A stretch of DNA of 64,000 bases from positions 1 through 64,000 of the forward strand of contig JAFEBL010000001.1 of the NCBI GenBank assembly GCA_018242665.1, given 5' to 3'. The notes under the pieces were generated by a model. The model worked only from the letters and a program-made list of their open reading frames with translations. It was not told the origin of the DNA and did not search any database. Source of the DNA: Nitrospira sp. (GTDB taxonomy: Bacteria > Nitrospirota > Nitrospiria > Nitrospirales > Nitrospiraceae). Below are positions 1 through 64,000 of the stretch, piece by piece. Positions within the stretch are counted from its first letter, which is position 1. Every line of letters begins with the position of its first letter. Both the position numbers and the translations under genes were made by a program.

Positions 1-2
1 CT

Positions 3-52
3 CTATTCAGTTGTCAAAGAACCGCTTCACGCTTCAGAACAACTTCTTGTTC
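3..52 (-). promoter_or_regulatory. boxB hairpin and boxA antitermination site of an rRNA leader
   Basis: Reading leftward, a GAACAA/TTGTTC hairpin with a 4-base loop (37-52) is followed by TTCTTTGACAACTGAATAG (complement of 3-21). The latter resembles the boxA that NusB/NusE bind in rRNA leaders. Together with the promoter just upstream this points to an rRNA operon starting outside the window. The rRNA itself is not visible, so the assignment is inferred. NusB is encoded at 48240-48707. Confidence 0.6.
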
Positions 53-68
53 CCCACGCGAGCCGCGC

Positions 69-97
69 ACTTTACTACGCGGTTCCGACCATGTCAA
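69..97 (-). promoter_or_regulatory. Strong leftward promoter, probably of an rRNA operon
   Basis: On the minus strand a perfect -35 TTGACA (complement of 92-97) is followed by a 17-base spacer and a -10 TAAAGT (complement of 69-74). An A/T-rich tract (complement of 109-120) lies just upstream like an UP element. A boxB hairpin and boxA follow. The arrangement is that of a stable-RNA promoter; the rRNA gene itself would lie left of position 1. Arms TTCCGACC (83-90) and GGTCGGAA (101-108) also form a hairpin over the -35, so a rightward terminator is the alternative reading. Confidence 0.65.
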
Positions 98-260
98 GTG
101 GGTCGGAAATTATTTTTTTGATCTGGGCTTGCTGAGAATCCGTCGCGGGGCTTACTACCGCATCGGCCACCTGGCTGGATCAAACGTGCGCCTTTATACC
201 AATCTGGATTTCTGGAGTCAAGCCTTGAAAAGATTTTTTTAATATCGCAGAGTATTTCTT

Positions 261-1289
261 ATGGAAAATTGGTTGACCTTAAAACGGCGAAGCCTCCTAA
301 AACTCACTGGAATTGCGGCGGCGGCTGGCCTCACCGGTGGCTGCGACGGAGTGGGATCTTTTTTCGGGCGCATGTTCGCCATGCCCCCTCGAGACACCAA
401 CTACTTCACGGAAAATAAAAAATTCTATGTCGTCAATTACTCAGATTCGCCGTTTAACGTTTCGCGCGACCTCAGACAGGATGAGTGGAGATTAACAGTA
501 AAAGGCGAGGTGAAACATCCCCTTTCCCTTGGTTGGCGAGAACTATTAAACCGCGAGAATTTCGAACAAATTTCCACACTCATGTGCATTGATACCTTGC
601 CCGGAGGAGATAGCCTCGGCAATGCTCGCTGGCGCGGAATTTCCCTCAAAAAACTACTTCGTGAAGCGGAAGTCGATGAAGAGACCACGCGCGACATCGT
701 GTTCCGCGGCGCAGATGCCTACGATGACAGCATTCCGCTTGCTCGGGCGATGCAGGATGACGTGATGCTGGCCTTTCTCATGAACGGCGAAAAATTGCCC
801 AAAGAGCATGGATTTCCGCTTCGCTTGCTCGTGCCGGGCCTCTACGGCATCAAGAATGTGAAATGGATCGTGGAAATCGAAGCCTACGCTGGCGACTATA
901 AGGGCTACTGGCAGCGCAAGGGATGGACTGACGATGCCACAATCAAAACATTTTCCCGTATCGATTCACCCGGCCACTATCAGACGTTGCGCGGCCCCGA
1001 GCAACGTTTCCGCGGCATCGCGTTCGGCGGCCCATACTCCATCAGTCGAGTGGAGATCAGCCTGGACGCGGCGAAAACCTGGGATTCGTGTGAGATTGAA
1101 ACACCGATGTCGCCTTACTCGTGGGTGATCTGGAACTATACGTGGCGACCGCAGAAACGGGGCAAGTATCAGGTGGCCGTCCGAGCCGTTGACAGTAAGG
1201 GACAGCCACAAATTGCCGAGTTGATTCGTCCACAACCGGCCGGTTCGAGTGGATTGCACACGATAATCGCTGACGTGGAAAATTTGTAG
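261..1289 (+). CDS. Tat-exported sulfite-oxidase-family molybdopterin oxidoreductase
   Basis: The 342-residue protein starts with a twin-arginine signal (KRRSLLK, residues 8-14) and a hydrophobic Ala/Gly stretch ending near Cys28, which could be a weak lipobox. The oxidoreductase molybdopterin-binding domain follows: Cys109 in LMCIDTLPGGD is the expected Mo ligand, and NARWRGISLKKLL is the usual conserved segment behind it. Residues 235-335 look like the Ig-like dimerisation domain of sulfite oxidases. It should act in the periplasm as a Mo-cofactor enzyme; the substrate cannot be read from sequence. No haem motif or partner cytochrome lies beside it. The ribosome binding site is weak. Confidence 0.85.
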   Translation: MENWLTLKRRSLLKLTGIAAAAGLTGGCDGVGSFFGRMFAMPPRDTNYFTENKKFYVVNYSDSPFNVSRDLRQDEWRLTVKGEVKHPLSLGWRELLNRENFEQISTLMCIDTLPGGDSLGNARWRGISLKKLLREAEVDEETTRDIVFRGADAYDDSIPLARAMQDDVMLAFLMNGEKLPKEHGFPLRLLVPGLYGIKNVKWIVEIEAYAGDYKGYWQRKGWTDDATIKTFSRIDSPGHYQTLRGPEQRFRGIAFGGPYSISRVEISLDAAKTWDSCEIETPMSPYSWVIWNYTWRPQKRGKYQVAVRAVDSKGQPQIAELIRPQPAGSSGLHTIIADVENL

Positions 1290-1736
1290 TGCCCCTCGGC
1301 TCACATTCGTCGCGCGGTTGCATCACTTTTCCACCCGAGCCCCGCAAACAAACTCCCAACCATCCTCGCAATTACAACTTGAATAATCACGATCTATTCC
1401 CTAGGTGGAATAACTCACGTCTGCACGGGCCCGCCCACACATTTCTCAACAATGTTGAATAAGTCGCACTCCGTAGTGAATGGACGGGCCCTCTCGGAAA
1501 ACGTGCGGGCCCAGGAGCCTGAGAACCAGCACGATGACAGGACCGTCAGAAACCGATCACGTGAACAAGCCACGTCCACCGTGGGTGCCGGACAAGTACG
1601 CATGAATCCATGAAGTCCTGGGCCACTGGAAGCCGACATGGGAACTGGGAGATGTAGCTGCGTTGAAGTACTTAGGAATGATCAACGGGGATCGGAAAGT
1701 TTTTCCACTTCGTACGAAGCAGGATTAGGAGCAGTC
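1290..1736. other. Gene-poor interval
   Basis: I see no convincing gene in these 447 bases. A 23-codon frame (1534-1605, plus) is followed in the same frame by 33 further open codons, which might be a decayed gene end but has no recognisable product. A GGGCCC/GGGCCC pair near 1484-1510 could form a small hairpin. Confidence 0.4.
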
Positions 1737-2279
1737 CTATCGCGCGCCAACCTCGGCGCGGGCACTGGCGAAGGTGGCCGCAAATAGCTCGACCATGGCG
1801 CGCACCCCTTTTCGAACTGCCTCAGACACCTCGTCTTTCGGACCGTACCCGAGAATGGCCTGGTTCCAAAGGCTGCCGGGTGTCTTCTGAGCCGTATAGG
1901 ACCCCGCGTTACAGTCGACGTGATAGGCGGCGATATATTGATCTCCCACCGTCCACACCTCGCAGGTAAAAAACCCGAGTTGATTGAGACGTTCAGGTGC
2001 ATCGGGAGAAGGTCCACTCGAGCCTTCAAGCGCGATCCCCGGCACCTTATTGAGCAGCGTTACTCTGGTCACATCTGTCAACTCGGCACCGCTGATGCCG
2101 AGCTTTTCGGCAGTCCCTTGGGTCTGAACCTCCACCGCGACAAACTTTTTGATGTGTCGCATGTCGGTGACAGGAATTACCTCCGGGCTGGCCACGGCCA
2201 CAGACAGGGGAGAGAAAAAACCGGCCCCGAGCAGCATCAGCACGATCAATCGGCATGTCACGCTCCCGCGTCTCTCCAT
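1737..2279 (-). CDS. Exported protein of unknown function
   Basis: 180 residues with a signal peptide (hydrophobic residues about 10-30, likely cut after AVAS) and a mature part I cannot place. Two cysteines (in FFTCEVW and HVDCNAG) could form a disulfide in the periplasm. The start is supported by a GGAGGGG ribosome binding site seven bases upstream of ATG. It stands alone, with gaps of several hundred bases on both sides. Confidence 0.7.
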   Translation of the reverse strand: MERRGSVTCRLIVLMLLGAGFFSPLSVAVASPEVIPVTDMRHIKKFVAVEVQTQGTAEKLGISGAELTDVTRVTLLNKVPGIALEGSSGPSPDAPERLNQLGFFTCEVWTVGDQYIAAYHVDCNAGSYTAQKTPGSLWNQAILGYGPKDEVSEAVRKGVRAMVELFAATFASARAEVGAR

Positions 2280-2641
2280 GATTTATCCCCTCCCACCACC
2301 GCACCGTAAGACAGTATCCGCGTGTTTTTACCGCCTGGTATACCTCAGGTGGCCACCCTATATCCAGCTTGCCGTGACACCAGGTGGCTTGGCATCACAT
2401 GCCGCGCAATCGGAATGTGCATCGTGCGCCAGGAATGAATCAGGAGCGAATGGCTCCCGACCAGGCCTCATGCTCGCGAAACATCCGGCTGGGTTTCCTC
2501 CCCCAACACCCGCACCTGAGGCATCTCACGTTGCTGCGGGGAACCGGTCAACTGCCAAGAGACGACATGCTTGCGCTGTCTCCGACAACCCATGGCCGAG
2601 CCCAACCCGTACAGAGCCCTCCGCCTTGCGAATCTGCTTCC
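2280..2641. other. Non-coding gap with short CAGGTGGC repeats
   Basis: No gene seen. The 10-base palindrome GGTGGCCACC lies at 2348-2357 and a second CAGGTGGC follows near 2380. The leftward promoter of the 1737-2279 gene should lie here; I cannot pick one with confidence. Confidence 0.3.
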
Positions 2642-3232
2642 TTACGAACACGCGACCTCCGCTATCTCCTGAACGGTCAGATCCCGCCACTGACCGGGCT
2701 GAAGATCCCCCAGTGTGATAGGTCCGATAGCCAGGCGCACGAGGCGCAATGTCGGATGGCCGACTGCGGCCGTCATTCGCCGAACCTGACGGTTCATGCC
2801 CTCACGCAAGGTGAGCTCGACCCACGCGGTGGGCACCTGCTTTCGAAATCGAATAGGAATCGGCCGTTCAGGCAAACAGGGAGGAGTCGGCAGTATCCTG
2901 GCGTGAGCAGGCCTCGTGCGTCTTCCCGCAATCACGACCCCACTCTCCAGCTTGGCCAAAGCGGCTGCGTCCGGCACTCGTTCGACCTGCACCAGATAGA
3001 TCTTGGGAAGGTGGTGCATAGGATCAGTGACGTGATGAGCCAACCGGCCGTCTGAGGTCAATAGCAGCAACCCCTCACTGTCCCGGTCCAAGCGTCCCGC
3101 AGGATAGACGTCGGGGACATCGAGATAGGCACTCAGCGTGGGGCGCCCATCGGGATCGGTAAAACAGGGCAGCACCCCATAGGGTTTGTACAAGGCGAGC
3201 GTCCGACCGGCGCGGGATTGGGACATCACCAT
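2642..3232 (-). CDS. rluE: RsuA/RluE-family 23S rRNA pseudouridine synthase
   Basis: 196 residues. The catalytic motif GRLDRDSEGLLLLT (Asp near residue 49) and the C-terminal REGMNRQVRRM are those of the RsuA/RluB/RluE/RluF family. The N-terminus begins directly with the catalytic domain (LYKPYGVLPCFTDP) and lacks the S4 domain, as in RluE, which modifies U2457 of 23S rRNA in E. coli. The target here is inferred from family likeness. A second member with S4 domain, RluB, lies at 10700-11947. The first ATG has a poor ribosome binding site, and an in-frame ATG two codons later is possible. Confidence 0.85.
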   Translation of the reverse strand: MVMSQSRAGRTLALYKPYGVLPCFTDPDGRPTLSAYLDVPDVYPAGRLDRDSEGLLLLTSDGRLAHHVTDPMHHLPKIYLVQVERVPDAAALAKLESGVVIAGRRTRPAHARILPTPPCLPERPIPIRFRKQVPTAWVELTLREGMNRQVRRMTAAVGHPTLRLVRLAIGPITLGDLQPGQWRDLTVQEIAEVACS

Positions 3233-3354
3233 GGATTGCTCAATTGCCTGTCACGGTGGAGGCACGAACGGCAATGCACGGGTGGAAAGCAACGGATCAA
3301 CGATGAGTCAGACCGGGAATGACTGACTGATGAAGCGACGTCTCGGATCTCGCA

Positions 3355-3963
3355 CTAATCAAGCCGCCTGAACCGAGCCGCATATTCTTCGGGAGGGATC
3401 GGGGTCGTGAAAAAAGCCGACTTACTCTGATTGATGATGCGTGTTTTGACGAGCAAACTGCCGTCCCCTTCCACAGTGACTTCCTGCGCGTATTCAGAAA
3501 TATTGCGGAGCGGCTCTTCAGCTACGCCCCCTTCCGCTCGCGTTCGATGAATCAAAATCTGATTGGGTCGACAGGTCACCCGGTCTTCCGGCCGCAAATC
3601 CAGTTGATGCGCCGTAATGGCACCATCGTAGCGGTTCACCAGCTCCAACGTATCATCGTGCACCACTTCGACCCGCACAGAATCGCGGGCCGCCTCGGCA
3701 GACACCGGAACACCCAACATCGCATTCAGGGTGAGTTTGTTCTCCCTGTTCCGGTAGAACCCCACCGTGCCGGGCAAGGCCTCACCTTGGAGTTCGTACA
3801 TGCCCCCTAGCTTAGGGCATTCGGGCCAAGCCAGACTGGGCTTTAAGGCCGGAGGCAACGCTGCTCCCTGTGGTGTGTGGCATCCGGCAATCCCGATCAG
3901 CCCCGACAAGGCCACGGCCAACGAACCGGACCACCTGGCTCTCTTTGAACGACTATCTCGCAC
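3355..3963 (-). CDS. Putative lipoprotein of unknown function
   Basis: 202 residues. Residues 12-28 are a lipoprotein signal ending in GIAGC (Cys28), so the protein should be lipidated and membrane-anchored on the outside. The mature part is soluble, mixed alpha/beta in appearance and not recognised. It stands between rluE and the rightward YpfJ-like protease gene with no sign of an operon. Confidence 0.7.
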   Translation of the reverse strand: MRDSRSKRARWSGSLAVALSGLIGIAGCHTPQGAALPPALKPSLAWPECPKLGGMYELQGEALPGTVGFYRNRENKLTLNAMLGVPVSAEAARDSVRVEVVHDDTLELVNRYDGAITAHQLDLRPEDRVTCRPNQILIHRTRAEGGVAEEPLRNISEYAQEVTVEGDGSLLVKTRIINQSKSAFFTTPIPPEEYAARFRRLD

Positions 3964-4140
3964 GATAGACCTCGTAACAGAAGTCTAACGAAGCCTCACT
4001 CCGCCTGTCTAGTCAGAATCGCAGAGAACCTCCGGCAAGCCGATGTCAGGCTTGCTCACCAGCGGAAAATGTGCTTCCATCACACGGATTTTCGGCACCT
4101 GCGCGAGTGCCGGTCGGACCGCTCACCAAGGAGTGCCGCC

Positions 4141-5007
4141 ATGAGATGGGAAGGGCAACGAGAAAGCCAGAATATCGAAGACCGCCGAGGGATGGGCGCG
4201 GCGCGCTCTGGCGCAGGGCTCGGTTTGGGCGGCCTCGTCCTCATCCTCGCGGTCAGTTTTCTGACGGGAACGAATCCGCTCACCCTTCTCAACATGTTGA
4301 ACGGGGTGCAGGAGATCACTGCGCCTCCCGAACCGAACCGGCCAGTGCCTACCGGGGCGCCTCGTGACGAACTTGGGAAATTCGCCGCCGTCGTGCTCGC
4401 CGATACCGAAGACACATGGCGAACATTGCTCCCCCGCATGGGCAGGGCCTACGAAGAACCCCACCTCGTGTTATTCACCGGTGCGGTACGGTCTGCCTGC
4501 GGAACCGCCTCATCGGCAGTGGGCCCGTTCTACTGCCCGGGCGATCACAAGGTCTACTTGGATCTATCGTTTTTCCAAGAACTGGCGCAACGTCTCGGCG
4601 CACCCGGCGACTTTGCCCAGGCCTATGTCATTGCCCATGAGATCGGACACCATATTCAGAACCTACTCGGGATCGCGGATAGGATCACCCGATTACAACA
4701 ACGGAGTTCCACGGAAGAACGGAATGCGCTCTCCGTCCGGATGGAATTACAAGCTGACTGTCTGGCCGGAGTCTGGGGCTATCATGCCAGGCAGAACCGC
4801 AATCTGATTGAGCCAGGCGATTTCGAAGCAGGCCTCCGCGCGGCCGCGGCGATCGGTGACGACCGGCTACAGAAAATGGGCCAGGGGTATGTGCAGCCGG
4901 AAAGCTGGACTCACGGCTCGTCGGAACAGCGAGTCAGCTGGCTACGGAGAGGTTTGCAGTCCGGAGATCCTGGCGCCTGTGATACGTTTACCAATAGACG
5001 CTCGTAA
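4141..5007 (+). CDS. YpfJ-family neutral zinc metallopeptidase
   Basis: 288 residues from the chosen ATG. The start MRWEGQRESQNIEDRR is the standard opening of YpfJ proteins, and AAGGAG seven bases upstream supports it over an upstream in-frame ATG. One membrane segment (about 27-43) anchors the protein, with the protease domain outside. The zinc motif is HEIGH (His166, Glu167, His170), and ELQADCLAGVWGYHA is the conserved segment behind it. The physiological substrate of this family is unknown. It converges on the Slp-like gene. Confidence 0.9.
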   Translation: MRWEGQRESQNIEDRRGMGAARSGAGLGLGGLVLILAVSFLTGTNPLTLLNMLNGVQEITAPPEPNRPVPTGAPRDELGKFAAVVLADTEDTWRTLLPRMGRAYEEPHLVLFTGAVRSACGTASSAVGPFYCPGDHKVYLDLSFFQELAQRLGAPGDFAQAYVIAHEIGHHIQNLLGIADRITRLQQRSSTEERNALSVRMELQADCLAGVWGYHARQNRNLIEPGDFEAGLRAAAAIGDDRLQKMGQGYVQPESWTHGSSEQRVSWLRRGLQSGDPGACDTFTNRRS

Positions 5008-5122
5008 CATCGTGCCCTGCGCACTAGGCGGCTCGGCCTTGCGGTCCGACAGTGCCTTCTGCCGGAGCAGCCGCAGTCGGGTTGTTCCTGGGATTTCAGA
5101 GACAGTAGACCGGCAGGCTTTT

Positions 5123-5680
5123 CTAGAACCCGATGCTGATGCCACCGCCACTGCGGCCCCCGCCACCACCAACTCCGACGCCCCCGAAGACTCCCCACCA
5201 AGGCCCGGAGGCTTGTGGGTGATCCTCCCGTCCGCGATCCCATCGGTGAAGATGTTTCACGTCCAGCGTCGGGAAACGGTAATCGGCCTCATCCATCTTC
5301 TCAACCGATGCGCCGGTCACTTCCCCGACAATGGTTATTCTCGTACCGTCTGCCATGGTCGCCGGATCGAGGAATTCCTTCTGCAACGCCAGAAACCGCC
5401 CCTTGGACTGCATCCGATCCAAGTCCGGTTCCTGGTCGCTGTCCAAGGGAAGCTGCAACACTTCCAGTTGGGTACCTTCCTTCATGGCCTTCGCCTTGAG
5501 GACCTCACCGCCCAGCAAGATGACCTTGCCACGATACGAATCGGGGGAAGCCACAATCTGCTCGAACGATACCGTCTTGTCGATCTGCGGTTCCAACGAT
5601 TCCGGGATCACCTGCGTAGAGGTGCAACCGACTACCGCGACCAGGAACCCGATCGCCACATACCGAATCATGCTCATCAT
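5123..5680 (-). CDS. Slp-family outer membrane lipoprotein
   Basis: The 185-residue product has a lipoprotein signal ending in VVGC, then the Slp fold (VSFEQIVASPDSYRGKVILLGGEV...). Slp proteins are outer-membrane lipoproteins induced by starvation or acid in E. coli. The C-terminus ends in an unusual Gly-rich tail (GGVGVGGGGGRSGGG). Two or three ATGs lie close together; I chose the one 6 bases past a TATACT (complement of 5687-5692), which would make the message nearly leaderless. The ATGs at 5677 and 5671 remain possible. Confidence 0.8.
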   Translation of the reverse strand: MMSMIRYVAIGFLVAVVGCTSTQVIPESLEPQIDKTVSFEQIVASPDSYRGKVILLGGEVLKAKAMKEGTQLEVLQLPLDSDQEPDLDRMQSKGRFLALQKEFLDPATMADGTRITIVGEVTGASVEKMDEADYRFPTLDVKHLHRWDRGREDHPQASGPWWGVFGGVGVGGGGGRSGGGISIGF

Positions 5681-5834
5681 AAAATCAGTATAACCAACAT
5701 TGCGGAATGATACTACGACCACAGCTACTCTCCGGTGCGTCTTCTACCGGCGATCACAACGACATTTCTTCCGGCTGCGGCTCTGGTCTATACTGCCATT
5801 CTGACTGTCTCCCTATCGAAAGGATCGGTTTCCT

Positions 5835-6869
5835 ATGTCGCGTATGCCTTCTTGCTACTCGCATTCGCTCGTCCGTGGCGCGGTCCTGACGCTGTCCTCT
5901 CTGGCCTTCATGACTGGCTTGCACCCCGGCGAAGCTGCCGCCATCGAACCCGCAAAACTGGAGCGCGCAAAACTCGCCACCATCGGCGTGTTGGAAGACA
6001 CGCAGGATCAACGCACCCCGGATAAGCCAGGCAAGATCCTGGTGCGCGGCACCGGTTTTCATTTGCGCGATGGCTACATTGTCACGGCCCGCCATGCAGC
6101 GGAGAAACAGGACGCCACAACCGGGACCGTCATGCAAAAACAGATTCGAATTCTGACGACCGACCTTCATGAACTGTCGGCCGAGCTTGTCGGCGACAGT
6201 GCCTTCATGGACGTCGTGGTCTATCGCGTGACCGAGGCCCATCGCCCACGACTCCAGGCATCCGTCTCCTTCGCGCCCGGTGATGTCCAACCAGGACAGG
6301 AAGTCTTCACCGTCGGGTATCCCATGGGCTGGGGCCCGACCATGTCGTTCGGCCACCTAGGCAACACGAACACCTTTCTCCAAACGGTGGACACCCGTCT
6401 GATTCAGGCCGACGTGGCCGCATGCAGCGGCAATTCCGGCGGCGGGCTGTTCAACGAGAAGGGAGAGGTCGTGGGAATTATGCACGCGATCATTCAGACG
6501 GAGCGGGACGACTCCACCGCCCATTGCAGCCGCATGGCGTTTGCCATCCCGGCCCTCTTGGCCGAGCGCATCGTCACCGCCGCGCTGGACGGAAAACCGT
6601 TGACGTTTTCCAAGATGGGCATTCACATGGTGGCAGTCAAGGATGGCACACGCTGGCGGATGGCCGTCAAAGACGTGATGGAACCGGCGAAATCCGCCGG
6701 CATCCAGAAACACGACATCATCATTGCGGTGGATGAGACCGACATTCAGGATGCGGCGCACTTGAAGAATTACTTAATCGAACGCACAAGCCCAGGACAA
6801 CAAGTCAGTGTGAAAGTCCGCCGTATTGACACCAATTTGACGTTTACGGTCACGCTGGGGGGCGGCTGA
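5835..6869 (+). CDS. Exported trypsin-like serine protease with PDZ domain
   Basis: 344 residues: signal peptide (about 1-36), trypsin-fold protease, then a C-terminal PDZ domain (about 255-340). The triad is visible as His87 (TARHAAE), Asp126 (DSAFMDVVVY) and Ser201 (SGNSGGG). This is the DegP/DegQ/HtrA plan with one PDZ domain, which places it in periplasmic protein quality control. AAAGGAT lies about ten bases upstream of ATG, and a TATACT at 5789-5794 could be its -10. A strong hairpin overlaps the stop codon. Confidence 0.85.
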   Translation: MSRMPSCYSHSLVRGAVLTLSSLAFMTGLHPGEAAAIEPAKLERAKLATIGVLEDTQDQRTPDKPGKILVRGTGFHLRDGYIVTARHAAEKQDATTGTVMQKQIRILTTDLHELSAELVGDSAFMDVVVYRVTEAHRPRLQASVSFAPGDVQPGQEVFTVGYPMGWGPTMSFGHLGNTNTFLQTVDTRLIQADVAACSGNSGGGLFNEKGEVVGIMHAIIQTERDDSTAHCSRMAFAIPALLAERIVTAALDGKPLTFSKMGIHMVAVKDGTRWRMAVKDVMEPAKSAGIQKHDIIIAVDETDIQDAAHLKNYLIERTSPGQQVSVKVRRIDTNLTFTVTLGGG

Positions 6870-6885
6870 CCGATGTGGTCAGCCG
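6863..6885. terminator. Hairpin between converging genes
   Basis: Arms CGGCTGACC (6863-6871) and GGTCAGCCG (6877-6885) pair perfectly over nine bases with a five-base loop. The left arm contains the stop codon of the protease gene. No T-run follows, so it is either a weak terminator or an mRNA 3' end protector. Confidence 0.45.
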
Positions 6886-6935
6886 TCTGATCGAGATCGT
6901 CAATCAAGGGATACCAAGCCTGCGTGCTCCGACCG

Positions 6936-7742
6936 TCACGCGGGCAACGCCTGGTACCAGCCGTTCGCCTGAACCAGGGTGAGCGGCTGGTCGAATAACT
7001 GTCCGAGCCTTTCCTCCGTCAGCAGCTCCGCTTTCGGCCCATCCGCGAAAATGGTCCCGCCCTTGAGTAGAACCACCCGCTCAATCTCCGGGGGTATCTC
7101 GTGCAAGTGGTGCGTCACGAGGAGCACCGTCTTTCCTTTGTGGATTTGAGTCCGCAGCAGATTGAGATATTGAAAACAGGCTTTGAGATCAAGGCCGCTC
7201 GTCGGTTCATCCAGCACAAGAACAGACGGATCGTGGACTAACGCACGCCCCAGGAGAAACCGCCGCTGCTCACCGGTCGAGAGATGGCCGAACGTCCGGC
7301 CGGCCAGCTGGTCGATCCGCAACTCTCGCATCACCTCATGGGCACGCGCGATCTGTGCCTCGCTGAACGTCTGATGCGCATAGGTGTCGTTGCTGGCGTA
7401 GAAGCCGGAAAGGACCACATTCAGTCCTTCGGCGCAAATCAGATAGTCGCGCTGGAGATCATGCGAGACCAGCCCCAGATGCTTTCGCACATCCCACACA
7501 CTCCACCGTTCCTGCCCGAAAAGGAGGAGGCGCGTCTCATCCAGTGCCATCGGATGCACGTCACCCGACAAAAGTCTGAGCAATGTGGACTTGCCCGCTC
7601 CGTTCGGGCCGACGATCGCCGCATGCTCACCCGCCTGGAGAGCGAAGGAAAAATCGGTGAAGACACGGGTCTCCCCCCGATAGACGGTTGCATGCTGGAT
7701 ATCAAGCACGGGCGGGAGGGGGTGAGAAGGCTTTGCCGGCAT
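6936..7742 (-). CDS. ABC transporter ATP-binding protein, stand-alone
   Basis: 268 residues with all ABC ATPase motifs: Walker A GPNGAGKSTLL, signature LSTGEQRR, Walker B VLVLDEPTSGLD and the switch His in VTHHLHEI. I start it at the ATG just after aroC, because longer forms would overlap aroC. No permease or binding protein gene is adjacent. The layout resembles ModF/YlmA-like ATPases that lack an obvious membrane partner. Its cargo or role cannot be named. Confidence 0.85.
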   Translation of the reverse strand: MPAKPSHPLPPVLDIQHATVYRGETRVFTDFSFALQAGEHAAIVGPNGAGKSTLLRLLSGDVHPMALDETRLLLFGQERWSVWDVRKHLGLVSHDLQRDYLICAEGLNVVLSGFYASNDTYAHQTFSEAQIARAHEVMRELRIDQLAGRTFGHLSTGEQRRFLLGRALVHDPSVLVLDEPTSGLDLKACFQYLNLLRTQIHKGKTVLLVTHHLHEIPPEIERVVLLKGGTIFADGPKAELLTEERLGQLFDQPLTLVQANGWYQALPA

Positions 7743-7758
7743 GGCACGAGTCGCTAAG

Positions 7759-8922
7759 CTAGCGGTTATCCGTCTTGTGACTGGTCTTCGAAGCGGCCTG
7801 GCCGTTGCGAGGAGAAACCGACTTTGCCACTGCGCCGGCGATCCGTGGCGTATTGGTGGTGACATCGGCGTTCTGCGCGCGATGGAGGAGCGCATGGTCC
7901 ATCAGCACAAGGGCCATCATGGCTTCCGCAATGGGTGTGGCGCGAATACCCACACAGGGGTCGTGACGACCGTTGGTCTCGACCACCGCCGGCTTCCCCT
8001 GCTTATCGATCGATCTGCGCGGCACGCGAATGCTGGACGTCGGCTTGATGCCGATCGTGACGACGATATCCTGCCCCGTGGAAATACCACCCAGAATGCC
8101 CCCGGCATGGTTGGTGACAAACCCTTCCGGAGTCAGTTCGTCGCCATGCTCAGACCCCCGTTGTTCGACGGAAGCAAACCCTGCGCCGATCTCTACGGCT
8201 TTTACCGCATTGATGCTCATCATGGCCCCGGCGAGATCCGCATCCAGCTTGGCATACACGGGGGCGCCCCACCCGACCGGCACATGCTCCGCGACCGTGG
8301 TAATCTTCGCGCCGACGGAATCACCGGCCTTCCTGAGCTCATCCATGTAGGACTCCAGCTTCCCGACCACTTCGGTATCGGCGGAAAAAAACGGATTGGT
8401 CGCGACCGCCGTCCAGTCTGTGAAGGGGACCTCAATGGGGCCAAGTTGACTGAGATAGCCGCGGATCACGACGCCATGTTTCTCGGAGAGCCACTTCCTG
8501 GCAATGGCCGCCGCCGCCACCCGCACAGCGGTTTCACGGGCGGAGGAACGCCCCCCGCCGCGATGATCGCGGATGCCGTACTTCTGCCAGTACGTATAGT
8601 CGGCATGCCCAGGACGAAACGTGTCGATCAGATTGCCGTAGTCACGACTGCGCTGGTCTTCGTTGCGAATGAGCAAGGCGATTGGTGTGCCCGTCGTTCT
8701 GCCTTCGAACAGACCGGAGAGAATTTCCACCCGATCGGATTCCTGCCGCTGTGTAACGTGGCGCGAGGTGCCGGGTTTACGGCGGTCCAGATCCTGCTGA
8801 ATATCTTCGGCGGAGAGTGCCAGCCCTGGCGGACAGCCATCGACGACGCAGCCGATAGCAGGCCCGTGGCTCTCGCCGAACGAGGTGACGGTGAAGACTC
8901 GGCCCAACGTGTTGCCGGCCAT
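7759..8922 (-). CDS. aroC: Chorismate synthase
   Basis: 387 residues, usual length. It converts EPSP to chorismate, the last step of the shikimate pathway, using reduced FMN. Family signatures are visible: [13 protein letters not shown] at the N-terminus, [15 protein letters not shown] and [13 protein letters not shown]. The start is placed at [10 protein letters not shown], right after the aspS stop, with AGGAGG overlapping the end of aspS. It lies 17 bases downstream of aspS and is followed at once by the ABC ATPase gene, so the three are probably co-transcribed. Confidence 0.95.
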
Positions 8923-8939
8923 GGGATGGAAGGCGCCTC

Positions 8940-10703
8940 CTACTCGACGAGATCCAACTTGATTCGCAGCTCTTTCAGCTGGTCGGCCCCGACTCCGGAT
9001 GGAGCTTCGGTGAGCGGACATTGCGCCCGCTGTGTCTTGGGGAACGCAATCACATCGCGAATCGAATCAGCCCCACCCAGCAGCATGATCAACCGATCGA
9101 GGCCGAACGCGATTCCACCATGCGGCGGGGCGCCATACTCAAGCGCCTCCAGCAAGAAGCCGAACTTAGCCTGCGCCTGCTCCTTGCCGATCCCCAGCAG
9201 GTCCAGGATGCGAAATTGAATGTCGCTGCGATGGTTGCGGATGCTGCCGCCGCCGATCTCACTCCCGTTCAGCACCATATCGTAGGCCTTCGCCCGTGCC
9301 TTGAGCGGCTCCGTGTCGAGAAACGACAGATCTTCATCCATCGGGGCCGCAAAGGGATTGTGCATGAACACATACCGTTTGTCTTCCGGCGAATAGTCCA
9401 AGAGCGGGAACTCGGTGACCCACAGCGGTTTCCACGCAGTTTTGTCGATGAGATGGAGCTCCTCACCGAGCAAAAGACGAATCCGGCCCAGCACGTCATG
9501 GACGATCGCCGGCTTATCCGCACCAAAAAGCACGAGATCTCCAGGCTTCGCTTCCGGTAGCGCTGCCGCAAAGGCCTTGGCATCAAGGAATTTCGCAATC
9601 ACCGATTCCAGCTGGCCGTCCGCAGTGATTTTCAACCAGGCCAGCCCCTTCGCGCCGAATGTTTTTGCGGTCTCGCCCAATGCATCGATACGGCTCCTTG
9701 CCATCGAGGCCCCGCCGGACACAATCAACGCCTTGACGAGCCCTCCTTTGGTCGCTGCGTCCTTGAACACCTTGAAGTCGCTGTTCGCGGCAAAGGCCGT
9801 GACATCGTGCAACGGCATGTCGAACCGCAAATCCGGCTTGTCTGACCCATATCGGCCCATCGCTTCCGCATAGGTCATCCGTGGAAACGGGACGGGCAAT
9901 TGCACCCCGCCAGCGTCTTTAAACACGGACACGATCATCCGCTCCATCAGCGACATGACCTGTTCGCGATCGACAAAGGACATTTCAAGATCGATTTGGG
10001 TAAATTCCGGCTGACGATCGTTCCGCAGGTCTTCGTCACGGAAACACCGGGCGATTTGGTAATACCGATCCACCCCGCTGATCATCAACACCTGCTTGAA
10101 CAACTGCGGCGACTGCGGCAGCGCAAAGAACATTCCGGGATTCACCCGACTGGGCACCAGATAGTCCCGAGCGCCTTCCGGAGTGCTCTTCGTCAGCACC
10201 GGTGTTTCCACTTCGAGAAACTGCTCGGCATTTAAAAATGCACGCACAGCCTGCATAATCCCATGTCGCAAGGCTAAGAGCCGCTGCATCCGTGGCCGTC
10301 TGAGGTCTAGATAACGATACTTCAACCGCAGCGATTCGGTAATTTCGATGTCGTCTTCGATCATGAACGGCGGAGTCTTCGCCTCGTTGAGGATTTCTAC
10401 CGCATCGACGAATATTTCGATGTCTCCCGTGGGCAAATTGGGATTGCGCGATTCCTCCGGCCGAGCCATGACTTGGCCGGTGACCGAGATCACACATTCA
10501 CTCCGCAACGTATGCGCAGCCTGATGCACGGCTGCGTTTCGCTCAGCGTTAAACACAACCTGGGTCACGCCGGTACGATCCCGCACATCGATGAACAGCA
10601 CCATACCGTGATCACGGCGACGCTGCACCCAACCATTTAACACCACCTGCTGACCAACCTCCGCCTTGGTCAGCTCACCGCATCGATGGGTCCTGATCTT
10701 CAT
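8940..10703 (-). CDS. aspS: Aspartyl-tRNA synthetase, possibly non-discriminating
   Basis: 587 residues: N-terminal anticodon-binding OB fold ([19 protein letters not shown]), class II catalytic core (motif 2 around [21 protein letters not shown], motif 3 GIAFGLDRL) and the bacterial GAD insert. The OB fold has His32, as in the non-discriminating Pseudomonas enzyme, where E. coli has Leu. This suggests it may also charge tRNA-Asn with Asp for later amidation by GatCAB. Its start overlaps the rluB stop by ATGA-type coupling. Confidence 0.93.
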
Positions 10704-11947
10704 GCTCTTCTCCGCGTCGAGTTCCGCGATGGTTTCGCAGGGCCCCGCTGTCCCGGACGCGACCCCGAAGGCCCGCCACGCCGGTTCTGTTGAAATTTCT
10801 GACCTGCACCCGAACGGTCTGGCGCCGCACGGCGCCCCGCGTCTTGGGAATTTGCGCCAGAGGACAATGGCCGCCGTCCCCGCTCTCCCTGAGGGCGTTG
10901 AGGCGGCCCTGCCATTCCGGAGGCACGCGTTTCAGAGTCTCCACCTTCCCGCTTGAGCCCTCGCTTCCCCCCGGTTGCAGTCGTATTGCGCCGGAACTTT
11001 GCGCCGTGACTCATGGGTCGTTTCGTCCCCCCGAATCCTGGTCGTGGCGATGTCCGGCCATCCCGATCCTGTTTCGGCCTGGCACCAGCTTCCGACCGCG
11101 GCGATCGTGGCCCACGACCGGTTCGCTCAGGCTTGGACGGTCGCGGCGGAGCCGGCTCGGTGGGCGGTGTCCAGCGAACGGGCTTTCCTGTGGCGTCCAG
11201 TTCCGGACGTTCTGACCGGGCGATTCGATCCCCCACAAGTTCTCGCAATCGGTTCGCCTCACGATCTGTTAAAAACCGATACTCGCCCGCGGCCAAATCA
11301 CCCAACAGCAACGGCCCCATCCGCACACGCGTCAGCTTAATCACCACATGGCCGACCGCTTCGAGCATCCGCTTCACTTGATGCTTTCGCCCCTCATGGA
11401 TCGTGACTTCCAACCAGGAATTGCTCTCCGCCCGGCTGATCTTCTGCACCTTCGCCGGCGCCGTGAATCCCTCTTCCAACTTCACGCCACGCTCCAGTGT
11501 CCCGATCTCGGCATCGTTCAGCACGCCCTTGACCTTGATCAGATAGGTCTTCGGAACATGATAGCGCGGATGGAGCAGGGCCTGGGCCAAATCTCCGTGG
11601 TTCGTCAGCAGCATCAGACCTTCACTGTCAAAGTCCAGCCGGCCGACCGGAAACACGCGCACGGACACGCCGCGCAAAAAATCCTTCACGGTCGGACGTC
11701 CCTCGGGATCGTCGAGCGTGGACATGACATTCTTCGGCTTATTCAAAATCACATACACATAAGGCTGGGCGGCGCGCAGATGCTTGCCGTCGACTTTGAC
11801 ATGGTCGCGGTCGGGGTCAACCTTGGTGCCAAGTTCTTTGACCACATTACCGTTAATCGTAACGCGGCCGGACGTGATCAATTCCTCGGCCTTACGCCGG
11901 GAGGCCAGACCGGTTCCGGCAATTAATTTCTGCAGTCTGACTTCCAT
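10700..11947 (-). CDS. rluB: 23S rRNA pseudouridine synthase RluB with long basic tail
   Basis: 415 residues. S4 RNA-binding domain (about 3-50: [20 protein letters not shown]), catalytic domain with [14 protein letters not shown] (Asp near 105) and [12 protein letters not shown]. RluB makes pseudouridine 2605 in 23S rRNA. From about residue 245 the protein turns into a 170-residue disordered tail rich in Arg, Gly, Pro and Ser ([26 protein letters not shown]), as in some RluB proteins of other bacteria, probably for RNA binding. It overlaps aspS by four bases. Confidence 0.92.
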
Positions 11948-11957
11948 CTCACATCTC

Positions 11958-12029
11958 CGTGAAGCGTCTTTCGTATCTCGTCGTTCGCGGACTTGAAGCT
12001 GTCCTCACTTCACACGCGACGTTTCACGC
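11958..12029 (-). repeat. Dispersed intergenic repeat A, copy 1
   Basis: On the minus strand it reads GCGTGAAACGTCGCGTGTGA, then a spacer, CGAGATACG and CGCTTCACGG. Copy 2 at 13603-13673 shows the same blocks in the same order on the plus strand. The two copies lie in inverted orientation on either side of guaA. They are short REP-like elements; I see no coding capacity. Confidence 0.55.
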
Positions 12030-12033
12030 ACTC

Positions 12034-13590
12034 TTACTCCCACTCGATCGTGGAGGGCGGCTTCGAGCTGATGTCGTACACAACCCGGTTGACGCCTTTC
12101 ACCTCGTTGATGATCCGACTCGACATTTTCCCCAATACCTCGTTCGGAATTTTGGCCCAGTCGGCCGTCATCCCGTCGAGACTGGTCACCGCACGAATCG
12201 CAATCACATGCTCATATGTGCGCTGATCGCCCATCACGCCGACGGTTCGGATCGGCAACAACACGGCAAAGGCCTGCCAAATCTCGCGATAGAGTCCCGC
12301 AGCCCGAATTTCCTGGTCGACGATGGTTTCCGCTCCCCGCAAAATCGCCAAGCGCTCTTTCGTGACGGCCCCCAGCACTCGAATCGCCAATCCGGGACCG
12401 GGAAACGGCTGCCGCCAGATGATCTCGTCCGGCAATCCCAGTTCGTGCCCCAACACCCGCACTTCGTCCTTGAACAATTCGCGCAGCGGCTCGACGAGCT
12501 TCAACTTCATCCGTGTCGGCAATCCGCCCACGTTGTGATGCGTTTTGATCGTCGCCGACGGGCCCTTGAAGCTGACGCTCTCGATCACATCCGGGTACAG
12601 CGTGCCTTGGACAAGGTATTTCACGCCTTTGAACTTCTTGGATTCGGCCTCGAAATTTTTGATGAACAGGCGGCCGATGATTTTTCGCTTTCGCTCCGGA
12701 TCAGTCACACTCTTCAGCGCAGTGAGAAACTGGCTGGTGCGATCAAGCACCCGCATGTTCAGATGCAACTGCGAGGCGAAGGTCTTCTCTACCTGATCTC
12801 GTTCGCCCGAGCGCAACACTCCGTTATCCACAAAAATACACGTCAACTGGTCACCAACCGCACGATGCGTCAGCGCCGCCGCCACCGACGAATCCACCCC
12901 ACCGCTCAACGCACAGATCACGCGATCCGTCCCGACTTGCTCTCTGATTTGCTCCACCGCCGTATCGACATACGAACGCATGGTCCATGTCGGCTGGCAG
13001 CCACAGATATCGTAGACGAAATTCTTGAGCATCATGGCGCCCTCGGTGGTGTGCGCCACTTCGGGATGAAACTGCAGGCAATAGATGCGTTGCTTGGCAT
13101 CATGCCGCTTCATCGCGGCAATGGGGGAGTTGTCGGTATGCGCGATCGAGCGAAACCCCGGGGGCATCCGCTCGATGCGGTCACCATGCGACATCCAGAC
13201 AATCGTCGACCCGTTCGTGCCGATCCCCTTGAACAGATCCGACCGATCATCGAGCCTGAGTTCGGCCCGGCCGAATTCGCGATGCTGCGCCTTTTCTACA
13301 TCCCCCCCCTGCAGGTGGGTCACGAGCTGCATCCCGTAACAGATGCCGAGAATGGGAATGCCCTGCTCGAGCAACTCCTTGGGCACCTTCGGGGCTTTCT
13401 TGTCGTAGACGCTGGAAGGGCCACCGGACAGCACGATACCTTTGGGACGGTAGGCCAGGATTGTGGCGAGCGACACGGTGCAGGGCAGGATCTGCGAATA
13501 CACCTGCGCTTCGCGGATACGTCGTGCGATCAGCTGTGTGTACTGGGAGCCGAAATCAAGGACGAGAATTCGATCGTGCCAAAGTTCCAT
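12034..13590 (-). CDS. guaA: GMP synthase (glutamine-hydrolysing)
   Basis: 518 residues. N-terminal class I glutamine amidotransferase with nucleophile Cys84 in LGICYGMQ and its His/Glu later in [10 protein letters not shown]; middle ATP pyrophosphatase with the P-loop [12 protein letters not shown]-terminal dimerisation domain ending in STIEWE. It converts XMP to GMP in the cytoplasm, taking the product of the guaB gene just upstream. Repeat A elements flank it on both sides. Confidence 0.97.
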
Positions 13591-13602
13591 AGGGTCGCAT
13601 CT

Positions 13603-13673
13603 CGTGAAGCGTGAAACGTCGTGTGTGAGAGGATCTGAACTGCGAGATACGCGTCACGTGGAACGCTTCACGC
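13603..13673 (+). repeat. Dispersed intergenic repeat A, copy 2
   Basis: Between guaB and guaA. It contains CGTGAAGCGTGAAACGTCG, GTGTGTGA, CGAGATACG and CGCTTCACG, blocks shared with copy 1 at 11958-12029 but in opposite orientation. The outer parts CGTGAAGCG and CGCTTCACG can pair, so the transcript could fold into a long hairpin within the gua operon. Confidence 0.55.
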
Positions 13674-13677
13674 GGGG

Positions 13678-15144
13678 TTATTCCCAATCAGTTCGATAAT
13701 TGGGCGCTTCCTTGGTGATGATGACGTCGTGCACATGGCCTTCCCGAAGGCCGGCCAGCGTTTGACGAATGAAGGTGGCCTTTTGCTGCAATTCAGGGAT
13801 CGTCTTGCACCCGCAATAACCCATGCCGGACTTCACGCCACCGACCATTTGATAGATGTGCGGAGCCAGGAGGCCCTTGTAGGGGACACGGCCTTCGATG
13901 CCTTCAGGAACCAGCTTCGGAGTGGGTCGCCCGCCCTGGCCGTAACGATCGCCACCGCCACGCTCCATGGCTCCAATCGAGCCCATGCCGCGATAGACCT
14001 TGTAGGTCCGAGCTTGGAACAGCACCGTCTCGCCGGGGGCTTCCTCCGTGCCTGCCAGCAAACTGCCCAACATGACGACTGAAGCACCGGCCGCCAAAGC
14101 CTTTGTAATATCGCCGGAGTACTTAATCCCGCCATCGGCGATCACCGGAATATTGGATCCGGCCAATGCCCTCGCGCAATCACCGATCGCGGTCAGCTGC
14201 GGCATCCCGGCGCCGGACACCATCCGCGTCGTGCAAATCGAGCCTGGACCCACGCCGACTTTGACCGCATCAACACCGGCCTTCACCAAATCCTTCGCAG
14301 CCTGAGCGGTGGCGATGTTACCCGCGATGATGTCTAGTTGCGGATATGCCTTTCTCACCATCTTCACCGTATCGAGCACCGCCTGGGAATGTCCGTGTGC
14401 CGTATCCACCACCACAACGTCCACTCCCGCCTTCACGAGCAGAGCTACCCGATCGGCAGTATCTGGCCCCACACCCAACGCGGCCCCGACCCGCAGGCGC
14501 CCATGGGCATCCTTACAGGCATTGGGGTACTTGATCCGCTTTTCAATATCCTTAATCGTGATGAGCCCCTTGAGCTCAAACTGTTTGTTCACGACCGGCA
14601 GTTTCTCGATCCGGTGTTCGTGCAGAATTTCACGGGCCTTTTCCAAGCTGGTGCCTTCCGGCGCCGTGATGAGCTTATCCCGCTTCATCACCTGGGACAC
14701 CTTCAGGTCCATCCTCGTCTCAAAGCGCAAATCACGATTCGTGAGGATGCCGACCAGCTTGCCGGCCTTGGTGACCGGAATACCGGAGATTCGGTACTTA
14801 GCCATCAACTCATGAGCATCACGAATGGTCTGATCCGGGGAAATGGTAATGGGATCGAGGATCATACCGCTCTCGGACTTTTTCACTCGATCAATTTCAG
14901 CGGCCTGATCCACAGGGGACAGCACCCGATGGACAATGCCGATCCCCCCCTCCTGCGCCATGGCAATGGCGAGGCGCGCTTCGGTCACCGTGTCCATGGC
15001 GGCACTGACGATAGGAATGTTCAACTGAATGTTTCGGGACAAGCGAGTCCGGGTGTCGACCTCGCTTGGGAGGACCTGTGATTTAGCCGGAACCAAGACG
15101 ACATCGTCGTAGGTCAACCCGAGCCGAATCTCCTTCTCTAGCAT
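13678..15144 (-). CDS. guaB: Inosine-5'-monophosphate dehydrogenase
   Basis: 488 residues. TIM-barrel IMP dehydrogenase with a pair of CBS domains inserted at about 90-205. The catalytic Cys304 lies in GPGSICTTR, and the flap region is seen in [18 protein letters not shown]. It oxidises IMP to XMP with NAD, the first committed step to GMP. The gene lies upstream of guaA, the usual pairing, and 38 bases downstream of the large NHL protein gene. Confidence 0.97.
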
Positions 15145-15182
15145 CAGCTGCCACCCTCTCCCGGGCTTCCTGCCCGTTCCCG

Positions 15183-18152
15183 TTAGACCTTCGTGGTACT
15201 ATCCATCTGCCCCAGCTCCGCTGCGGCATCCGCCTCTTCCTGCAATCGCTCGCTGCCTTCCTCAGCCGGCATGAATTGCTGAACCCTGGTGTTGCCGCTA
15301 TCGACGGCAAAGACACTACCCCGCGGGTCCACCACAATGCCGTATGGGAAGTTGAACTGCCCGTCGCTCCCGCCAAATCCACCCCACTGCGCAATGAAAT
15401 TGCCTTCGCGATCGAATTTTTCAATGCGATGATTACCGGTGTCGGTGACATACACGTCACCCTGTCCATCAACCGCGATGCCCCAGGGTGACCGCAACTG
15501 TCCGGCTTCCTGCGCGAGCGGGCTGCTGGCGTGACCGGCCTCGGAGCTGCCTCCCCACTTGGTGAGCAACTGAGGCAACACGTTCGTGCTCGTGTCGAAC
15601 TTCTGCACACGGTGATTGCCCATATCGATGACATAGACGGTCCCGTCGGCCTGATCGACGGCAATGCCGCGCGGGAAGTAGAACTGGCCGTCGCCGTTCC
15701 CGAAACTTCCCCACGACATGATGAACTCCCCGCTCATATCGAATTTCTGCACGCGGAAGTTGGCGCTATCTACCACGTAGATAAACCCGCGCACCCGATC
15801 GATCGCGATGCCCCATGGCGCATTGAATTGACCTTCGCCATTGCCGCGTGATCCGAATTTCATGAGGTAGCCGCCCAATTTCCCGTCGAACTTTTGCACG
15901 CGGTGGTTGTTTGTATCGACCACGTACACATCGCCCTTGGCATCGCACGCGATGCCGGTCGGATTGTGGAAATTCGCGTTGGCCGCTCCGAAATTGCCCC
16001 ACAAAATAATGAAGTTGCCGTTGCGGTCAAACTTCTGAATCCGGTTGTTCCCGTTATCGACCACAAAGATGGAGCCCTGTTGATCGATGGCGAGTCCGTA
16101 CATCGGCGCCATGAATTCGCCGCCATGCAGCAGAGACGCGCCACGGCCAGGTTTGCCCCACTTGGAGACGCAGAGGTAACCGGACGTATTGACGAGGATG
16201 GTGGCGCTGGCCGGGGTGGAAATATTGTTTCCAAGGTCTTTGAACCAGACGATGACGGTTTTCTGCCCGTCGCCAGGGGAAAGAATGAAAGGAATCGTCG
16301 CGCCGAACTTGATGGCCGGGGGAACCTCCACCCACCCGGGGGTCCCTGCCATCGGGGTCATGGGATTTTCCGAGATGTAATAGGCCGCGACGCCCGTATC
16401 GAGGTCGGTCGCGGAAATCGTGACCACGACTTCCGGCGAATTCGTCATGAATGCGCCATGATTGACCACGGCGTACGGCGTCTGAGGCGCCGTGATATCG
16501 ATCAGGACCGGCGTTGCCGACACTTCCTCCGACAACTTACTTTCCGTCCCATCTTCATACACCGCGGTCAGGGCATAGAAATAGGCCTGATCGTTGGTGA
16601 GGCCGGTATGGTTGTACGGGCTGGTCACCCCTTCAATCTTCGTCCCACCCTCTTGTGTGAGATTCGGCGAGGTGTGGAAATAGAGATTGTAGGAGACGGC
16701 CTTCGGCACATCCAGCCAGCTCAAGAAGCTTTCCGTATCGCCCGGCTTGATGGCCAGATTTCCCGGGGCGGGATATTCGCTCACTGCCTGTGCCCGTTCC
16801 CGCTCTTCCTTGCCGCGATTCAGTTCTTCATCCGTCGGCACATACTTGATGATGCGGTGATTGCCGCTATCGACGACGTACACCGCGCCTTCCTTGTCGA
16901 CGGCCACACCAGACGGAAAGTTCAACTGCCCTTCGGTTTTTCCTCGATTGCCCCAGGCGCAGAGGAATGTGCCATTCCCGTCGAATTTTTGGATGCGGTG
17001 GTTGCCCTGATCCACGACATACACATTACCCAAGGCATCACACGTCACGCCCCAGGGAGCCTTGAATTGCCCAGGGCCACTGCCTTCCCGCCCCCACTTG
17101 GTCAAGAAGCTACCGCGGGTATCAAACTTCTGAATCCGGTTGTTTCCTTCATCCGCGACATACGTATTGCCGACGAAGTCGACCGCCACTCCGCGGGGAA
17201 AGAAAAACGCGCCATCAAAGCTCCCGTCCCGACCCCACTTCAACAGCGGGGTCCCATCGCCTTTGAACTTTTGAATCCGGGCATTGTTGGTGTCAGTGAC
17301 GTAGATGTTGCCTTCCTGGTCGGTCGTCACGCCCCACGGTGCGTCGAACTTATTCATATCCGCTCCGCGCCAGGCGAACCCGAATTTGCCCCAGGCCTTC
17401 ATCGGATTCCCCTCAGTGTCGAGGCGCTGCACGCGATTGTTACCCGTATCGGCGACATAGACCTGTCCGTCGCTGTTGGTGGTAAGTCCGCGCGGATAGT
17501 AATAACTCCCTTCCGCACTGCCGGCCTCTCCGCCCCAACGCCCAACGAACGCGCCTTCTTTATCGAACTTTTGAATGGAATGATTGTCTGTATCAGCGAC
17601 GTAGATAGTCCCGTCTTTATCCACCGCGATACCGGTCGGGGAGCTCAACTCGCCATCGTCCACGCCCTCCTGCCCAATCACCTTGGCGATGAGATACGGC
17701 GCCGGGATGGCCATGACTTCCTGGGACTCTGGGCTTTCACCTTTTTGGGTCACCACGGTGACAACGTAGTGGTAACAGGTCCCATTCGCCAAATCGTCGT
17801 GCATGAAGGGCGACTGCGCACCTTCGAGGCAGGTCCCCTTTTCCTTCGTCACACCGATGACGGTCTTAAAATCTTCCGCGCTGGCTATGGGGCGCGTCAG
17901 TTCGGAAAATTTGATCTGCACACCTTTGGTCGTCATGAAATACAAGTTGTAGTACATCGCATCCGGCACCGCATCCCAGGTAATCATCACCCGGCCATTC
18001 CCAGCTTTGGCAGCGACCCCGCCCGGCGCAGGAGGCAATTCCTCCTCCTCAGCGACGGAATCTCCGGCGCCCCACTCGCTCTGACTTCCTTCTGCGGCGA
18101 GATACCGCCGGTCAAATCGATACATTTCGTCGAGCAGCCAAGCCTTGATCAT
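15183..18152 (-). CDS. Giant NHL-repeat protein with two six-bladed propellers and fibronectin-like domains
   Basis: 989 residues. In order: fibronectin III-like domain (about 40-150), six NHL repeats (about 170-440, typical blade [14 protein letters not shown]), a second fibronectin III-like domain (about 465-550), an Ig-like segment (about 555-655), then six more NHL repeats (about 670-965) and an acidic tail. Twelve blades make two propellers, as in proteins that bind RNA or proteins or act as secreted scaffolds. I see no signal peptide: the N-terminus [18 protein letters not shown] is not hydrophobic. Its role is unknown. It precedes guaB in the same direction. Confidence 0.85.
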
Positions 18153-18472
18153 GATGTTCCTCGTGGTACGAGATTGGTGAAGATTGGCGGATGTTTCAAC
18201 AACTTAGAACGGGGAGTCTAACAAAGCGAAAAGAAGGGAGTCAAGGCGAGCGCGGCGCAGCCGGAGCGCGGCGCAGCCGGAGCGCGGAGTCAGGCCTCCG
18301 TCAGGGATTCGCGTTCCAGCCTACAACGGCCCGCCAGAGGCTAGTTGGGACAGTATCCATCCATCCCCCCTAAGCTGGATGGACGCATTTCTTTCGATTA
18401 TCATAGGCTCTGCTCTCGGGACCAAGGCAACTGCGGCTCCAACGAACTAGAGGAATCAATCGGAGGTCTACC
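18153..18472. other. Divergent intergenic region
   Basis: 320 bases between the leftward NHL gene and the rightward 18473 gene, so it must hold both promoters, which I cannot place with confidence. It contains a 16-base tandem repeat (18248-18287) and a hairpin with arms TCCATCC (18356-18362) and GGATGGA (18377-18383). Confidence 0.35.
18248..18287. repeat. 16-base tandem repeat, 2.5 copies
   Basis: The unit GAGCGCGGCGCAGCCG is repeated twice without mismatch and then begins a third time. It is very GC-rich and lies in a non-coding divergent region. Confidence 0.8.
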
Positions 18473-19042
18473 ATGTGGTCATTACGACTTGTGCTCGCAA
18501 CTCTCGCCGTAAGTCTTTTCCTTCAACCCGGCGCACAGGCGTTCGAGTCCTCGGCGGTCGACATGTGGGAATGCCCAGGTCCCGAAGGCACAGTGCTCTA
18601 CACCAACAAAGAACGAACGGATTGCCAACCAAAAGTCCTCCAGGCGCTCTCTATCGTACCGTCGCTCCCCGACTTTCCGCCTCCTCACTCCAACGGATAT
18701 TCGCCTTCTCGACCATCGCCCAATACACATGACTTTTCCTACGATACCCCCATCGGAGCGTTGCGAAACTTTTCCCAGATCCCCGAGTCTGGCCGCGATT
18801 GGTACGCGGCAAACGCTGGAAGTGGGTCGGTGCAAGCAGAAGTCTGCAGCATGTACGCGGAATGGATCCACCTCAATCAAAACACGCGCGGGGGACACTT
18901 CTTCGGAACGGATCCGTCGTATGGCGGAAACCCGACCGCGAAAAACTGGTATGCTCCCAGCTACTCGTTTTACGACAACGCACGCTATGTGACACTCTCG
19001 CGGATCTTCGGAGCAGGGTTCATTCCTATCGGTTGCCGCTGA
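18473..19042 (+). CDS. Exported protein of unknown function
   Basis: 189 residues with a signal peptide (about 1-23, cut after AQA). The segment WECPGPEGTVLYTNKERTDCQP resembles the DUF4124-type N-terminal module of periplasmic proteins with two cysteines. The rest (Pro/Ser-rich 65-85, then aromatic-rich) is not recognised. The start is backed by GGAGG six bases upstream of ATG. A strong two-way terminator follows. Confidence 0.75.
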   Translation: MWSLRLVLATLAVSLFLQPGAQAFESSAVDMWECPGPEGTVLYTNKERTDCQPKVLQALSIVPSLPDFPPPHSNGYSPSRPSPNTHDFSYDTPIGALRNFSQIPESGRDWYAANAGSGSVQAEVCSMYAEWIHLNQNTRGGHFFGTDPSYGGNPTAKNWYAPSYSFYDNARYVTLSRIFGAGFIPIGCR

Positions 19043-19077
19043 GCGAACGACCTCGTTGGGGGTGTCGTGCACAAAAG

Positions 19078-19127
19078 AAAGGCCTTCGAGATCCAGCAAA
19101 TCCTGCTGGATCACTCGAAGGCCTTTT
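19078..19127. terminator. Strong bidirectional Rho-independent terminator
   Basis: Arms AAAGGCCTTCGAG plus ATCCAGCA (19078-19098) pair with TGCTGGAT plus CTCGAAGGCCTTT (19104-19126), broken only by a two-base bulge, with a five-base loop. T-rich sequence lies on both sides in the proper sense. It sits between the converging 18473 gene and scpB and should end both transcripts. Confidence 0.9.
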
Positions 19128-19205
19128 CACATTTTTTCTTCATCGACCCATGACACCCGGGTCAGAGAGAGGCGCTGTCTGTTGTTTCGTCGCCCCTGAG
19201 GGCAA

Positions 19206-20126
19206 TCAGGATTCCTCCGCAATCTCGGCAGTCATCAGTTCACTCTGAGTCTCGCTCTCTGAAGATGATAAATCTTCAGGCACTGACTCGCCGTGACCAT
19301 TCAGTTCCACCCCAGCAACTGACTCTGCCACCACTTCGGCGATGCTTTCCACCGATATTTCTGCCGTTTGTGATGCGGCCTCTCCTCCGAGAGACTCAGA
19401 TTCTTCGATGGGCAACATGGCCTGTTCCGACTCACCGAGTTCCTTAAACTCGCGGAGCGGGGGCAGTTGGGAAAGATCCTTGAGGCCGAAGTGTTCAAGG
19501 AACGCCTTGGTCGTGCCATACATGATCGGACGCCCAGGCTCCTCTTTCCGACCCACAATACGCACAAGCTTACGCTCCAACAGCGTCCGGATCACACCCG
19601 ACGTTTCCACGCCACGGATCTGCTCCACTTCCGCACGGACAATCGGCTGTTTGTACGCAATGATCGCGAGAGACTCCAAGGCGGAACGGGACAACTTAGA
19701 AGGGGCCTTGACCTTCTCCAGCCGCTTGAGCCAGGGCGCACACTCTGCTTTCGTGACGATGCGATACCCTCCCGCCACTTCTGCCAGCTGAAGCCCGCGC
19801 CCCTCCTGCTCATAGTCGTGTCCCAGGCTCATCAGCGCCTGTTCGATCTCTTGTTTCGTCACCGCCCCCAACAACGCGACAAATCGCGAGACCGGAATGG
19901 GCTCCGCCGTCACAAACAACAAGGCCTCCAGGATACCCTTCAACGCTCTGACGTCAGACAAGGGAGAATCGGACGCCGGAGCCGGCGCATCAGGAAGTTC
20001 GAGTATGGGCGACTCCGTGTGCGCCTCGGATTCGGCGGTCAGCCCAGCCGGCGCTACTACCGCTTCCAGTCCTTCGGCAGACTGCACGATGTCGTCTTCC
20101 GTGCTGAGACTTACGGGTTCTTCCAT
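19206..20126 (-). CDS. scpB: Segregation and condensation protein B
   Basis: 306 residues. The core (about 60-225) is the two winged-helix ScpB fold, with LSRSALESLAIIAYKQPIVRAEVEQIRGV as the family hallmark. Together with ScpA and SMC it forms the bacterial condensin that compacts and separates chromosomes. It is longer than usual because of low-complexity acidic tails at both ends (1-55 and about 240-306, rich in Glu/Ser). It overlaps scpA by 16 bases, so the two are translated together. Confidence 0.93.
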   Translation of the reverse strand: MEEPVSLSTEDDIVQSAEGLEAVVAPAGLTAESEAHTESPILELPDAPAPASDSPLSDVRALKGILEALLFVTAEPIPVSRFVALLGAVTKQEIEQALMSLGHDYEQEGRGLQLAEVAGGYRIVTKAECAPWLKRLEKVKAPSKLSRSALESLAIIAYKQPIVRAEVEQIRGVETSGVIRTLLERKLVRIVGRKEEPGRPIMYGTTKAFLEHFGLKDLSQLPPLREFKELGESEQAMLPIEESESLGGEAASQTAEISVESIAEVVAESVAGVELNGHGESVPEDLSSSESETQSELMTAEIAEES

Positions 20127-20890
20127 TCAGACTCCTCCACTAGGTCGCCTTCCGCCACTGCCGTAAACGCGCGAGACACCAGAATGGTGCCAAAGGTTTC
20201 GGTCTGGAACACCCGCACGACTTTGATGCGAATCAATTCCAACAACGCCAGAAAGGTGACGATCACCACCAACCGGTGACTCGATTCTTCGAACAGCGCC
20301 GTGAACGGCATGGATTCGTGTACCTCCAGCGCCTCGATGATCGCGCTCATGCGCGTACGAACCGTCAAGTTGTCCGGAATGATTTCAACCAGGCGTTTTC
20401 CGGGATGTCGGGACAGCACGCCCTGCAACGCGTCGACCAGATCAAATAGCGAAATCTCGTCGAGCAGGCTCTCATCTTTTGCGATTTCGATCGGTGGACC
20501 GGGCTCACGGCCAAACGTGTCCCGCCAGAGGCGTTCCTTATAATCCAGCTGGGACGCGGCTTCTTTAAACTGCTTATATTCGAGCAATCGCCGCACGAGT
20601 TCTTCGCGAGGATCCGGCCCGTCTTCCTCGTCGACCGCGACCTCGTCGACCGGCAGCAGCATACGGGACTTGATGTGAAGCAACGTAGCCGCCATCACCA
20701 AGAACTCGCCGGCCACAGCGAGATTCAACTCCTTCATCACCGACAGATAGTCCAAATACTGCTGAGCGATCAGCGCAATGGGAATATCATAGATGTTGAT
20801 TTCGTTCTTTTTGATGAGATGCAAGAGGAGATCGAGCGGGCCTTCGAAATTCTCGATCTTGACTTGGTAGGGCAGTTCAGGTTGGTCCAT
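20111..20890 (-). CDS. scpA: Segregation and condensation protein A
   Basis: 259 residues. The kleisin subunit of the SMC-ScpAB complex. The opening YQVKIENFEGPLDLLLHLI is the ScpA signature, and the C-terminal winged helix (FLALLELIRIKVVRVFQTE) is complete. First gene of the scpA-scpB pair, overlapping scpB by 16 bases. Confidence 0.95.
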   Translation of the reverse strand: MDQPELPYQVKIENFEGPLDLLLHLIKKNEINIYDIPIALIAQQYLDYLSVMKELNLAVAGEFLVMAATLLHIKSRMLLPVDEVAVDEEDGPDPREELVRRLLEYKQFKEAASQLDYKERLWRDTFGREPGPPIEIAKDESLLDEISLFDLVDALQGVLSRHPGKRLVEIIPDNLTVRTRMSAIIEALEVHESMPFTALFEESSHRLVVIVTFLALLELIRIKVVRVFQTETFGTILVSRAFTAVAEGDLVEESEWKNP

Positions 20891-20988
20891 CAGGTACCAG
20901 TCGCTCCCTTGGACAAATTTTTAATCTTATACCAATTTATGGGGGAATGGGGCAAGGCCAAAACTATATGTTGGGGTTCACGGGCCCC

Positions 20989-22149
20989 TCACTTGGCTTT
21001 GAGGATGTAGACGAGCAGCCCTAACGCAGCCACCAACAGGGCGATGGTGACGTGCTGAGAGAACGGACCGGCTTCGGGACGACCGGGCATGGCAGGGGTC
21101 ATCCTGGCGGTCCTGGTCAAGACCGGCGGGCTGGCAAATGTTGCGCGCGGCAAGTCATCGGCCTCCTTAAAGACGGCGTCGGAGAAGTCGGTCTGCGCGT
21201 GAAACCGCGCCGAGGCAAACGTCACTGCCCGGTCGAAGCGAGCGAAAAGAAAAAATGCCTCCCGGTCAAACTGTGTCGACGAGAAATCGCACTTGGCGCG
21301 GCACTGAGCCCCGGAAAACCCGGTCCCCATGTGAAACGCCGCGCGTGAAAAATTCGCATCCTGTTCGAAGACGACCTCCAGAAATTCGGTGAGGCCGGGA
21401 AAGTCGGCACCACGAAACATCGCCGGTCCGCCGAACATCGAGCGATGATACCGAGCATGGGGACCGAACCGGGTCTCTGAAAACATGGCCCCTTGCGTAA
21501 ACCGATCCTGGACGAAATAGCTCTCCTGTTCAAATTTCGCGTTCGATCCATCAACCACCCCCAGAAACACCGTCCTCGACAAATCCACGGGGCCCGAAAA
21601 CGTGGAATGGATCAACACCACCGGCCCGGTGATCAGCAGGAATCCCTGTTTGAGCCGGCTGGCAAGGCGTCCCTTGACCCGCGCATGCTTGATGACCAGC
21701 GGCCCGTGAATGACATGGACGTCCTCATCGTTCAGCCCCTCGAGCAACCGACGATCTTCCAGGGACAACCCTTTCACTGCCGCAACCTTTTGCGCCGGCA
21801 GCTCATCGAGCAGGACATCGCCATGAATCACGACGCCGTCGAGATCCACACCCTTTCCGGCTACTAGCGCCCGCATGATATCCTTTGCGGACACGGCTCG
21901 GGCTTCTCGCTCCGCCTCCGTGCAGGCGTCGCTCACATGCACCACCAATACGGTGGCGACGTTCGCTCCGCCTGTGTCTACTTTACATTCGGCCTGCACC
22001 CAGGCCGGATACCAGCAGCTCACCACCACCAGGCACACCATCCATCCAGCTACGCGACAGGCTTGCTCGCCGACCTTGAACGATGCCAGAGTGCCTTGCC
22101 GCCCAAACCGATTGGTGAAAAATCGCGTCGACACTTTACACCCGACCAC
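20989..22149 (-). CDS. Membrane-anchored pentapeptide-like repeat protein
   Basis: 386 residues. A signal-like segment (about 37-54, WMVCLVVVSCWYPAWVQA), a domain of about 130 residues, then a run of degenerate pentapeptide-like repeats (about 180-345) with the rhythm ADFPGLTEF, ANFSRAAF, CDFSSTQF, VTFASARF, TDFSDAVF. A single membrane helix closes the protein (about 365-382). The repeat region should form a right-handed beta-helix outside the cytoplasm. Function unknown. The N-terminus is uncertain: this start leaves 36 residues before the signal and overlaps the divergent promoter; the ATG at 22041 is an alternative. Confidence 0.75.
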   Translation of the reverse strand: MVGCKVSTRFFTNRFGRQGTLASFKVGEQACRVAGWMVCLVVVSCWYPAWVQAECKVDTGGANVATVLVVHVSDACTEAEREARAVSAKDIMRALVAGKGVDLDGVVIHGDVLLDELPAQKVAAVKGLSLEDRRLLEGLNDEDVHVIHGPLVIKHARVKGRLASRLKQGFLLITGPVVLIHSTFSGPVDLSRTVFLGVVDGSNAKFEQESYFVQDRFTQGAMFSETRFGPHARYHRSMFGGPAMFRGADFPGLTEFLEVVFEQDANFSRAAFHMGTGFSGAQCRAKCDFSSTQFDREAFFLFARFDRAVTFASARFHAQTDFSDAVFKEADDLPRATFASPPVLTRTARMTPAMPGRPEAGPFSQHVTIALLVAALGLLVYILKAK

Positions 22150-22162
22150 GCTTTGCTAGACT
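22135..22162 (+). promoter_or_regulatory. Candidate promoter of the exported Lon-like gene
   Basis: TTTACA (22135-22140), 16-base spacer, TAGACT (22157-22162). Only nine bases separate the -10 from ATG at 22172, so the transcript would be almost leaderless. No ribosome binding site is seen. Confidence 0.45.
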
Positions 22163-22171
22163 CGCTCTCAT

Positions 22172-22852
22172 ATGACAGCCGCCAGTTCCCAGACGCACAC
22201 CCGAACGACGTGTTTCCCGCTCTGGTCAGTCATCCTCTGCTGCTTCTGGCTATTTGCAACCATTCCTTGGGCCTCCGCCGAGTCTGTGGTCGAGGTGCCG
22301 ATGCTCGCGGCAATCCAAGCCAACGATCGTGGCGTCTTTGAGGTGTTGCTGCTCCGATGGGACCATCAACCAAATCCCTCGCCCATGAGACTGCAGTTGC
22401 AAGGAGGAAATATCCTGCCTGGTCCTACCAACCTCAGCTCCATGATTCTGGCGTTTCAATATGCGATTGAACACACGCCGAACGTCGACCACACCGGCAC
22501 GGTTGGCGTCTTGGGCATTGCCTATGCCGCCAACGGCACCGACGGCCCCAGTGCCGGCGGGGTCATGACCGTCGGATTTGCGGCTCTGCTCAAAGGGGAT
22601 CAGGTCAGACGTGGCATCGCCATGACCGGCACAATCTCCAAGGACGGCACAATTGGCCCAGTGGGGGGAATCCCCGACAAAATTCGAGCCGCAGCCCGTG
22701 AAGGCTGTCGCACGATCCTCATCCCGCAAGGTCAACGAGACGATCCACGCTGGAACCTGTCCAGGCTGGCCTGGGAACTCAACGTCGAGATCAAAGAAGT
22801 CGGGCGAGTTGAAGAAGCCTACCAACTGATGACCGGAGGCACGCTCGAATAG
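22172..22852 (+). CDS. Exported stand-alone Lon-type Ser-Lys protease domain
   Basis: 226 residues. A signal peptide (about 15-36, cut after WASA) is followed by a single Lon proteolytic domain. The catalytic Ser127 lies in DGPSAGGVM and Lys170 in GGIPDKIRAA; the 43-residue spacing equals that of Ser679/Lys722 in E. coli Lon. The AAA+ ATPase and substrate domains of Lon are absent. The protein should act in the periplasm or at the membrane without ATP, perhaps in a self-cleaving or processing role. The start has no ribosome binding site but a promoter-like element lies just upstream. Confidence 0.85.
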   Translation: MTAASSQTHTRTTCFPLWSVILCCFWLFATIPWASAESVVEVPMLAAIQANDRGVFEVLLLRWDHQPNPSPMRLQLQGGNILPGPTNLSSMILAFQYAIEHTPNVDHTGTVGVLGIAYAANGTDGPSAGGVMTVGFAALLKGDQVRRGIAMTGTISKDGTIGPVGGIPDKIRAAAREGCRTILIPQGQRDDPRWNLSRLAWELNVEIKEVGRVEEAYQLMTGGTLE

Positions 22853-22879
22853 CCCCTCTGACGGCCTGTCACTCCCCGC

Positions 22880-23332
22880 TCACTCGCCCGGACCCAACCC
22901 TGACACGATTGCTTGAAACTCTGCATCGGTAAGGCGATGCATCCCCAGCGCGAGCCGCCTGGCAAGCTCCGATTGTTCGTCGATACCAAGTGCCTGTTGC
23001 AAGAGCGCCTGGCAATCCGGCGCATGGGCCGGCCATCGTCGTACCGGCGTCACTCGTACAAATCCATACCGGGCCTCTGTCCGTACTTCGTCTTTGAGCA
23101 ACTCGTCCAGGGCTTGAAACGGTTGTACCGGCGACACAATTGCAAATTCCGCCCGTATTCCCTGCTTGAGGACATACACCAACCCGTGGGAATCCGGCGT
23201 CAGGAACTTCTGCAGATTGTCACGAATGAGGGCAGTGCAGAGCCCCCACAGGCCGGCGCCGAGCTGAAGTTCGGCGCTGTCCAGGGAACTGCGTTCGCGC
23301 AATGCTCCGGCAATAAACAGGAAGTGGCTCAT
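22880..23332 (-). CDS. Conserved-looking protein of unknown function
   Basis: 150 residues, no signal peptide or membrane segment. A hydrophobic N-terminal half and Leu/Ala-rich C-terminal helices (CQALLQQALGIDEQSELARRLALGMHRLTDAEFQAIV is split over about residues 105-143). It converges on the Lon-like gene with a 27-base gap. I cannot assign a family. It is likely real from its clean fit between neighbours. Confidence 0.6.
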   Translation of the reverse strand: MSHFLFIAGALRERSSLDSAELQLGAGLWGLCTALIRDNLQKFLTPDSHGLVYVLKQGIRAEFAIVSPVQPFQALDELLKDEVRTEARYGFVRVTPVRRWPAHAPDCQALLQQALGIDEQSELARRLALGMHRLTDAEFQAIVSGLGPGE

Positions 23333-23539
23333 GCAAGGTATCAGAGACCAGGGGGATTGAGAGGGGCAACATCCCGAGGCTCGCTGAGATCATCAAAACC
23401 GGCGGTGCGACTACGCAGTCTACCGCCAACAATCGTCACGTTGTCCTATTTCGCGACACATTCGCGGGCAGAGAACGCTGGAGCATGACAGCACCCGACT
23501 ACACCTACCCCGGACAGCCACGGCAGCAAGTCACCAGGG

Positions 23540-24139
23540 TTAGTTGCTCCGATATTCATCTGCGTCGTCGAGCAAATCGTCCGGTTTTTCCAAATAGTCC
23601 ACGTCGTCGTCTTCACTGTCGAGTCCGAGATCCTCTTCCATCTCCTCCTCGTCCTCGATCTCCTCCGACACGTCGTCCATGTCGTCCGCCATATCCTCTT
23701 CATCGTCCAGCTCTAACTGCTGAGGTTCCGCCACTACCTTGGTCGGCCTCGCCGCTTCGGGAGCCGAGGACTTCACGGGTCTGGTTTCCGGAACCGCCTC
23801 TGGGGTTTCAACCGGGGCCGTTGCCTTCGGCGCCGGTTTGGGCACAGATTTCGGTTTCGCGGCGGGCTTCGCGGCCTTGGGAACCGATTTGGCCTTGGTA
23901 GACCGGACGGGCTTGGCGGCAACCTTCGGCTTCGCGGATTTTTTCGCGGGCTTCTTTCCTACTTTCTTGGCCACTGATTTTTTGGCTTGAGCCGCCTTCT
24001 TGGCTTTGGCAGGCTTCTGAGCTTTGACAGCTTTCTTCGGCTTGGCGACTTTCTTCGCCGAAGATTTTTTTGCCGCGGCATTTTTCGGCCGTGCGATTTT
24101 CGCAGCGGGGCTCTTCTTCTTCACGATCTTCTTTGCCAT
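23540..24139 (-). CDS. Histone-H1-like Lys/Ala/Pro-rich protein with acidic tail
   Basis: 199 residues. The first 110 or so are nearly all Lys, Ala, Pro and Val in a KKAAAK/PAKKS rhythm, like bacterial histone-H1 homologues. The last 60 are the opposite: a run of Asp/Glu (DDEEDMADDMDD and onward). The middle is Pro/Thr-rich. The first half should bind DNA or RNA without sequence preference; the acidic half may mask it. The start MAKKIVKKKSP has AGGAGG seven bases upstream, better than an upstream in-frame ATG. Confidence 0.8.
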   Translation of the reverse strand: MAKKIVKKKSPAAKIARPKNAAAKKSSAKKVAKPKKAVKAQKPAKAKKAAQAKKSVAKKVGKKPAKKSAKPKVAAKPVRSTKAKSVPKAAKPAAKPKSVPKPAPKATAPVETPEAVPETRPVKSSAPEAARPTKVVAEPQQLELDDEEDMADDMDDVSEEIEDEEEMEEDLGLDSEDDDVDYLEKPDDLLDDADEYRSN

Positions 24140-24365
24140 TCCACGTCCTCCTCTCAGGTCTTCAGCGTGGCACGTCGGTGGTAAAGCGGCCTCCATCTAG
24201 CATGAACAAGCGGGTTCTTGCAACCGTGTGACCTCTGTCTCCATCACCGCGCCTGACAGGCCAACCCACCGCCACCACACCCGCCCGACCGCCCTGAATC
24301 CTTCCTCATCGAGCCGGTCTCTATGTATAATAGGGCTTGAATCTATTCACAGGAGTCACGACCCG

Positions 24366-24740
24366 ATGAACTCGCGCGTTGTATTTCTGAGCCTGGTTAC
24401 GGGCATGGTGCTGGCTTGGCCATCCTTTGCCACTCCTCCGGCAACCCAAGTATTAATGGACAGCGGCTCGCCCTATTATGTGCCGGCAGCTGCCACCGTC
24501 ACCACGGGCGGTGCCATTCGTTGGGAGAATCCGACCCCCACGCATCACACCGTCACCCACGACGGCTGTTTTGAAGACAGCGGCCGTTGCGCCTTTGACT
24601 CCGGTGCGGTCGAGCCGGGAGGAACCTACACGATTCCCAGCTTGCCTCCGGGTCGATATCCCTATCAATGCCGCATCCACCCCATTATGCGCGGCATGAT
24701 CATCGTGACCGACTCCCCCATGCTTCCCTCCCAAACCTAG
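24366..24740 (+). CDS. Amicyanin-like periplasmic blue copper protein
   Basis: 124 residues with a signal peptide (about 1-22). The mature part is a single cupredoxin domain. Type 1 copper ligands are visible as His61 (WENPTPTHHTV), Cys102, His105 and Met108 in YQCRIHPIMRG; the C-x2-H-x2-M spacing is that of amicyanin. A Cys68/Cys75 pair may form a disulfide. It should carry one electron in the periplasm; the partner is unknown. TATAAT at 24326-24331 and AGGAG ten bases before ATG support transcription and this start. Confidence 0.85.
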   Translation: MNSRVVFLSLVTGMVLAWPSFATPPATQVLMDSGSPYYVPAAATVTTGGAIRWENPTPTHHTVTHDGCFEDSGRCAFDSGAVEPGGTYTIPSLPPGRYPYQCRIHPIMRGMIIVTDSPMLPSQT

Positions 24741-24821
24741 GCCACGCGACTGTGGTCCTTGCAGGTCGGCGTCAGCCTCGTGTAGGCTGCGGCTTCTCGC
24801 TCACAGTGGATTGCCTACCCG

Positions 24822-26315
24822 ATGAAAGCTGCTGCTGCCATTCAACAACCGCTCGAATTGAGTGAAGACGTACGCGCCCTGATTGCCTGGCGCATTCCTG
24901 ACCTGATCGCCTACCAGCATGCCTCTGACGAATGGTGGCTGGCGCCGCTCGATGACGATTTCCCGCTCGTCCGCCTCAACCGGGTGGGGATCGAGATGCT
25001 GACGTCCATGAACGGGCACATTACCGTCGGGGCGCTCCTGGAAAAATACGGCGACAAGATCTGCGGTCCCGACGGACAACCAGGCTCCTGGCACCTGGAA
25101 CGGTGGTCAATCCCCAACTACTCCCTCTGTTATTTCGGCACCGAACCACCGGGCGGCCATCGGCACAAAGCCAAATGGGATCTGCTGCTGCAACAAATCC
25201 GGGAAAGCTGGTCCGGCCAACAAGAGTTCGAGGGCGAAGAACATCTTGAGGATTTCCATGTCCACGAGTTGAAAGAAAGCGATTTGGAAGACGGCCACTT
25301 CGATTTGATCGAGACCACAGTCTCGCATCTCTTCCGCGAGCCCTGCGAGGCACTGGGAGGCACCACCTATGGACGCCTCCTCATGCGCCAACTGCGGCGA
25401 CTCGGTTGGTTCAAACGGAAACCGAAGGTGATCGTAGAAATCGGCGGCGGACTGGGCTATGTCGCCCGCGAATTGGGACAGGAGCTGTTGCCGTTCGAAA
25501 AACAGGGCATCCAGTACATCTCGCTAGACGTCACCCGTCCATTTTTGCAGCTGCAAACGAAGCGAGCCAAAGCCGGCGGGTGGACCGTAACAGGCACCCA
25601 CGCTAATGGAGAATGCCTCCCATTTCGCGATAATTCGGTCGATCTCATCATCGACAATGAAAATATGGCGGACATGACGCCCGTCAAGCTCACCCGGAAG
25701 GAACTCATGGAAGGACGTGGCACGACGGCGCAGCACCAAGAAGCACTCGACTGGATCAGGCGATTGCGGCTGCCCATCGAACAAGACCCACCGGAAGACG
25801 TGATCTTCAATCTAGGGCCGATGCGGTTCGTGGCCGAAGTCTGGCGCGTGCTCAAACCGGGAGGCCGCGCATTTCTGACGGAATTCGGCATCGAGGAGGG
25901 ATGGCCCGCCGCAGTCAAACTCCCTCATCATACTGAGTACGAAGTGCAATACAGCCATCTCCGGCAGGCGGTGCGCTGGCTTGGGTTCCAAGAACGGTAT
26001 CTCACACTTCCTCAATTTCTGCAGATCAAACCGGACACGAAGGTGCTCTGCACAGGTGCAGCCTATACCATTCAACGCTTTTGTCAGGGACTTGGCCAGC
26101 ACTTCGCCGTGAGGGCCTATACCGAGAGTGAACTCACAAAGAGGTTAGGCGACATTCTTCCGAAGCTGCAGGGCTGCCACTACCACGATATCGCCGATCC
26201 GGCGTGGTTTGGCCTCATCGATTTCAAGGTGCTCCTCCTGGAAAAACCGGGAGGGATTCCGCAGGCCAATTTCACGGAACAAAAGGGCGGCTTTCGCTGG
26301 TACTCGCAGCGCTGA
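24822..26315 (+). CDS. SAM-dependent methyltransferase with PqqD-like N-terminal domain
   Basis: 497 residues. Residues about 195-370 are a class I methyltransferase: motif I VIVEIGGGLGYVARELG, acidic motif II YISLDVT, and the post-motif segment VWRVLKPGGRAFLTEF. Residues about 35-85 (WWLAPLDDDFPLVRLNRVGIEML and following) have the shape of a PqqD-type peptide-recognition domain. If so, the enzyme may methylate a peptide or be guided by one; no precursor is seen beside it. The substrate is unknown. It follows the cupredoxin gene by 81 bases. Confidence 0.75.
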   Translation: MKAAAAIQQPLELSEDVRALIAWRIPDLIAYQHASDEWWLAPLDDDFPLVRLNRVGIEMLTSMNGHITVGALLEKYGDKICGPDGQPGSWHLERWSIPNYSLCYFGTEPPGGHRHKAKWDLLLQQIRESWSGQQEFEGEEHLEDFHVHELKESDLEDGHFDLIETTVSHLFREPCEALGGTTYGRLLMRQLRRLGWFKRKPKVIVEIGGGLGYVARELGQELLPFEKQGIQYISLDVTRPFLQLQTKRAKAGGWTVTGTHANGECLPFRDNSVDLIIDNENMADMTPVKLTRKELMEGRGTTAQHQEALDWIRRLRLPIEQDPPEDVIFNLGPMRFVAEVWRVLKPGGRAFLTEFGIEEGWPAAVKLPHHTEYEVQYSHLRQAVRWLGFQERYLTLPQFLQIKPDTKVLCTGAAYTIQRFCQGLGQHFAVRAYTESELTKRLGDILPKLQGCHYHDIADPAWFGLIDFKVLLLEKPGGIPQANFTEQKGGFRWYSQR

Positions 26316-26387
26316 TCCTCATTGAACGAACAGCTTCCTATCCCGCTTCACGACGCACACTATGTGATGCTGCCTCGGGCGACGCGG

Positions 26388-27365
26388 TTATGGATGAGGC
26401 TTGGCGAGATCCTGACTCAGCCGATTTGCCAAATCAATCAATATACCCTCTCGAAGCCCGAGATCGCTTACTAGAAGACTCGGCATCCCGACCGTCTCCA
26501 TCACCGTGCGGACGATGATCGCGCCGGCAGCGATGACGTCCTCCCGGCCTCGCTCAAGGCCCGGCAACCCTGCACGTTCGGCCTTGGTGCGGGCCAGCAG
26601 TGTCGCTTCCAAGTCTTGCACCGTCGTCAGCGCGAGGCGGTAATTGTGAACTCGGGCTGGTTCATAGGCCGGTAACTGCTGCGCCATCGCAGCCAGTGCG
26701 GTAATCGTGCCTGCTGTCCCGACAAAGGTGAGGCCAACGGGCAACGCCAGAGATGCCACAGCCGCAGCCGTCTCGCTCCGCACCCACTCACGCGCCTGAC
26801 GGATTTCATCGCCCGTAGGCGGGTCGTGGTGCAACAGGCGCTCGCACAGGCGCACCACACCGATGTCAACCGAGCGCATCAGGGGAGCCTGGTTGCGGCG
26901 ATCCACAACAAATTCCGTACTCCCTCCCCCCACGTCCAACGCCAACAGGTCGGTCACACCTGGGGGCAAACCGGATCGGATCCCGAGGATCGTTCGGCGG
27001 GCTTCTTCGTCCCCGGAAATGATCTCAACCTGAAGCCCAGTTCGCTCCCGCACTAGGGTCACGAACTCATCACGGTTCTCGGCATCACGCACCGCGCTCG
27101 TTGCCACCGCCGTGGATGCCTCCAGCTGGTACCCATCCATCATCTGGCGCCACTCGTTCAGCGTCTCCACCACTCGTTCCATGGCGTCGCTACGCAACAC
27201 ATGGTCCCGGTCAACTCCTTGCCCCAACCGCAGAATGCGTCGGTCCGAATGCAGCTCGCGCAAGGTTCCAAACGCCGTGAGTTCCGCAATGAGCAGACGG
27301 CAGGTCAGGGTCCCGATATCGATACCGGCGAGCATCCGACGGGCAGGGGGTTGAGGGGCATTCAT
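26388..27365 (-). CDS. Exopolyphosphatase / guanosine pentaphosphatase family protein
   Basis: 325 residues, one Ppx/GppA domain pair without the C-terminal HD domain. Actin-like phosphate motifs are visible: GIDIGTLTCRLLIAEL, LALDVGGGSTEFVVD and FVGTAGTITALAAM. Such proteins cleave phosphate from polyphosphate or pppGpp, and the short form cannot be assigned to one activity. The start is uncertain: an ATG at 27386 overlaps the upstream gene. It is the last gene of a leftward recG run. Confidence 0.88.
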   Translation of the reverse strand: MNAPQPPARRMLAGIDIGTLTCRLLIAELTAFGTLRELHSDRRILRLGQGVDRDHVLRSDAMERVVETLNEWRQMMDGYQLEASTAVATSAVRDAENRDEFVTLVRERTGLQVEIISGDEEARRTILGIRSGLPPGVTDLLALDVGGGSTEFVVDRRNQAPLMRSVDIGVVRLCERLLHHDPPTGDEIRQAREWVRSETAAAVASLALPVGLTFVGTAGTITALAAMAQQLPAYEPARVHNYRLALTTVQDLEATLLARTKAERAGLPGLERGREDVIAAGAIIVRTVMETVGMPSLLVSDLGLREGILIDLANRLSQDLAKPHP

Positions 27366-27375
27366 CGGATGGCGC

Positions 27376-27702
27376 TCACGCTTCATCCACCGCGATGTCA
27401 TTCATCTCCAATAGCAACTTCGTACGTTCGTCCTGTAACGTCTGCACCTGCTTCATCATACGTGTGATCTCACCGTCGGAAAGAATGCGGTCAGCCACTT
27501 CGCCGCGATCGTGTAGCTCGATGGTGCGCTCCCCGATGTCGGCATGCAGGTCGTTCAATTGCTGCTCGACTTTTCGCAGTTCAAGACGGTATCGAAGCAG
27601 TTCCCCCTCTTCCAGCGCGCGCGTCGCGGCCTTTGCAGTGCCGTGCCGTAACGTTACCCATCCAGCGCGAAGGTCGTGACTCAACCGTTGCAACAGACCC
27701 AT
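27376..27702 (-). CDS. Small coiled-coil protein of unknown function
   Basis: 108 residues, mostly charged helices (LRYRLELRKVEQQLNDLHAD, MMKQVQTLQDERTKLLLEM) that should form a coiled coil. The start at MGLLQRLSHDL has GGAGG seven bases upstream. It lies 37 bases after recG, and the next gene starts at or inside its end, so the three form one unit. Family not recognised. Confidence 0.65.
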   Translation of the reverse strand: MGLLQRLSHDLRAGWVTLRHGTAKAATRALEEGELLRYRLELRKVEQQLNDLHADIGERTIELHDRGEVADRILSDGEITRMMKQVQTLQDERTKLLLEMNDIAVDEA

Positions 27703-27739
27703 GCCGTTTCCTCCACCCGATCGACCACTCTCCAACTGC

Positions 27740-30280
27740 CTAACTTACGGCTCCCAAGTCCAGCTTGCCCTTCCACCGTCGTAACATGGCGGCCTTGAAG
27801 GTCTGGTGTTGCGGCCACGTGAGACGAGGATCCTGCTCCAGCAACGCAGAGGCCTCTTGCCTGGCCACCCCCAAGAGTTGCACATCCCGAACAAGATTGG
27901 CCGCACGAAACTCCGGCAGCCCCCATTGGCGCAACCCCAGAAACTCGCCGGGGCCCCTGATACGAAGATCCTCCTCGGCAATGACGAAACCGTCCTGCGA
28001 TTGAACCAACGCGGCCAACCGTTGCTGCGCATTGGACCCTTGAGGCTCCGGACTTCCGTCCCGACTGAGCCGTGACCTCACCTCTCGTGGAAGATACGAA
28101 GCCATGAGGATACACATCGACTGGTGCGCCCCCCGTCCGACTCGCCCTCGCAACTGGTGGAGCTGCGCAAGCCCAAATCGTTCCGCGTGCTCAATCACCA
28201 TCACCGTCGCATTGGGAACGTCTACCCCCACTTCTATCACTGTCGTCGCCACCAGAACCTGAATGGTGCCCGCCTTGAAGGCGGCCATGGTCTGTTCTTT
28301 TTCCGCCGTCGCCATTCTGCCATGTAGCAGCCCCACCTGTACTCCTGGAAAGACATCCTGTCGCAGATGCTCCGCTCCTTGAATCGCGGCTTTGAGGTCA
28401 ACCTTCTCCGATTCTTCGACCAATGGATAGACGATGTAGGCTTGGCGCCCCGCCTTCAACTCGTCGCCTACCAGCCGCCAGGTCTTCTGGCGTTGGCCTT
28501 CCGTATACAGCATGGTCCGCACGGGTTTACGACCAGGGGGCAGCATGTCGATCACCGAGACATCCAAATCCCCGTAGACGGTCATCGCCAAGGTACGCGG
28601 AATCGGCGTGGCTGTCATGACCAGCACGTCCGGTCGATAGCCCTTGTCGAGCAAGGTTTTTCGTTGCAGCACGCCAAACTTATGCTGCTCATCGACCACC
28701 ACGAGTCCCAACTGCGCAAAGTGCACCCGCTTTTGAATCAAGGCATGTGTGCCGATTGCGACCTGCGCCTCGCCTGATGCCAGTTGCTGCAACACCGCTT
28801 GACGGGCTTTCGATTTACCACTGCTCGTCAACAGCACCGTGTTGAGCCCCACCGACTCTAAGAGGGGTTTGAGCGTCAGGTAATGTTGCTCTGCCAGAAT
28901 TTCTGTGGGAACCATCAGTGCAGCCTGGCAGCCCGACCCGCATGCCATCACCAATGCATGCAGTGCAACCACGGTCTTCCCGGAACCGACATCCCCCTGT
29001 ACCAGCCGATTCATCGGCCGGGAGGTCGCCATGTCAGACTGAATCTCCCGCCATACCCGTTCCTGAGCTGTGGTCAGTGTGAAGGGCAGCCGTTGAGCCA
29101 GCTCTTTCAGTAACGTTACCTGAGGGCTGAATCGGAATGGCTTGCATTCTTCCTTCAATTCCCGCCTGCGAAGCGCCAGGGCCGCTTGAAGGAGGAACAG
29201 CTCTTCGAAGGCCAATCGGCGATGAGCGCTGGTCACACCATGGTCGAGGGCTGCAAAGTCGGTCTTGGACGCGGGGAAATGCACTTGTTGGAGCGCCTTA
29301 CCGATCGGGAGTAACCTATGCCGCGCCCGCACAGACAGCGGCAGGACTTCTTCCAGGTAAACTCCGTGCTCCGACAGCAGGCTATGCAGAAGCGTTCGCA
29401 TCTGACGCGACGTCCAGCCTTTCGTCTCGTGATAAATAGGCACGATCCGTCCGACATGCAACAGCTCATCCTCCACCCCGCTCAGCACTTCAAATTGTGT
29501 GGCTTCCAAACGCAGCTCCATCCATCCGCGGCGGCTGGGAACTACGCGCCCAACCATCATGACCCGCACTCCCTTCTGTAGAACCTCTTCCAGATAAGGT
29601 TGGTTAAAAAAGACGGCATGGATCACACCGGTTGCGTCCTGTACGGTTACGTCCAGAATTGAGAGCCGGCGCGACCTCGCACGGGTCGCTTCCGTTCGAA
29701 TAATCATGCCGCAAACGCAATAGGTGCCACCGGGAACCAGTTTGGCGACCGGCGTGACCACCGATCGATCGTCATACCGCCAGGGCAAGGTCCACAACGC
29801 ATCCTCGACCGAACTGATTCCCAATCGTTGCAACACCATCGTTCTCTTCGGGCCAACTCCCTTCACAAATTGGATCGAAAGCTCCCACAAAGGCTTTGAC
29901 GGATCGGCAATGACCGGCATCGGAAGCGCCGGCTTTGTCGAGGAGATCGCGAGTGGCGGCTCGATCCGGTCGCCCCCGTCTTGCAGCCGGCGAACGAGCA
30001 CCAATGCTTGCGACAACCGATCCTGCTGTTCGGCTGGGGTGAGGCGGGTGTAAAAATCGACAAACAGATTGCGGAGCGAGAGTAGCTCGACTTCGACGGG
30101 CCGGGGATAGAGATGCTCCCCTAGCGCACCGATCACCTGTTCGGACACGAACCGATCGAGATGTTTGACGTTCGGTAAATGGGCAAAGGCATCGCGGCAG
30201 GCAAATTCGATAGGCCGAATCACGCGATGCAGCAATGCTCGGAGGGGGTTGGGGACATCAGAAGAGTCAGGACGTGGCAT
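27740..30280 (-). CDS. recG: ATP-dependent DNA helicase RecG
   Basis: 846 residues. An extra N-terminal region of about 130 residues, a wedge/OB domain (about 170-350, starting at IQFVKGVGPKRTMVLQRLGI), then the two helicase domains: Walker A QGDVGSGKTVVALHA, the DEQH box VVVDEQHKFGVLQR and TATPIPRTLAM; motif VI QLRGRVGRGAHQS. It remodels stalled replication forks. The start is the ATG of MPRPDSSDV; an earlier in-frame ATG would reach into the divergent region. Confidence 0.95.
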   Translation of the reverse strand: MPRPDSSDVPNPLRALLHRVIRPIEFACRDAFAHLPNVKHLDRFVSEQVIGALGEHLYPRPVEVELLSLRNLFVDFYTRLTPAEQQDRLSQALVLVRRLQDGGDRIEPPLAISSTKPALPMPVIADPSKPLWELSIQFVKGVGPKRTMVLQRLGISSVEDALWTLPWRYDDRSVVTPVAKLVPGGTYCVCGMIIRTEATRARSRRLSILDVTVQDATGVIHAVFFNQPYLEEVLQKGVRVMMVGRVVPSRRGWMELRLEATQFEVLSGVEDELLHVGRIVPIYHETKGWTSRQMRTLLHSLLSEHGVYLEEVLPLSVRARHRLLPIGKALQQVHFPASKTDFAALDHGVTSAHRRLAFEELFLLQAALALRRRELKEECKPFRFSPQVTLLKELAQRLPFTLTTAQERVWREIQSDMATSRPMNRLVQGDVGSGKTVVALHALVMACGSGCQAALMVPTEILAEQHYLTLKPLLESVGLNTVLLTSSGKSKARQAVLQQLASGEAQVAIGTHALIQKRVHFAQLGLVVVDEQHKFGVLQRKTLLDKGYRPDVLVMTATPIPRTLAMTVYGDLDVSVIDMLPPGRKPVRTMLYTEGQRQKTWRLVGDELKAGRQAYIVYPLVEESEKVDLKAAIQGAEHLRQDVFPGVQVGLLHGRMATAEKEQTMAAFKAGTIQVLVATTVIEVGVDVPNATVMVIEHAERFGLAQLHQLRGRVGRGAHQSMCILMASYLPREVRSRLSRDGSPEPQGSNAQQRLAALVQSQDGFVIAEEDLRIRGPGEFLGLRQWGLPEFRAANLVRDVQLLGVARQEASALLEQDPRLTWPQHQTFKAAMLRRWKGKLDLGAVS

Positions 30281-30439
30281 CCTGGGCAGGATCGTATCAC
30301 AGGCTTCCCAGCTGCTCAACGATCGCCGCCCTCGCACCAATCGCTACGCACTCACCCGCGACGGGTTTTCCAACTTTCCTTGGCCCTCCCCTGACTGGGT
30401 GCTAGAGTGACGTCGTGTAGGACTCATGGAAGGACACTT

Positions 30440-31882
30440 ATGTACCGACGCAATATCAAGCATATTCTCGGGCCGTTGGCTGTGCTGATTGCCATCTTCG
30501 TCTTCTATCAGACGTGGCTCAAGCCCCGCTATTTCCATGACACTCCGGCCCCGCCAGCACAAATCGTGGCAGAGGAGGGCGCCACCGAACCAACGGCCCC
30601 GATCGCACCCCCGCAAACAGCACCGTTGGAAGAAATCAGACGATCTCGAACCATCGACCCCGTCAGTATTCCCGTGCCACGGCACTCGGAACTGCTGGGC
30701 GCGATTCACGACGAGCTGGAGAAACATAACATCAGCGCCGCAGAGGCCAAACTTGCGGAACTTCCCGCCTCGATCCTCACGGAATCCGCCACCAAACGGC
30801 ACATCGCAATTTTGTGGAACAATCTCGGAATTCTGCAAGAGAAGACCGGTGGGACCGAAGTGTCGGTCAATGCCTTCAAGAAAGCGGTCGCACTGGATTC
30901 CCACAACCCCGTGGCTCATCTCAATCTCGCCCACGCCTACTGGGGCTTGCGGGATCCTGCTCTGACCGAGAACTTCCTGCAGAGAGTCATGGCCCTGAAT
31001 CCTGACGAGCCGTTCCCACATGTCGCGCTGGCGGACCTCCTCCAAGAGAAGGATCGCCTTTCGGAGGCTGGAAAACATCTGGCGCAGGCCAAGGATCGTC
31101 TGAAAAAAGATCCTGGCCTGCAGTCGTACATCAAAACTGTCACCGCCAAGGTTCAGCGCACGGAAAAGGTGGAGGAAAAGTTTTCCAGCCACAGCAGCGT
31201 GCACTTCACCGTCAAATATGATGGAGGCGAGGACTCAGAAACGTGGACCGCAGTTCTCGACATTCTCGAGGACGCGTACCGTGACATCGGACAAAAATTT
31301 CACTTTTTCCCGTCCAAACCGATCATCGTCGTCTTGCATACGAAAAACCAGTTCCAAAGTGCCACTGGTAGCCCCCTATGGGCGGATGGATTGTTCGACC
31401 CCGTTCTCGGACGCATACAAATCCCCACCCAGGGAGCCGCGACTGATCGAGCCTGGTTGACGAGAGTGCTCCGGCATGAGTTTGTGCATGCCGTGATCCA
31501 CGAGGAATTGGGCGCTGCCGCTGGGTCAATTCCCACGTGGTTGAACGAAGGCTTGGCGATGCAACTCGCCGGAGATTCGTGGCAGGACATCGCAGGGATG
31601 CCACAAGGAGACCACACCCTGGTTCCGTTATCCGTGCTTGAAGGAAGTTGGGAAAGTCTCCCGGCTGACAAGGTGAGTGTGGCCTACTATGAAGCCCGTG
31701 GCGCCACCCACTATCTGGTGGAACGATTCGGCATGCAGAAGGTCCGCGAAGTCCTGGCTCACCTCAAAGCCAGACAAACACTTGCTGCGGCCATGCAGGA
31801 TCGGCTCATGCTGTCGTATGATCACTTTCAGCAACAATGGGCCGAAAGCTTGAATGCTACAGAGGCTGCTACCAAATCGTAA
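30440..31882 (+). CDS. Membrane-anchored TPR protein with MA-type metallopeptidase domain
   Basis: 480 residues. One membrane helix (about 9-27), a Pro-rich linker, two or three TPR units (about 105-220) and a C-terminal gluzincin domain. The zinc site reads HEFVH (His346, Glu347, His350) with the third ligand Glu in LNEGLAMQL. The peptidase faces the periplasm. Substrates are not known. GGAAGGA lies five bases before the chosen ATG. A weak promoter (TTGGCC 30380-30385, TAGAGT 30403-30408, 17-base spacer) lies upstream. Confidence 0.82.
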   Translation: MYRRNIKHILGPLAVLIAIFVFYQTWLKPRYFHDTPAPPAQIVAEEGATEPTAPIAPPQTAPLEEIRRSRTIDPVSIPVPRHSELLGAIHDELEKHNISAAEAKLAELPASILTESATKRHIAILWNNLGILQEKTGGTEVSVNAFKKAVALDSHNPVAHLNLAHAYWGLRDPALTENFLQRVMALNPDEPFPHVALADLLQEKDRLSEAGKHLAQAKDRLKKDPGLQSYIKTVTAKVQRTEKVEEKFSSHSSVHFTVKYDGGEDSETWTAVLDILEDAYRDIGQKFHFFPSKPIIVVLHTKNQFQSATGSPLWADGLFDPVLGRIQIPTQGAATDRAWLTRVLRHEFVHAVIHEELGAAAGSIPTWLNEGLAMQLAGDSWQDIAGMPQGDHTLVPLSVLEGSWESLPADKVSVAYYEARGATHYLVERFGMQKVREVLAHLKARQTLAAAMQDRLMLSYDHFQQQWAESLNATEAATKS

Positions 31883-31885
31883 TGG

Positions 31886-32836
31886 CTATGGCAGAGCAGC
31901 GTTCAACACAGTGGCTGCAGAGCTACCGAGCACAGGTTCGAAGGGAGTCGCCTGCGGATATTCATAGGTTTCCGGAACGTTTTCCACGTGATCCAACGGC
32001 TCGAACGAGTCCTGCCAGAGAAGTCGTCCTGAAGTGTGGTCGTAGGTTCGCACAATCAGATCAAAAATATGGGCGATGGGGATGCCTGCTGTCATCGGCA
32101 TTGACGCCCCAATCGATATCACCTTTGCCTGCGCACGCCGTCTACTGCCCGGAGTGAACTGATCCTGCCACACAAGGCCGCCCGTCATAGGATTTACGGC
32201 TCGTACGGAAAAAAGCGTATCAAACGTCGTGGGACCACCGCCTGCTGCGAGGGGGACTGCGGGGCGATTCGGAGAAATACGGGCCATCACCTTTGATACA
32301 CCCTCATCATCGACCTTCAGCAAATTGAGTTGGCCTTCCCACAGAAACTTGCCAGTTTCTGCATCATACACACTCAGCATGAATGTAGATTTCCCATGCT
32401 GATCAAGTCCGATCCCGCCGGCGAAGATACGCCCCTGCTGCCCATCATCGGCTTCCGCCAGCCCTTCACCTGTGACACTCAAATCGAACGAATCGTCTGA
32501 CAGCACGACCCCGGTCGATGCATCGTATGTGCGAACCATGATCATCGAAGACCCGGCAGCCTGATACCCAAAGCCGGCGGTCACCACCTCTGAATCGATG
32601 CGGGATGATTGATCGAATGGTCCGATCACACGCACAGGCGTCCAAATGTGATGGCCAAAGATGTCATAGGAAACCGCGATGGAGGGACCGACTGCGAAGG
32701 TGTCAGCCAGCAGCAAGGCGAGCATCAGCAGTAGCCGTCGAATAGAGGTTCCCCATTGAGATTGCCTCGGTGCCGCGGAATGTCTCCCGTCCGTGACCCT
32801 GGCCACTGTCTCTATTGCGGGGACTTGCATATTCAC
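31886..32836 (-). CDS. Exported protein with PQQ-like beta-propeller repeats
   Basis: 316 residues. A long N-terminus (1-30) precedes a signal-like hydrophobic stretch (about 33-50). Three repeats have the PQQ-propeller rhythm: YDAETGKFLWEGQL, VNPMTGGLVWQDQF and YDHTSGRLLWQDSF. With so few blades the domain is incomplete or of a divergent type. No enzymatic motif is seen. The start is GTG with GGGAGG five bases upstream; ATG two codons on is possible. A perfect 11-base inverted repeat lies just upstream of the ribosome binding site. Confidence 0.7.
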   Translation of the reverse strand: MNMQVPAIETVARVTDGRHSAAPRQSQWGTSIRRLLLMLALLLADTFAVGPSIAVSYDIFGHHIWTPVRVIGPFDQSSRIDSEVVTAGFGYQAAGSSMIMVRTYDASTGVVLSDDSFDLSVTGEGLAEADDGQQGRIFAGGIGLDQHGKSTFMLSVYDAETGKFLWEGQLNLLKVDDEGVSKVMARISPNRPAVPLAAGGGPTTFDTLFSVRAVNPMTGGLVWQDQFTPGSRRRAQAKVISIGASMPMTAGIPIAHIFDLIVRTYDHTSGRLLWQDSFEPLDHVENVPETYEYPQATPFEPVLGSSAATVLNAALP

Positions 32837-32845
32837 GGGTGCCTC

Positions 32846-32872
32846 CCAGGTGAGAAGTGAATTCTCACCTGG
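32846..32872. promoter_or_regulatory. Perfect 11-base inverted repeat upstream of a start codon
   Basis: Arms CCAGGTGAGAA (32846-32856) and TTCTCACCTGG (32862-32872) with a five-base loop. It ends ten bases from the start of the leftward gene and next to its ribosome binding site. It may be a repressor operator or an RNA hairpin that hides the start site. Confidence 0.6.
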
Positions 32873-33089
32873 AGACCCGGCTTTGGTAAATCACCCAGTG
32901 GGTCTGGCGAGCCACTCGAACGGTGGGAAGGAGACTATTCCCCCGTCAAACATGAAACCCGCGAATCATCTGGCTGGTGAGTGGAGTAGCCGGAGCCCCC
33001 CTTGAGACTTCGACCGGAGCAAAATGCATAGTGGCACTGGTGTGAGCAGGTAACTTGCGGCGAGAAATGACCGAGGCTATAGTGACTTC

Positions 33090-33512
33090 ATGAACGGCAC
33101 TCGACCTGTCATTGTTCTTCTCATCGCGCTGACCGCACTCGAAGGAACGATTTTCCTGTCCGAGTCTCAGGCTCAACTTCCATCATCAACGATTCGGGAC
33201 GGAGTCTTGGTAGGATTTCTCTTCGGGGTTCCGACCTTGCTGATAGGCGGGCTGATTGCCGTTCGCACACCCTGGATCGCAATGGCGACGGTGATCTACA
33301 GCACAATCGCATTGGCACTGGATCTGGCGACAATCGTTCAGGAAGCGAGTCAAGCCTCTCCGCGGGGAATCACCCTGGCACTCACGGCGGGAAGCAGCAT
33401 CGTGAATTTCCTCATCGTGATCTTCGGCGGTCGCTGCGCGCTGGCTTTCCAACCTAGCCAGCCGGCTCCAGAAGGTCGTCCCCCTACCAATTTTCAGTCG
33501 CCCTCCGTGTAA
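33090..33512 (+). CDS. Small integral membrane protein of unknown function
   Basis: 140 residues with about four membrane helices (7-22, 38-58, 63-85, 98-122) and a Pro-rich cytoplasmic tail. No family recognised. It converges on the leftward TPR block; a small GGTCAA/TTGACC hairpin lies between (33530-33545). Confidence 0.6.
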   Translation: MNGTRPVIVLLIALTALEGTIFLSESQAQLPSSTIRDGVLVGFLFGVPTLLIGGLIAVRTPWIAMATVIYSTIALALDLATIVQEASQASPRGITLALTAGSSIVNFLIVIFGGRCALAFQPSQPAPEGRPPTNFQSPSV

Positions 33513-33555
33513 GGTGGCCGCTCACATAAGGTCAAGCGTTTGACCCGCACCTACG

Positions 33556-33987
33556 TTATGACGCGAAGAGTTTTTGACACCAGCGCACCGCGGCAACCAC
33601 GTCGTCAGACCGCTGAAGATCGATGGGCTTGTGAAAGGTAATGGCCACGTACTCGTCGTTCATATCCGTCTGTTCCGCGAATCCCGCGTTCAACAGCGCG
33701 GGCCGTTTCTTGGATACCGCGGGACCCAGAAAATACTTCGCCTGTTTTGCGACTTCATCACTCCCGAGATCTTCAGTCGTCCCATCGCACATGAGACTCT
33801 TGACGTCATCCATGGCGATCCCGTGCTGACAGAGGAATTGGCCGTCCGACCGCACCTCCAAGAGCCACCCATCATCCCCCAAATCCAGAGCCAAGGCGGC
33901 ACCGGACTCCAGGGCATAGAATTGGGGAACGATCTGACACAGACGGGAACGAAGTTGTTCCCACGCTTGCACCGGCTCCGCACTCAT
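33556..33987 (-). CDS. Protein of unknown function, coupled to a TPR protein
   Basis: 143 residues, soluble, no signal. Not recognised. The ATG overlaps the stop of the upstream TPR gene as ATGA, so the two are translated together and may act together. An upstream ATG at 34047 would overlap the TPR gene by 64 bases and is less likely. Confidence 0.65.
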   Translation of the reverse strand: MSAEPVQAWEQLRSRLCQIVPQFYALESGAALALDLGDDGWLLEVRSDGQFLCQHGIAMDDVKSLMCDGTTEDLGSDEVAKQAKYFLGPAVSKKRPALLNAGFAEQTDMNDEYVAITFHKPIDLQRSDDVVAAVRWCQKLFAS

Positions 33988-34808
33988 GCCTGTGACCGGC
34001 TGGGTGGGAGGATGGGATTTTCGGCTTGCAGGCGGGCGCGAAGACATTCAAGGCGAGTCATGTTTTCCGCTAATTTGGGAAGATGATATTTGCGATCCAT
34101 TCGTACGACTTGCTCCAGTAACTCCGCGGCAATGTGTATTTGTCCCAGATCTTCATAACATTGTGCCAGCACATACCGCGCACCACCTGCTCGCAATTCA
34201 TCACGGCTGCGTTCGGCGATCGATTGGCTGGTTTGACAGCAGGCGATAGCATCCTCATAGCGCTTTTGCACGACGAATGTTCGTCCCATCATCCGCCAGG
34301 CATCCGCCACTCCACCCTGGTTATTCAAGCGACGCATGAGCACCAACGATTGCTCATAGTACCGCAACGCGTCATCACACTGCCCCGTTTCCCGCGCCAC
34401 CAGGCCAAGATCGGAAAACAACACGGCCTTGCCGAGTTCATCGTGAACGCGGGTCATGATATCCAGAGCCTCGAGGTAATAGGCCCGCGCCCGATCCCAT
34501 TCTCCCGCATCGGCACGCAAATTCCCCAGATTCGCCAGAGTGGTCCCAATGCCTTTTTCATCCCCGAGAACCTTTTGAAGCTCCAGCACCTCTTGGTAAT
34601 AACTTTGGGCCGACTCGCGCCGACCACTGACCGCGCAAATATTGCCGAGGTTGCCCAGCGTGGCGCTGAGCGCCCGATGATCGCCCGTCAGACGGTCACA
34701 CTCCAAAGCTTTGGCGTAGCAGGCATAGGCATCCGTGTAGTGCCCGCGAGCAAAATGCTCGTTGCCTTGGCGGTTCAGTTCTTCAGAAAGTCCATTACGG
34801 AGGGCCAT
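33984..34808 (-). CDS. TPR-repeat protein
   Basis: 274 residues made of about six tetratricopeptide repeats (for example ALSATLGNLGNICAVSGRRE, TTLANLGNLRADAGEWDRAR, AVLFSDLGLVARETGQCDD). These fold into a protein-binding superhelix. No signal peptide, so cytoplasmic. It is three bases from the MBL-fold gene upstream and overlaps the next gene by four, so it belongs to a tight leftward operon. Confidence 0.8.
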   Translation of the reverse strand: MALRNGLSEELNRQGNEHFARGHYTDAYACYAKALECDRLTGDHRALSATLGNLGNICAVSGRRESAQSYYQEVLELQKVLGDEKGIGTTLANLGNLRADAGEWDRARAYYLEALDIMTRVHDELGKAVLFSDLGLVARETGQCDDALRYYEQSLVLMRRLNNQGGVADAWRMMGRTFVVQKRYEDAIACCQTSQSIAERSRDELRAGGARYVLAQCYEDLGQIHIAAELLEQVVRMDRKYHLPKLAENMTRLECLRARLQAENPILPPSRSQA

Positions 34809-34811
34809 GGT

Positions 34812-35411
34812 TCACGATCCTCGCAGCACATGCTCCACTGCCTGCTTGGCTCCGAATATGATGTTCGCTCCATCGCCGACAAGAATCGAGTCAAAGTGAT
34901 ATTTTAGCAAACGCCGCAGCCCATCTTTGGCCGCCGACAGATCCTGGTATTTCTCGGGAGACAACAGACTCAAGGTACCTGAAGGCTTGCCGATCAGCGC
35001 ATCACCGACAATCAAGACCCCTTTTCCCTGCTGCAGATACAGCGCGGACTCCCCAGGAGACTTCTGGTCTTTCAACTGAACGGCCCAGATACCTCCAGGC
35101 AACAATTCACCATCCTTAAACGTCTTTGATGGCGTCAGGTTCATTTGAGCCACATCAGCTTCAGGAACCTGCAACTGACAGCGGAATTCAGTCTGGCAAG
35201 CGGATGCTTCCCGAACGTGATCGCGGTTCGTGACGACAATGTAGTCCACGCCCCCTTGCCGTCGAATAAGAGTGCTCGCCTCGGCCGTCATAGGAGGCGG
35301 ATCAATAAGAACTCGATGCTCTCCTACAGTGAGAAACAATCCGTTGAAGTCAATTTGCTTCTCCTCCGAAAACCAAGACCATTGCCAAATTCCGGGCAGG
35401 ACCTGTTTCAC
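34812..35411 (-). CDS. Metallo-beta-lactamase-fold protein with degenerate metal site
   Basis: 199 residues with the MBL-fold outline: LIDPPPMT early, a TNRDHVREA segment where active enzymes have THxHxDH, and VGDALIG and VGDGANI later. Only one His remains of the usual metal-binding set, so hydrolase activity is doubtful. It may bind ligand or protein instead. It sits in a leftward run with the TPR gene. Confidence 0.65.
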   Translation of the reverse strand: MKQVLPGIWQWSWFSEEKQIDFNGLFLTVGEHRVLIDPPPMTAEASTLIRRQGGVDYIVVTNRDHVREASACQTEFRCQLQVPEADVAQMNLTPSKTFKDGELLPGGIWAVQLKDQKSPGESALYLQQGKGVLIVGDALIGKPSGTLSLLSPEKYQDLSAAKDGLRRLLKYHFDSILVGDGANIIFGAKQAVEHVLRGS

Positions 35412-35435
35412 TCGCGTTCCTTTCCCTCAGCCACG

Positions 35436-35675
35436 CTACAATGCGGCTATCGCATCCCGAAGGGTTTTGGTGACTTTCGCGCCTATGCCAACTTCATCGG
35501 GGAGATCGATAATGTCGTCCTCAGATACCGTAATGAATTTCCGGTTCGATCCTTTTGTCAGAGAAATGAGGAACATGCTGTTCGTTGGTTTCGTCGGGAT
35601 CACGACTTCAACAGCAGGATCAATCCCCTTCACGACCTCAAGAAACGCCATTTTCCCCTCAGCCCATTCATCCAT
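35436..35675 (-). CDS. Small conserved-looking protein
   Basis: 79 residues, soluble, with a well-ordered beta pattern (VEVVIPTKPTNSMFLISLTKGSNRKFITVSEDD). Family not recognised. GGGAG ten bases upstream supports this ATG; MAFLEVV seven codons on, with GAGGGG close by, is an alternative. It lies between a thioredoxin-like gene and the MBL-fold gene, all leftward. Confidence 0.6.
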   Translation of the reverse strand: MDEWAEGKMAFLEVVKGIDPAVEVVIPTKPTNSMFLISLTKGSNRKFITVSEDDIIDLPDEVGIGAKVTKTLRDAIAAL

Positions 35676-35692
35676 GAACTCTGATCTCCCTG

Positions 35693-36241
35693 TTACATCG
35701 CTCCTGCGCCACCCCCGGGTGCGGAGGCCAAGAGCTTCTCGACTTCCTGCATGATAACCTCTGCGCCGGCCAGTTCCATATTGCCGACCCGCTGCCATCG
35801 GATCACGCCCCGTTGGTCAATCACATATACATTGGGAATGAACTTGCCCCCGCCATACAGCTTGTCAGTCGTCTTATTCGGATCAAGCAGATAGGGATAC
35901 GTCACCTTCACTGGGAATGCGCTCAAGAACTCACCCACATCTCGTTTCGAGTTTCCCGCCGAATTGATGCCGATGACGGCGACATTTTTCCCCGCGATCG
36001 CTTCCTGCACTTTTTGCAGATTGGTGCCTTGCATCATACAGGGGTCGCAGATATGAAACAGCCCCAGAACCACCACTTTTCCACGCAGCTGCTCAAGGGC
36101 GACAGCGTCCCCGGTGATGGACGTCAACGCGAACGCAGGGGCAGGTTCCCCGACTTTGAAAAACCCAGCAGCAAACACCGAGTGGAAGGCCCACAACGGG
36201 ACCAATGCCATCGCCAGGGCAAACAATATACGTTTCATCAT
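35693..36241 (-). CDS. Exported TlpA/ResA-like thioredoxin-fold protein
   Basis: 182 residues with a signal peptide (about 1-24). Thioredoxin/AhpC-TSA fold with the redox pair Cys65/Cys68 in HICDPCMMQ and the cis-Pro in KFIPNVYVID. TlpA/ResA-type proteins reduce disulfides in the periplasm, often for cytochrome c maturation. A Gly-rich tail (GGGAGAM) ends it. It heads the small leftward block and lies downstream of the RiPP cluster by 186 bases. Confidence 0.82.
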   Translation of the reverse strand: MMKRILFALAMALVPLWAFHSVFAAGFFKVGEPAPAFALTSITGDAVALEQLRGKVVVLGLFHICDPCMMQGTNLQKVQEAIAGKNVAVIGINSAGNSKRDVGEFLSAFPVKVTYPYLLDPNKTTDKLYGGGKFIPNVYVIDQRGVIRWQRVGNMELAGAEVIMQEVEKLLASAPGGGAGAM

Positions 36242-36427
36242 GGGCCTCCTTCCTCACAATGAGATAGCGCGTACGGCTACTCGCGGCAGGTTATTCCTCA
36301 CCACACCCAAGCAGCACCGAGTATGTTGGCATCCTAGCACGCGATTTTTTTCTGGAGCAACCACTCAGGAAGGAAGAACCGGGTTACCGGATGAGACAGA
36401 ACCTCTTGACAGAGGCGTATCCTGCCA

Positions 36428-37723
36428 TCAACCGGAGATTTGAAGCCACCGGACAATCGTTCGACGCATACGAATGGAGAGAAACGATCCAGCGACCACC
36501 CGCCGAATGGGTTTCAGACAATTCGACAGGATGCGCAATCCGGGTTGGAACCGGAACCAGGGCAAGAAATGCGTCAGCACATCCGCCTCGGCCCGGCAGA
36601 GATCTACAGCGAGCTTCCATCGCTCCCAGGCAGAATCTTTGACCATCATGTATAGCGCCTCAGCACAGCTTTCATCGATGCCATGATCAGGACTTTTTAG
36701 CAGCTGTTTGGGCATGGACCGGATAAGGAGAGGAATATCCTTCTCAGCTTCAAGTTCGTGAAGCACCACTCGCGGCAATACGGTTTCGAAGAGCTCCTGA
36801 GCTAAGCCCAATCCAAGCAGGAGGATACGCCGACATCCCCACTCCTCTGCTTGGAACAAGACCCGACTCCAGTCCAATGCTGGGCGACGCCGTACGAGTT
36901 CAGCCACATCACAGATCCATTTGAGCTGCTCCCAGGCATGTTTGGTTCCATGGACGCACAGCAGAATCAAGAGGTCTTCAGGCGCTAACCCCATCACCGA
37001 CTTTGCTGGTAGCCTCACCGGCTTTAGTCGCCCATAAAACTCAATCCGATCAAGCCTGAACCCAAAATGGCGTCGGGCCATCATCCACTGCAGATCAACC
37101 GCCACAATCCCGTTTCTTTTCTGGAAGAAGTGATAGGGTTCCTCCGACTCCGCGCCCTTGTCTGTATCCCGGCTGGTCAGCTGATAGCCTTGAGACCACA
37201 ACACTTTTCTCGCCTGAGGGATCGCCTCTTGCTCAACAATTAAATCAATGTCTGCACACTCGCGGAGGGTGAGATCACCATACGCCGCCTGTGCGAGTGT
37301 CACGCCCTTGAAGGGAATCGCCTTGATGCCTTTGGCCGTCAAGGCATCAACGAGCATCACCAGTTCCCTGGCAAGCAGCGTGTTCAGTAGCACATTCGCC
37401 TGATTGTGCCGGCGAAACGCTTCATGAATTGCTGATGGCATCGCCTTCGGACAAATCGCAAGTAGGTTGCGGTACACTAACGGAGTCACACCATGGGCTC
37501 TTGAAAGCTGCCAGACCACCTCCCAATCGACGCCATCAGAGACCAAGTCTTCTACCTCGACACGCGCAAACTCACTCACAACTGTTCGCGCACAGAGGAT
37601 GAGCAACCGTCCCTCAGTATGCATCCGAGACAACCCAATCGACTGGTCGCTTCCCTTGCGAGAACCGGCTCCGACCAGAAACGATCTCCATCCAAGAGAT
37701 GCAGATTCCGATTGCTGTCCCAT
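36428..37723 (-). CDS. NTP_transf_5-type nucleotidyltransferase of the RiPP cluster
   Basis: 431 residues. The nucleotidyltransferase core is marked by IKAIPFKGVTLAQAAYGD followed by LRECADIDLIVE, the family G-(x)n-D-x-D arrangement. Relatives occur in lasso-peptide clusters that also carry an HprK-like kinase, where one has been reported to extend a kinase-made phosphate. Here it lies one base after the kinase gene, so the two are co-translated and probably act on the same peptide. The C-terminus is basic and helical. Its exact donor substrate cannot be read. Confidence 0.8.
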   Translation of the reverse strand: MGQQSESASLGWRSFLVGAGSRKGSDQSIGLSRMHTEGRLLILCARTVVSEFARVEVEDLVSDGVDWEVVWQLSRAHGVTPLVYRNLLAICPKAMPSAIHEAFRRHNQANVLLNTLLARELVMLVDALTAKGIKAIPFKGVTLAQAAYGDLTLRECADIDLIVEQEAIPQARKVLWSQGYQLTSRDTDKGAESEEPYHFFQKRNGIVAVDLQWMMARRHFGFRLDRIEFYGRLKPVRLPAKSVMGLAPEDLLILLCVHGTKHAWEQLKWICDVAELVRRRPALDWSRVLFQAEEWGCRRILLLGLGLAQELFETVLPRVVLHELEAEKDIPLLIRSMPKQLLKSPDHGIDESCAEALYMMVKDSAWERWKLAVDLCRAEADVLTHFLPWFRFQPGLRILSNCLKPIRRVVAGSFLSIRMRRTIVRWLQISG

Positions 37724-37724
37724 C

Positions 37725-38765
37725 TCAGCTTGCCCTCTTCGCTGACCGTTTGTTCAAAAGAGGAGTCACGAGCCACGGCAAATCCACGACGTCGCGACCA
37801 AAGTGCAACCGATAGCAATCGGTTTGCTGGATCAGTCGCGTCAATGCTTTGAACTCCTCCCGGGCGACCTCCGGTTCATACACAAGCAGCGAATGCGGAA
37901 GAATCATCTCTAGGGCCACCTTTTTCGAGAGCGGCTCCAGACAGCTATAGGGAGCATCCATGACTGCGGGGAATAAAATGAGGGTAGGCGCACAAGACTG
38001 GCCGATTGATTGGGGGTAGAGATCTTCCGCATAGAATGAACGTTTTGGAGATCCTGCACGGAGGACAGAAGACGGCGCCTGTTGAAGTTCAGGAAAGAAG
38101 GAGATAGTTTGATCGGTGACATTGATCTTCAGAGGATAGGACAGAAGTTCGACGCCACTATTGGTGACCCGAAAGAATGGATGGTCGTCCGAGAGGTATC
38201 TGTAGCCGGAGCGCAGCAATGAGAGGAATGACGTGGTTTTTCCCCGCCCGCTGAATCCAGGAATCAACACGCCATTCCCCTGGTACTCGAGAGCCGTGGC
38301 GTGGAAGGTAAACATGCCACGGCGCTTCAGCAATTCAGTCATGGCAAAATGCACGAAACTATTCCGAGTATCCGGCTCCATTTCCTCTGGCCGTACAAGA
38401 TACCCGCGGGCCGAAAAGGTTCGACTATCAATGGCCACAAGCCCCTCATCATGAAAGTCGACGATCAACGCGCCCTGCTGCGAATAAATGTCGCATAGCC
38501 AGGTTGTTTGGCCGTCAGGGCCGGCCACGAGTCCAGATCCGCTGTGCAGCAACTGGGCTTTGCCGGAAATTCGCAGAGGAATATCACTACGTCGCGGCAC
38601 GGCATCGAACTGCATGTGCATAGACTGACCAGTTGAGGTCTTACCTCTAAAATGCCGGAGGAGCGATTCAACAGAACAGGTCAACTCGCGTGAATTCGTA
38701 GTGAATGTCATCTCCAGACCATGGATAGAAAACCGACTCTCGGTCGTCGCCGCGGTCGCGTACAT
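37725..38765 (-). CDS. HprK-like serine/threonine kinase of the RiPP cluster
   Basis: 346 residues. The C-terminal half has the HPr-kinase fold: FHATALE with the conserved His155, P-loop GFSGRGKTT (170-178) and LSDDHPFF with Asp193/Asp194. The N-terminal 130 residues differ from HprK and probably bind the substrate. In lasso clusters such kinases phosphorylate a C-terminal Ser of the precursor. The start is ATG with AAGGAG six bases upstream; a longer form begins seven codons earlier. It follows the peptide gene across a hairpin. Confidence 0.85.
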   Translation of the reverse strand: MYATAATTESRFSIHGLEMTFTTNSRELTCSVESLLRHFRGKTSTGQSMHMQFDAVPRRSDIPLRISGKAQLLHSGSGLVAGPDGQTTWLCDIYSQQGALIVDFHDEGLVAIDSRTFSARGYLVRPEEMEPDTRNSFVHFAMTELLKRRGMFTFHATALEYQGNGVLIPGFSGRGKTTSFLSLLRSGYRYLSDDHPFFRVTNSGVELLSYPLKINVTDQTISFFPELQQAPSSVLRAGSPKRSFYAEDLYPQSIGQSCAPTLILFPAVMDAPYSCLEPLSKKVALEMILPHSLLVYEPEVAREEFKALTRLIQQTDCYRLHFGRDVVDLPWLVTPLLNKRSAKRAS

Positions 38766-38818
38766 GACTCGCTCCTTATCAAACATCTATCTCGCCGAAG
38801 CGCACTCGCCACTTCATC

Positions 38819-38853
38819 GGGAACTGGCTGACCTTAGTGGGCAGCCAGTTCCC
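38819..38853 (-). promoter_or_regulatory. Perfect 12-base hairpin between peptide and kinase genes
   Basis: Arms GGGAACTGGCTG (38819-38830) and CAGCCAGTTCCC (38842-38853), 11-base loop, no T-run. Placed right after the peptide gene, it may protect the upstream mRNA or partly stop transcription so that more peptide than enzyme is made, as in other RiPP operons. Confidence 0.7.
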
Positions 38854-38876
38854 GACATGGGCCGACGAGCCGTCTC

Positions 38877-38990
38877 TTAGGTCGCCCGTTGTTGGACGAC
38901 CCGCGACAATTGAATCGCCGTCACATCACGCAGTAACTCGTGTTTCACGAGTTGAGGCTTTACGTACTCGGCTTTTCTCTGTTGCTCCAT
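38877..38990 (-). CDS. RiPP precursor peptide, lasso-like leader
   Basis: 37 residues, too short for ordinary gene calls. The leader has Y9VKPQL14, the YxxPxL motif that PqqD-like B1 proteins bind, and Thr24 falls exactly 15 residues after Tyr9, the position of the cleavage-site Thr in lasso leaders. Cutting one residue later would release IQLSRVVQQRAT. That core has no Gly1-to-Asp/Glu pair, so no lasso ring can form, and it ends in Thr. AAAGGAGGTGA (38996-39006, minus) is a near-perfect ribosome binding site, eight bases from ATG and overlapping the B1 gene end. Confidence 0.8.
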   Translation of the reverse strand: MEQQRKAEYVKPQLVKHELLRDVTAIQLSRVVQQRAT

Positions 38991-38995
38991 CCGAC

Positions 38996-39301
38996 TCACC
39001 TCCTTTCAGTGTGAAGTAACCCTTCCTGACGAAGTTGGACGATCAAGTCGAGCCCGTCCGACTGCGCTTGCAGAGCTGTCACATCAAAGTACTCGGGAAT
39101 GCAGGACAGAATGTGCGCTACTGAATGGGTGCCAGTGCACCGTTCCCACACAAACGCACCAACAGCATTGAGGGTGTAATAACGGCCGGTGATCAGGTGG
39201 AGTAGCACGCATTCCCCATCAAGAACCGTCCCCTGCACATCTTCGTGCCGAACAGGAAATAGTCGAACTAAATCGATTACAGGCTCTACGCACAGCGCCA
39301 T
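38996..39301 (-). CDS. PqqD-like peptide-recognition protein (lasso B1 type)
   Basis: 101 residues, the usual size. The winged-helix fold of PqqD/RRE proteins is seen in VLLHLITGRYYTLNAVGAFVWE and the C-terminal helices (LDLIVQLRQEGLLH). In lasso systems B1 binds the precursor leader and presents it to the B2 peptidase. GGAGG six bases upstream supports the ATG. It lies between the B2 gene and the precursor gene, and the precursor's ribosome binding site overlaps its stop. Confidence 0.88.
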   Translation of the reverse strand: MALCVEPVIDLVRLFPVRHEDVQGTVLDGECVLLHLITGRYYTLNAVGAFVWERCTGTHSVAHILSCIPEYFDVTALQAQSDGLDLIVQLRQEGLLHTERR

Positions 39302-39599
39302 CGTGCACCTCCAGGGGCTAAGAACTCAGTGCAAAATCAACCTTCTCGAACACGGCCGCCGATTCATTCACATCCGTTGAGCCTGTTAGAAACTCTGAGA
39401 AGCGCTCCGGTGAATGCAAAAATAGCCGTCCCCTCGCCTGTTCTCTATTACCAGTGAGAGTGGCTCGATAGAGTCTTTTGGGGGGAGACGACCGGTATCG
39501 TGGAGAACAACCGATGAACAAGATCCGGCTACCATCAGCCTGCGATGCGCGATACAGGATGCCAACCAGCAGAGTTGGATGGGAACTGCGGCCCGGGGG
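39302..39599 (-). other. Gap between B2 and B1 with an open frame of unclear status
   Basis: Right after the B2 stop TAG (39600-39602) the same frame stays open for about 90 codons to 39318. The only start candidates are a TTG at 39521 (67 residues) with no good ribosome binding site. The translation (for example LYRATLTGNREQARGRLFLH) is not recognised. It may be a decayed gene, an unusual small protein or simply open by chance. Confidence 0.3.
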
Positions 39600-40034
39600 C
39601 TACGGAACTCGGCGATCGGGAGGCACGGCGCGTGGAGGGAATGTAAGGGTTACGGTAAAGTCCTTCCAGTAAGAAGAAGGTTCAAGAAAGACACGCCCAT
39701 TCAGCATTAACCAGGCATGCCCTTCGAGACGCTGATCAAGCTTCATGACGCCGCAATTGAATTGGACAGGCATCCCCGCGCGGCAGGCATAAAAGAACAG
39801 GGTGAGCGCGCGCGGAAAACAATTTCCTTTTGGATGATAAGGAAAAATCGAAAGCCAGCGATCTAGATAGTAGGCCAGGTCGTCGATGCCATGATCTTTG
39901 GCGCATCCAACCACTGGGTTGCAGGACAACCACTGCAGTGTCCGCTTGAGACTGACCAGACGCAACGCCACCCGCACCCCACACAGGACAAGGCCGATGC
40001 TGAGGACCAACCAGTATTTCCTGAGTGACGACAT
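39600..40034 (-). CDS. Lasso B2-type transglutaminase-like leader peptidase
   Basis: 144 residues, normal for B2. A hydrophobic N-terminal helix (8-20) is followed by the cysteine-protease fold. Cys72 (GNCFPRALTLFFY) and His106 (LEGHAWLMLNG) are in place; the third residue is Glu118, where McjB has Asp at the same 12-residue spacing from His. It should cut the leader from the precursor at 38877-38990. It is the first gene of the cluster and follows purF by 62 bases in the same direction, so it may share the purine operon transcript. Confidence 0.85.
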   Translation of the reverse strand: MSSLRKYWLVLSIGLVLCGVRVALRLVSLKRTLQWLSCNPVVGCAKDHGIDDLAYYLDRWLSIFPYHPKGNCFPRALTLFFYACRAGMPVQFNCGVMKLDQRLEGHAWLMLNGRVFLEPSSYWKDFTVTLTFPPRAVPPDRRVP

Positions 40035-40096
40035 GCCTCAGTCTAACAAGGCATCCGAGGAAGTCCAGGCGATCGTGGGAAACGACAGTGGGGTCG

Positions 40097-41527
40097 CTAG
40101 CGTGAGGTTTCGAACAGTCCGAGTTGCAGTTCTTCAGCTCTGGTGAACGAAATAGGATAGCGCTCGGTAAAACAGGCATCGCAATAGTTCTCGGGTATGC
40201 CCGATGCCGCATTCACCATCCCGTCCAGACTCAGGTAAGCCAGGCTGTCGGCCGTGATGTATTTGCGAATTTCATCCCGTGTATGGCTGGAGGCAATTAA
40301 TTCTTTCTTGGTTGGCGTGTCGATGCCATAAAAGCAGGGAGACACAATCGGCGGGGAGCTAATCCGCATATGGACCTCTTTGGCCCCGGCCTGACGCAGC
40401 ATTTTCACGATCTTTCGACTCGTCGTCCCGCGCACCAGTGAGTCATCCACAACGACGACGCGCTTCCCCGTGAGTACCTCAGGAACCGCGTTTAATTTGA
40501 CCTTCACCCCGAAGTGTCGAATTGACTGTTCCGGCTCAATGAATGTACGCCCGACATAGTGATTCCGAATGAGACCGGTTTCGAAGGGAAGACCCGATCC
40601 CTCAGAATATCCCAACGCCGCCGGCACTCCGGAGTCCGGAACCGGAATCACAATGTCTGCGGAGACACCGGATTCTTGTGCAAGCTGTCGCCCGAAAGCC
40701 TTGCGGATGGAATACACGGCACCACCACCGAAAATACGGCTATCTGGACGGGCGAAGTATACGTATTCGAACACACACATGGCCGGCTTGGCCTGGGCAA
40801 ACGGCTTATAACTCGTCACCCCCCGATGATCCAGGACCACCAATTCTCCCGGCTCGATCTCCCGCACGTATTCAGCATCTAACAAATCAAACGCACAGCT
40901 TTCTGACGCCACGATCCAGGAATCGCGAAACCGTCCCAAGCAGAGCGGGCGGAACCCGTGCGGATCACGCGCGGCCACAATCCCCTGGTCGGTCATGATG
41001 ACCACGGAGAAGGCCCCGCGAACTTGGGTCAGCGAATCGATCACCCGGTCAAGCAGCGTGTCCGCTCGCGAATGGGCGATCAAATGGATGATGACTTCCG
41101 TATCTGAAGTCGATTGGAAGATCGCACCATAGGCTTCCAGTTCGCTGCGAAGCATGGTGGCATTGATGAGATTGCCGTTATGCGCCACCGCCAAATTGCC
41201 GAACGCAAAGTTCACCGTCAGCGGCTGGACATTCTTCAATCCTGCGCCACCGGCAGTGGAATAGCGATTGTGGCCTATGGCCATTGTGCCGGGCAAACGC
41301 GACAAGGCCTGTTGTGAGAAGATGTCGGCGACGAGACCTTGGCCTTTTTCAATGTGGAACTGCTCGCCATCATTCGAGACGATGCCGGAAGCTTCCTGCC
41401 CGCGATGCTGCAGCGCATACAAGCCCAGATAGGCAAGGTTCGCCGCTTCTTTATGGCCATAGATGCCGAAGACGGCACATTCGTCGTGAAACTTGTCAGG
41501 AGAGATGACTGGAAGCTCTTTGGTCAT
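40097..41527 (-). CDS. purF: Amidophosphoribosyltransferase
   Basis: 476 residues. First step of purine synthesis: PRPP plus glutamine to phosphoribosylamine. A short propeptide (1-16) precedes the nucleophile Cys17 ([10 protein letters not shown]), as in the Bacillus enzyme, which is cut to expose it. The PRPP loop is [15 protein letters not shown]. Cysteines in [19 protein letters not shown] and NYCDACF are those that bind the [4Fe-4S] cluster in the Bacillus type, which makes it oxygen-sensitive. Twelve bases downstream of purL. Confidence 0.97.
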
Positions 41528-41539
41528 GACGTGTGCATC

Positions 41540-43786
41540 CTAGCCTTGACCTAGCGCGCGGGGAATGGCTGAGGCCCATCGGTCATGCAAGTCAGCCAAA
41601 TCAAGATCGGCCGTACAACCCTCCGTCCGCGATTCACCTTCCACGCGGATCACAAGACGGTTCCCTCCCACGGTACCGATTGTGGCGGCAGGCACACCCG
41701 CGTCCCGGATCTGATTGAGCACGGCGTCCACCTGTTCTGGTTTGACCGACAGGACGATGCGCGACTGGCTTTCTCCGAAGAGCAACGCGTCGCGACGCAA
41801 GCCTTCAAGCGGTAATTGTACCATAGCCCCCACAGGCCCCTCCGGACCAGACATGCAACATTCCGCCAGAGCGACCGCGAGTCCTCCGTCGGAACAATCG
41901 TGAGCTGACTGGACTAGTCCCGACCGAATCAGGCGAATCGTACAGGCCTGCACTGCCCGCTCATCCTCAAGATTCAGCAAGGGCGGCGATCCCTGTTCGC
42001 GATGGTGGATCACTTTGAGATACTCCGTTCCACCCAGGTCCTCGCGCGTCTTCCCTAACAAGAAGATCACGTCGCCGGTTTCCTTAAACCATTGCGTGAC
42101 TGTGCGATCAGCGTCGTCGATCAATCCCACCATGCCGATCATGGGGGTGGGATAAATCGACAGATCGTTCGTCTCATTATACAAACTCACATTGCCGCTC
42201 ACGATGGGCACCTGAAACGCCTCACAGGCATCTTTGAGCCCTTCGATCGCCAGCACAAACTGCCACATCACCTCCGGCCGCTGAGGATTGCCGAAATTCA
42301 GGCAATCCGTGACGCCGATGGGTTCCGCTCCTGCACAGGCCAGATTGCGCGCGCACTCTGCAATGGCAATCTTGGCACCCTCATACGGATTCAACAGGCA
42401 GTAGCGACCGTTACAGTCGACTGACAGGGCGAGCGCCTTGTTGGTCCCTTTGACCCGCAACACCGCCGCATCTGATCCGGGACGGACCATGGTGTTGGTG
42501 CGCACCATGTGATCGTACTGCTCATAGACCCACCGCTTGCTGGCAATAGTCGGCGAATCCAACAGCGCGAGCAGAGCTGCATTGGCATCCTTCACATCGG
42601 GCAACGCGTCATAATTCAACGCCTGCAACATCTCCTGATAGGCAGGAGGAGCGCTGGGCCGATCATAGCGCGGGGCATCGTCGGCCAAAGCCTTGGCCGG
42701 AATCTCCGCCACCACCTGCCCATGTTCCTTCAACACCACCTTCCCTGTATCTGTCACCCGGCCGATCACGGCAACATCCAGATCCCACTTACGACAGACT
42801 GTGATGACCTCGTCCTCCCGACCGGCCTTGGCCACCATCAACATGCGCTCCTGCGATTCCGACAGCATGATTTCATAGGGCGTCATGCCCGGCTCACGGC
42901 GTGGGACGTTCGCCAATTCTATTTCGACGCCGGTTCCTTCTCGAGAGGCCATCTCACAAGCTGAACTCGTCAGACCCGCAGCCCCCATGTCTTGAATCCC
43001 GACCAGGCAGTCACCGGCCATGAGCTCCAGGCAGGCCTCCAGCAGCAGCTTCTCGGTGAATGGATCCCCGACCTGCACCGTCGGGCGCTTTTGGGCAGCC
43101 TGTTCATCGAAGGAGTCGGATGCCATGGTTGCACCGTGAATGCCATCACGTCCGGTCTTTGAACCGAAATAAATGACCGGATTCCCGACACCGGCCGCCT
43201 TGCCGAGAAAAATCTTGTCCTTCTTGGCGATACCCAGACAGAACACATTCACCAATGGATTCAAGGCATAGATGTCGTTAAAGACAATCTCGCCTCCGAC
43301 CGTCGGCACGCCCATGCAATTCCCGTAACCCGCAATGCCCGCCACCACGCCCTTCAGGAGATGCCGCGTGTTCGCATTGTCCAATCCCCCGAATCGCAGC
43401 GAGTTCAACAGCGCGATCGGCCTGGCCCCCATCGTGAAGATATCGCGCAGAATGCCTCCGACCCCGGTTGCCGCGCCCTGATATGGCTCAATAAACGACG
43501 GATGGTTGTGAGACTCCATCTTAAACACCGCACACAGGCCGTCGCCGATATCGACGGCACCGGCATTTTCGCCCGGTCCCTGCACCACACGCGGCCCAGT
43601 CGTGGGCAGCTTCTTCAGATGGATGCGGGAGCTCTTGTACGAGCAATGTTCGCTCCACATGGCGGAGAACATGCCCAGTTCAGTCCAGTTCGGTTCACGC
43701 CCGAGAATGGCAAGAATCTTGTTGTATTCCTCCTCGCTCAGCTTGTGCTGCTCAAGGATAGCCGGGGTTATCACAAAGGTTTTCAT
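41540..43786 (-). CDS. purL: Phosphoribosylformylglycinamidine synthase, PurL subunit
   Basis: 748 residues, the small PurL type that works with separate PurS and PurQ subunits. It uses ATP and ammonia from PurQ to make FGAM. The AIR-synthase-like halves are both present ([20 protein letters not shown] near the N-terminus; [16 protein letters not shown] near the end). Part of the pur run, 67 bases after purQ. Confidence 0.97.
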
Positions 43787-43853
43787 ACGTTACACATGCT
43801 CAATGGTAGAGGGTGAGCAGCCAGTCCACGCTGCCGGTGCAATCACAGGCCAC

Positions 43854-44576
43854 TCACGCACCGACCAGCCTGGCCTGCATTTCCGACTTGCCGAACGCGC
43901 TCAACATGGAGAGGAAAATCAACCGACCGTCTTCGTTGCCCAACACCGTTTCCGCGCTCCGTTCGGGATGCGGCATCATTCCCAGCACGTTTCCATCGGC
44001 GTTCATAATCCCCGCGATATTGTCGAGCGAGCCGTTTGGATTCGCCTCAGGTGTCACCTTGCCCTCTGCCGTACAATACCGAAAGAGCACCTGCGCGTTG
44101 GCCTTGATGCCGCCGAGCGTGACCGGGTCGGTATAGTAGTTGCCGTCTGCGTGGGCGATGGGAATCTTCAGTACCTGACCGGATTCGCAACGATGGGTGA
44201 AACGGGTCGCGGCATTTTCCACTTTCACGTAGACATCCTTGCAGATGAAATTCAGCGACGTGTTTCGCAGCATCACCCCGGGCAATAACCCGGCTTCCAG
44301 AAGAATTTGGAAACCATTGCAGATACCGATAACCAGCCCACCTTTTTGGGCGAACGTCTTCACCGCTCCCATTACCGGCGAAAAGCGCGCGATGGCACCG
44401 GTCCGCAGGTAATCGCCATAGGAAAACCCGCCCGGCAACACGACCGCATCAAGCCCCGCCGGCAAGGTGTCTTTGTGCCAGATCATCTGCACTGATTGGC
44501 CGAGCACGTCCTTAAAGATATACTCGCAATCGTGATCACAGTTGCTGCCGGGAAACACCACCACGCCGATGTTCAT
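43854..44576 (-). CDS. purQ: Phosphoribosylformylglycinamidine synthase, PurQ glutaminase subunit
   Basis: 240 residues, class I amidotransferase. It frees ammonia from glutamine for PurL. The nucleophile lies in [17 protein letters not shown] and the His/Glu pair in [10 protein letters not shown]. The N-terminus [14 protein letters not shown] is typical. It lies between purS and purL in the pur run. Confidence 0.96.
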
Positions 44577-44643
44577 CTTCGTTTTCCCACCTCACCTACG
44601 AACGCTGTCGTGAAATGTGACGGGGTGGCGGGATATGGCTCTA

Positions 44644-44690
44644 CTGCGCGCATTGAACGAGCACTGTTTTATCGTGCGCGTTCTGCGAGC
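44644..44690 (+). repeat. 47-base interspersed repeat B, copy 1
   Basis: Begins CTGCGCGCATTGAACGAG and ends GCGCGTTCTGCGAGC. The second copy at 45239-45285 has the same length and most of the same bases. The ends can pair through GCGC-rich parts. Both copies lie in gaps of the pur operon. Confidence 0.6.
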
Positions 44691-44722
44691 AAGGAGCCAT
44701 ATCCTGCCACCTCGTTCTGGAT

Positions 44723-44962
44723 TCACTGCAGCTCGTACCGATAGTCCTCAATCACCGTATTCGCCAGCAACTGTTCACACATCTGCTTCACTTGCGCATC
44801 GGCCTTGGCGCGATCCGTCTCGTCCAGGTCCACTTCCATATATTTTCCGACCCGCACATTGGCGGCATGCTTGAACCCGAGCGAGTCCAACGCATGTTCG
44901 ATGGCCTTCCCCTGCGGATCTAAGATGCCCTGCTTCAACGTCACATGAATTTTGGCTTTCAT
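44723..44962 (-). CDS. purS: Phosphoribosylformylglycinamidine synthase, PurS subunit
   Basis: 79 residues, normal length. It bridges PurL and PurQ. The start MKAKIHVTLKQGILDPQG and the LGF..A..VRVGKYMEVDLD pattern are typical. Its ATG overlaps the stop of the upstream small membrane protein gene as ATGA. Longer in-frame extensions would overlap that gene and are rejected. Confidence 0.95.
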   Translation of the reverse strand: MKAKIHVTLKQGILDPQGKAIEHALDSLGFKHAANVRVGKYMEVDLDETDRAKADAQVKQMCEQLLANTVIEDYRYELQ

Positions 44963-45186
44963 TGTGTCTTTCCTGCCTGCTGCAGTGCCTTCATACTGTT
45001 CTTCACATACCTGCGAATCCAGAAAATGACGCCCACGGTCCCAAGCCCCGCCAGCACCATCAAAATGAACGCCCAACGCCAGGGCGATTCTTCCAGATGG
45101 TAGGCCATCATCGCGACCGTGGCAGCCCACACCAAAATCGCCAGCACCAGGCCATAATTCAAAAAGAGCTGCAGAAACCTCGTCAT
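44959..45186 (-). CDS. Small two-helix membrane protein in the pur operon
   Basis: 75 residues: membrane helices at about 8-28 and 37-57, then a basic C-terminal tail (IRRYVKNSMKALQQAGKTQ). Not recognised. It overlaps purS by four bases (ATGA) and lies downstream of purC, so it is translated within the purine operon, though membrane proteins have no known part in the pathway. Confidence 0.7.
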   Translation of the reverse strand: MTRFLQLFLNYGLVLAILVWAATVAMMAYHLEESPWRWAFILMVLAGLGTVGVIFWIRRYVKNSMKALQQAGKTQ

Positions 45187-45238
45187 TTTCCGCCGTCCAT
45201 CTCACCAAATCCACAGGGGAAGATGAGGCAGGCGGCTT

Positions 45239-45285
45239 CTGCGCGCGTCCAACGAGGGCCTTCTGAGGCCGCGCGTTGCGCGAGC
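45239..45285 (+). repeat. 47-base interspersed repeat B, copy 2
   Basis: Begins CTGCGCGCGTCCAACGAG and ends GCGCGTTGCGCGAGC, aligned without gaps to the copy at 44644-44690. It lies between purC and the small membrane protein gene. Confidence 0.6.
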
Positions 45286-45309
45286 CAAGCCGTCAGCCTC
45301 ACCTTCCCC

Positions 45310-46029
45310 TCACCCGCACACTCGCTTCAACACTTCCTGATAGGCCTCTTCGATCTTGCCCAAATCTTTCCGAAACCGATCCTTATCCATCGATTCCTTC
45401 GTAGTCTGATCCCAGAAGCGGCAGGTGTCAGGGGATACCTCATCGGCCAGAATCAGGCGATTGTGAAACACGCCGAACTCCAGCTTAAAATCCACCAACA
45501 ACATTCGGCGCTCTTTGAAAAATGGCGACAACACCGCATTGATCCTGTGCCCGAGCTCGCGCATTTCGCGCAGCACTGCCGGAGTGGCCACATTCAGCAG
45601 GCGGAGGTGATCATCGTTCACCAGTGGATCCCCCAACGCATCATCTTTATAGTACAACTCAATGATGGCCGGTTCGATCGTCGCCCCCTCCTTCAGCCCC
45701 AACCGCTTAGCCAAGCTGCCCGCCACCACGTTCCGGACCACGACCTCCACCGGTACAATGGTCACCTTCTTGGTGAGCATCTCGCGATCGCTCACCCGTT
45801 CAATGAAATGCGTGGCAACTCCGCGGTCTTCCAAAAGCTTGAACACCCGCTCAGAGACTTTGTTGTTGACCACACCTTTTTCAACGATGGTCCCACGTTT
45901 CTGAGCGTTAAAGGCTGTCGCATCATCTTTGAAATACTGCAACACCTGATCCGGCCGTTCGGTCGCGAAAATCTTCTTGGCCTTGCCCTCGTAAAGCATC
46001 GTGCCTGCCGGTTCGCCAGTCATCTTCAA
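45310..46029 (-). CDS. purC: SAICAR synthase
   Basis: 239 residues, normal length. It joins aspartate to CAIR with ATP. Family segments are clear: LYEGKAKKIFAT at the N-terminus, VEVVVRNVVAGSLAKRLG, and LLVDFKLEFG with LADEVSPDTCRFWD. It lies eight bases after the chlorite dismutase gene in the same run. Confidence 0.97.
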   Translation of the reverse strand: MKMTGEPAGTMLYEGKAKKIFATERPDQVLQYFKDDATAFNAQKRGTIVEKGVVNNKVSERVFKLLEDRGVATHFIERVSDREMLTKKVTIVPVEVVVRNVVAGSLAKRLGLKEGATIEPAIIELYYKDDALGDPLVNDDHLRLLNVATPAVLREMRELGHRINAVLSPFFKERRMLLVDFKLEFGVFHNRLILADEVSPDTCRFWDQTTKESMDKDRFRKDLGKIEEAYQEVLKRVCG

Positions 46030-46037
46030 TCCTCCAA

Positions 46038-46832
46038 CTACCGTGCGAACAATTCCAGAATGTCGTCCAGTGGTCTGATGGTGCCCAGCAACGTGGGATG
46101 CCCGAATCGCCGGTCATGGCGGTATTCTTTCACTTGTTCGAGCGCGCGGATTAATCCGTGAAAATCCTCCAGCTTGTCCGTCTCGAAATAGGTGATGAAG
46201 TCAAAATCGTCCAGGCCGCTGGAATGATATAGCTTCCGTTTCACGGTCTTGATGTAGGGCAGCGCCGCCCGCGTGTGTTCCTGCATCAAGGTGCCCTGGC
46301 TCACCTGATCGAGGGCCCACCAATCGGCGTCCTTTCGGATCGGTATCACGATCGCATAGGACTTGGTCCCGGCATCAGCTGACGCCTGTAATCCCTGCTT
46401 CAAATCGTCAGGAAAACCAGGCACGTACACCGCCGGTTTGGTCATCCCGTGGAGATAGCTCGTCGCAACCAGGTGACGCCCGAATCGGGTCCCCAGCAAG
46501 GACGCGAGAAATTGCTGCGTATCCGACATAGCATGGGCATGCACGCGGAACATCAGATCGGCGTGGTCCGAGAGTCCCCGCAGCAAATACGATTCGATCA
46601 CGATCGTCCGTGAAAACTGTTCGATCAGCCCTTTCACCTCAGCCACGGCAATAACCCGTGCTTCCCCGGGTAGGTCCCACCAGTCATGGTCCATCTGAAA
46701 GGCGGCAAACGTGCCAAACACACCGGGCTGCGTCAGCAAGGCCTCACGATCGGCCGCTCGAACCGGCAAGGCCATCGTCATAAGCAGCACGGCAGCACAG
46801 AGTGCCATTCGCACCAACGCTGTGAAGTTCAT
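46038..46832 (-). CDS. cld: Periplasmic chlorite dismutase
   Basis: 264 residues. A signal peptide (1-26, cut after PVRA) and a 238-residue mature part, the length I recall for the Nitrospira defluvii enzyme. It turns chlorite into chloride and O2 at a haem b. By alignment to that enzyme the haem ligand is His186 (MQEHTRAAL), the distal Arg is Arg199 (KTVKRKLYH) and Glu236 (QVKEYRH) supports the His; all are present. It is the long, pentameric type. Its ATG overlaps the purB stop (ATGA) and purC follows by eight bases, so it is translated inside the purine operon. Confidence 0.95.
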   Translation of the reverse strand: MNFTALVRMALCAAVLLMTMALPVRAADREALLTQPGVFGTFAAFQMDHDWWDLPGEARVIAVAEVKGLIEQFSRTIVIESYLLRGLSDHADLMFRVHAHAMSDTQQFLASLLGTRFGRHLVATSYLHGMTKPAVYVPGFPDDLKQGLQASADAGTKSYAIVIPIRKDADWWALDQVSQGTLMQEHTRAALPYIKTVKRKLYHSSGLDDFDFITYFETDKLEDFHGLIRALEQVKEYRHDRRFGHPTLLGTIRPLDDILELFAR

Positions 46833-48163
46833 TTCCGCCTCTTTCGGCGTCGCGCCGCCGGGATTGCACGGGCACCGAACACCCGACGAAACACCTGATC
46901 CAGATGCCGCAAATAGTACATCGGGTCGAAACAGGCCGTGATCTCAGTCGGCTTCAGATGGGTCGTGATGAACGGATCGCGCCGGACCAATTCCTGAAAT
47001 CCGACCCCGCCCTTCCAGGCCGTCATGGCATTGCGCTGCACCGCCTCATACGACTCTTTGCGCTGGGCGCCTTTGTCAATCAGCGCCAGCAGGAGTCGCT
47101 GGGAATACACCAGCCCGCCGGTCAGGTCGAGGTTCCGCTGCATCCGCTCGGGATACACGACCAGGTTCTTGATAAGGTCCGTCACGCGGGCCAGCATGTA
47201 ATCGACCAGAATGGTGCTGTCGGGCATGATCACCCGCTCCACCGAGGAGTGGCTGATATCGCGCTCATGCCAGAGGGCGACATTTTCCATCGCCGCCAGG
47301 CTGTTGCCGCGCACGAGCCGCGCCAGGCCGCACAGATTCTCCGAGGCGATCGGATTGCGCTTGTGCGGCATCGCCGAAGAGCCCTTCTGGCCCTCGGAAA
47401 AGTATTCTTCCGCCTCCAGCACTTCCGTCCGTTGCAGGTGGCGGATTTCCGTGGCGATTTTTTCGATGGTGGCCGCCAGCAACGCTAATGCGGAGGCATA
47501 GGCCGCATGGCGATCCCGCTGCACGATTTGGTTCGATACCGGATCGGATGCCAACCCCATTTTCGCGCAGACATACTCTTCAATTTCCGGCCCCTGATGA
47601 GCGAACGTTCCCATCGCGCCGGACAGTTTGCCGACAGCAATGTCCTTTCTGGCCGCTTGCAGCCGAGTCCGGTGCCGGCAGGCCTCTTCGTACCAGATCG
47701 CCAACTTGAACCCGAAGGACACCGGCTCGCCGTGGATACCGTGCGAACGGCCGACCATCACCGTATGGCGATGTTCCAGCGCGCGTTTTTTTAGTACGGC
47801 AATCAACTCATCGAGGTCTTCGAGAATCAGATCCAACGCTTCGGTCATTTGCACCGCCAGCGACGTATCCACGATATCCGACGAGGTCAGCCCCATGTGC
47901 AAAAACCGATGCTCAGGCCCGACGGACTGCATCAGCGATTCGAGAAACGCGATGACATCGTGTTTCGTCACCTTTTCGATTTCGGCGATACGCGCCACAT
48001 CGATCTTCGCTTTTTTGCGGATCTTGGCGCTCGTGCCACGCGGAATCTGTCCGGCGCGTTCAAATGCCGCGCAGGCCTGCAACTCGACTTCCAGCCAAAT
48101 CTCATACTTGTGTGTGAGATCCCAGATCGCGCTCATGCGAGGCCGGGTATATCGCTCAATCAT
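46829..48163 (-). CDS. purB: Adenylosuccinate lyase
   Basis: 444 residues. It acts twice in purine synthesis, splitting fumarate from SAICAR and from adenylosuccinate. The fumarase-superfamily signature GSSAMPHKRNPIASEN and the catalytic His region GRSHGIHGEP are visible. A short basic tail (ARRRKRRK) closes it. It overlaps cld by four bases. Confidence 0.97.
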   Translation of the reverse strand: MIERYTRPRMSAIWDLTHKYEIWLEVELQACAAFERAGQIPRGTSAKIRKKAKIDVARIAEIEKVTKHDVIAFLESLMQSVGPEHRFLHMGLTSSDIVDTSLAVQMTEALDLILEDLDELIAVLKKRALEHRHTVMVGRSHGIHGEPVSFGFKLAIWYEEACRHRTRLQAARKDIAVGKLSGAMGTFAHQGPEIEEYVCAKMGLASDPVSNQIVQRDRHAAYASALALLAATIEKIATEIRHLQRTEVLEAEEYFSEGQKGSSAMPHKRNPIASENLCGLARLVRGNSLAAMENVALWHERDISHSSVERVIMPDSTILVDYMLARVTDLIKNLVVYPERMQRNLDLTGGLVYSQRLLLALIDKGAQRKESYEAVQRNAMTAWKGGVGFQELVRRDPFITTHLKPTEITACFDPMYYLRHLDQVFRRVFGARAIPAARRRKRRK

Positions 48164-48239
48164 CTGTTCCTCGTTCTGCGTCGCTCGTAAATCGTCGTTC
48201 GTTCAGCAAGTCCGAAGGGAAGTCCCCGAGAAAATCGTG

Positions 48240-48707
48240 TCACGTGTCACGTGAACTGTCGTTGCCCACCACCGGCAACTCCGGAAACGCGCGTTTCCGT
48301 TCCAGCCGGCTATCCGACCCCAGCACCTTGTCGAGAATGCCGTTCACAAACTTGGAGGCTTCTTCATCGCCGAAGCTTTTCGCCAACTCGATCGCTTCGT
48401 TCAGCGTCACCTTGGCCGGCACTTCCGGCACATAGATCAATTCGAAACATCCTAGCCGCAGAATATTTCGGTCGATGATCGGCATGCGGCCGACTTTCCA
48501 ATTCGTCGCATAGGACCCAATGAGCGCATCCAGCTCCTTTGCATGGGTGCGAACGCCGGCGACCAGCCGTTCCGCAAAGGCCCGCAGTTCCTCGGTGAGG
48601 GGATACTGGACCCAGAAATCATCGAGCCATGGTCCAGCCTGGCCATGAATATCGTATTGAAAGAGAATTTGTACGGCCCGTTCCCGGGCTTGGTGTCGAG
48701 AGGCCAT
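48240..48707 (-). CDS. nusB: Transcription antitermination factor NusB
   Basis: 155 residues. All-helical NusB fold, with [16 protein letters not shown] at the N-terminus and [31 protein letters not shown] at the C-terminus (about 100-130). With NusE it binds boxA in rRNA leaders; a candidate boxA is at 3-21. It lies 13 bases after ribH, a common pairing. Confidence 0.95.
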
Positions 48708-48720
48708 GGTGCCACGCCGG

Positions 48721-49272
48721 TCAGCGTTTCGACCTCGCTGCCGATCGCCCGGCCCGTCGAACGGGGACCACGGAGGATGGCGTGTCCCCGGTCACGTCCT
48801 TTTTGAGCAACCGCATCACATTGACCATTTCGATCGCCGTTTTGGCGGCATCGGCCCCGCGATTCAGCTTGTCCGGATCGGCCCGCTCGATCGCCTGCGC
48901 CACCGTGTCGGTCGTGAGCACGCCAAAGATGACCGGCACATTCGATTCCATAGAGGCCTGGAGAATGCCCCGGCTGACTTCGGCGCTGATGTATTCGAAA
49001 TGGGGGGTGTCGCCACGGATCACGGCACCGAGACAAATCACCGCATCGAACCGCCCGGACCGGGCCAGCTGTCGAGCCACCAAAGGAATTTCGAATGCAC
49101 CCGGCACCCGGACGACTTCAATGGCGTCGTCGGCCACCCCGGCCTTGCTCAAGGCCTTCACACATTCAGTCAACAACCGGCTGGTGACGAACTTATTAAA
49201 TTTGCTCGCCACGATCCCGACGGTCAGACCGGTCGCGTCTTGGGAGCCTTTGCGAAGCTTCATGGAATGCAA
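48721..49272 (-). CDS. ribH: 6,7-dimethyl-8-ribityllumazine synthase
   Basis: 183 residues. It joins the RibB product with the pyrimidine branch to make lumazine, the precursor of riboflavin. Signatures: [29 protein letters not shown], and [15 protein letters not shown]. The C-terminal tail (about 155-183) is basic and longer than usual. The start may be the ATG three codons in. It lies between ribBA and nusB. Confidence 0.95.
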
Positions 49273-49419
49273 TACCGAGTCAGATGATTCCTGGAATCTG
49301 CGTGTGCCGAAGAAAGAGACGGATCATACCTGGAAACGCCTCCAAATGGCTACACGTTTCAGGCCGCTGCGGTATCATGTTCCGACAACGCGCGGCCAGA
49401 CCGAGGCGCCACAACGAGA

Positions 49420-50628
49420 CTAGACTTTTTTCAGCAGGTGGCCGAGTTTGGCTTTTTTCGTGCGGAGATATTTTTCATTATCGGCGCGTGGAGGAATTTC
49501 GATCGGCACCCGTTCGACGACCTTGAGCCCGTATCCTTCGATGCCGACAATCTTGCGCGGGTTGTTCGTAATCAAGCGGATCTTATGCAGCCCGAGTTGC
49601 ACCAGGATCTGTGCGCCGACGCCATAGTCACGCAGGTCCGCCTTGAATCCGAGCTGAAGGTTCGCCTCCACGGTGTCGCTTCCGGAATCCTGTAAACCGT
49701 ACGCCCGGATTTTGTTCAGCAAGCCGATCCCGCGCCCCTCTTGGTTGAGATAGAGCAGGACTCCGCGGCCGTCCTTTTCGATGATTTCCATCGCACGATG
49801 CAGCTGCTCGCGGCAATCACATCGCAACGACCCCAACACATCCGCGGTCAGACAGCCGGAATGGACCCGCACGAGCATGGGCGTATCTGCATCCACCTTG
49901 CCCTTCACGAGCGCAATATGGGTGGCCCCGTCGATGTCGTTCTCGAAGGCAATCGCTTCAAAATCACCGAACGTCGTTGGCAGGAACGCGCTAGCTGCCC
50001 GCCGCACGAAGGTCTCGCGATGCATCCGGTACTCGATCAAGGCCTTGATCGTCACCATTTTCAACTTATGGCGCTTGGCAAACTTGGTCAATTCGGGCAC
50101 GCGGGCCATCGTGCCGTCCTCGTTCATAATTTCGCAGATGACGCCAGCGGGATAGAGCCCAGCCAGCCGGGCGAGATCCACCGACCCCTCCGTCTGTCCC
50201 GCACGCCGGAGGACCCCCCCCACTTGCGCCTTGAGGGGAAAGATGTGGCCTGGGCGCGCCAGATCGGCCGGAGAACACCGGGGATCGATGGCGACATGTA
50301 TGGTCGTGGCGCGATCGGCCGCCGAAATGCCGGTAGTAATGCCTTTACGAGCGTCGATCGAAACCGTAAACGCCGTCCCGAACGTGGCCGTATTCTCGGC
50401 CGCTTGCGGTGCCAGTTGCAGCTCTTCAACCCGTTCCGGTGTCAGCGCCAGGCAAATCAACCCCCGCGCATGTTTGGCCATGAAGTTGACGGCGTGCGGC
50501 GTGACTTTCCCGGCCGCCATCACCAGATCGCCCTCGTTCTCGCGATCCTCATCGTCGACGAGGATAATAAACTTCCCTTTTTTGATGTCCTTGATCGCGT
50601 CTTCGATTGAATTGAACGGTGTCGCCAT
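49420..50628 (-). CDS. ribBA: Bifunctional DHBP synthase / GTP cyclohydrolase II
   Basis: 402 residues. N-terminal 3,4-dihydroxy-2-butanone-4-phosphate synthase (about 1-200; [15 protein letters not shown]) and C-terminal GTP cyclohydrolase II (about 205-402) with the zinc cysteines in [20 protein letters not shown] and NQEGRGIGL. It feeds both branches of riboflavin synthesis. It heads the ribBA-ribH-nusB run; I find no FMN riboswitch in the 66 bases upstream. Confidence 0.96.
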
Positions 50629-50694
50629 ATTCCCCCGAATGTCTATGGACCGGCCCGCACGGTGGCCCAGCTAACTCTTTTCAAACCGCCCCTG

Positions 50695-51924
50695 TCAACG
50701 GGAAAAACCGCCGGCATTGGGCGCCGGTGCGATGCCAGGAGCGCCCCACCTCAGGACAGGGCTGACGGTCATCGCCGCGATCACGCTGGCCGCCGCTAAG
50801 CCCGCAAACCCGAACACAAACGTCCCCGTTCCCTCCCGTAAGATCCCGAATCCCATCGGCACCAGAAACCCACCGATTCCGCCGGCCGCCCCCACCAAAC
50901 CAGACGCGAGGCCGATCTCCTTCGGAAACCAATCCGACACGATCTGAAAAATCACACCGTTCCCGAACCCCATGACCGCAATCGTCACGACCAAGAGTGT
51001 CAAAGCCCAGGGCAGCGCAGGCAGTGATCCGGCGAGAGCCGTGATCAGCGCCAGCACCACGAAGACACCTGCCAGAACCGGCACCCCGCCCCATCGATCC
51101 GCAACTGCCCCTCCAACAGGGCGGATCACGCTCCCCACCAATCCACAGAGCGCGGCCATGGCACCGGCGACAATCGGATCGCTGCCATAGTGATCGTGCA
51201 AGAGGACCGGAAGAAAACTGGTCAGCCCGACGAACCCGCCGAAGGTAATCGCGTACACCAGACACAACCACGACACCGATCGCACATGCATCATGCCCCA
51301 AGCCGCGTGCCACCAAGCTCCCCCTGCAGTAGAACCGGCCCGAGCGGCTTCCCGGACTACAAACGCAAACAGACCGAAGACCAGCACCACCGGCAGCACC
51401 AGGATTCCGCAGGCCCCGTGCCATCCCACGGCCAACTCCCACCGTGGCGCCAACAACAGGATCAATACCGTCCCGATATTGCCTGACGCCACCAGCCCCA
51501 AGACCAGACCTTGATGAGCCGCAGGATAGACTCGACCGGCAACCGGCATGGCGACCGCAAAACTCGCCCCGCCGGCACCGAGGAGCAGCGCAATGCCGAG
51601 CAATTCCCCATAACTCCTGCCACCAAGCGCGGCCCAAAGAATCGCGATCAGCTCAAGCCCGAGCACAAACAATCCGGTTCGCTTGGCGCCAAACCAATCA
51701 CACGACCATCCGGCGAAGATACGCAGTATCGCCCCGCTCAACAGCGGCAACGCAACCAGCATGCCCTGTTGGGCGGCGGTGAGATGTAACGATTCCCCGA
51801 TCGCCACCGCCAACGCGCCAAGCAGCAACCACACCATGAAACTCACGGTCAGGTGCAACCAGGCGCCGAGCAACGTTGGCCAATGCCCGCTGCGGAGGGC
51901 TGTAGTGATGGACCTCAGACTCAT
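50695..51924 (-). CDS. NarK-type nitrate/nitrite porter (MFS, NNP family)
   Basis: 409 residues with about 12 membrane helices. The NNP signature is clear in helix 5 (GAGGASFAVAMPVAGRVYP and HQGLVLGLVASGNIG). The two anion-binding arginines of NarK correspond to Arg68 (GAILRIFAG) and Arg268 (SVIRPVGGAVADR). It should move nitrite or nitrate across the inner membrane, which suits a nitrite oxidiser. The start at MSLRSITTALRSG leaves out 17 upstream residues. Confidence 0.85.
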   Translation of the reverse strand: MSLRSITTALRSGHWPTLLGAWLHLTVSFMVWLLLGALAVAIGESLHLTAAQQGMLVALPLLSGAILRIFAGWSCDWFGAKRTGLFVLGLELIAILWAALGGRSYGELLGIALLLGAGGASFAVAMPVAGRVYPAAHQGLVLGLVASGNIGTVLILLLAPRWELAVGWHGACGILVLPVVLVFGLFAFVVREAARAGSTAGGAWWHAAWGMMHVRSVSWLCLVYAITFGGFVGLTSFLPVLLHDHYGSDPIVAGAMAALCGLVGSVIRPVGGAVADRWGGVPVLAGVFVVLALITALAGSLPALPWALTLLVVTIAVMGFGNGVIFQIVSDWFPKEIGLASGLVGAAGGIGGFLVPMGFGILREGTGTFVFGFAGLAAASVIAAMTVSPVLRWGAPGIAPAPNAGGFSR

Positions 51925-52123
51925 GGCGACGAAATCTCTGGCACCGGCGGTTTCAATCGGAACACATGGCCGCACTTACGATGCCACGCACTATACGAGC
52001 CGTTCTTTCGGAGACGCAAGGGAACCAGAAAGCCTTCGACACGCACCTAGTTGCCTGACGCTCGACATCTGGTATAGTCAGCCTCTGTAGAATCACCCGC
52101 ACGACACCACGAAGCAACGCACC

Positions 52124-53140
52124 ATGGCACGGTCAAAACACAAAAAGAATGCCGACCTCGACGAGGGGCAGGACGACGAGGCGCTCGAGCCGGAAGTCCT
52201 GGAGCCCACGGACGAGGAGGTCACGGAGGAACATGAGGCGGCAGACAGGCAGCCATCGAAGGCGCCACAGTCCGCCCCACTCAGCACGTCCCTGGTCCCT
52301 GTCACCACCCTGCAGCAATACCTGACGGAAATTCGTCGTTACCCCTATCTCAGCAAAGAGGAAGAGTTACGGCTCTTCGAGGAATACCAGCTGCGCGGGA
52401 GCCGTGATGCAGCGATGAAGCTCATTCTGGCCAATCTCCGGGTGTCGGTCTCCATCGCGTCCGAATACCTGCACACGGGCGCCGACCATATGGACCTGAT
52501 CCAGGAAGGGAACGTCGGCCTCCTGCAGGCGATCAAGAAATTCGACCCGACGAAAAACGTGCGCTTCTACGCCTACGCGGCCTGGTGGTCCAGGGCCTAC
52601 ATCCTCCGCTACCTGCTGAACACCTATCGCTTGATCAAGGTCGGCACCACGCAGGATCAACGCAAACTCTTCTACAACCTGAAAAAGGAAAAGGCCAAAC
52701 TGGAACGGGAGGGATTTTCCCCGGACAGCAAACTCCTGGCGGACCGCCTCAACGTGCGTGAACGCGACGTGATCGAAATGGATCAGCGGCTGGGCAGTTG
52801 GGAATTGTCCCTCGACCAGCCCATCGGCCAGGAACATGACGGCACGCTGATGGATATCCTGCCTGGGCATGAGCAACCCGCGGACGAAAAACTGGCCGAT
52901 ACCCAACTCAAGGCATTATTCCGCAAGAAACTGGCCGAATTCACCAAGACGCTCGACGAGCGCGAGGAAGACATCCTCCGCAATCGCATTCTCTCTGAGA
53001 CTCCCCTCACGCTGGAAGACATGGGCGCCAAGTATGGCATCACCAAGGAGCGGACCAGGCAGCTGGAGGCGCGCATCATCAAACGCCTTCGTGATTTCAT
53101 CAAAAAGGATGTGAAGGACTTTGACCGTCTGCGGATGTGA
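52124..53140 (+). CDS. rpoH: RpoH-type (sigma-32-like) RNA polymerase sigma factor
   Basis: 338 residues. An acidic N-terminal extension (1-55) precedes region 1.2/2 (LILANLRVSVSIASEY, HMDLIQEGNVGLLQAIKKFDP, FYAYAAWWSRAYI). The RpoH-box-like QRKLFYNLKKEKAKL follows, then region 4 with the helix-turn-helix (TLEDMGAKYGITKERTRQLEARI). The box marks the heat-shock sigma group. groES/groEL start 1.8 kb downstream in the same direction. Family placement is firm, the gene name likely. Confidence 0.85.
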   Translation: MARSKHKKNADLDEGQDDEALEPEVLEPTDEEVTEEHEAADRQPSKAPQSAPLSTSLVPVTTLQQYLTEIRRYPYLSKEEELRLFEEYQLRGSRDAAMKLILANLRVSVSIASEYLHTGADHMDLIQEGNVGLLQAIKKFDPTKNVRFYAYAAWWSRAYILRYLLNTYRLIKVGTTQDQRKLFYNLKKEKAKLEREGFSPDSKLLADRLNVRERDVIEMDQRLGSWELSLDQPIGQEHDGTLMDILPGHEQPADEKLADTQLKALFRKKLAEFTKTLDEREEDILRNRILSETPLTLEDMGAKYGITKERTRQLEARIIKRLRDFIKKDVKDFDRLRM

Positions 53141-54680
53141 GGCGAGGCGGCACGGGAAGAGTGGCGTCGCCGGCCTCGTGCTTGCGATGCTGCTTGCCCT
53201 CCTTAGTCCTCTCCTTGGTGCTGCCGCCTCCACGATCACGCTGGAAAATGCCCGCCCCGGACAATCCGACTGGATCCTGACCGATCCCGCCGACCATGAA
53301 GTCGAGGGCTATGCCTCCGCCACCAGCATCGATCGGGGCGAGCAGGTACGCTTCTACATTCACAGCACCGATCCCGCGGTGACGATCGCCATCTACCGCA
53401 TGGGCTGGTATGGAGGTAGCGGCGCACGGTTGGTTCGCAGCGGCATCACGATCCCGGGGGTCCGGCAACCCATGCCCATCGCCGATCCGATCAGCGGACT
53501 GATCGAATGCGACTGGCAGGTGTCCTATACACTGACGACGGCATCCCACGACCGGACTGACTGGCTCAGCGGGGTCTATCTCGCCAAGCTGACCGGATCC
53601 AGCAGCGGGAAACAAAGTTACATCATCTTTGTCATCAGGGAGGACGACCGACCCGCCGATTTCCTGTTTCAATCCAGCGTCACCACATTTCAGGCCTACA
53701 ACAATTGGGGCGGCAAATCGACCTATCCGTCCAACAGTCAGGACGAACGATGGGCTCGCAAGGTCTCCTTCAATCGTCCCTATGCCCGGAGCCAACATCC
53801 GCGCGGTGGCAGCGGGCTCGGCGCCGGGGAATTTCTCACCGCGATGTCGATCCACCCCACCCGTACGCTTTCCACCGCCGGCTGGGAGTACAACATGGTG
53901 CGCTGGTTAGAGCGCCAGGGATACGACGTGACCTATAGCACCGACATCGACACCCACCGCAGGACGGATTTCTGGAAAGGTCATCGAGCCTGGCTATCAG
54001 TCGGCCACGATGAATATTGGTCACAGGACATGCGACGCCATGTCGAAGCCGCGCGCGACCAGGGAATCGGCCTCGGCTTCTTTTCAGCCAATACCTGCTA
54101 CTGGCAGATCAGACTGGAGCCCAGCCCACTCACGGGCGAGCCGAACCGGACGATGGTGAGTTATAAAGAAGTGGCCCTGCAGGAAGACCCTCTGGCCCTG
54201 GACAGCGATCCTTCGAACGATCACCTGATCACCGTGCAGTGGCGTGAACCGCCCGTGAATCGCCCTGAGCATCAATTGCTGGGCGTGATGTTCGAGACCG
54301 TGCCCGCCGATGGAGACATCCTGGTCACCCAGCCTTCGCATCCCCTGTTCGAAGGCGTCAATTTGCCGCCAGACCACCGCCTCCCCGGCCTTTTAGGGTA
54401 CGAAATCGACCGGGCCTTCCCAGACGGCCCTCCCGGCCTGACCGTCCTGGCACATTCGCCCTTCGCACGGGATGGAACGACCGTTTATGGCGATATGACG
54501 CTCTACCAGGCGCCTGGGGGGGGCCTGGTGTTCGCGGCGGGGACCATCCAATGGAGCTGGGGACTCGACGACTACAATGCCCCATCGTTACGAACCGCCC
54601 GCTCCAGCGAGGCAGCGCGGCACATCACCGCCAAGGTGCTCACACTCCTTATTGGCAACGCCCTTCCGGCCCTCCCATAG
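53121..54680 (+). CDS. Exported N,N-dimethylformamidase-beta-like protein
   Basis: 519 residues. A hydrophobic signal (about 13-37) then a two-part protein that resembles the large-subunit C-terminal domain of N,N-dimethylformamidase (FQAYNNWGGKSTYP, WLSVGHDEYWSQDMRRHV, NTCYWQIRLE). Such domains also occur in proteins of unknown substrate, so amidase activity is only a guess. The start is uncertain: a TTG at 53121 overlaps rpoH by 20 bases; later GTG starts nearer the signal are possible. Confidence 0.75.
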   Translation: MTVCGCEARRHGKSGVAGLVLAMLLALLSPLLGAAASTITLENARPGQSDWILTDPADHEVEGYASATSIDRGEQVRFYIHSTDPAVTIAIYRMGWYGGSGARLVRSGITIPGVRQPMPIADPISGLIECDWQVSYTLTTASHDRTDWLSGVYLAKLTGSSSGKQSYIIFVIREDDRPADFLFQSSVTTFQAYNNWGGKSTYPSNSQDERWARKVSFNRPYARSQHPRGGSGLGAGEFLTAMSIHPTRTLSTAGWEYNMVRWLERQGYDVTYSTDIDTHRRTDFWKGHRAWLSVGHDEYWSQDMRRHVEAARDQGIGLGFFSANTCYWQIRLEPSPLTGEPNRTMVSYKEVALQEDPLALDSDPSNDHLITVQWREPPVNRPEHQLLGVMFETVPADGDILVTQPSHPLFEGVNLPPDHRLPGLLGYEIDRAFPDGPPGLTVLAHSPFARDGTTVYGDMTLYQAPGGGLVFAAGTIQWSWGLDDYNAPSLRTARSSEAARHITAKVLTLLIGNALPALP

Positions 54681-54827
54681 CTGGGCGGCAGGTTCCCTCT
54701 GAGGTCCCCACCTGTTCTCCTCAACCCGCCATGGTGGAAGCTTTCCCAGCCCGGATAGCGAAGAATCAACAACTTACGCGACACTTTCCCATTGCTTCCG
54801 TGGGGAGAATAATTTTATAGTCCATCC

Positions 54828-54856
54828 ATTGACTTGCCTCTTCCGGGCGCTATCTA
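54828..54856 (+). promoter_or_regulatory. groES: Candidate heat-shock or housekeeping promoter of groESL
   Basis: ATTGAC (54828-54833), 14 bases, CGCTATCTA (54848-54856) fits a sigma-32 promoter reasonably (CTTGAA and CCCCATnTA). The same stretch read as sigma-70 gives TTGACT and TATCTA with 16 bases between. An A/T-rich tract lies upstream. No CIRCE inverted repeat was found before groES. Confidence 0.4.
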
Positions 54857-54970
54857 TGTGTCGAGTTTTCTGCAGGTCGCCCTTGCAGTAACACGTCAGA
54901 GCTGAATTTCCAGCTTTCACACTGTACATCAGGGCCGAGACGCTCATTACATCTAAGAGGAGGATTGGGT

Positions 54971-55273
54971 ATGGCTACGGAATCGAAGGAAAAGAAGTCG
55001 ACGGCTGCGAAGAATTTCCAGCCTTTGGGTGATCGCCTGTTCGTCACCTACACGGAGGAAATGGAACGCACCGCCGGCGGAATCTACGTGCCTGATTCCG
55101 CGAAGGAAAAGCCGCAACGGGGCATCGTGCAGGCCATCGGCAAAAAGGTCGAGAACATCAAGGTCGGCGACCAAGTGTTGTTCGATAAGTATTCCGGCAG
55201 CAAGCTGCGCATCGAAGACGAAGAGTGCCTTATCCTCAAGGAAGAAGATATCCTGGGCATCTTCACCCACTGA
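54971..55273 (+). CDS. groES: Co-chaperonin GroES
   Basis: 100 residues, a normal GroES with a short Lys/Ser-rich extension (about 1-13). The mobile loop (ERTAGGIYVPDSAKEKP) and roof region are present. It caps the GroEL ring. AGGAGG seven bases upstream marks the ATG; an in-frame TTG two codons earlier is rejected. groEL follows 50 bases later. Confidence 0.97.
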   Translation: MATESKEKKSTAAKNFQPLGDRLFVTYTEEMERTAGGIYVPDSAKEKPQRGIVQAIGKKVENIKVGDQVLFDKYSGSKLRIEDEECLILKEEDILGIFTH

Positions 55274-55311
55274 TCCCACTCACCCGACTCACACGATTAT
55301 CTGACGATTAA

Positions 55312-58775
<3,464 letters not shown>

Positions 58776-58783
58776 GGCGCCGC

Positions 58784-58812
58784 ATTATACTGGCGCAATT
58801 CTTCCGGTACAA
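58784..58812 (-). promoter_or_regulatory. Promoter of the leftward GlnE-like gene
   Basis: On the minus strand TTGTAC (complement of 58807-58812), 17 bases, then a perfect TATAAT (complement of 58784-58789). ATG follows eight bases later, so the message is nearly leaderless. Confidence 0.55.
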
Positions 58813-58835
58813 CGAGACCGCCTTCGCGGTATACT
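58807..58835 (+). promoter_or_regulatory. Weak promoter of the rightward ACT-GlnE gene, sharing the -35 site
   Basis: GTACAA (58807-58812), 17 bases, TATACT (58830-58835); ATG lies 11 bases on. The -35 is a poor match, and the same six bases serve the opposite promoter. Confidence 0.35.
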
Positions 58836-58846
58836 CCACCTGAATC

Positions 58847-61123
58847 ATGCCGCACGCGAACGTCGATCGCGATCAGATCCTCGCAACCCTGACTCCGCTC
58901 TGCCCGGGCGTCGAGGCCGACATCCTGCACGACTTCGTCTCCCGGATGGACCAGGACTATTTCGCGGTCTTTGCTCCGGCCTCGATGGCCACGCATGTCG
59001 CCCTTGCAGCACGTCTCACGCCGGATCATCCGTGCGAAGTGCGGTTTGAAAAACTTGACCGCGGACGTTGCACGATCACCATCGTCGCCTATGACTACTT
59101 TTCTGAGTTCGCCACGATCTGCGGACTGCTGTCCGCCTTCGGGCTGAATATCGAAGAAGGGCGCATCTTTACCTCCGCAGAAAGTGCTCCTCCCCAGACA
59201 GCACGGACCGGCTCGCCCTACGGCATACGGCCTCGATCACAGGGCCGTCCGGGACTCACGAGAAAAAAAATTGTGGATGTCTTCACGGTGAGCCCGACAG
59301 ACAACCAATCGTTCACCGCCGCAAACCAAAAACATTTCACTGAGCAGCTCTCCCGCATGATCCTGCTGCTGGACGACAACCAGTTCGACGAGGCCAGGCA
59401 ACAGGTCAACCGCCACCTCGTCGAGCATCTCGGGAAACGCCGCAGTTCCTTCAGCGGTCTGCTCCACACCGTGCACATCACGTTCGACAATAGCCAGTCG
59501 GCCACGGACACGATCATGGACATCCGGTCGGACGACACACCGGCGTTTCTTTACGCATTCGCCAACGCACTTGCGATGCGCAATGTGTACATCAGCAAAG
59601 CCCAGTTCGCGATCGAGGACGGCAAACTCCACGACCGCTTCTATGTCCGGAACCGGTTCGGGCAAAAGCTGCTCGATCCAGAAGATCAGGAGCACCTGCG
59701 GCTCACGGCCGTGCTCATCAAGCAGTTCACCCATGCCCTCACCTGGGCGCCCGATCCTGCCAAGGCGCTGGAATCCTTCGATCAATTCCTCGATCTCGTG
59801 CTCGAAGGATCACGACAGGGCGGGAAGAAACAGGCCTGGACCTTCGTCAACGACAAGAAGACGTTTCCGCTGCTGGCGCGGCTCTTCGGGGCGAGTGATT
59901 TTCTGTGGGAAGATTTTCTCCGACGGCAACACGTCAACCTGCTGCCGCTGCTCAAGGACTATCGCGACGCGCCACTGATCAAACCTCAGGCCACGCTACG
60001 TAAAGAGCTGAACCGCGTCATCGCCAAAGCCAAGACCGACGAAGCGCGCAAGGAGGCGCTCAACCGCTTCAAGGATCAGGAACTATTCCGCATCGATATG
60101 AAGCATATCGTCGAGCCGGGAACCAATCTTCCTGACTTCTCTTTGGCCATTTCCGAACTGGCGGAAATCATCGTCGAACGCAGCCTGATCGATTGCCAGG
60201 CGAAACTCACCAAGCTCTACGGCTCCCCTCGCCTCGCCAACAAAAAACCCTGCCCCTTTGCCGTCCTCGGCGCGGGGAAATTCGGCGGGAGGGAAATGGG
60301 CTATGCCTCCGACATCGAGGTGCTGTTCGTCTACGGCGGACCGGGGCGGAGTAGCGGCAAACAGGGCATTGAGAACAGCGAGTACTTCGAACGACTCGCC
60401 CAAGAATTTCTGCAATGGATCGAGGCCAAACAGGAGGGCATCTTTCACATTGACGTCCGGCTACGGCCCCATGGCGGGAAGGGTTCACTGGCCAACGCGT
60501 TCGACGAAGTCTGCACGTATTACAGCGCCGACGGCCTCGCGGCCCCGTTCGAGCGGCAGGCGCTCATCAAACTGCGCCATATCGCGGGTGACGCCTCGCT
60601 CGGCAAGAAGGTGGAAGCTCATCGAGACAGTTTCGTCTACAGCGGGGCCCCCTGGGATCTGGCTACCGCGCTCGAGCTGCGGCGCCAACAAGTCAAGCAA
60701 CTCGTCGAGCCGGGGCAAATCAATCTCAAACACAGTCACGGCGGCATCGTCACACTCGAATATGCGATCCAATACCTCCAGGTCATGCATGGCCATCGCC
60801 ACGCGAGCCTGCGCACCCCCAACACGCTACGAGCCTTGGCCGCTCTGATCGACGTGGGCCTGATCCCACGCACGACCGGGGAGAATCTGCGCAAGTCCTA
60901 CCTCTTCATCCGCATGTTGATCGACGGCCTGCGCATGGTGCGCGGCAACACGAAGGATCTCGTGCTCCCTCCACCCGAATCGGACGAATTCATCTTCCTC
61001 GCCCGGCGTGTCGGCTATCAGACCGAAGACTGGCAAGCCGGAGCCAGACATCTCCAGACCGATATCGAAGAGCACATGATGCAAAACAGACAGTTCTTCG
61101 AAAAAATGTTTGGAAAGGTCTGA
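58847..61123 (+). CDS. ACT-domain protein with GlnE-type nucleotidyltransferase domain
   Basis: 758 residues. An N-terminal ACT-like segment (about 60-115: CTITIVAYDYFSEFATICGLLSAFGLNIEEGRIF), a long middle part (about 150-460), then a GlnE-type catalytic domain: LGAGKFGGREMGYASDIEVLFVYGG, where the second acidic residue is Glu, and DVRLRPHGGKGSLA. A GlnE-like helical domain (GGIVTLEYAIQYLQVMHG) ends it. ACT domains in GlnD sense glutamine, so this may be an adenylyltransferase half that senses a ligand itself. It is divergent from the 604-residue partner gene. Confidence 0.8.
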   Translation: MPHANVDRDQILATLTPLCPGVEADILHDFVSRMDQDYFAVFAPASMATHVALAARLTPDHPCEVRFEKLDRGRCTITIVAYDYFSEFATICGLLSAFGLNIEEGRIFTSAESAPPQTARTGSPYGIRPRSQGRPGLTRKKIVDVFTVSPTDNQSFTAANQKHFTEQLSRMILLLDDNQFDEARQQVNRHLVEHLGKRRSSFSGLLHTVHITFDNSQSATDTIMDIRSDDTPAFLYAFANALAMRNVYISKAQFAIEDGKLHDRFYVRNRFGQKLLDPEDQEHLRLTAVLIKQFTHALTWAPDPAKALESFDQFLDLVLEGSRQGGKKQAWTFVNDKKTFPLLARLFGASDFLWEDFLRRQHVNLLPLLKDYRDAPLIKPQATLRKELNRVIAKAKTDEARKEALNRFKDQELFRIDMKHIVEPGTNLPDFSLAISELAEIIVERSLIDCQAKLTKLYGSPRLANKKPCPFAVLGAGKFGGREMGYASDIEVLFVYGGPGRSSGKQGIENSEYFERLAQEFLQWIEAKQEGIFHIDVRLRPHGGKGSLANAFDEVCTYYSADGLAAPFERQALIKLRHIAGDASLGKKVEAHRDSFVYSGAPWDLATALELRRQQVKQLVEPGQINLKHSHGGIVTLEYAIQYLQVMHGHRHASLRTPNTLRALAALIDVGLIPRTTGENLRKSYLFIRMLIDGLRMVRGNTKDLVLPPPESDEFIFLARRVGYQTEDWQAGARHLQTDIEEHMMQNRQFFEKMFGKV

Positions 61124-61183
61124 GAACGATGAGCCGAATGCCTGTATAATCGGCACACGGCTTATAACTGGGAGCATCCTGTC

Positions 61184-61867
61184 ATGCCGAAGAAAATACT
61201 CGTGGTGCTGACGGCAACGGAAAAGTATCCGAATTTAAACCGGGCCACCGGCGTGTGGCTTGGGGAAGCAGTGCACTTCGTCGAGAAGGTCGAGAGGGCC
61301 GGATTTGTCGTGGACTACGTCACCCCTGCCGGCGGCTATACGCCGATTGATCCCCATAGCCTCGCCATGGCGGAACCGATCGACTGGGAATGGTACCACA
61401 ATCGGCAGTTCATGAACCGTCTCGGCGCGACGCTAAAACCGAGCGACGTGAACCCCAACGATTATGCCGCCATCTATTTTGTGGGTGGACATGGCGTGCT
61501 CTGGGACTTTCCCGAAAACACCGATTTTCAGACGCTCAGCCGCAAGATTTACGAGAACGGCGGGATCGTCTCATCGGTCTGCCATGGCGCCGTCGGTTTG
61601 TTGAACATCACCCTGTCGGACGGGACGCTGTTGATCAAAGGCAAACAGATCACGGGGTTTTCGGACGAGGAAGAACGCCTGGCCCAACTCGATCAATACG
61701 TGCCGTTCATGACCGAGACGGAACTCAAAAAACGAGGCGCCGCGTACAGAAAGGCGGAGAAGGCCTGGGAGGCCTTTGCCGTCGCCGACCAGCGCGTGAT
61801 CACAGGACAAAACCCTGCTTCCGGCGGCGCCGTCGCAGACTTGGTGATCAAGGCCCTCAAGAGCTAG
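61184..61867 (+). CDS. DJ-1/PfpI-superfamily Hsp31-like protein
   Basis: 227 residues. Nucleophile Cys133 and His134 in VSSVCHGAVGL, with Glu27 (WLGEAVH) as the third catalytic residue of Hsp31/glyoxalase III-type enzymes. These remove methylglyoxal or act as chaperones or deglycases. GGHGVLWDFPEN is typical of the group. TATAAT lies at 61145-61150 and GGGAG before the ATG. The gene stands alone after the ACT-GlnE gene. Confidence 0.88.
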   Translation: MPKKILVVLTATEKYPNLNRATGVWLGEAVHFVEKVERAGFVVDYVTPAGGYTPIDPHSLAMAEPIDWEWYHNRQFMNRLGATLKPSDVNPNDYAAIYFVGGHGVLWDFPENTDFQTLSRKIYENGGIVSSVCHGAVGLLNITLSDGTLLIKGKQITGFSDEEERLAQLDQYVPFMTETELKKRGAAYRKAEKAWEAFAVADQRVITGQNPASGGAVADLVIKALKS

Positions 61868-62104
61868 CCGGAGCAGACCACGGGCAGGGAACGTTAGACC
61901 CGCGCAAGCAGGAGGGCCGAACGTCATTGAACCCCGCCGGCGGCAAGCCTACCTCCGCAGGCCTACTCTATGCCGGACGTATAGGCCTTCAGGCAGGTCG
62001 AATCAAGCCCACGGGACGGGCCGCCGGATGCAGGCAACTCATTCATCAATTCCAGCATTTGGAATAGTAGTTCGGAGCGCATGTCCAGAATATGTAATTA
62101 GCCC

Positions 62105-62311
62105 TCAACCGCTCCCTCGCGAATGCAGCAGCTCGGAAATCATGGGCATTCGCCCCTTTCCATCGTGCTGTGTATTGTCGTAATTCGACGGCATCGCCGA
62201 CGGCGCCAGCGGCACGATACTGAACAGCGGCGCATACGAATGATAGCCCTCCTTGAGCTTGGTCGGCTGGTCTAAGTCCAAGCCTCGGTCGTCGCTCCAT
62301 CTCCGCTTCCG
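62105..62311 (-). pseudogene. Possible remnant of a gene 3' end
   Basis: A minus-strand frame bounded by stops has codon use typical of the real genes here, with mostly G or C in third positions, and reads GYHSYAPLFSIVPLAPSAMP and onward to SELLHSRGSG. No start codon or ribosome binding site fits. Upstream the coding look moves to another frame, as after a frameshift. Family unknown. Confidence 0.25.
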
Positions 62312-62672
62312 TCAGGCACCGTCCTCCCGAATCCGGTTCCCACTTCCACCTCGACCATGGACCAGCTGCCAATCGCGTGCCCTGAGCCACTTGTGCGATC
62401 CGTGGTCTCTCACAACCACGACCTAACCCTGGGGCTTTTCTTGACAAGTCATTTTGAGGTGTCCGTCACACCCAGGCTAGCTCAATTGCGCATCAAATAC
62501 TCGTACAAGACGTGATGTGGCGCTGACTAAGCCGTTCCGTTCTTCTCCATGCCTACGCTGTATCTTTTCTGTCTGTTCTGTATCATATCTGATAACACAC
62601 GCATGTTTTCCCCTTCCTCTTCTCTATCCTAGCGCACACGACACGGGATGGTGAACACCGAGGCGATCGGGT

Positions 62673-62690
62673 ACGTATTATGTAATACGT
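62673..62690. promoter_or_regulatory. 18-base palindrome, possible operator
   Basis: ACGTATTA (62673-62680), two bases, TAATACGT (62683-62690), followed by an A-run. Such symmetric A/T-centred sites are typical binding sites of dimeric repressors. It lies 160 bases before the large exported protein gene. Confidence 0.4.
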
Positions 62691-62849
62691 GCAAAAAAAC
62701 TTGTCTCTGTGTACGGACTTATCGATCCAACCCCCTCGCTCGTAGAATCGCACACTGTGGCTCCTCTCCAGAGTGGCATGTGTCCTGCTCAGAAGATTAC
62801 AAACAGCGACACGAATACCAGCTATCCATGATGCCAAGGGGGGGAACCC

Positions 62850-64000
62850 ATGAAGCGACAGCGTATTTCCAATGCCCTCGCAACCTGTGTTGTCATGTGG
62901 GTCATGGGGGGCGGCATACCTGCCGGTGCGCAAACCGTCACACCATTCCAGATGGTCGGCCACATTCAAAACTTTGTGCTCGATGGCACGGTGTGTCCTT
63001 CCGTCCCCCCGGCCTTTGTCGGCGCGCGGATGACCGTGAACGACATCGAGGTCATCGTGCCATGTTATTCAGTCATCTTGATGCCTGCGGCATACAAAAC
63101 ACCCCGCCAACTCTTCGATGAGGCCAAGGGAATTTCCAAAGCAGAAGGCCGATCCGGTTTGGCCTTGCAAGACACAACTCCTCCTTTGGCGGCCTTTGAA
63201 GCCTCGCTCGACGGGAACATCGTCTGCAACCCGGCCTGCCGGTATTTAGCCGGGCAGGTGCATGTATCTCAGCAGTCCTTGAATACGGGAGGGGGATTCA
63301 TCAAGGCCATCAATCTTGCCACAGGCGAAATGCGGGTCGGTGCTGATCCAACCGCTCCGATCACCAATGCCGACGCGAGAGTGCATATCAATGACCCGGA
63401 AATCGATTTTGGGGGCACGAAGACAGGCCGCTATGGCTTATCAAACAAACAACAGTTCCCCACAGTGCTCCCGAGCACTAACCCCAATTCCCGTTTTCCG
63501 GACGATCGGTTTCAGGTCGATCAGGACAATCCGACGATCCATGCCCAGACAGGCTATCCCATGTGTGTCCCGCGATCCAATACCGATATCGACTGTCCGT
63601 TGACGAATCGAACCAATGCCAAAGATTCAGGAGGGAAGTTGCTGTCCACCTTTGTGATGACGGGATCAGATCTGCCGAACCCTACCCCCGGCGTGGCGGT
63701 GATTACAGCCTGTAGCCCTGCCTGCGATTCCACAAAGCAAGTGCCTTTGATGGTGGGCGATTACATTGCCTACCAAGGTACCATTGCCAGTCATCCTGAC
63801 CCTGCGGATTCCACCAAGACCGTTCCCTACATTTCCGCGCATACGATCGAAGCCAACCTCGGGATTTACACCGCTCCGGGAACAGAGCCGGCCTATGTGT
63901 CCATCGAGCCCATTCTGATCGGCACTCGCGGCGATACCGTGATTTGCGGATCCACGGCTGAATGCCAAGACCGGATTAAGGTTGAAGGGTTCACCACGGA
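62850..64000 (+). CDS. Large exported protein of unknown function, cut by the window edge
   Basis: 383 codons are open to the end of the window with no stop. A signal peptide (about 1-27, cut after AGAQ or nearby) is followed by a beta-rich, Cys-poor but paired-Cys protein (NIVCNPACRYL, TACSPACDST, VICGSTAECQD), which suggests disulfides outside the cytoplasm. No enzyme motif recognised. The ATG follows a long purine/G run (AAGGGGGGGGAACCC) serving as ribosome binding site. The rest lies beyond 64000. Confidence 0.8.
   Translation, partial: MKRQRISNALATCVVMWVMGGGIPAGAQTVTPFQMVGHIQNFVLDGTVCPSVPPAFVGARMTVNDIEVIVPCYSVILMPAAYKTPRQLFDEAKGISKAEGRSGLALQDTTPPLAAFEASLDGNIVCNPACRYLAGQVHVSQQSLNTGGGFIKAINLATGEMRVGADPTAPITNADARVHINDPEIDFGGTKTGRYGLSNKQQFPTVLPSTNPNSRFPDDRFQVDQDNPTIHAQTGYPMCVPRSNTDIDCPLTNRTNAKDSGGKLLSTFVMTGSDLPNPTPGVAVITACSPACDSTKQVPLMVGDYIAYQGTIASHPDPADSTKTVPYISAHTIEANLGIYTAPGTEPAYVSIEPILIGTRGDTVICGSTAECQDRIKVEGFTT

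Follow-up and report, generated by a model that had tools for sequence, protein, structure and literature searches.

A conserved lasso-like RiPP gene cluster without a lasso cyclase in Nitrospira

A 64,000-nt stretch of a Nitrospira genome (herein the window) contains five leftward genes for a B2 leader peptidase, a B1 recognition element, a short precursor peptide, a predicted HprK-like kinase and a nucleotidyltransferase-fold protein. The original prediction described this locus as a lasso-like RiPP cluster without a lasso cyclase. That description stands, since no dedicated cyclase was found and the peptide is conserved. Two features that define a lasso cluster are lacking, the cyclase and a core with Gly1 and an Asp or Glu at positions 7 to 9, so it does not count as one. 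The gene set and the core make a short, linear and modified peptide its probable product.

Results

Gene content of the locus

All five predicted genes are present, as established by domain searches and, for the kinase, by its motif. With purF as the neighbor on the B2 side, the locus reads leftward as follows.

39600..40034, minus strand: B2, leader peptidase (transglutaminase-like cysteine protease); PF13471 (Transglut_core3) 8.8e-17, NF033537
39441..39489, minus strand: conserved noncoding element in the B2-B1 gap, CCCCCAAAAG ... CTCACTGGTAATAGAGAA; genus alignment
38996..39301, minus strand: B1, PqqD-like RiPP recognition element; PF05402 1.8e-16, alignable with true lasso B1
38877..38990, minus strand: precursor peptide, 37 aa, leader MEQQRKAEYVKPQLVKHELLRDVTA and core IQLSRVVQQRAT; conservation, dN/dS
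38817..38855, minus strand: intercistronic hairpin, 14-bp stem, in the precursor-kinase gap; folding, compensatory changes
37725..38765 (ORF open from 38786), minus strand: predicted HprK/PEPCK-fold peptide kinase; HprK matches, motif, model fold
36428..37723, minus strand: NTP_transf_5 nucleotidyltransferase-fold protein (NTase; PsmN/BsfN-like role proposed); PF14907 7.8e-67, NTase fold
35693-36241: redoxin gene, after the NTP_transf_5 gene

Domain searches firmly identify B2, B1 and the NTase, whereas the kinase scores weakly in Pfam and NCBIfam. Lasso features at the locus include the B1 recognition element and the B2 transglutaminase-like protease, which scores 45.2 bits against the NCBIfam model lasso_biosyn_B2 (NF033537; cut-off 33). 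The Cys and His of B2 are kept in the alignment across orthologues and true lasso B2 proteins. McjB has an Asp at position 12 after the His of the B2-type protease; the residue at this position is Glu in most rows of the alignment. For the precursor, ATG 38990, which has AGGAGG ahead of it, is a more probable start than GTG 38999; the most likely kinase start is ATG 38765, with AAGGAG 6 nt upstream.

The kinase matches Hpr_kinase_C (1.2e-4) and HprK_rel_A (3.8e-14), both under cut-off, and reaches 52.5 bits of the curated 200 for HprK-related kinase A (TIGR04352). It carries the full lasso-kinase motif (H162, G177, G180, G182, K183, T184, D200 and D201 in ORF numbering) spaced as in the BsfK motif H-G-G-G-K-S/T-D-D (PMC10368454), and its structure model matches the PEPCK/HprK fold. 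A kinase search of 175 Nitrospiraceae genomes gave matches in 85, about 75 of them strong. Homologues were also seen in metagenome-assembled genomes (MAGs) labeled Chloroflexi (L165, with an ATP-grasp pair and B1) and Nitrospinota (L147), by transfer or on mis-binned contigs.

The structure model of the NTase has a nucleotidyltransferase fold that best matches MenT1 (Z 12.7, rmsd 2.9, 177 aligned), with further matches to ANT(2'')-Ia and FKRP; the modeled resemblance to MenT1 and ANT(2'')-Ia speaks to the fold, not to the substrate. A sequence search returned no useful solved homologue of either the NTase or B2.

The precursor is conserved and under selection

The precursor was found in 20 of 29 genus genomes (E 1e-9 or better) and coincides with a full kinase match: 20 genomes have both, 8 have neither intact and 1 fragmented assembly holds only a piece of the kinase (Fisher p 2e-6 over the 29 genomes, uncorrected for relatedness). 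The possibility raised with the original prediction, that the peptide gene is not conserved in homologous clusters, turned out the opposite way, the precursor being conserved and lost jointly with the kinase. The suggested search for the five-gene order in other Nitrospira genomes recovered it: the complete array purL, purF, B2, B1, one or two precursors, kinase, NTase and redoxin occurs at 16 other genus loci, among them that of Candidatus Nitrospira defluvii, whose genome is closed and whose core is IQLSRVLDRTPA.

Residues Y-17, P-14, L-12, H-9, E-8, R-5, D-4, V-3, T-2 and A-1 are invariant in all 25 genus copies of the precursor, each of which thereby has the lasso-leader spacing Y-17 P-14 L-12 T-2 (motif as in PMC10368454). 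Core Ser4 is likewise invariant (25/25), the core is 12 residues long in 20 of the 25 copies and its tail is variable. Averaged simply over pairs, without regard to relatedness, dN/dS comes to 0.09 in the leader, 0.16 in core positions 1 through 6 and 0.54 in the tail (positions 7 through 10). From the invariant leader residues and Ser4 and the low dN/dS, we conclude that the precursor is translated and under purifying selection, with a variable tail.

The window core IQLSRVVQQRAT has no Gly1 and no Asp or Glu at all, so a lasso ring is impossible. Among the cores of the 24 genus relatives, none combines Gly1 with an Asp or Glu at positions 7 to 9, and half have an Asp or Glu there. As a kinase target the C-terminal Ser was rejected, Ser being the last residue in just 4 of 25 copies; by its conservation, core Ser4 is the more likely target.

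Noncoding elements between the genes

The gap of ~300 bp between B2 and B1 is apparently noncoding. A cyclase remnant was considered here and dismissed: the frame in the gap has no Pfam match, and relatives have no homologous reading frame. The element at 39441-39489, upstream of B1, consists of CCCCCAAAAG followed by CTCACTGGNAATAGAGAA; it is a single site in the genome, is conserved in the genus alignment, peptide-less loci included, and has no match to an Rfam family at E up to 1. The precursor-kinase hairpin (14 bp, without a T run) is present in every genus locus that was folded and shows two-sided compensatory changes at 8 of 10 consensus pairs; it probably keeps precursor output above enzyme output.

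The NTase outlasts the rest of the cluster

Three genus genomes (G023, G031 and G040) keep B1 and the NTase and have lost B2, precursor and kinase, two (G029 and G043) have the NTase as sole remnant and three (G036, G038 and G030) hold fragments of the cluster. At six loci (L099-L104; G023, G029, G031, G036, G040 and G043) the NTase is intact between purF and redoxin without an intact kinase, precursor or B2. Its dN/dS is 0.16-0.29 among genus genomes from which kinase, B2 and peptide have disappeared, indicating purifying selection, and most peptide-less genomes have changes in its catalytic motif (FKG to FRG or FHG, DID to DIE). As it persists in genomes without the peptide, the NTase is perhaps not dedicated to capping, and this pattern of retention suggests that it may have a second, separate role.

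No dedicated cyclase found in the genome or the genus

A lasso cyclase was detected neither in the window nor in the whole 4.06-Mb genome (G000). A whole-genome search for a dedicated AsnB-like enzyme, as proposed with the original prediction, returned two full AsnB-like proteins, and the best match to the lasso-cyclase model NF033535 scored 272 bits, short of the 525-bit cut-off. Both proteins start with MCG (the glutaminase cysteine), and their genes sit among glycosyltransferase and polysaccharide-type genes, with neighbors named by eye from sequence. In a comparison by score, NF033535 gives similar values for genus genomes that have the cluster and for those that lack it; no genus genome, including closed ones such as that of N. 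defluvii, exceeds the cut-off. None of the AsnB-like matches listed for the genus lies at the purF locus. Within the examined cluster loci there is likewise no AsnB-like cyclase, except that the L069 locus has an AsnB-like gene ~4 kb from B1, adjoining glycosyltransferase-type genes.

True lasso clusters do exist in several other genera of the Nitrospiraceae (L116-L125) and serve as an internal control, of which the window cluster is not one. Kinase and NTase matches occur in most of them, and several bring together B1, B2, cyclase, kinase and NTase. Their precursors are of the type KKPYxTPxLVEYGxIAKLTQG, and their kinases share 25-38% identity with the window kinase over matched stretches.

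Related units in the family

Other genera have a type I unit, B1-precursor-kinase-NTase-B2-ABC, without cyclase or ATP-grasp (L064, L065, L067, L072 and several more). Beside it or in its place, some of them have a type II set that comprises two ATP-grasp proteins, B1, precursors, kinase, a fatty-acid-hydroxylase-family gene and the NTase (L055, L056, L058, L060, L061, L062, L063 and L066). One ATP-grasp protein of the pair is RimK-like; the other has no Pfam match, so that its assignment rests on resemblance and gene pairing. Type II clusters encode several precursors, QKYKEKTSDK being one example of a core, and possibly represent a graspetide-like branch on a lasso-type leader.

Precursors of both types share the leader YxxPx(L/V/M/I)xxHxxLRD(I/V)T, with Cys for Tyr in one copy. 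Ser3 is found in all 18 other-genus precursors with a leader terminating in TA or TT, and 12 of the remaining 16 have K-Y at core positions 2-3; overall, Ser3 is missing from 12 of 34 and one core has neither Ser nor Thr. The cluster lies beside purF in several genera, and among the matches listed, those with names are almost all Nitrospira or Nitrospirota MAGs. The RimK-like ATP-grasp protein of type II has no match in the window genome. A dedicated exporter was not found there either, the type I ABC protein finding ~30% identity at best, and the purF-redoxin loci of the genus contain no exporter gene.

Discussion

Comparison with known systems

The original prediction likened the locus to the kinase-bearing lasso layout of paeninodin. 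Among described layouts, that of the bsf genes comes nearer than paeninodin. The bsf lasso cluster of Bradymonas sediminis comprises A, B1, B2, C, D, K and N, and BsfK phosphorylates BsfA at Ser3 with the aid of BsfB1 (PMC10368454). Shared with bsf are the split B1 and B2, the kinase motif and its spacing, the nucleotidyltransferase, the leader YxxPxL at -17 to -12 (PMC10368454) and a kinase-target Ser near the N terminus of the core (Ser3 in bsf, Ser4 proposed in the window). Unlike bsf, the window cluster lacks cyclase C, transporter D, Gly1 and Asp8, and its penultimate leader residue is Thr rather than Ile.

As far as the published descriptions go, the pseudomycoidin (psm) system likewise has a kinase and a nucleotidyltransferase, with a hexose on the phosphate (PMC9266682, PMC8498205), but its product is a lasso phosphorylated on a C-terminal Ser, a residue that is unconserved in the window genus. 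In that account, true nucleotidyl transfer by PsmN followed by host glycosylation is not excluded (PMC9266682); our NTase, placed by NTP_transf_5 family and fold, is compared with PsmN by description only. Paeninodin (pade), on the same footing, offers B1-dependent leader cutting by B2 and an HprK-like kinase, whereas it has a cyclase, a lasso product and a kinase specific for the C-terminal Ser (PMC5067487, PMC8498205). The likeness to graspetide-type clusters lies in the two ATP-grasp genes, which occur only in type II clusters of other Nitrospiraceae genera; the window cluster has no ATP-grasp gene. We found neither a cyclase-free lasso-type cluster nor a Nitrospira-specific description in the open-licence literature.

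Proposed pathway and alternatives

On balance we favor a cyclase-free derivative of the bsf/pseudomycoidin-type toolbox, in which, by analogy, Ser4 of a linear 12-mer would be phosphorylated and the phosphate would possibly receive a glycosyl or nucleotidyl group. The gene set suggests a course like that of the lasso K/N branch that stops short of cyclization. Going by the leader motif, B1 would bind the leader through Y-17, P-14 and L-12. With the precursor bound to B1, the kinase would phosphorylate core Ser4, in the way that BsfK modifies Ser3 of BsfA. B2 would then cut after A-1 to free IQLSRVVQQRAT. The calculated [M+H]+ is 1398.818 for this core, 1478.784 for its phosphorylated form and 1640.837 for the form with phosphate and hexose. 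In the weakest step of the scheme, the phosphate may receive a hexose or nucleotide from the NTP_transf_5 protein, with PsmN as the precedent. Because the cyclase is missing and the core is free of acidic residues, the peptide would stay linear, and since no dedicated exporter was found, it would act in the cell or leave by a general transporter. Several findings weigh against this scheme: selection maintains the NTase where kinase, B2 and peptide are lost, 12 of 34 other-genus precursors lack Ser3 and the kinase scores under the NCBIfam cut-offs.

A decaying lasso cluster, its cyclase lost and its other genes relics, would account for the genus genomes that hold only fragments or the NTase and for the missing exporter within the cluster of the window genus. 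We judge this highly improbable, however: of 29 genus genomes, 20 have kept the whole cluster, its peptide is under purifying selection, the hairpin shows compensatory changes and the cyclase-free unit recurs with an exporter in other genera. The family's true lasso clusters, moreover, have another leader (YxTPxLVEYGxIAKLT) and kinases that differ from the window kinase to the extent given above. We also consider it quite unlikely that an unlinked enzyme, AsnB-like or ATP-grasp, makes a lasso or other ring, even though the genome has two AsnB-like proteins, related clusters of other genera contain ATP-grasp pairs and half of the other genus cores have an Asp or Glu at positions 7 to 9. The window core offers neither Gly1 nor an acidic residue, both AsnB proteins start with MCG amid glycosyltransferases, cluster-less genomes have a like-scoring AsnB and the RimK-like ATP-grasp protein is unmatched in this genome.

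A further reading is that the peptide, or the kinase and NTase, forms an intracellular regulator or modification system, for instance with another target, rather than yielding a secreted product. Retention of the NTase alone, its fold being closest to the MenT1 toxin, fits such a role, as do the location beside purF in several genera and the want of a dedicated exporter in the genome (best ABC match 30% identity). Other genera, by contrast, pair the same gene set with an ABC exporter, and the variability of the core tail has the look of a product exposed to changing selection; we give this reading a minor share of the probability. Returning to the phosphorylated linear peptide, we see about an even chance that it belongs to a separate RiPP class, largely of the Nitrospiraceae, in which lasso leader machinery serves a linear peptide whose phosphate, on a Ser close to the N terminus, is decorated further; a sister branch would add the ATP-grasp pair.

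Nitrospira are the main nitrite oxidizers of wastewater plants. A 2022 survey reported several RiPP clusters of unknown function in every Nitrospira genome compared (PMC9765116). Genome mining keyed to the cyclase would overlook the window cluster. If the proposed pathway is correct, its product would be a first specialized peptide to seek in Nitrospira, and leader binding, cutting, phosphorylation and decoration of the phosphate would form a module independent of the lasso cyclase.
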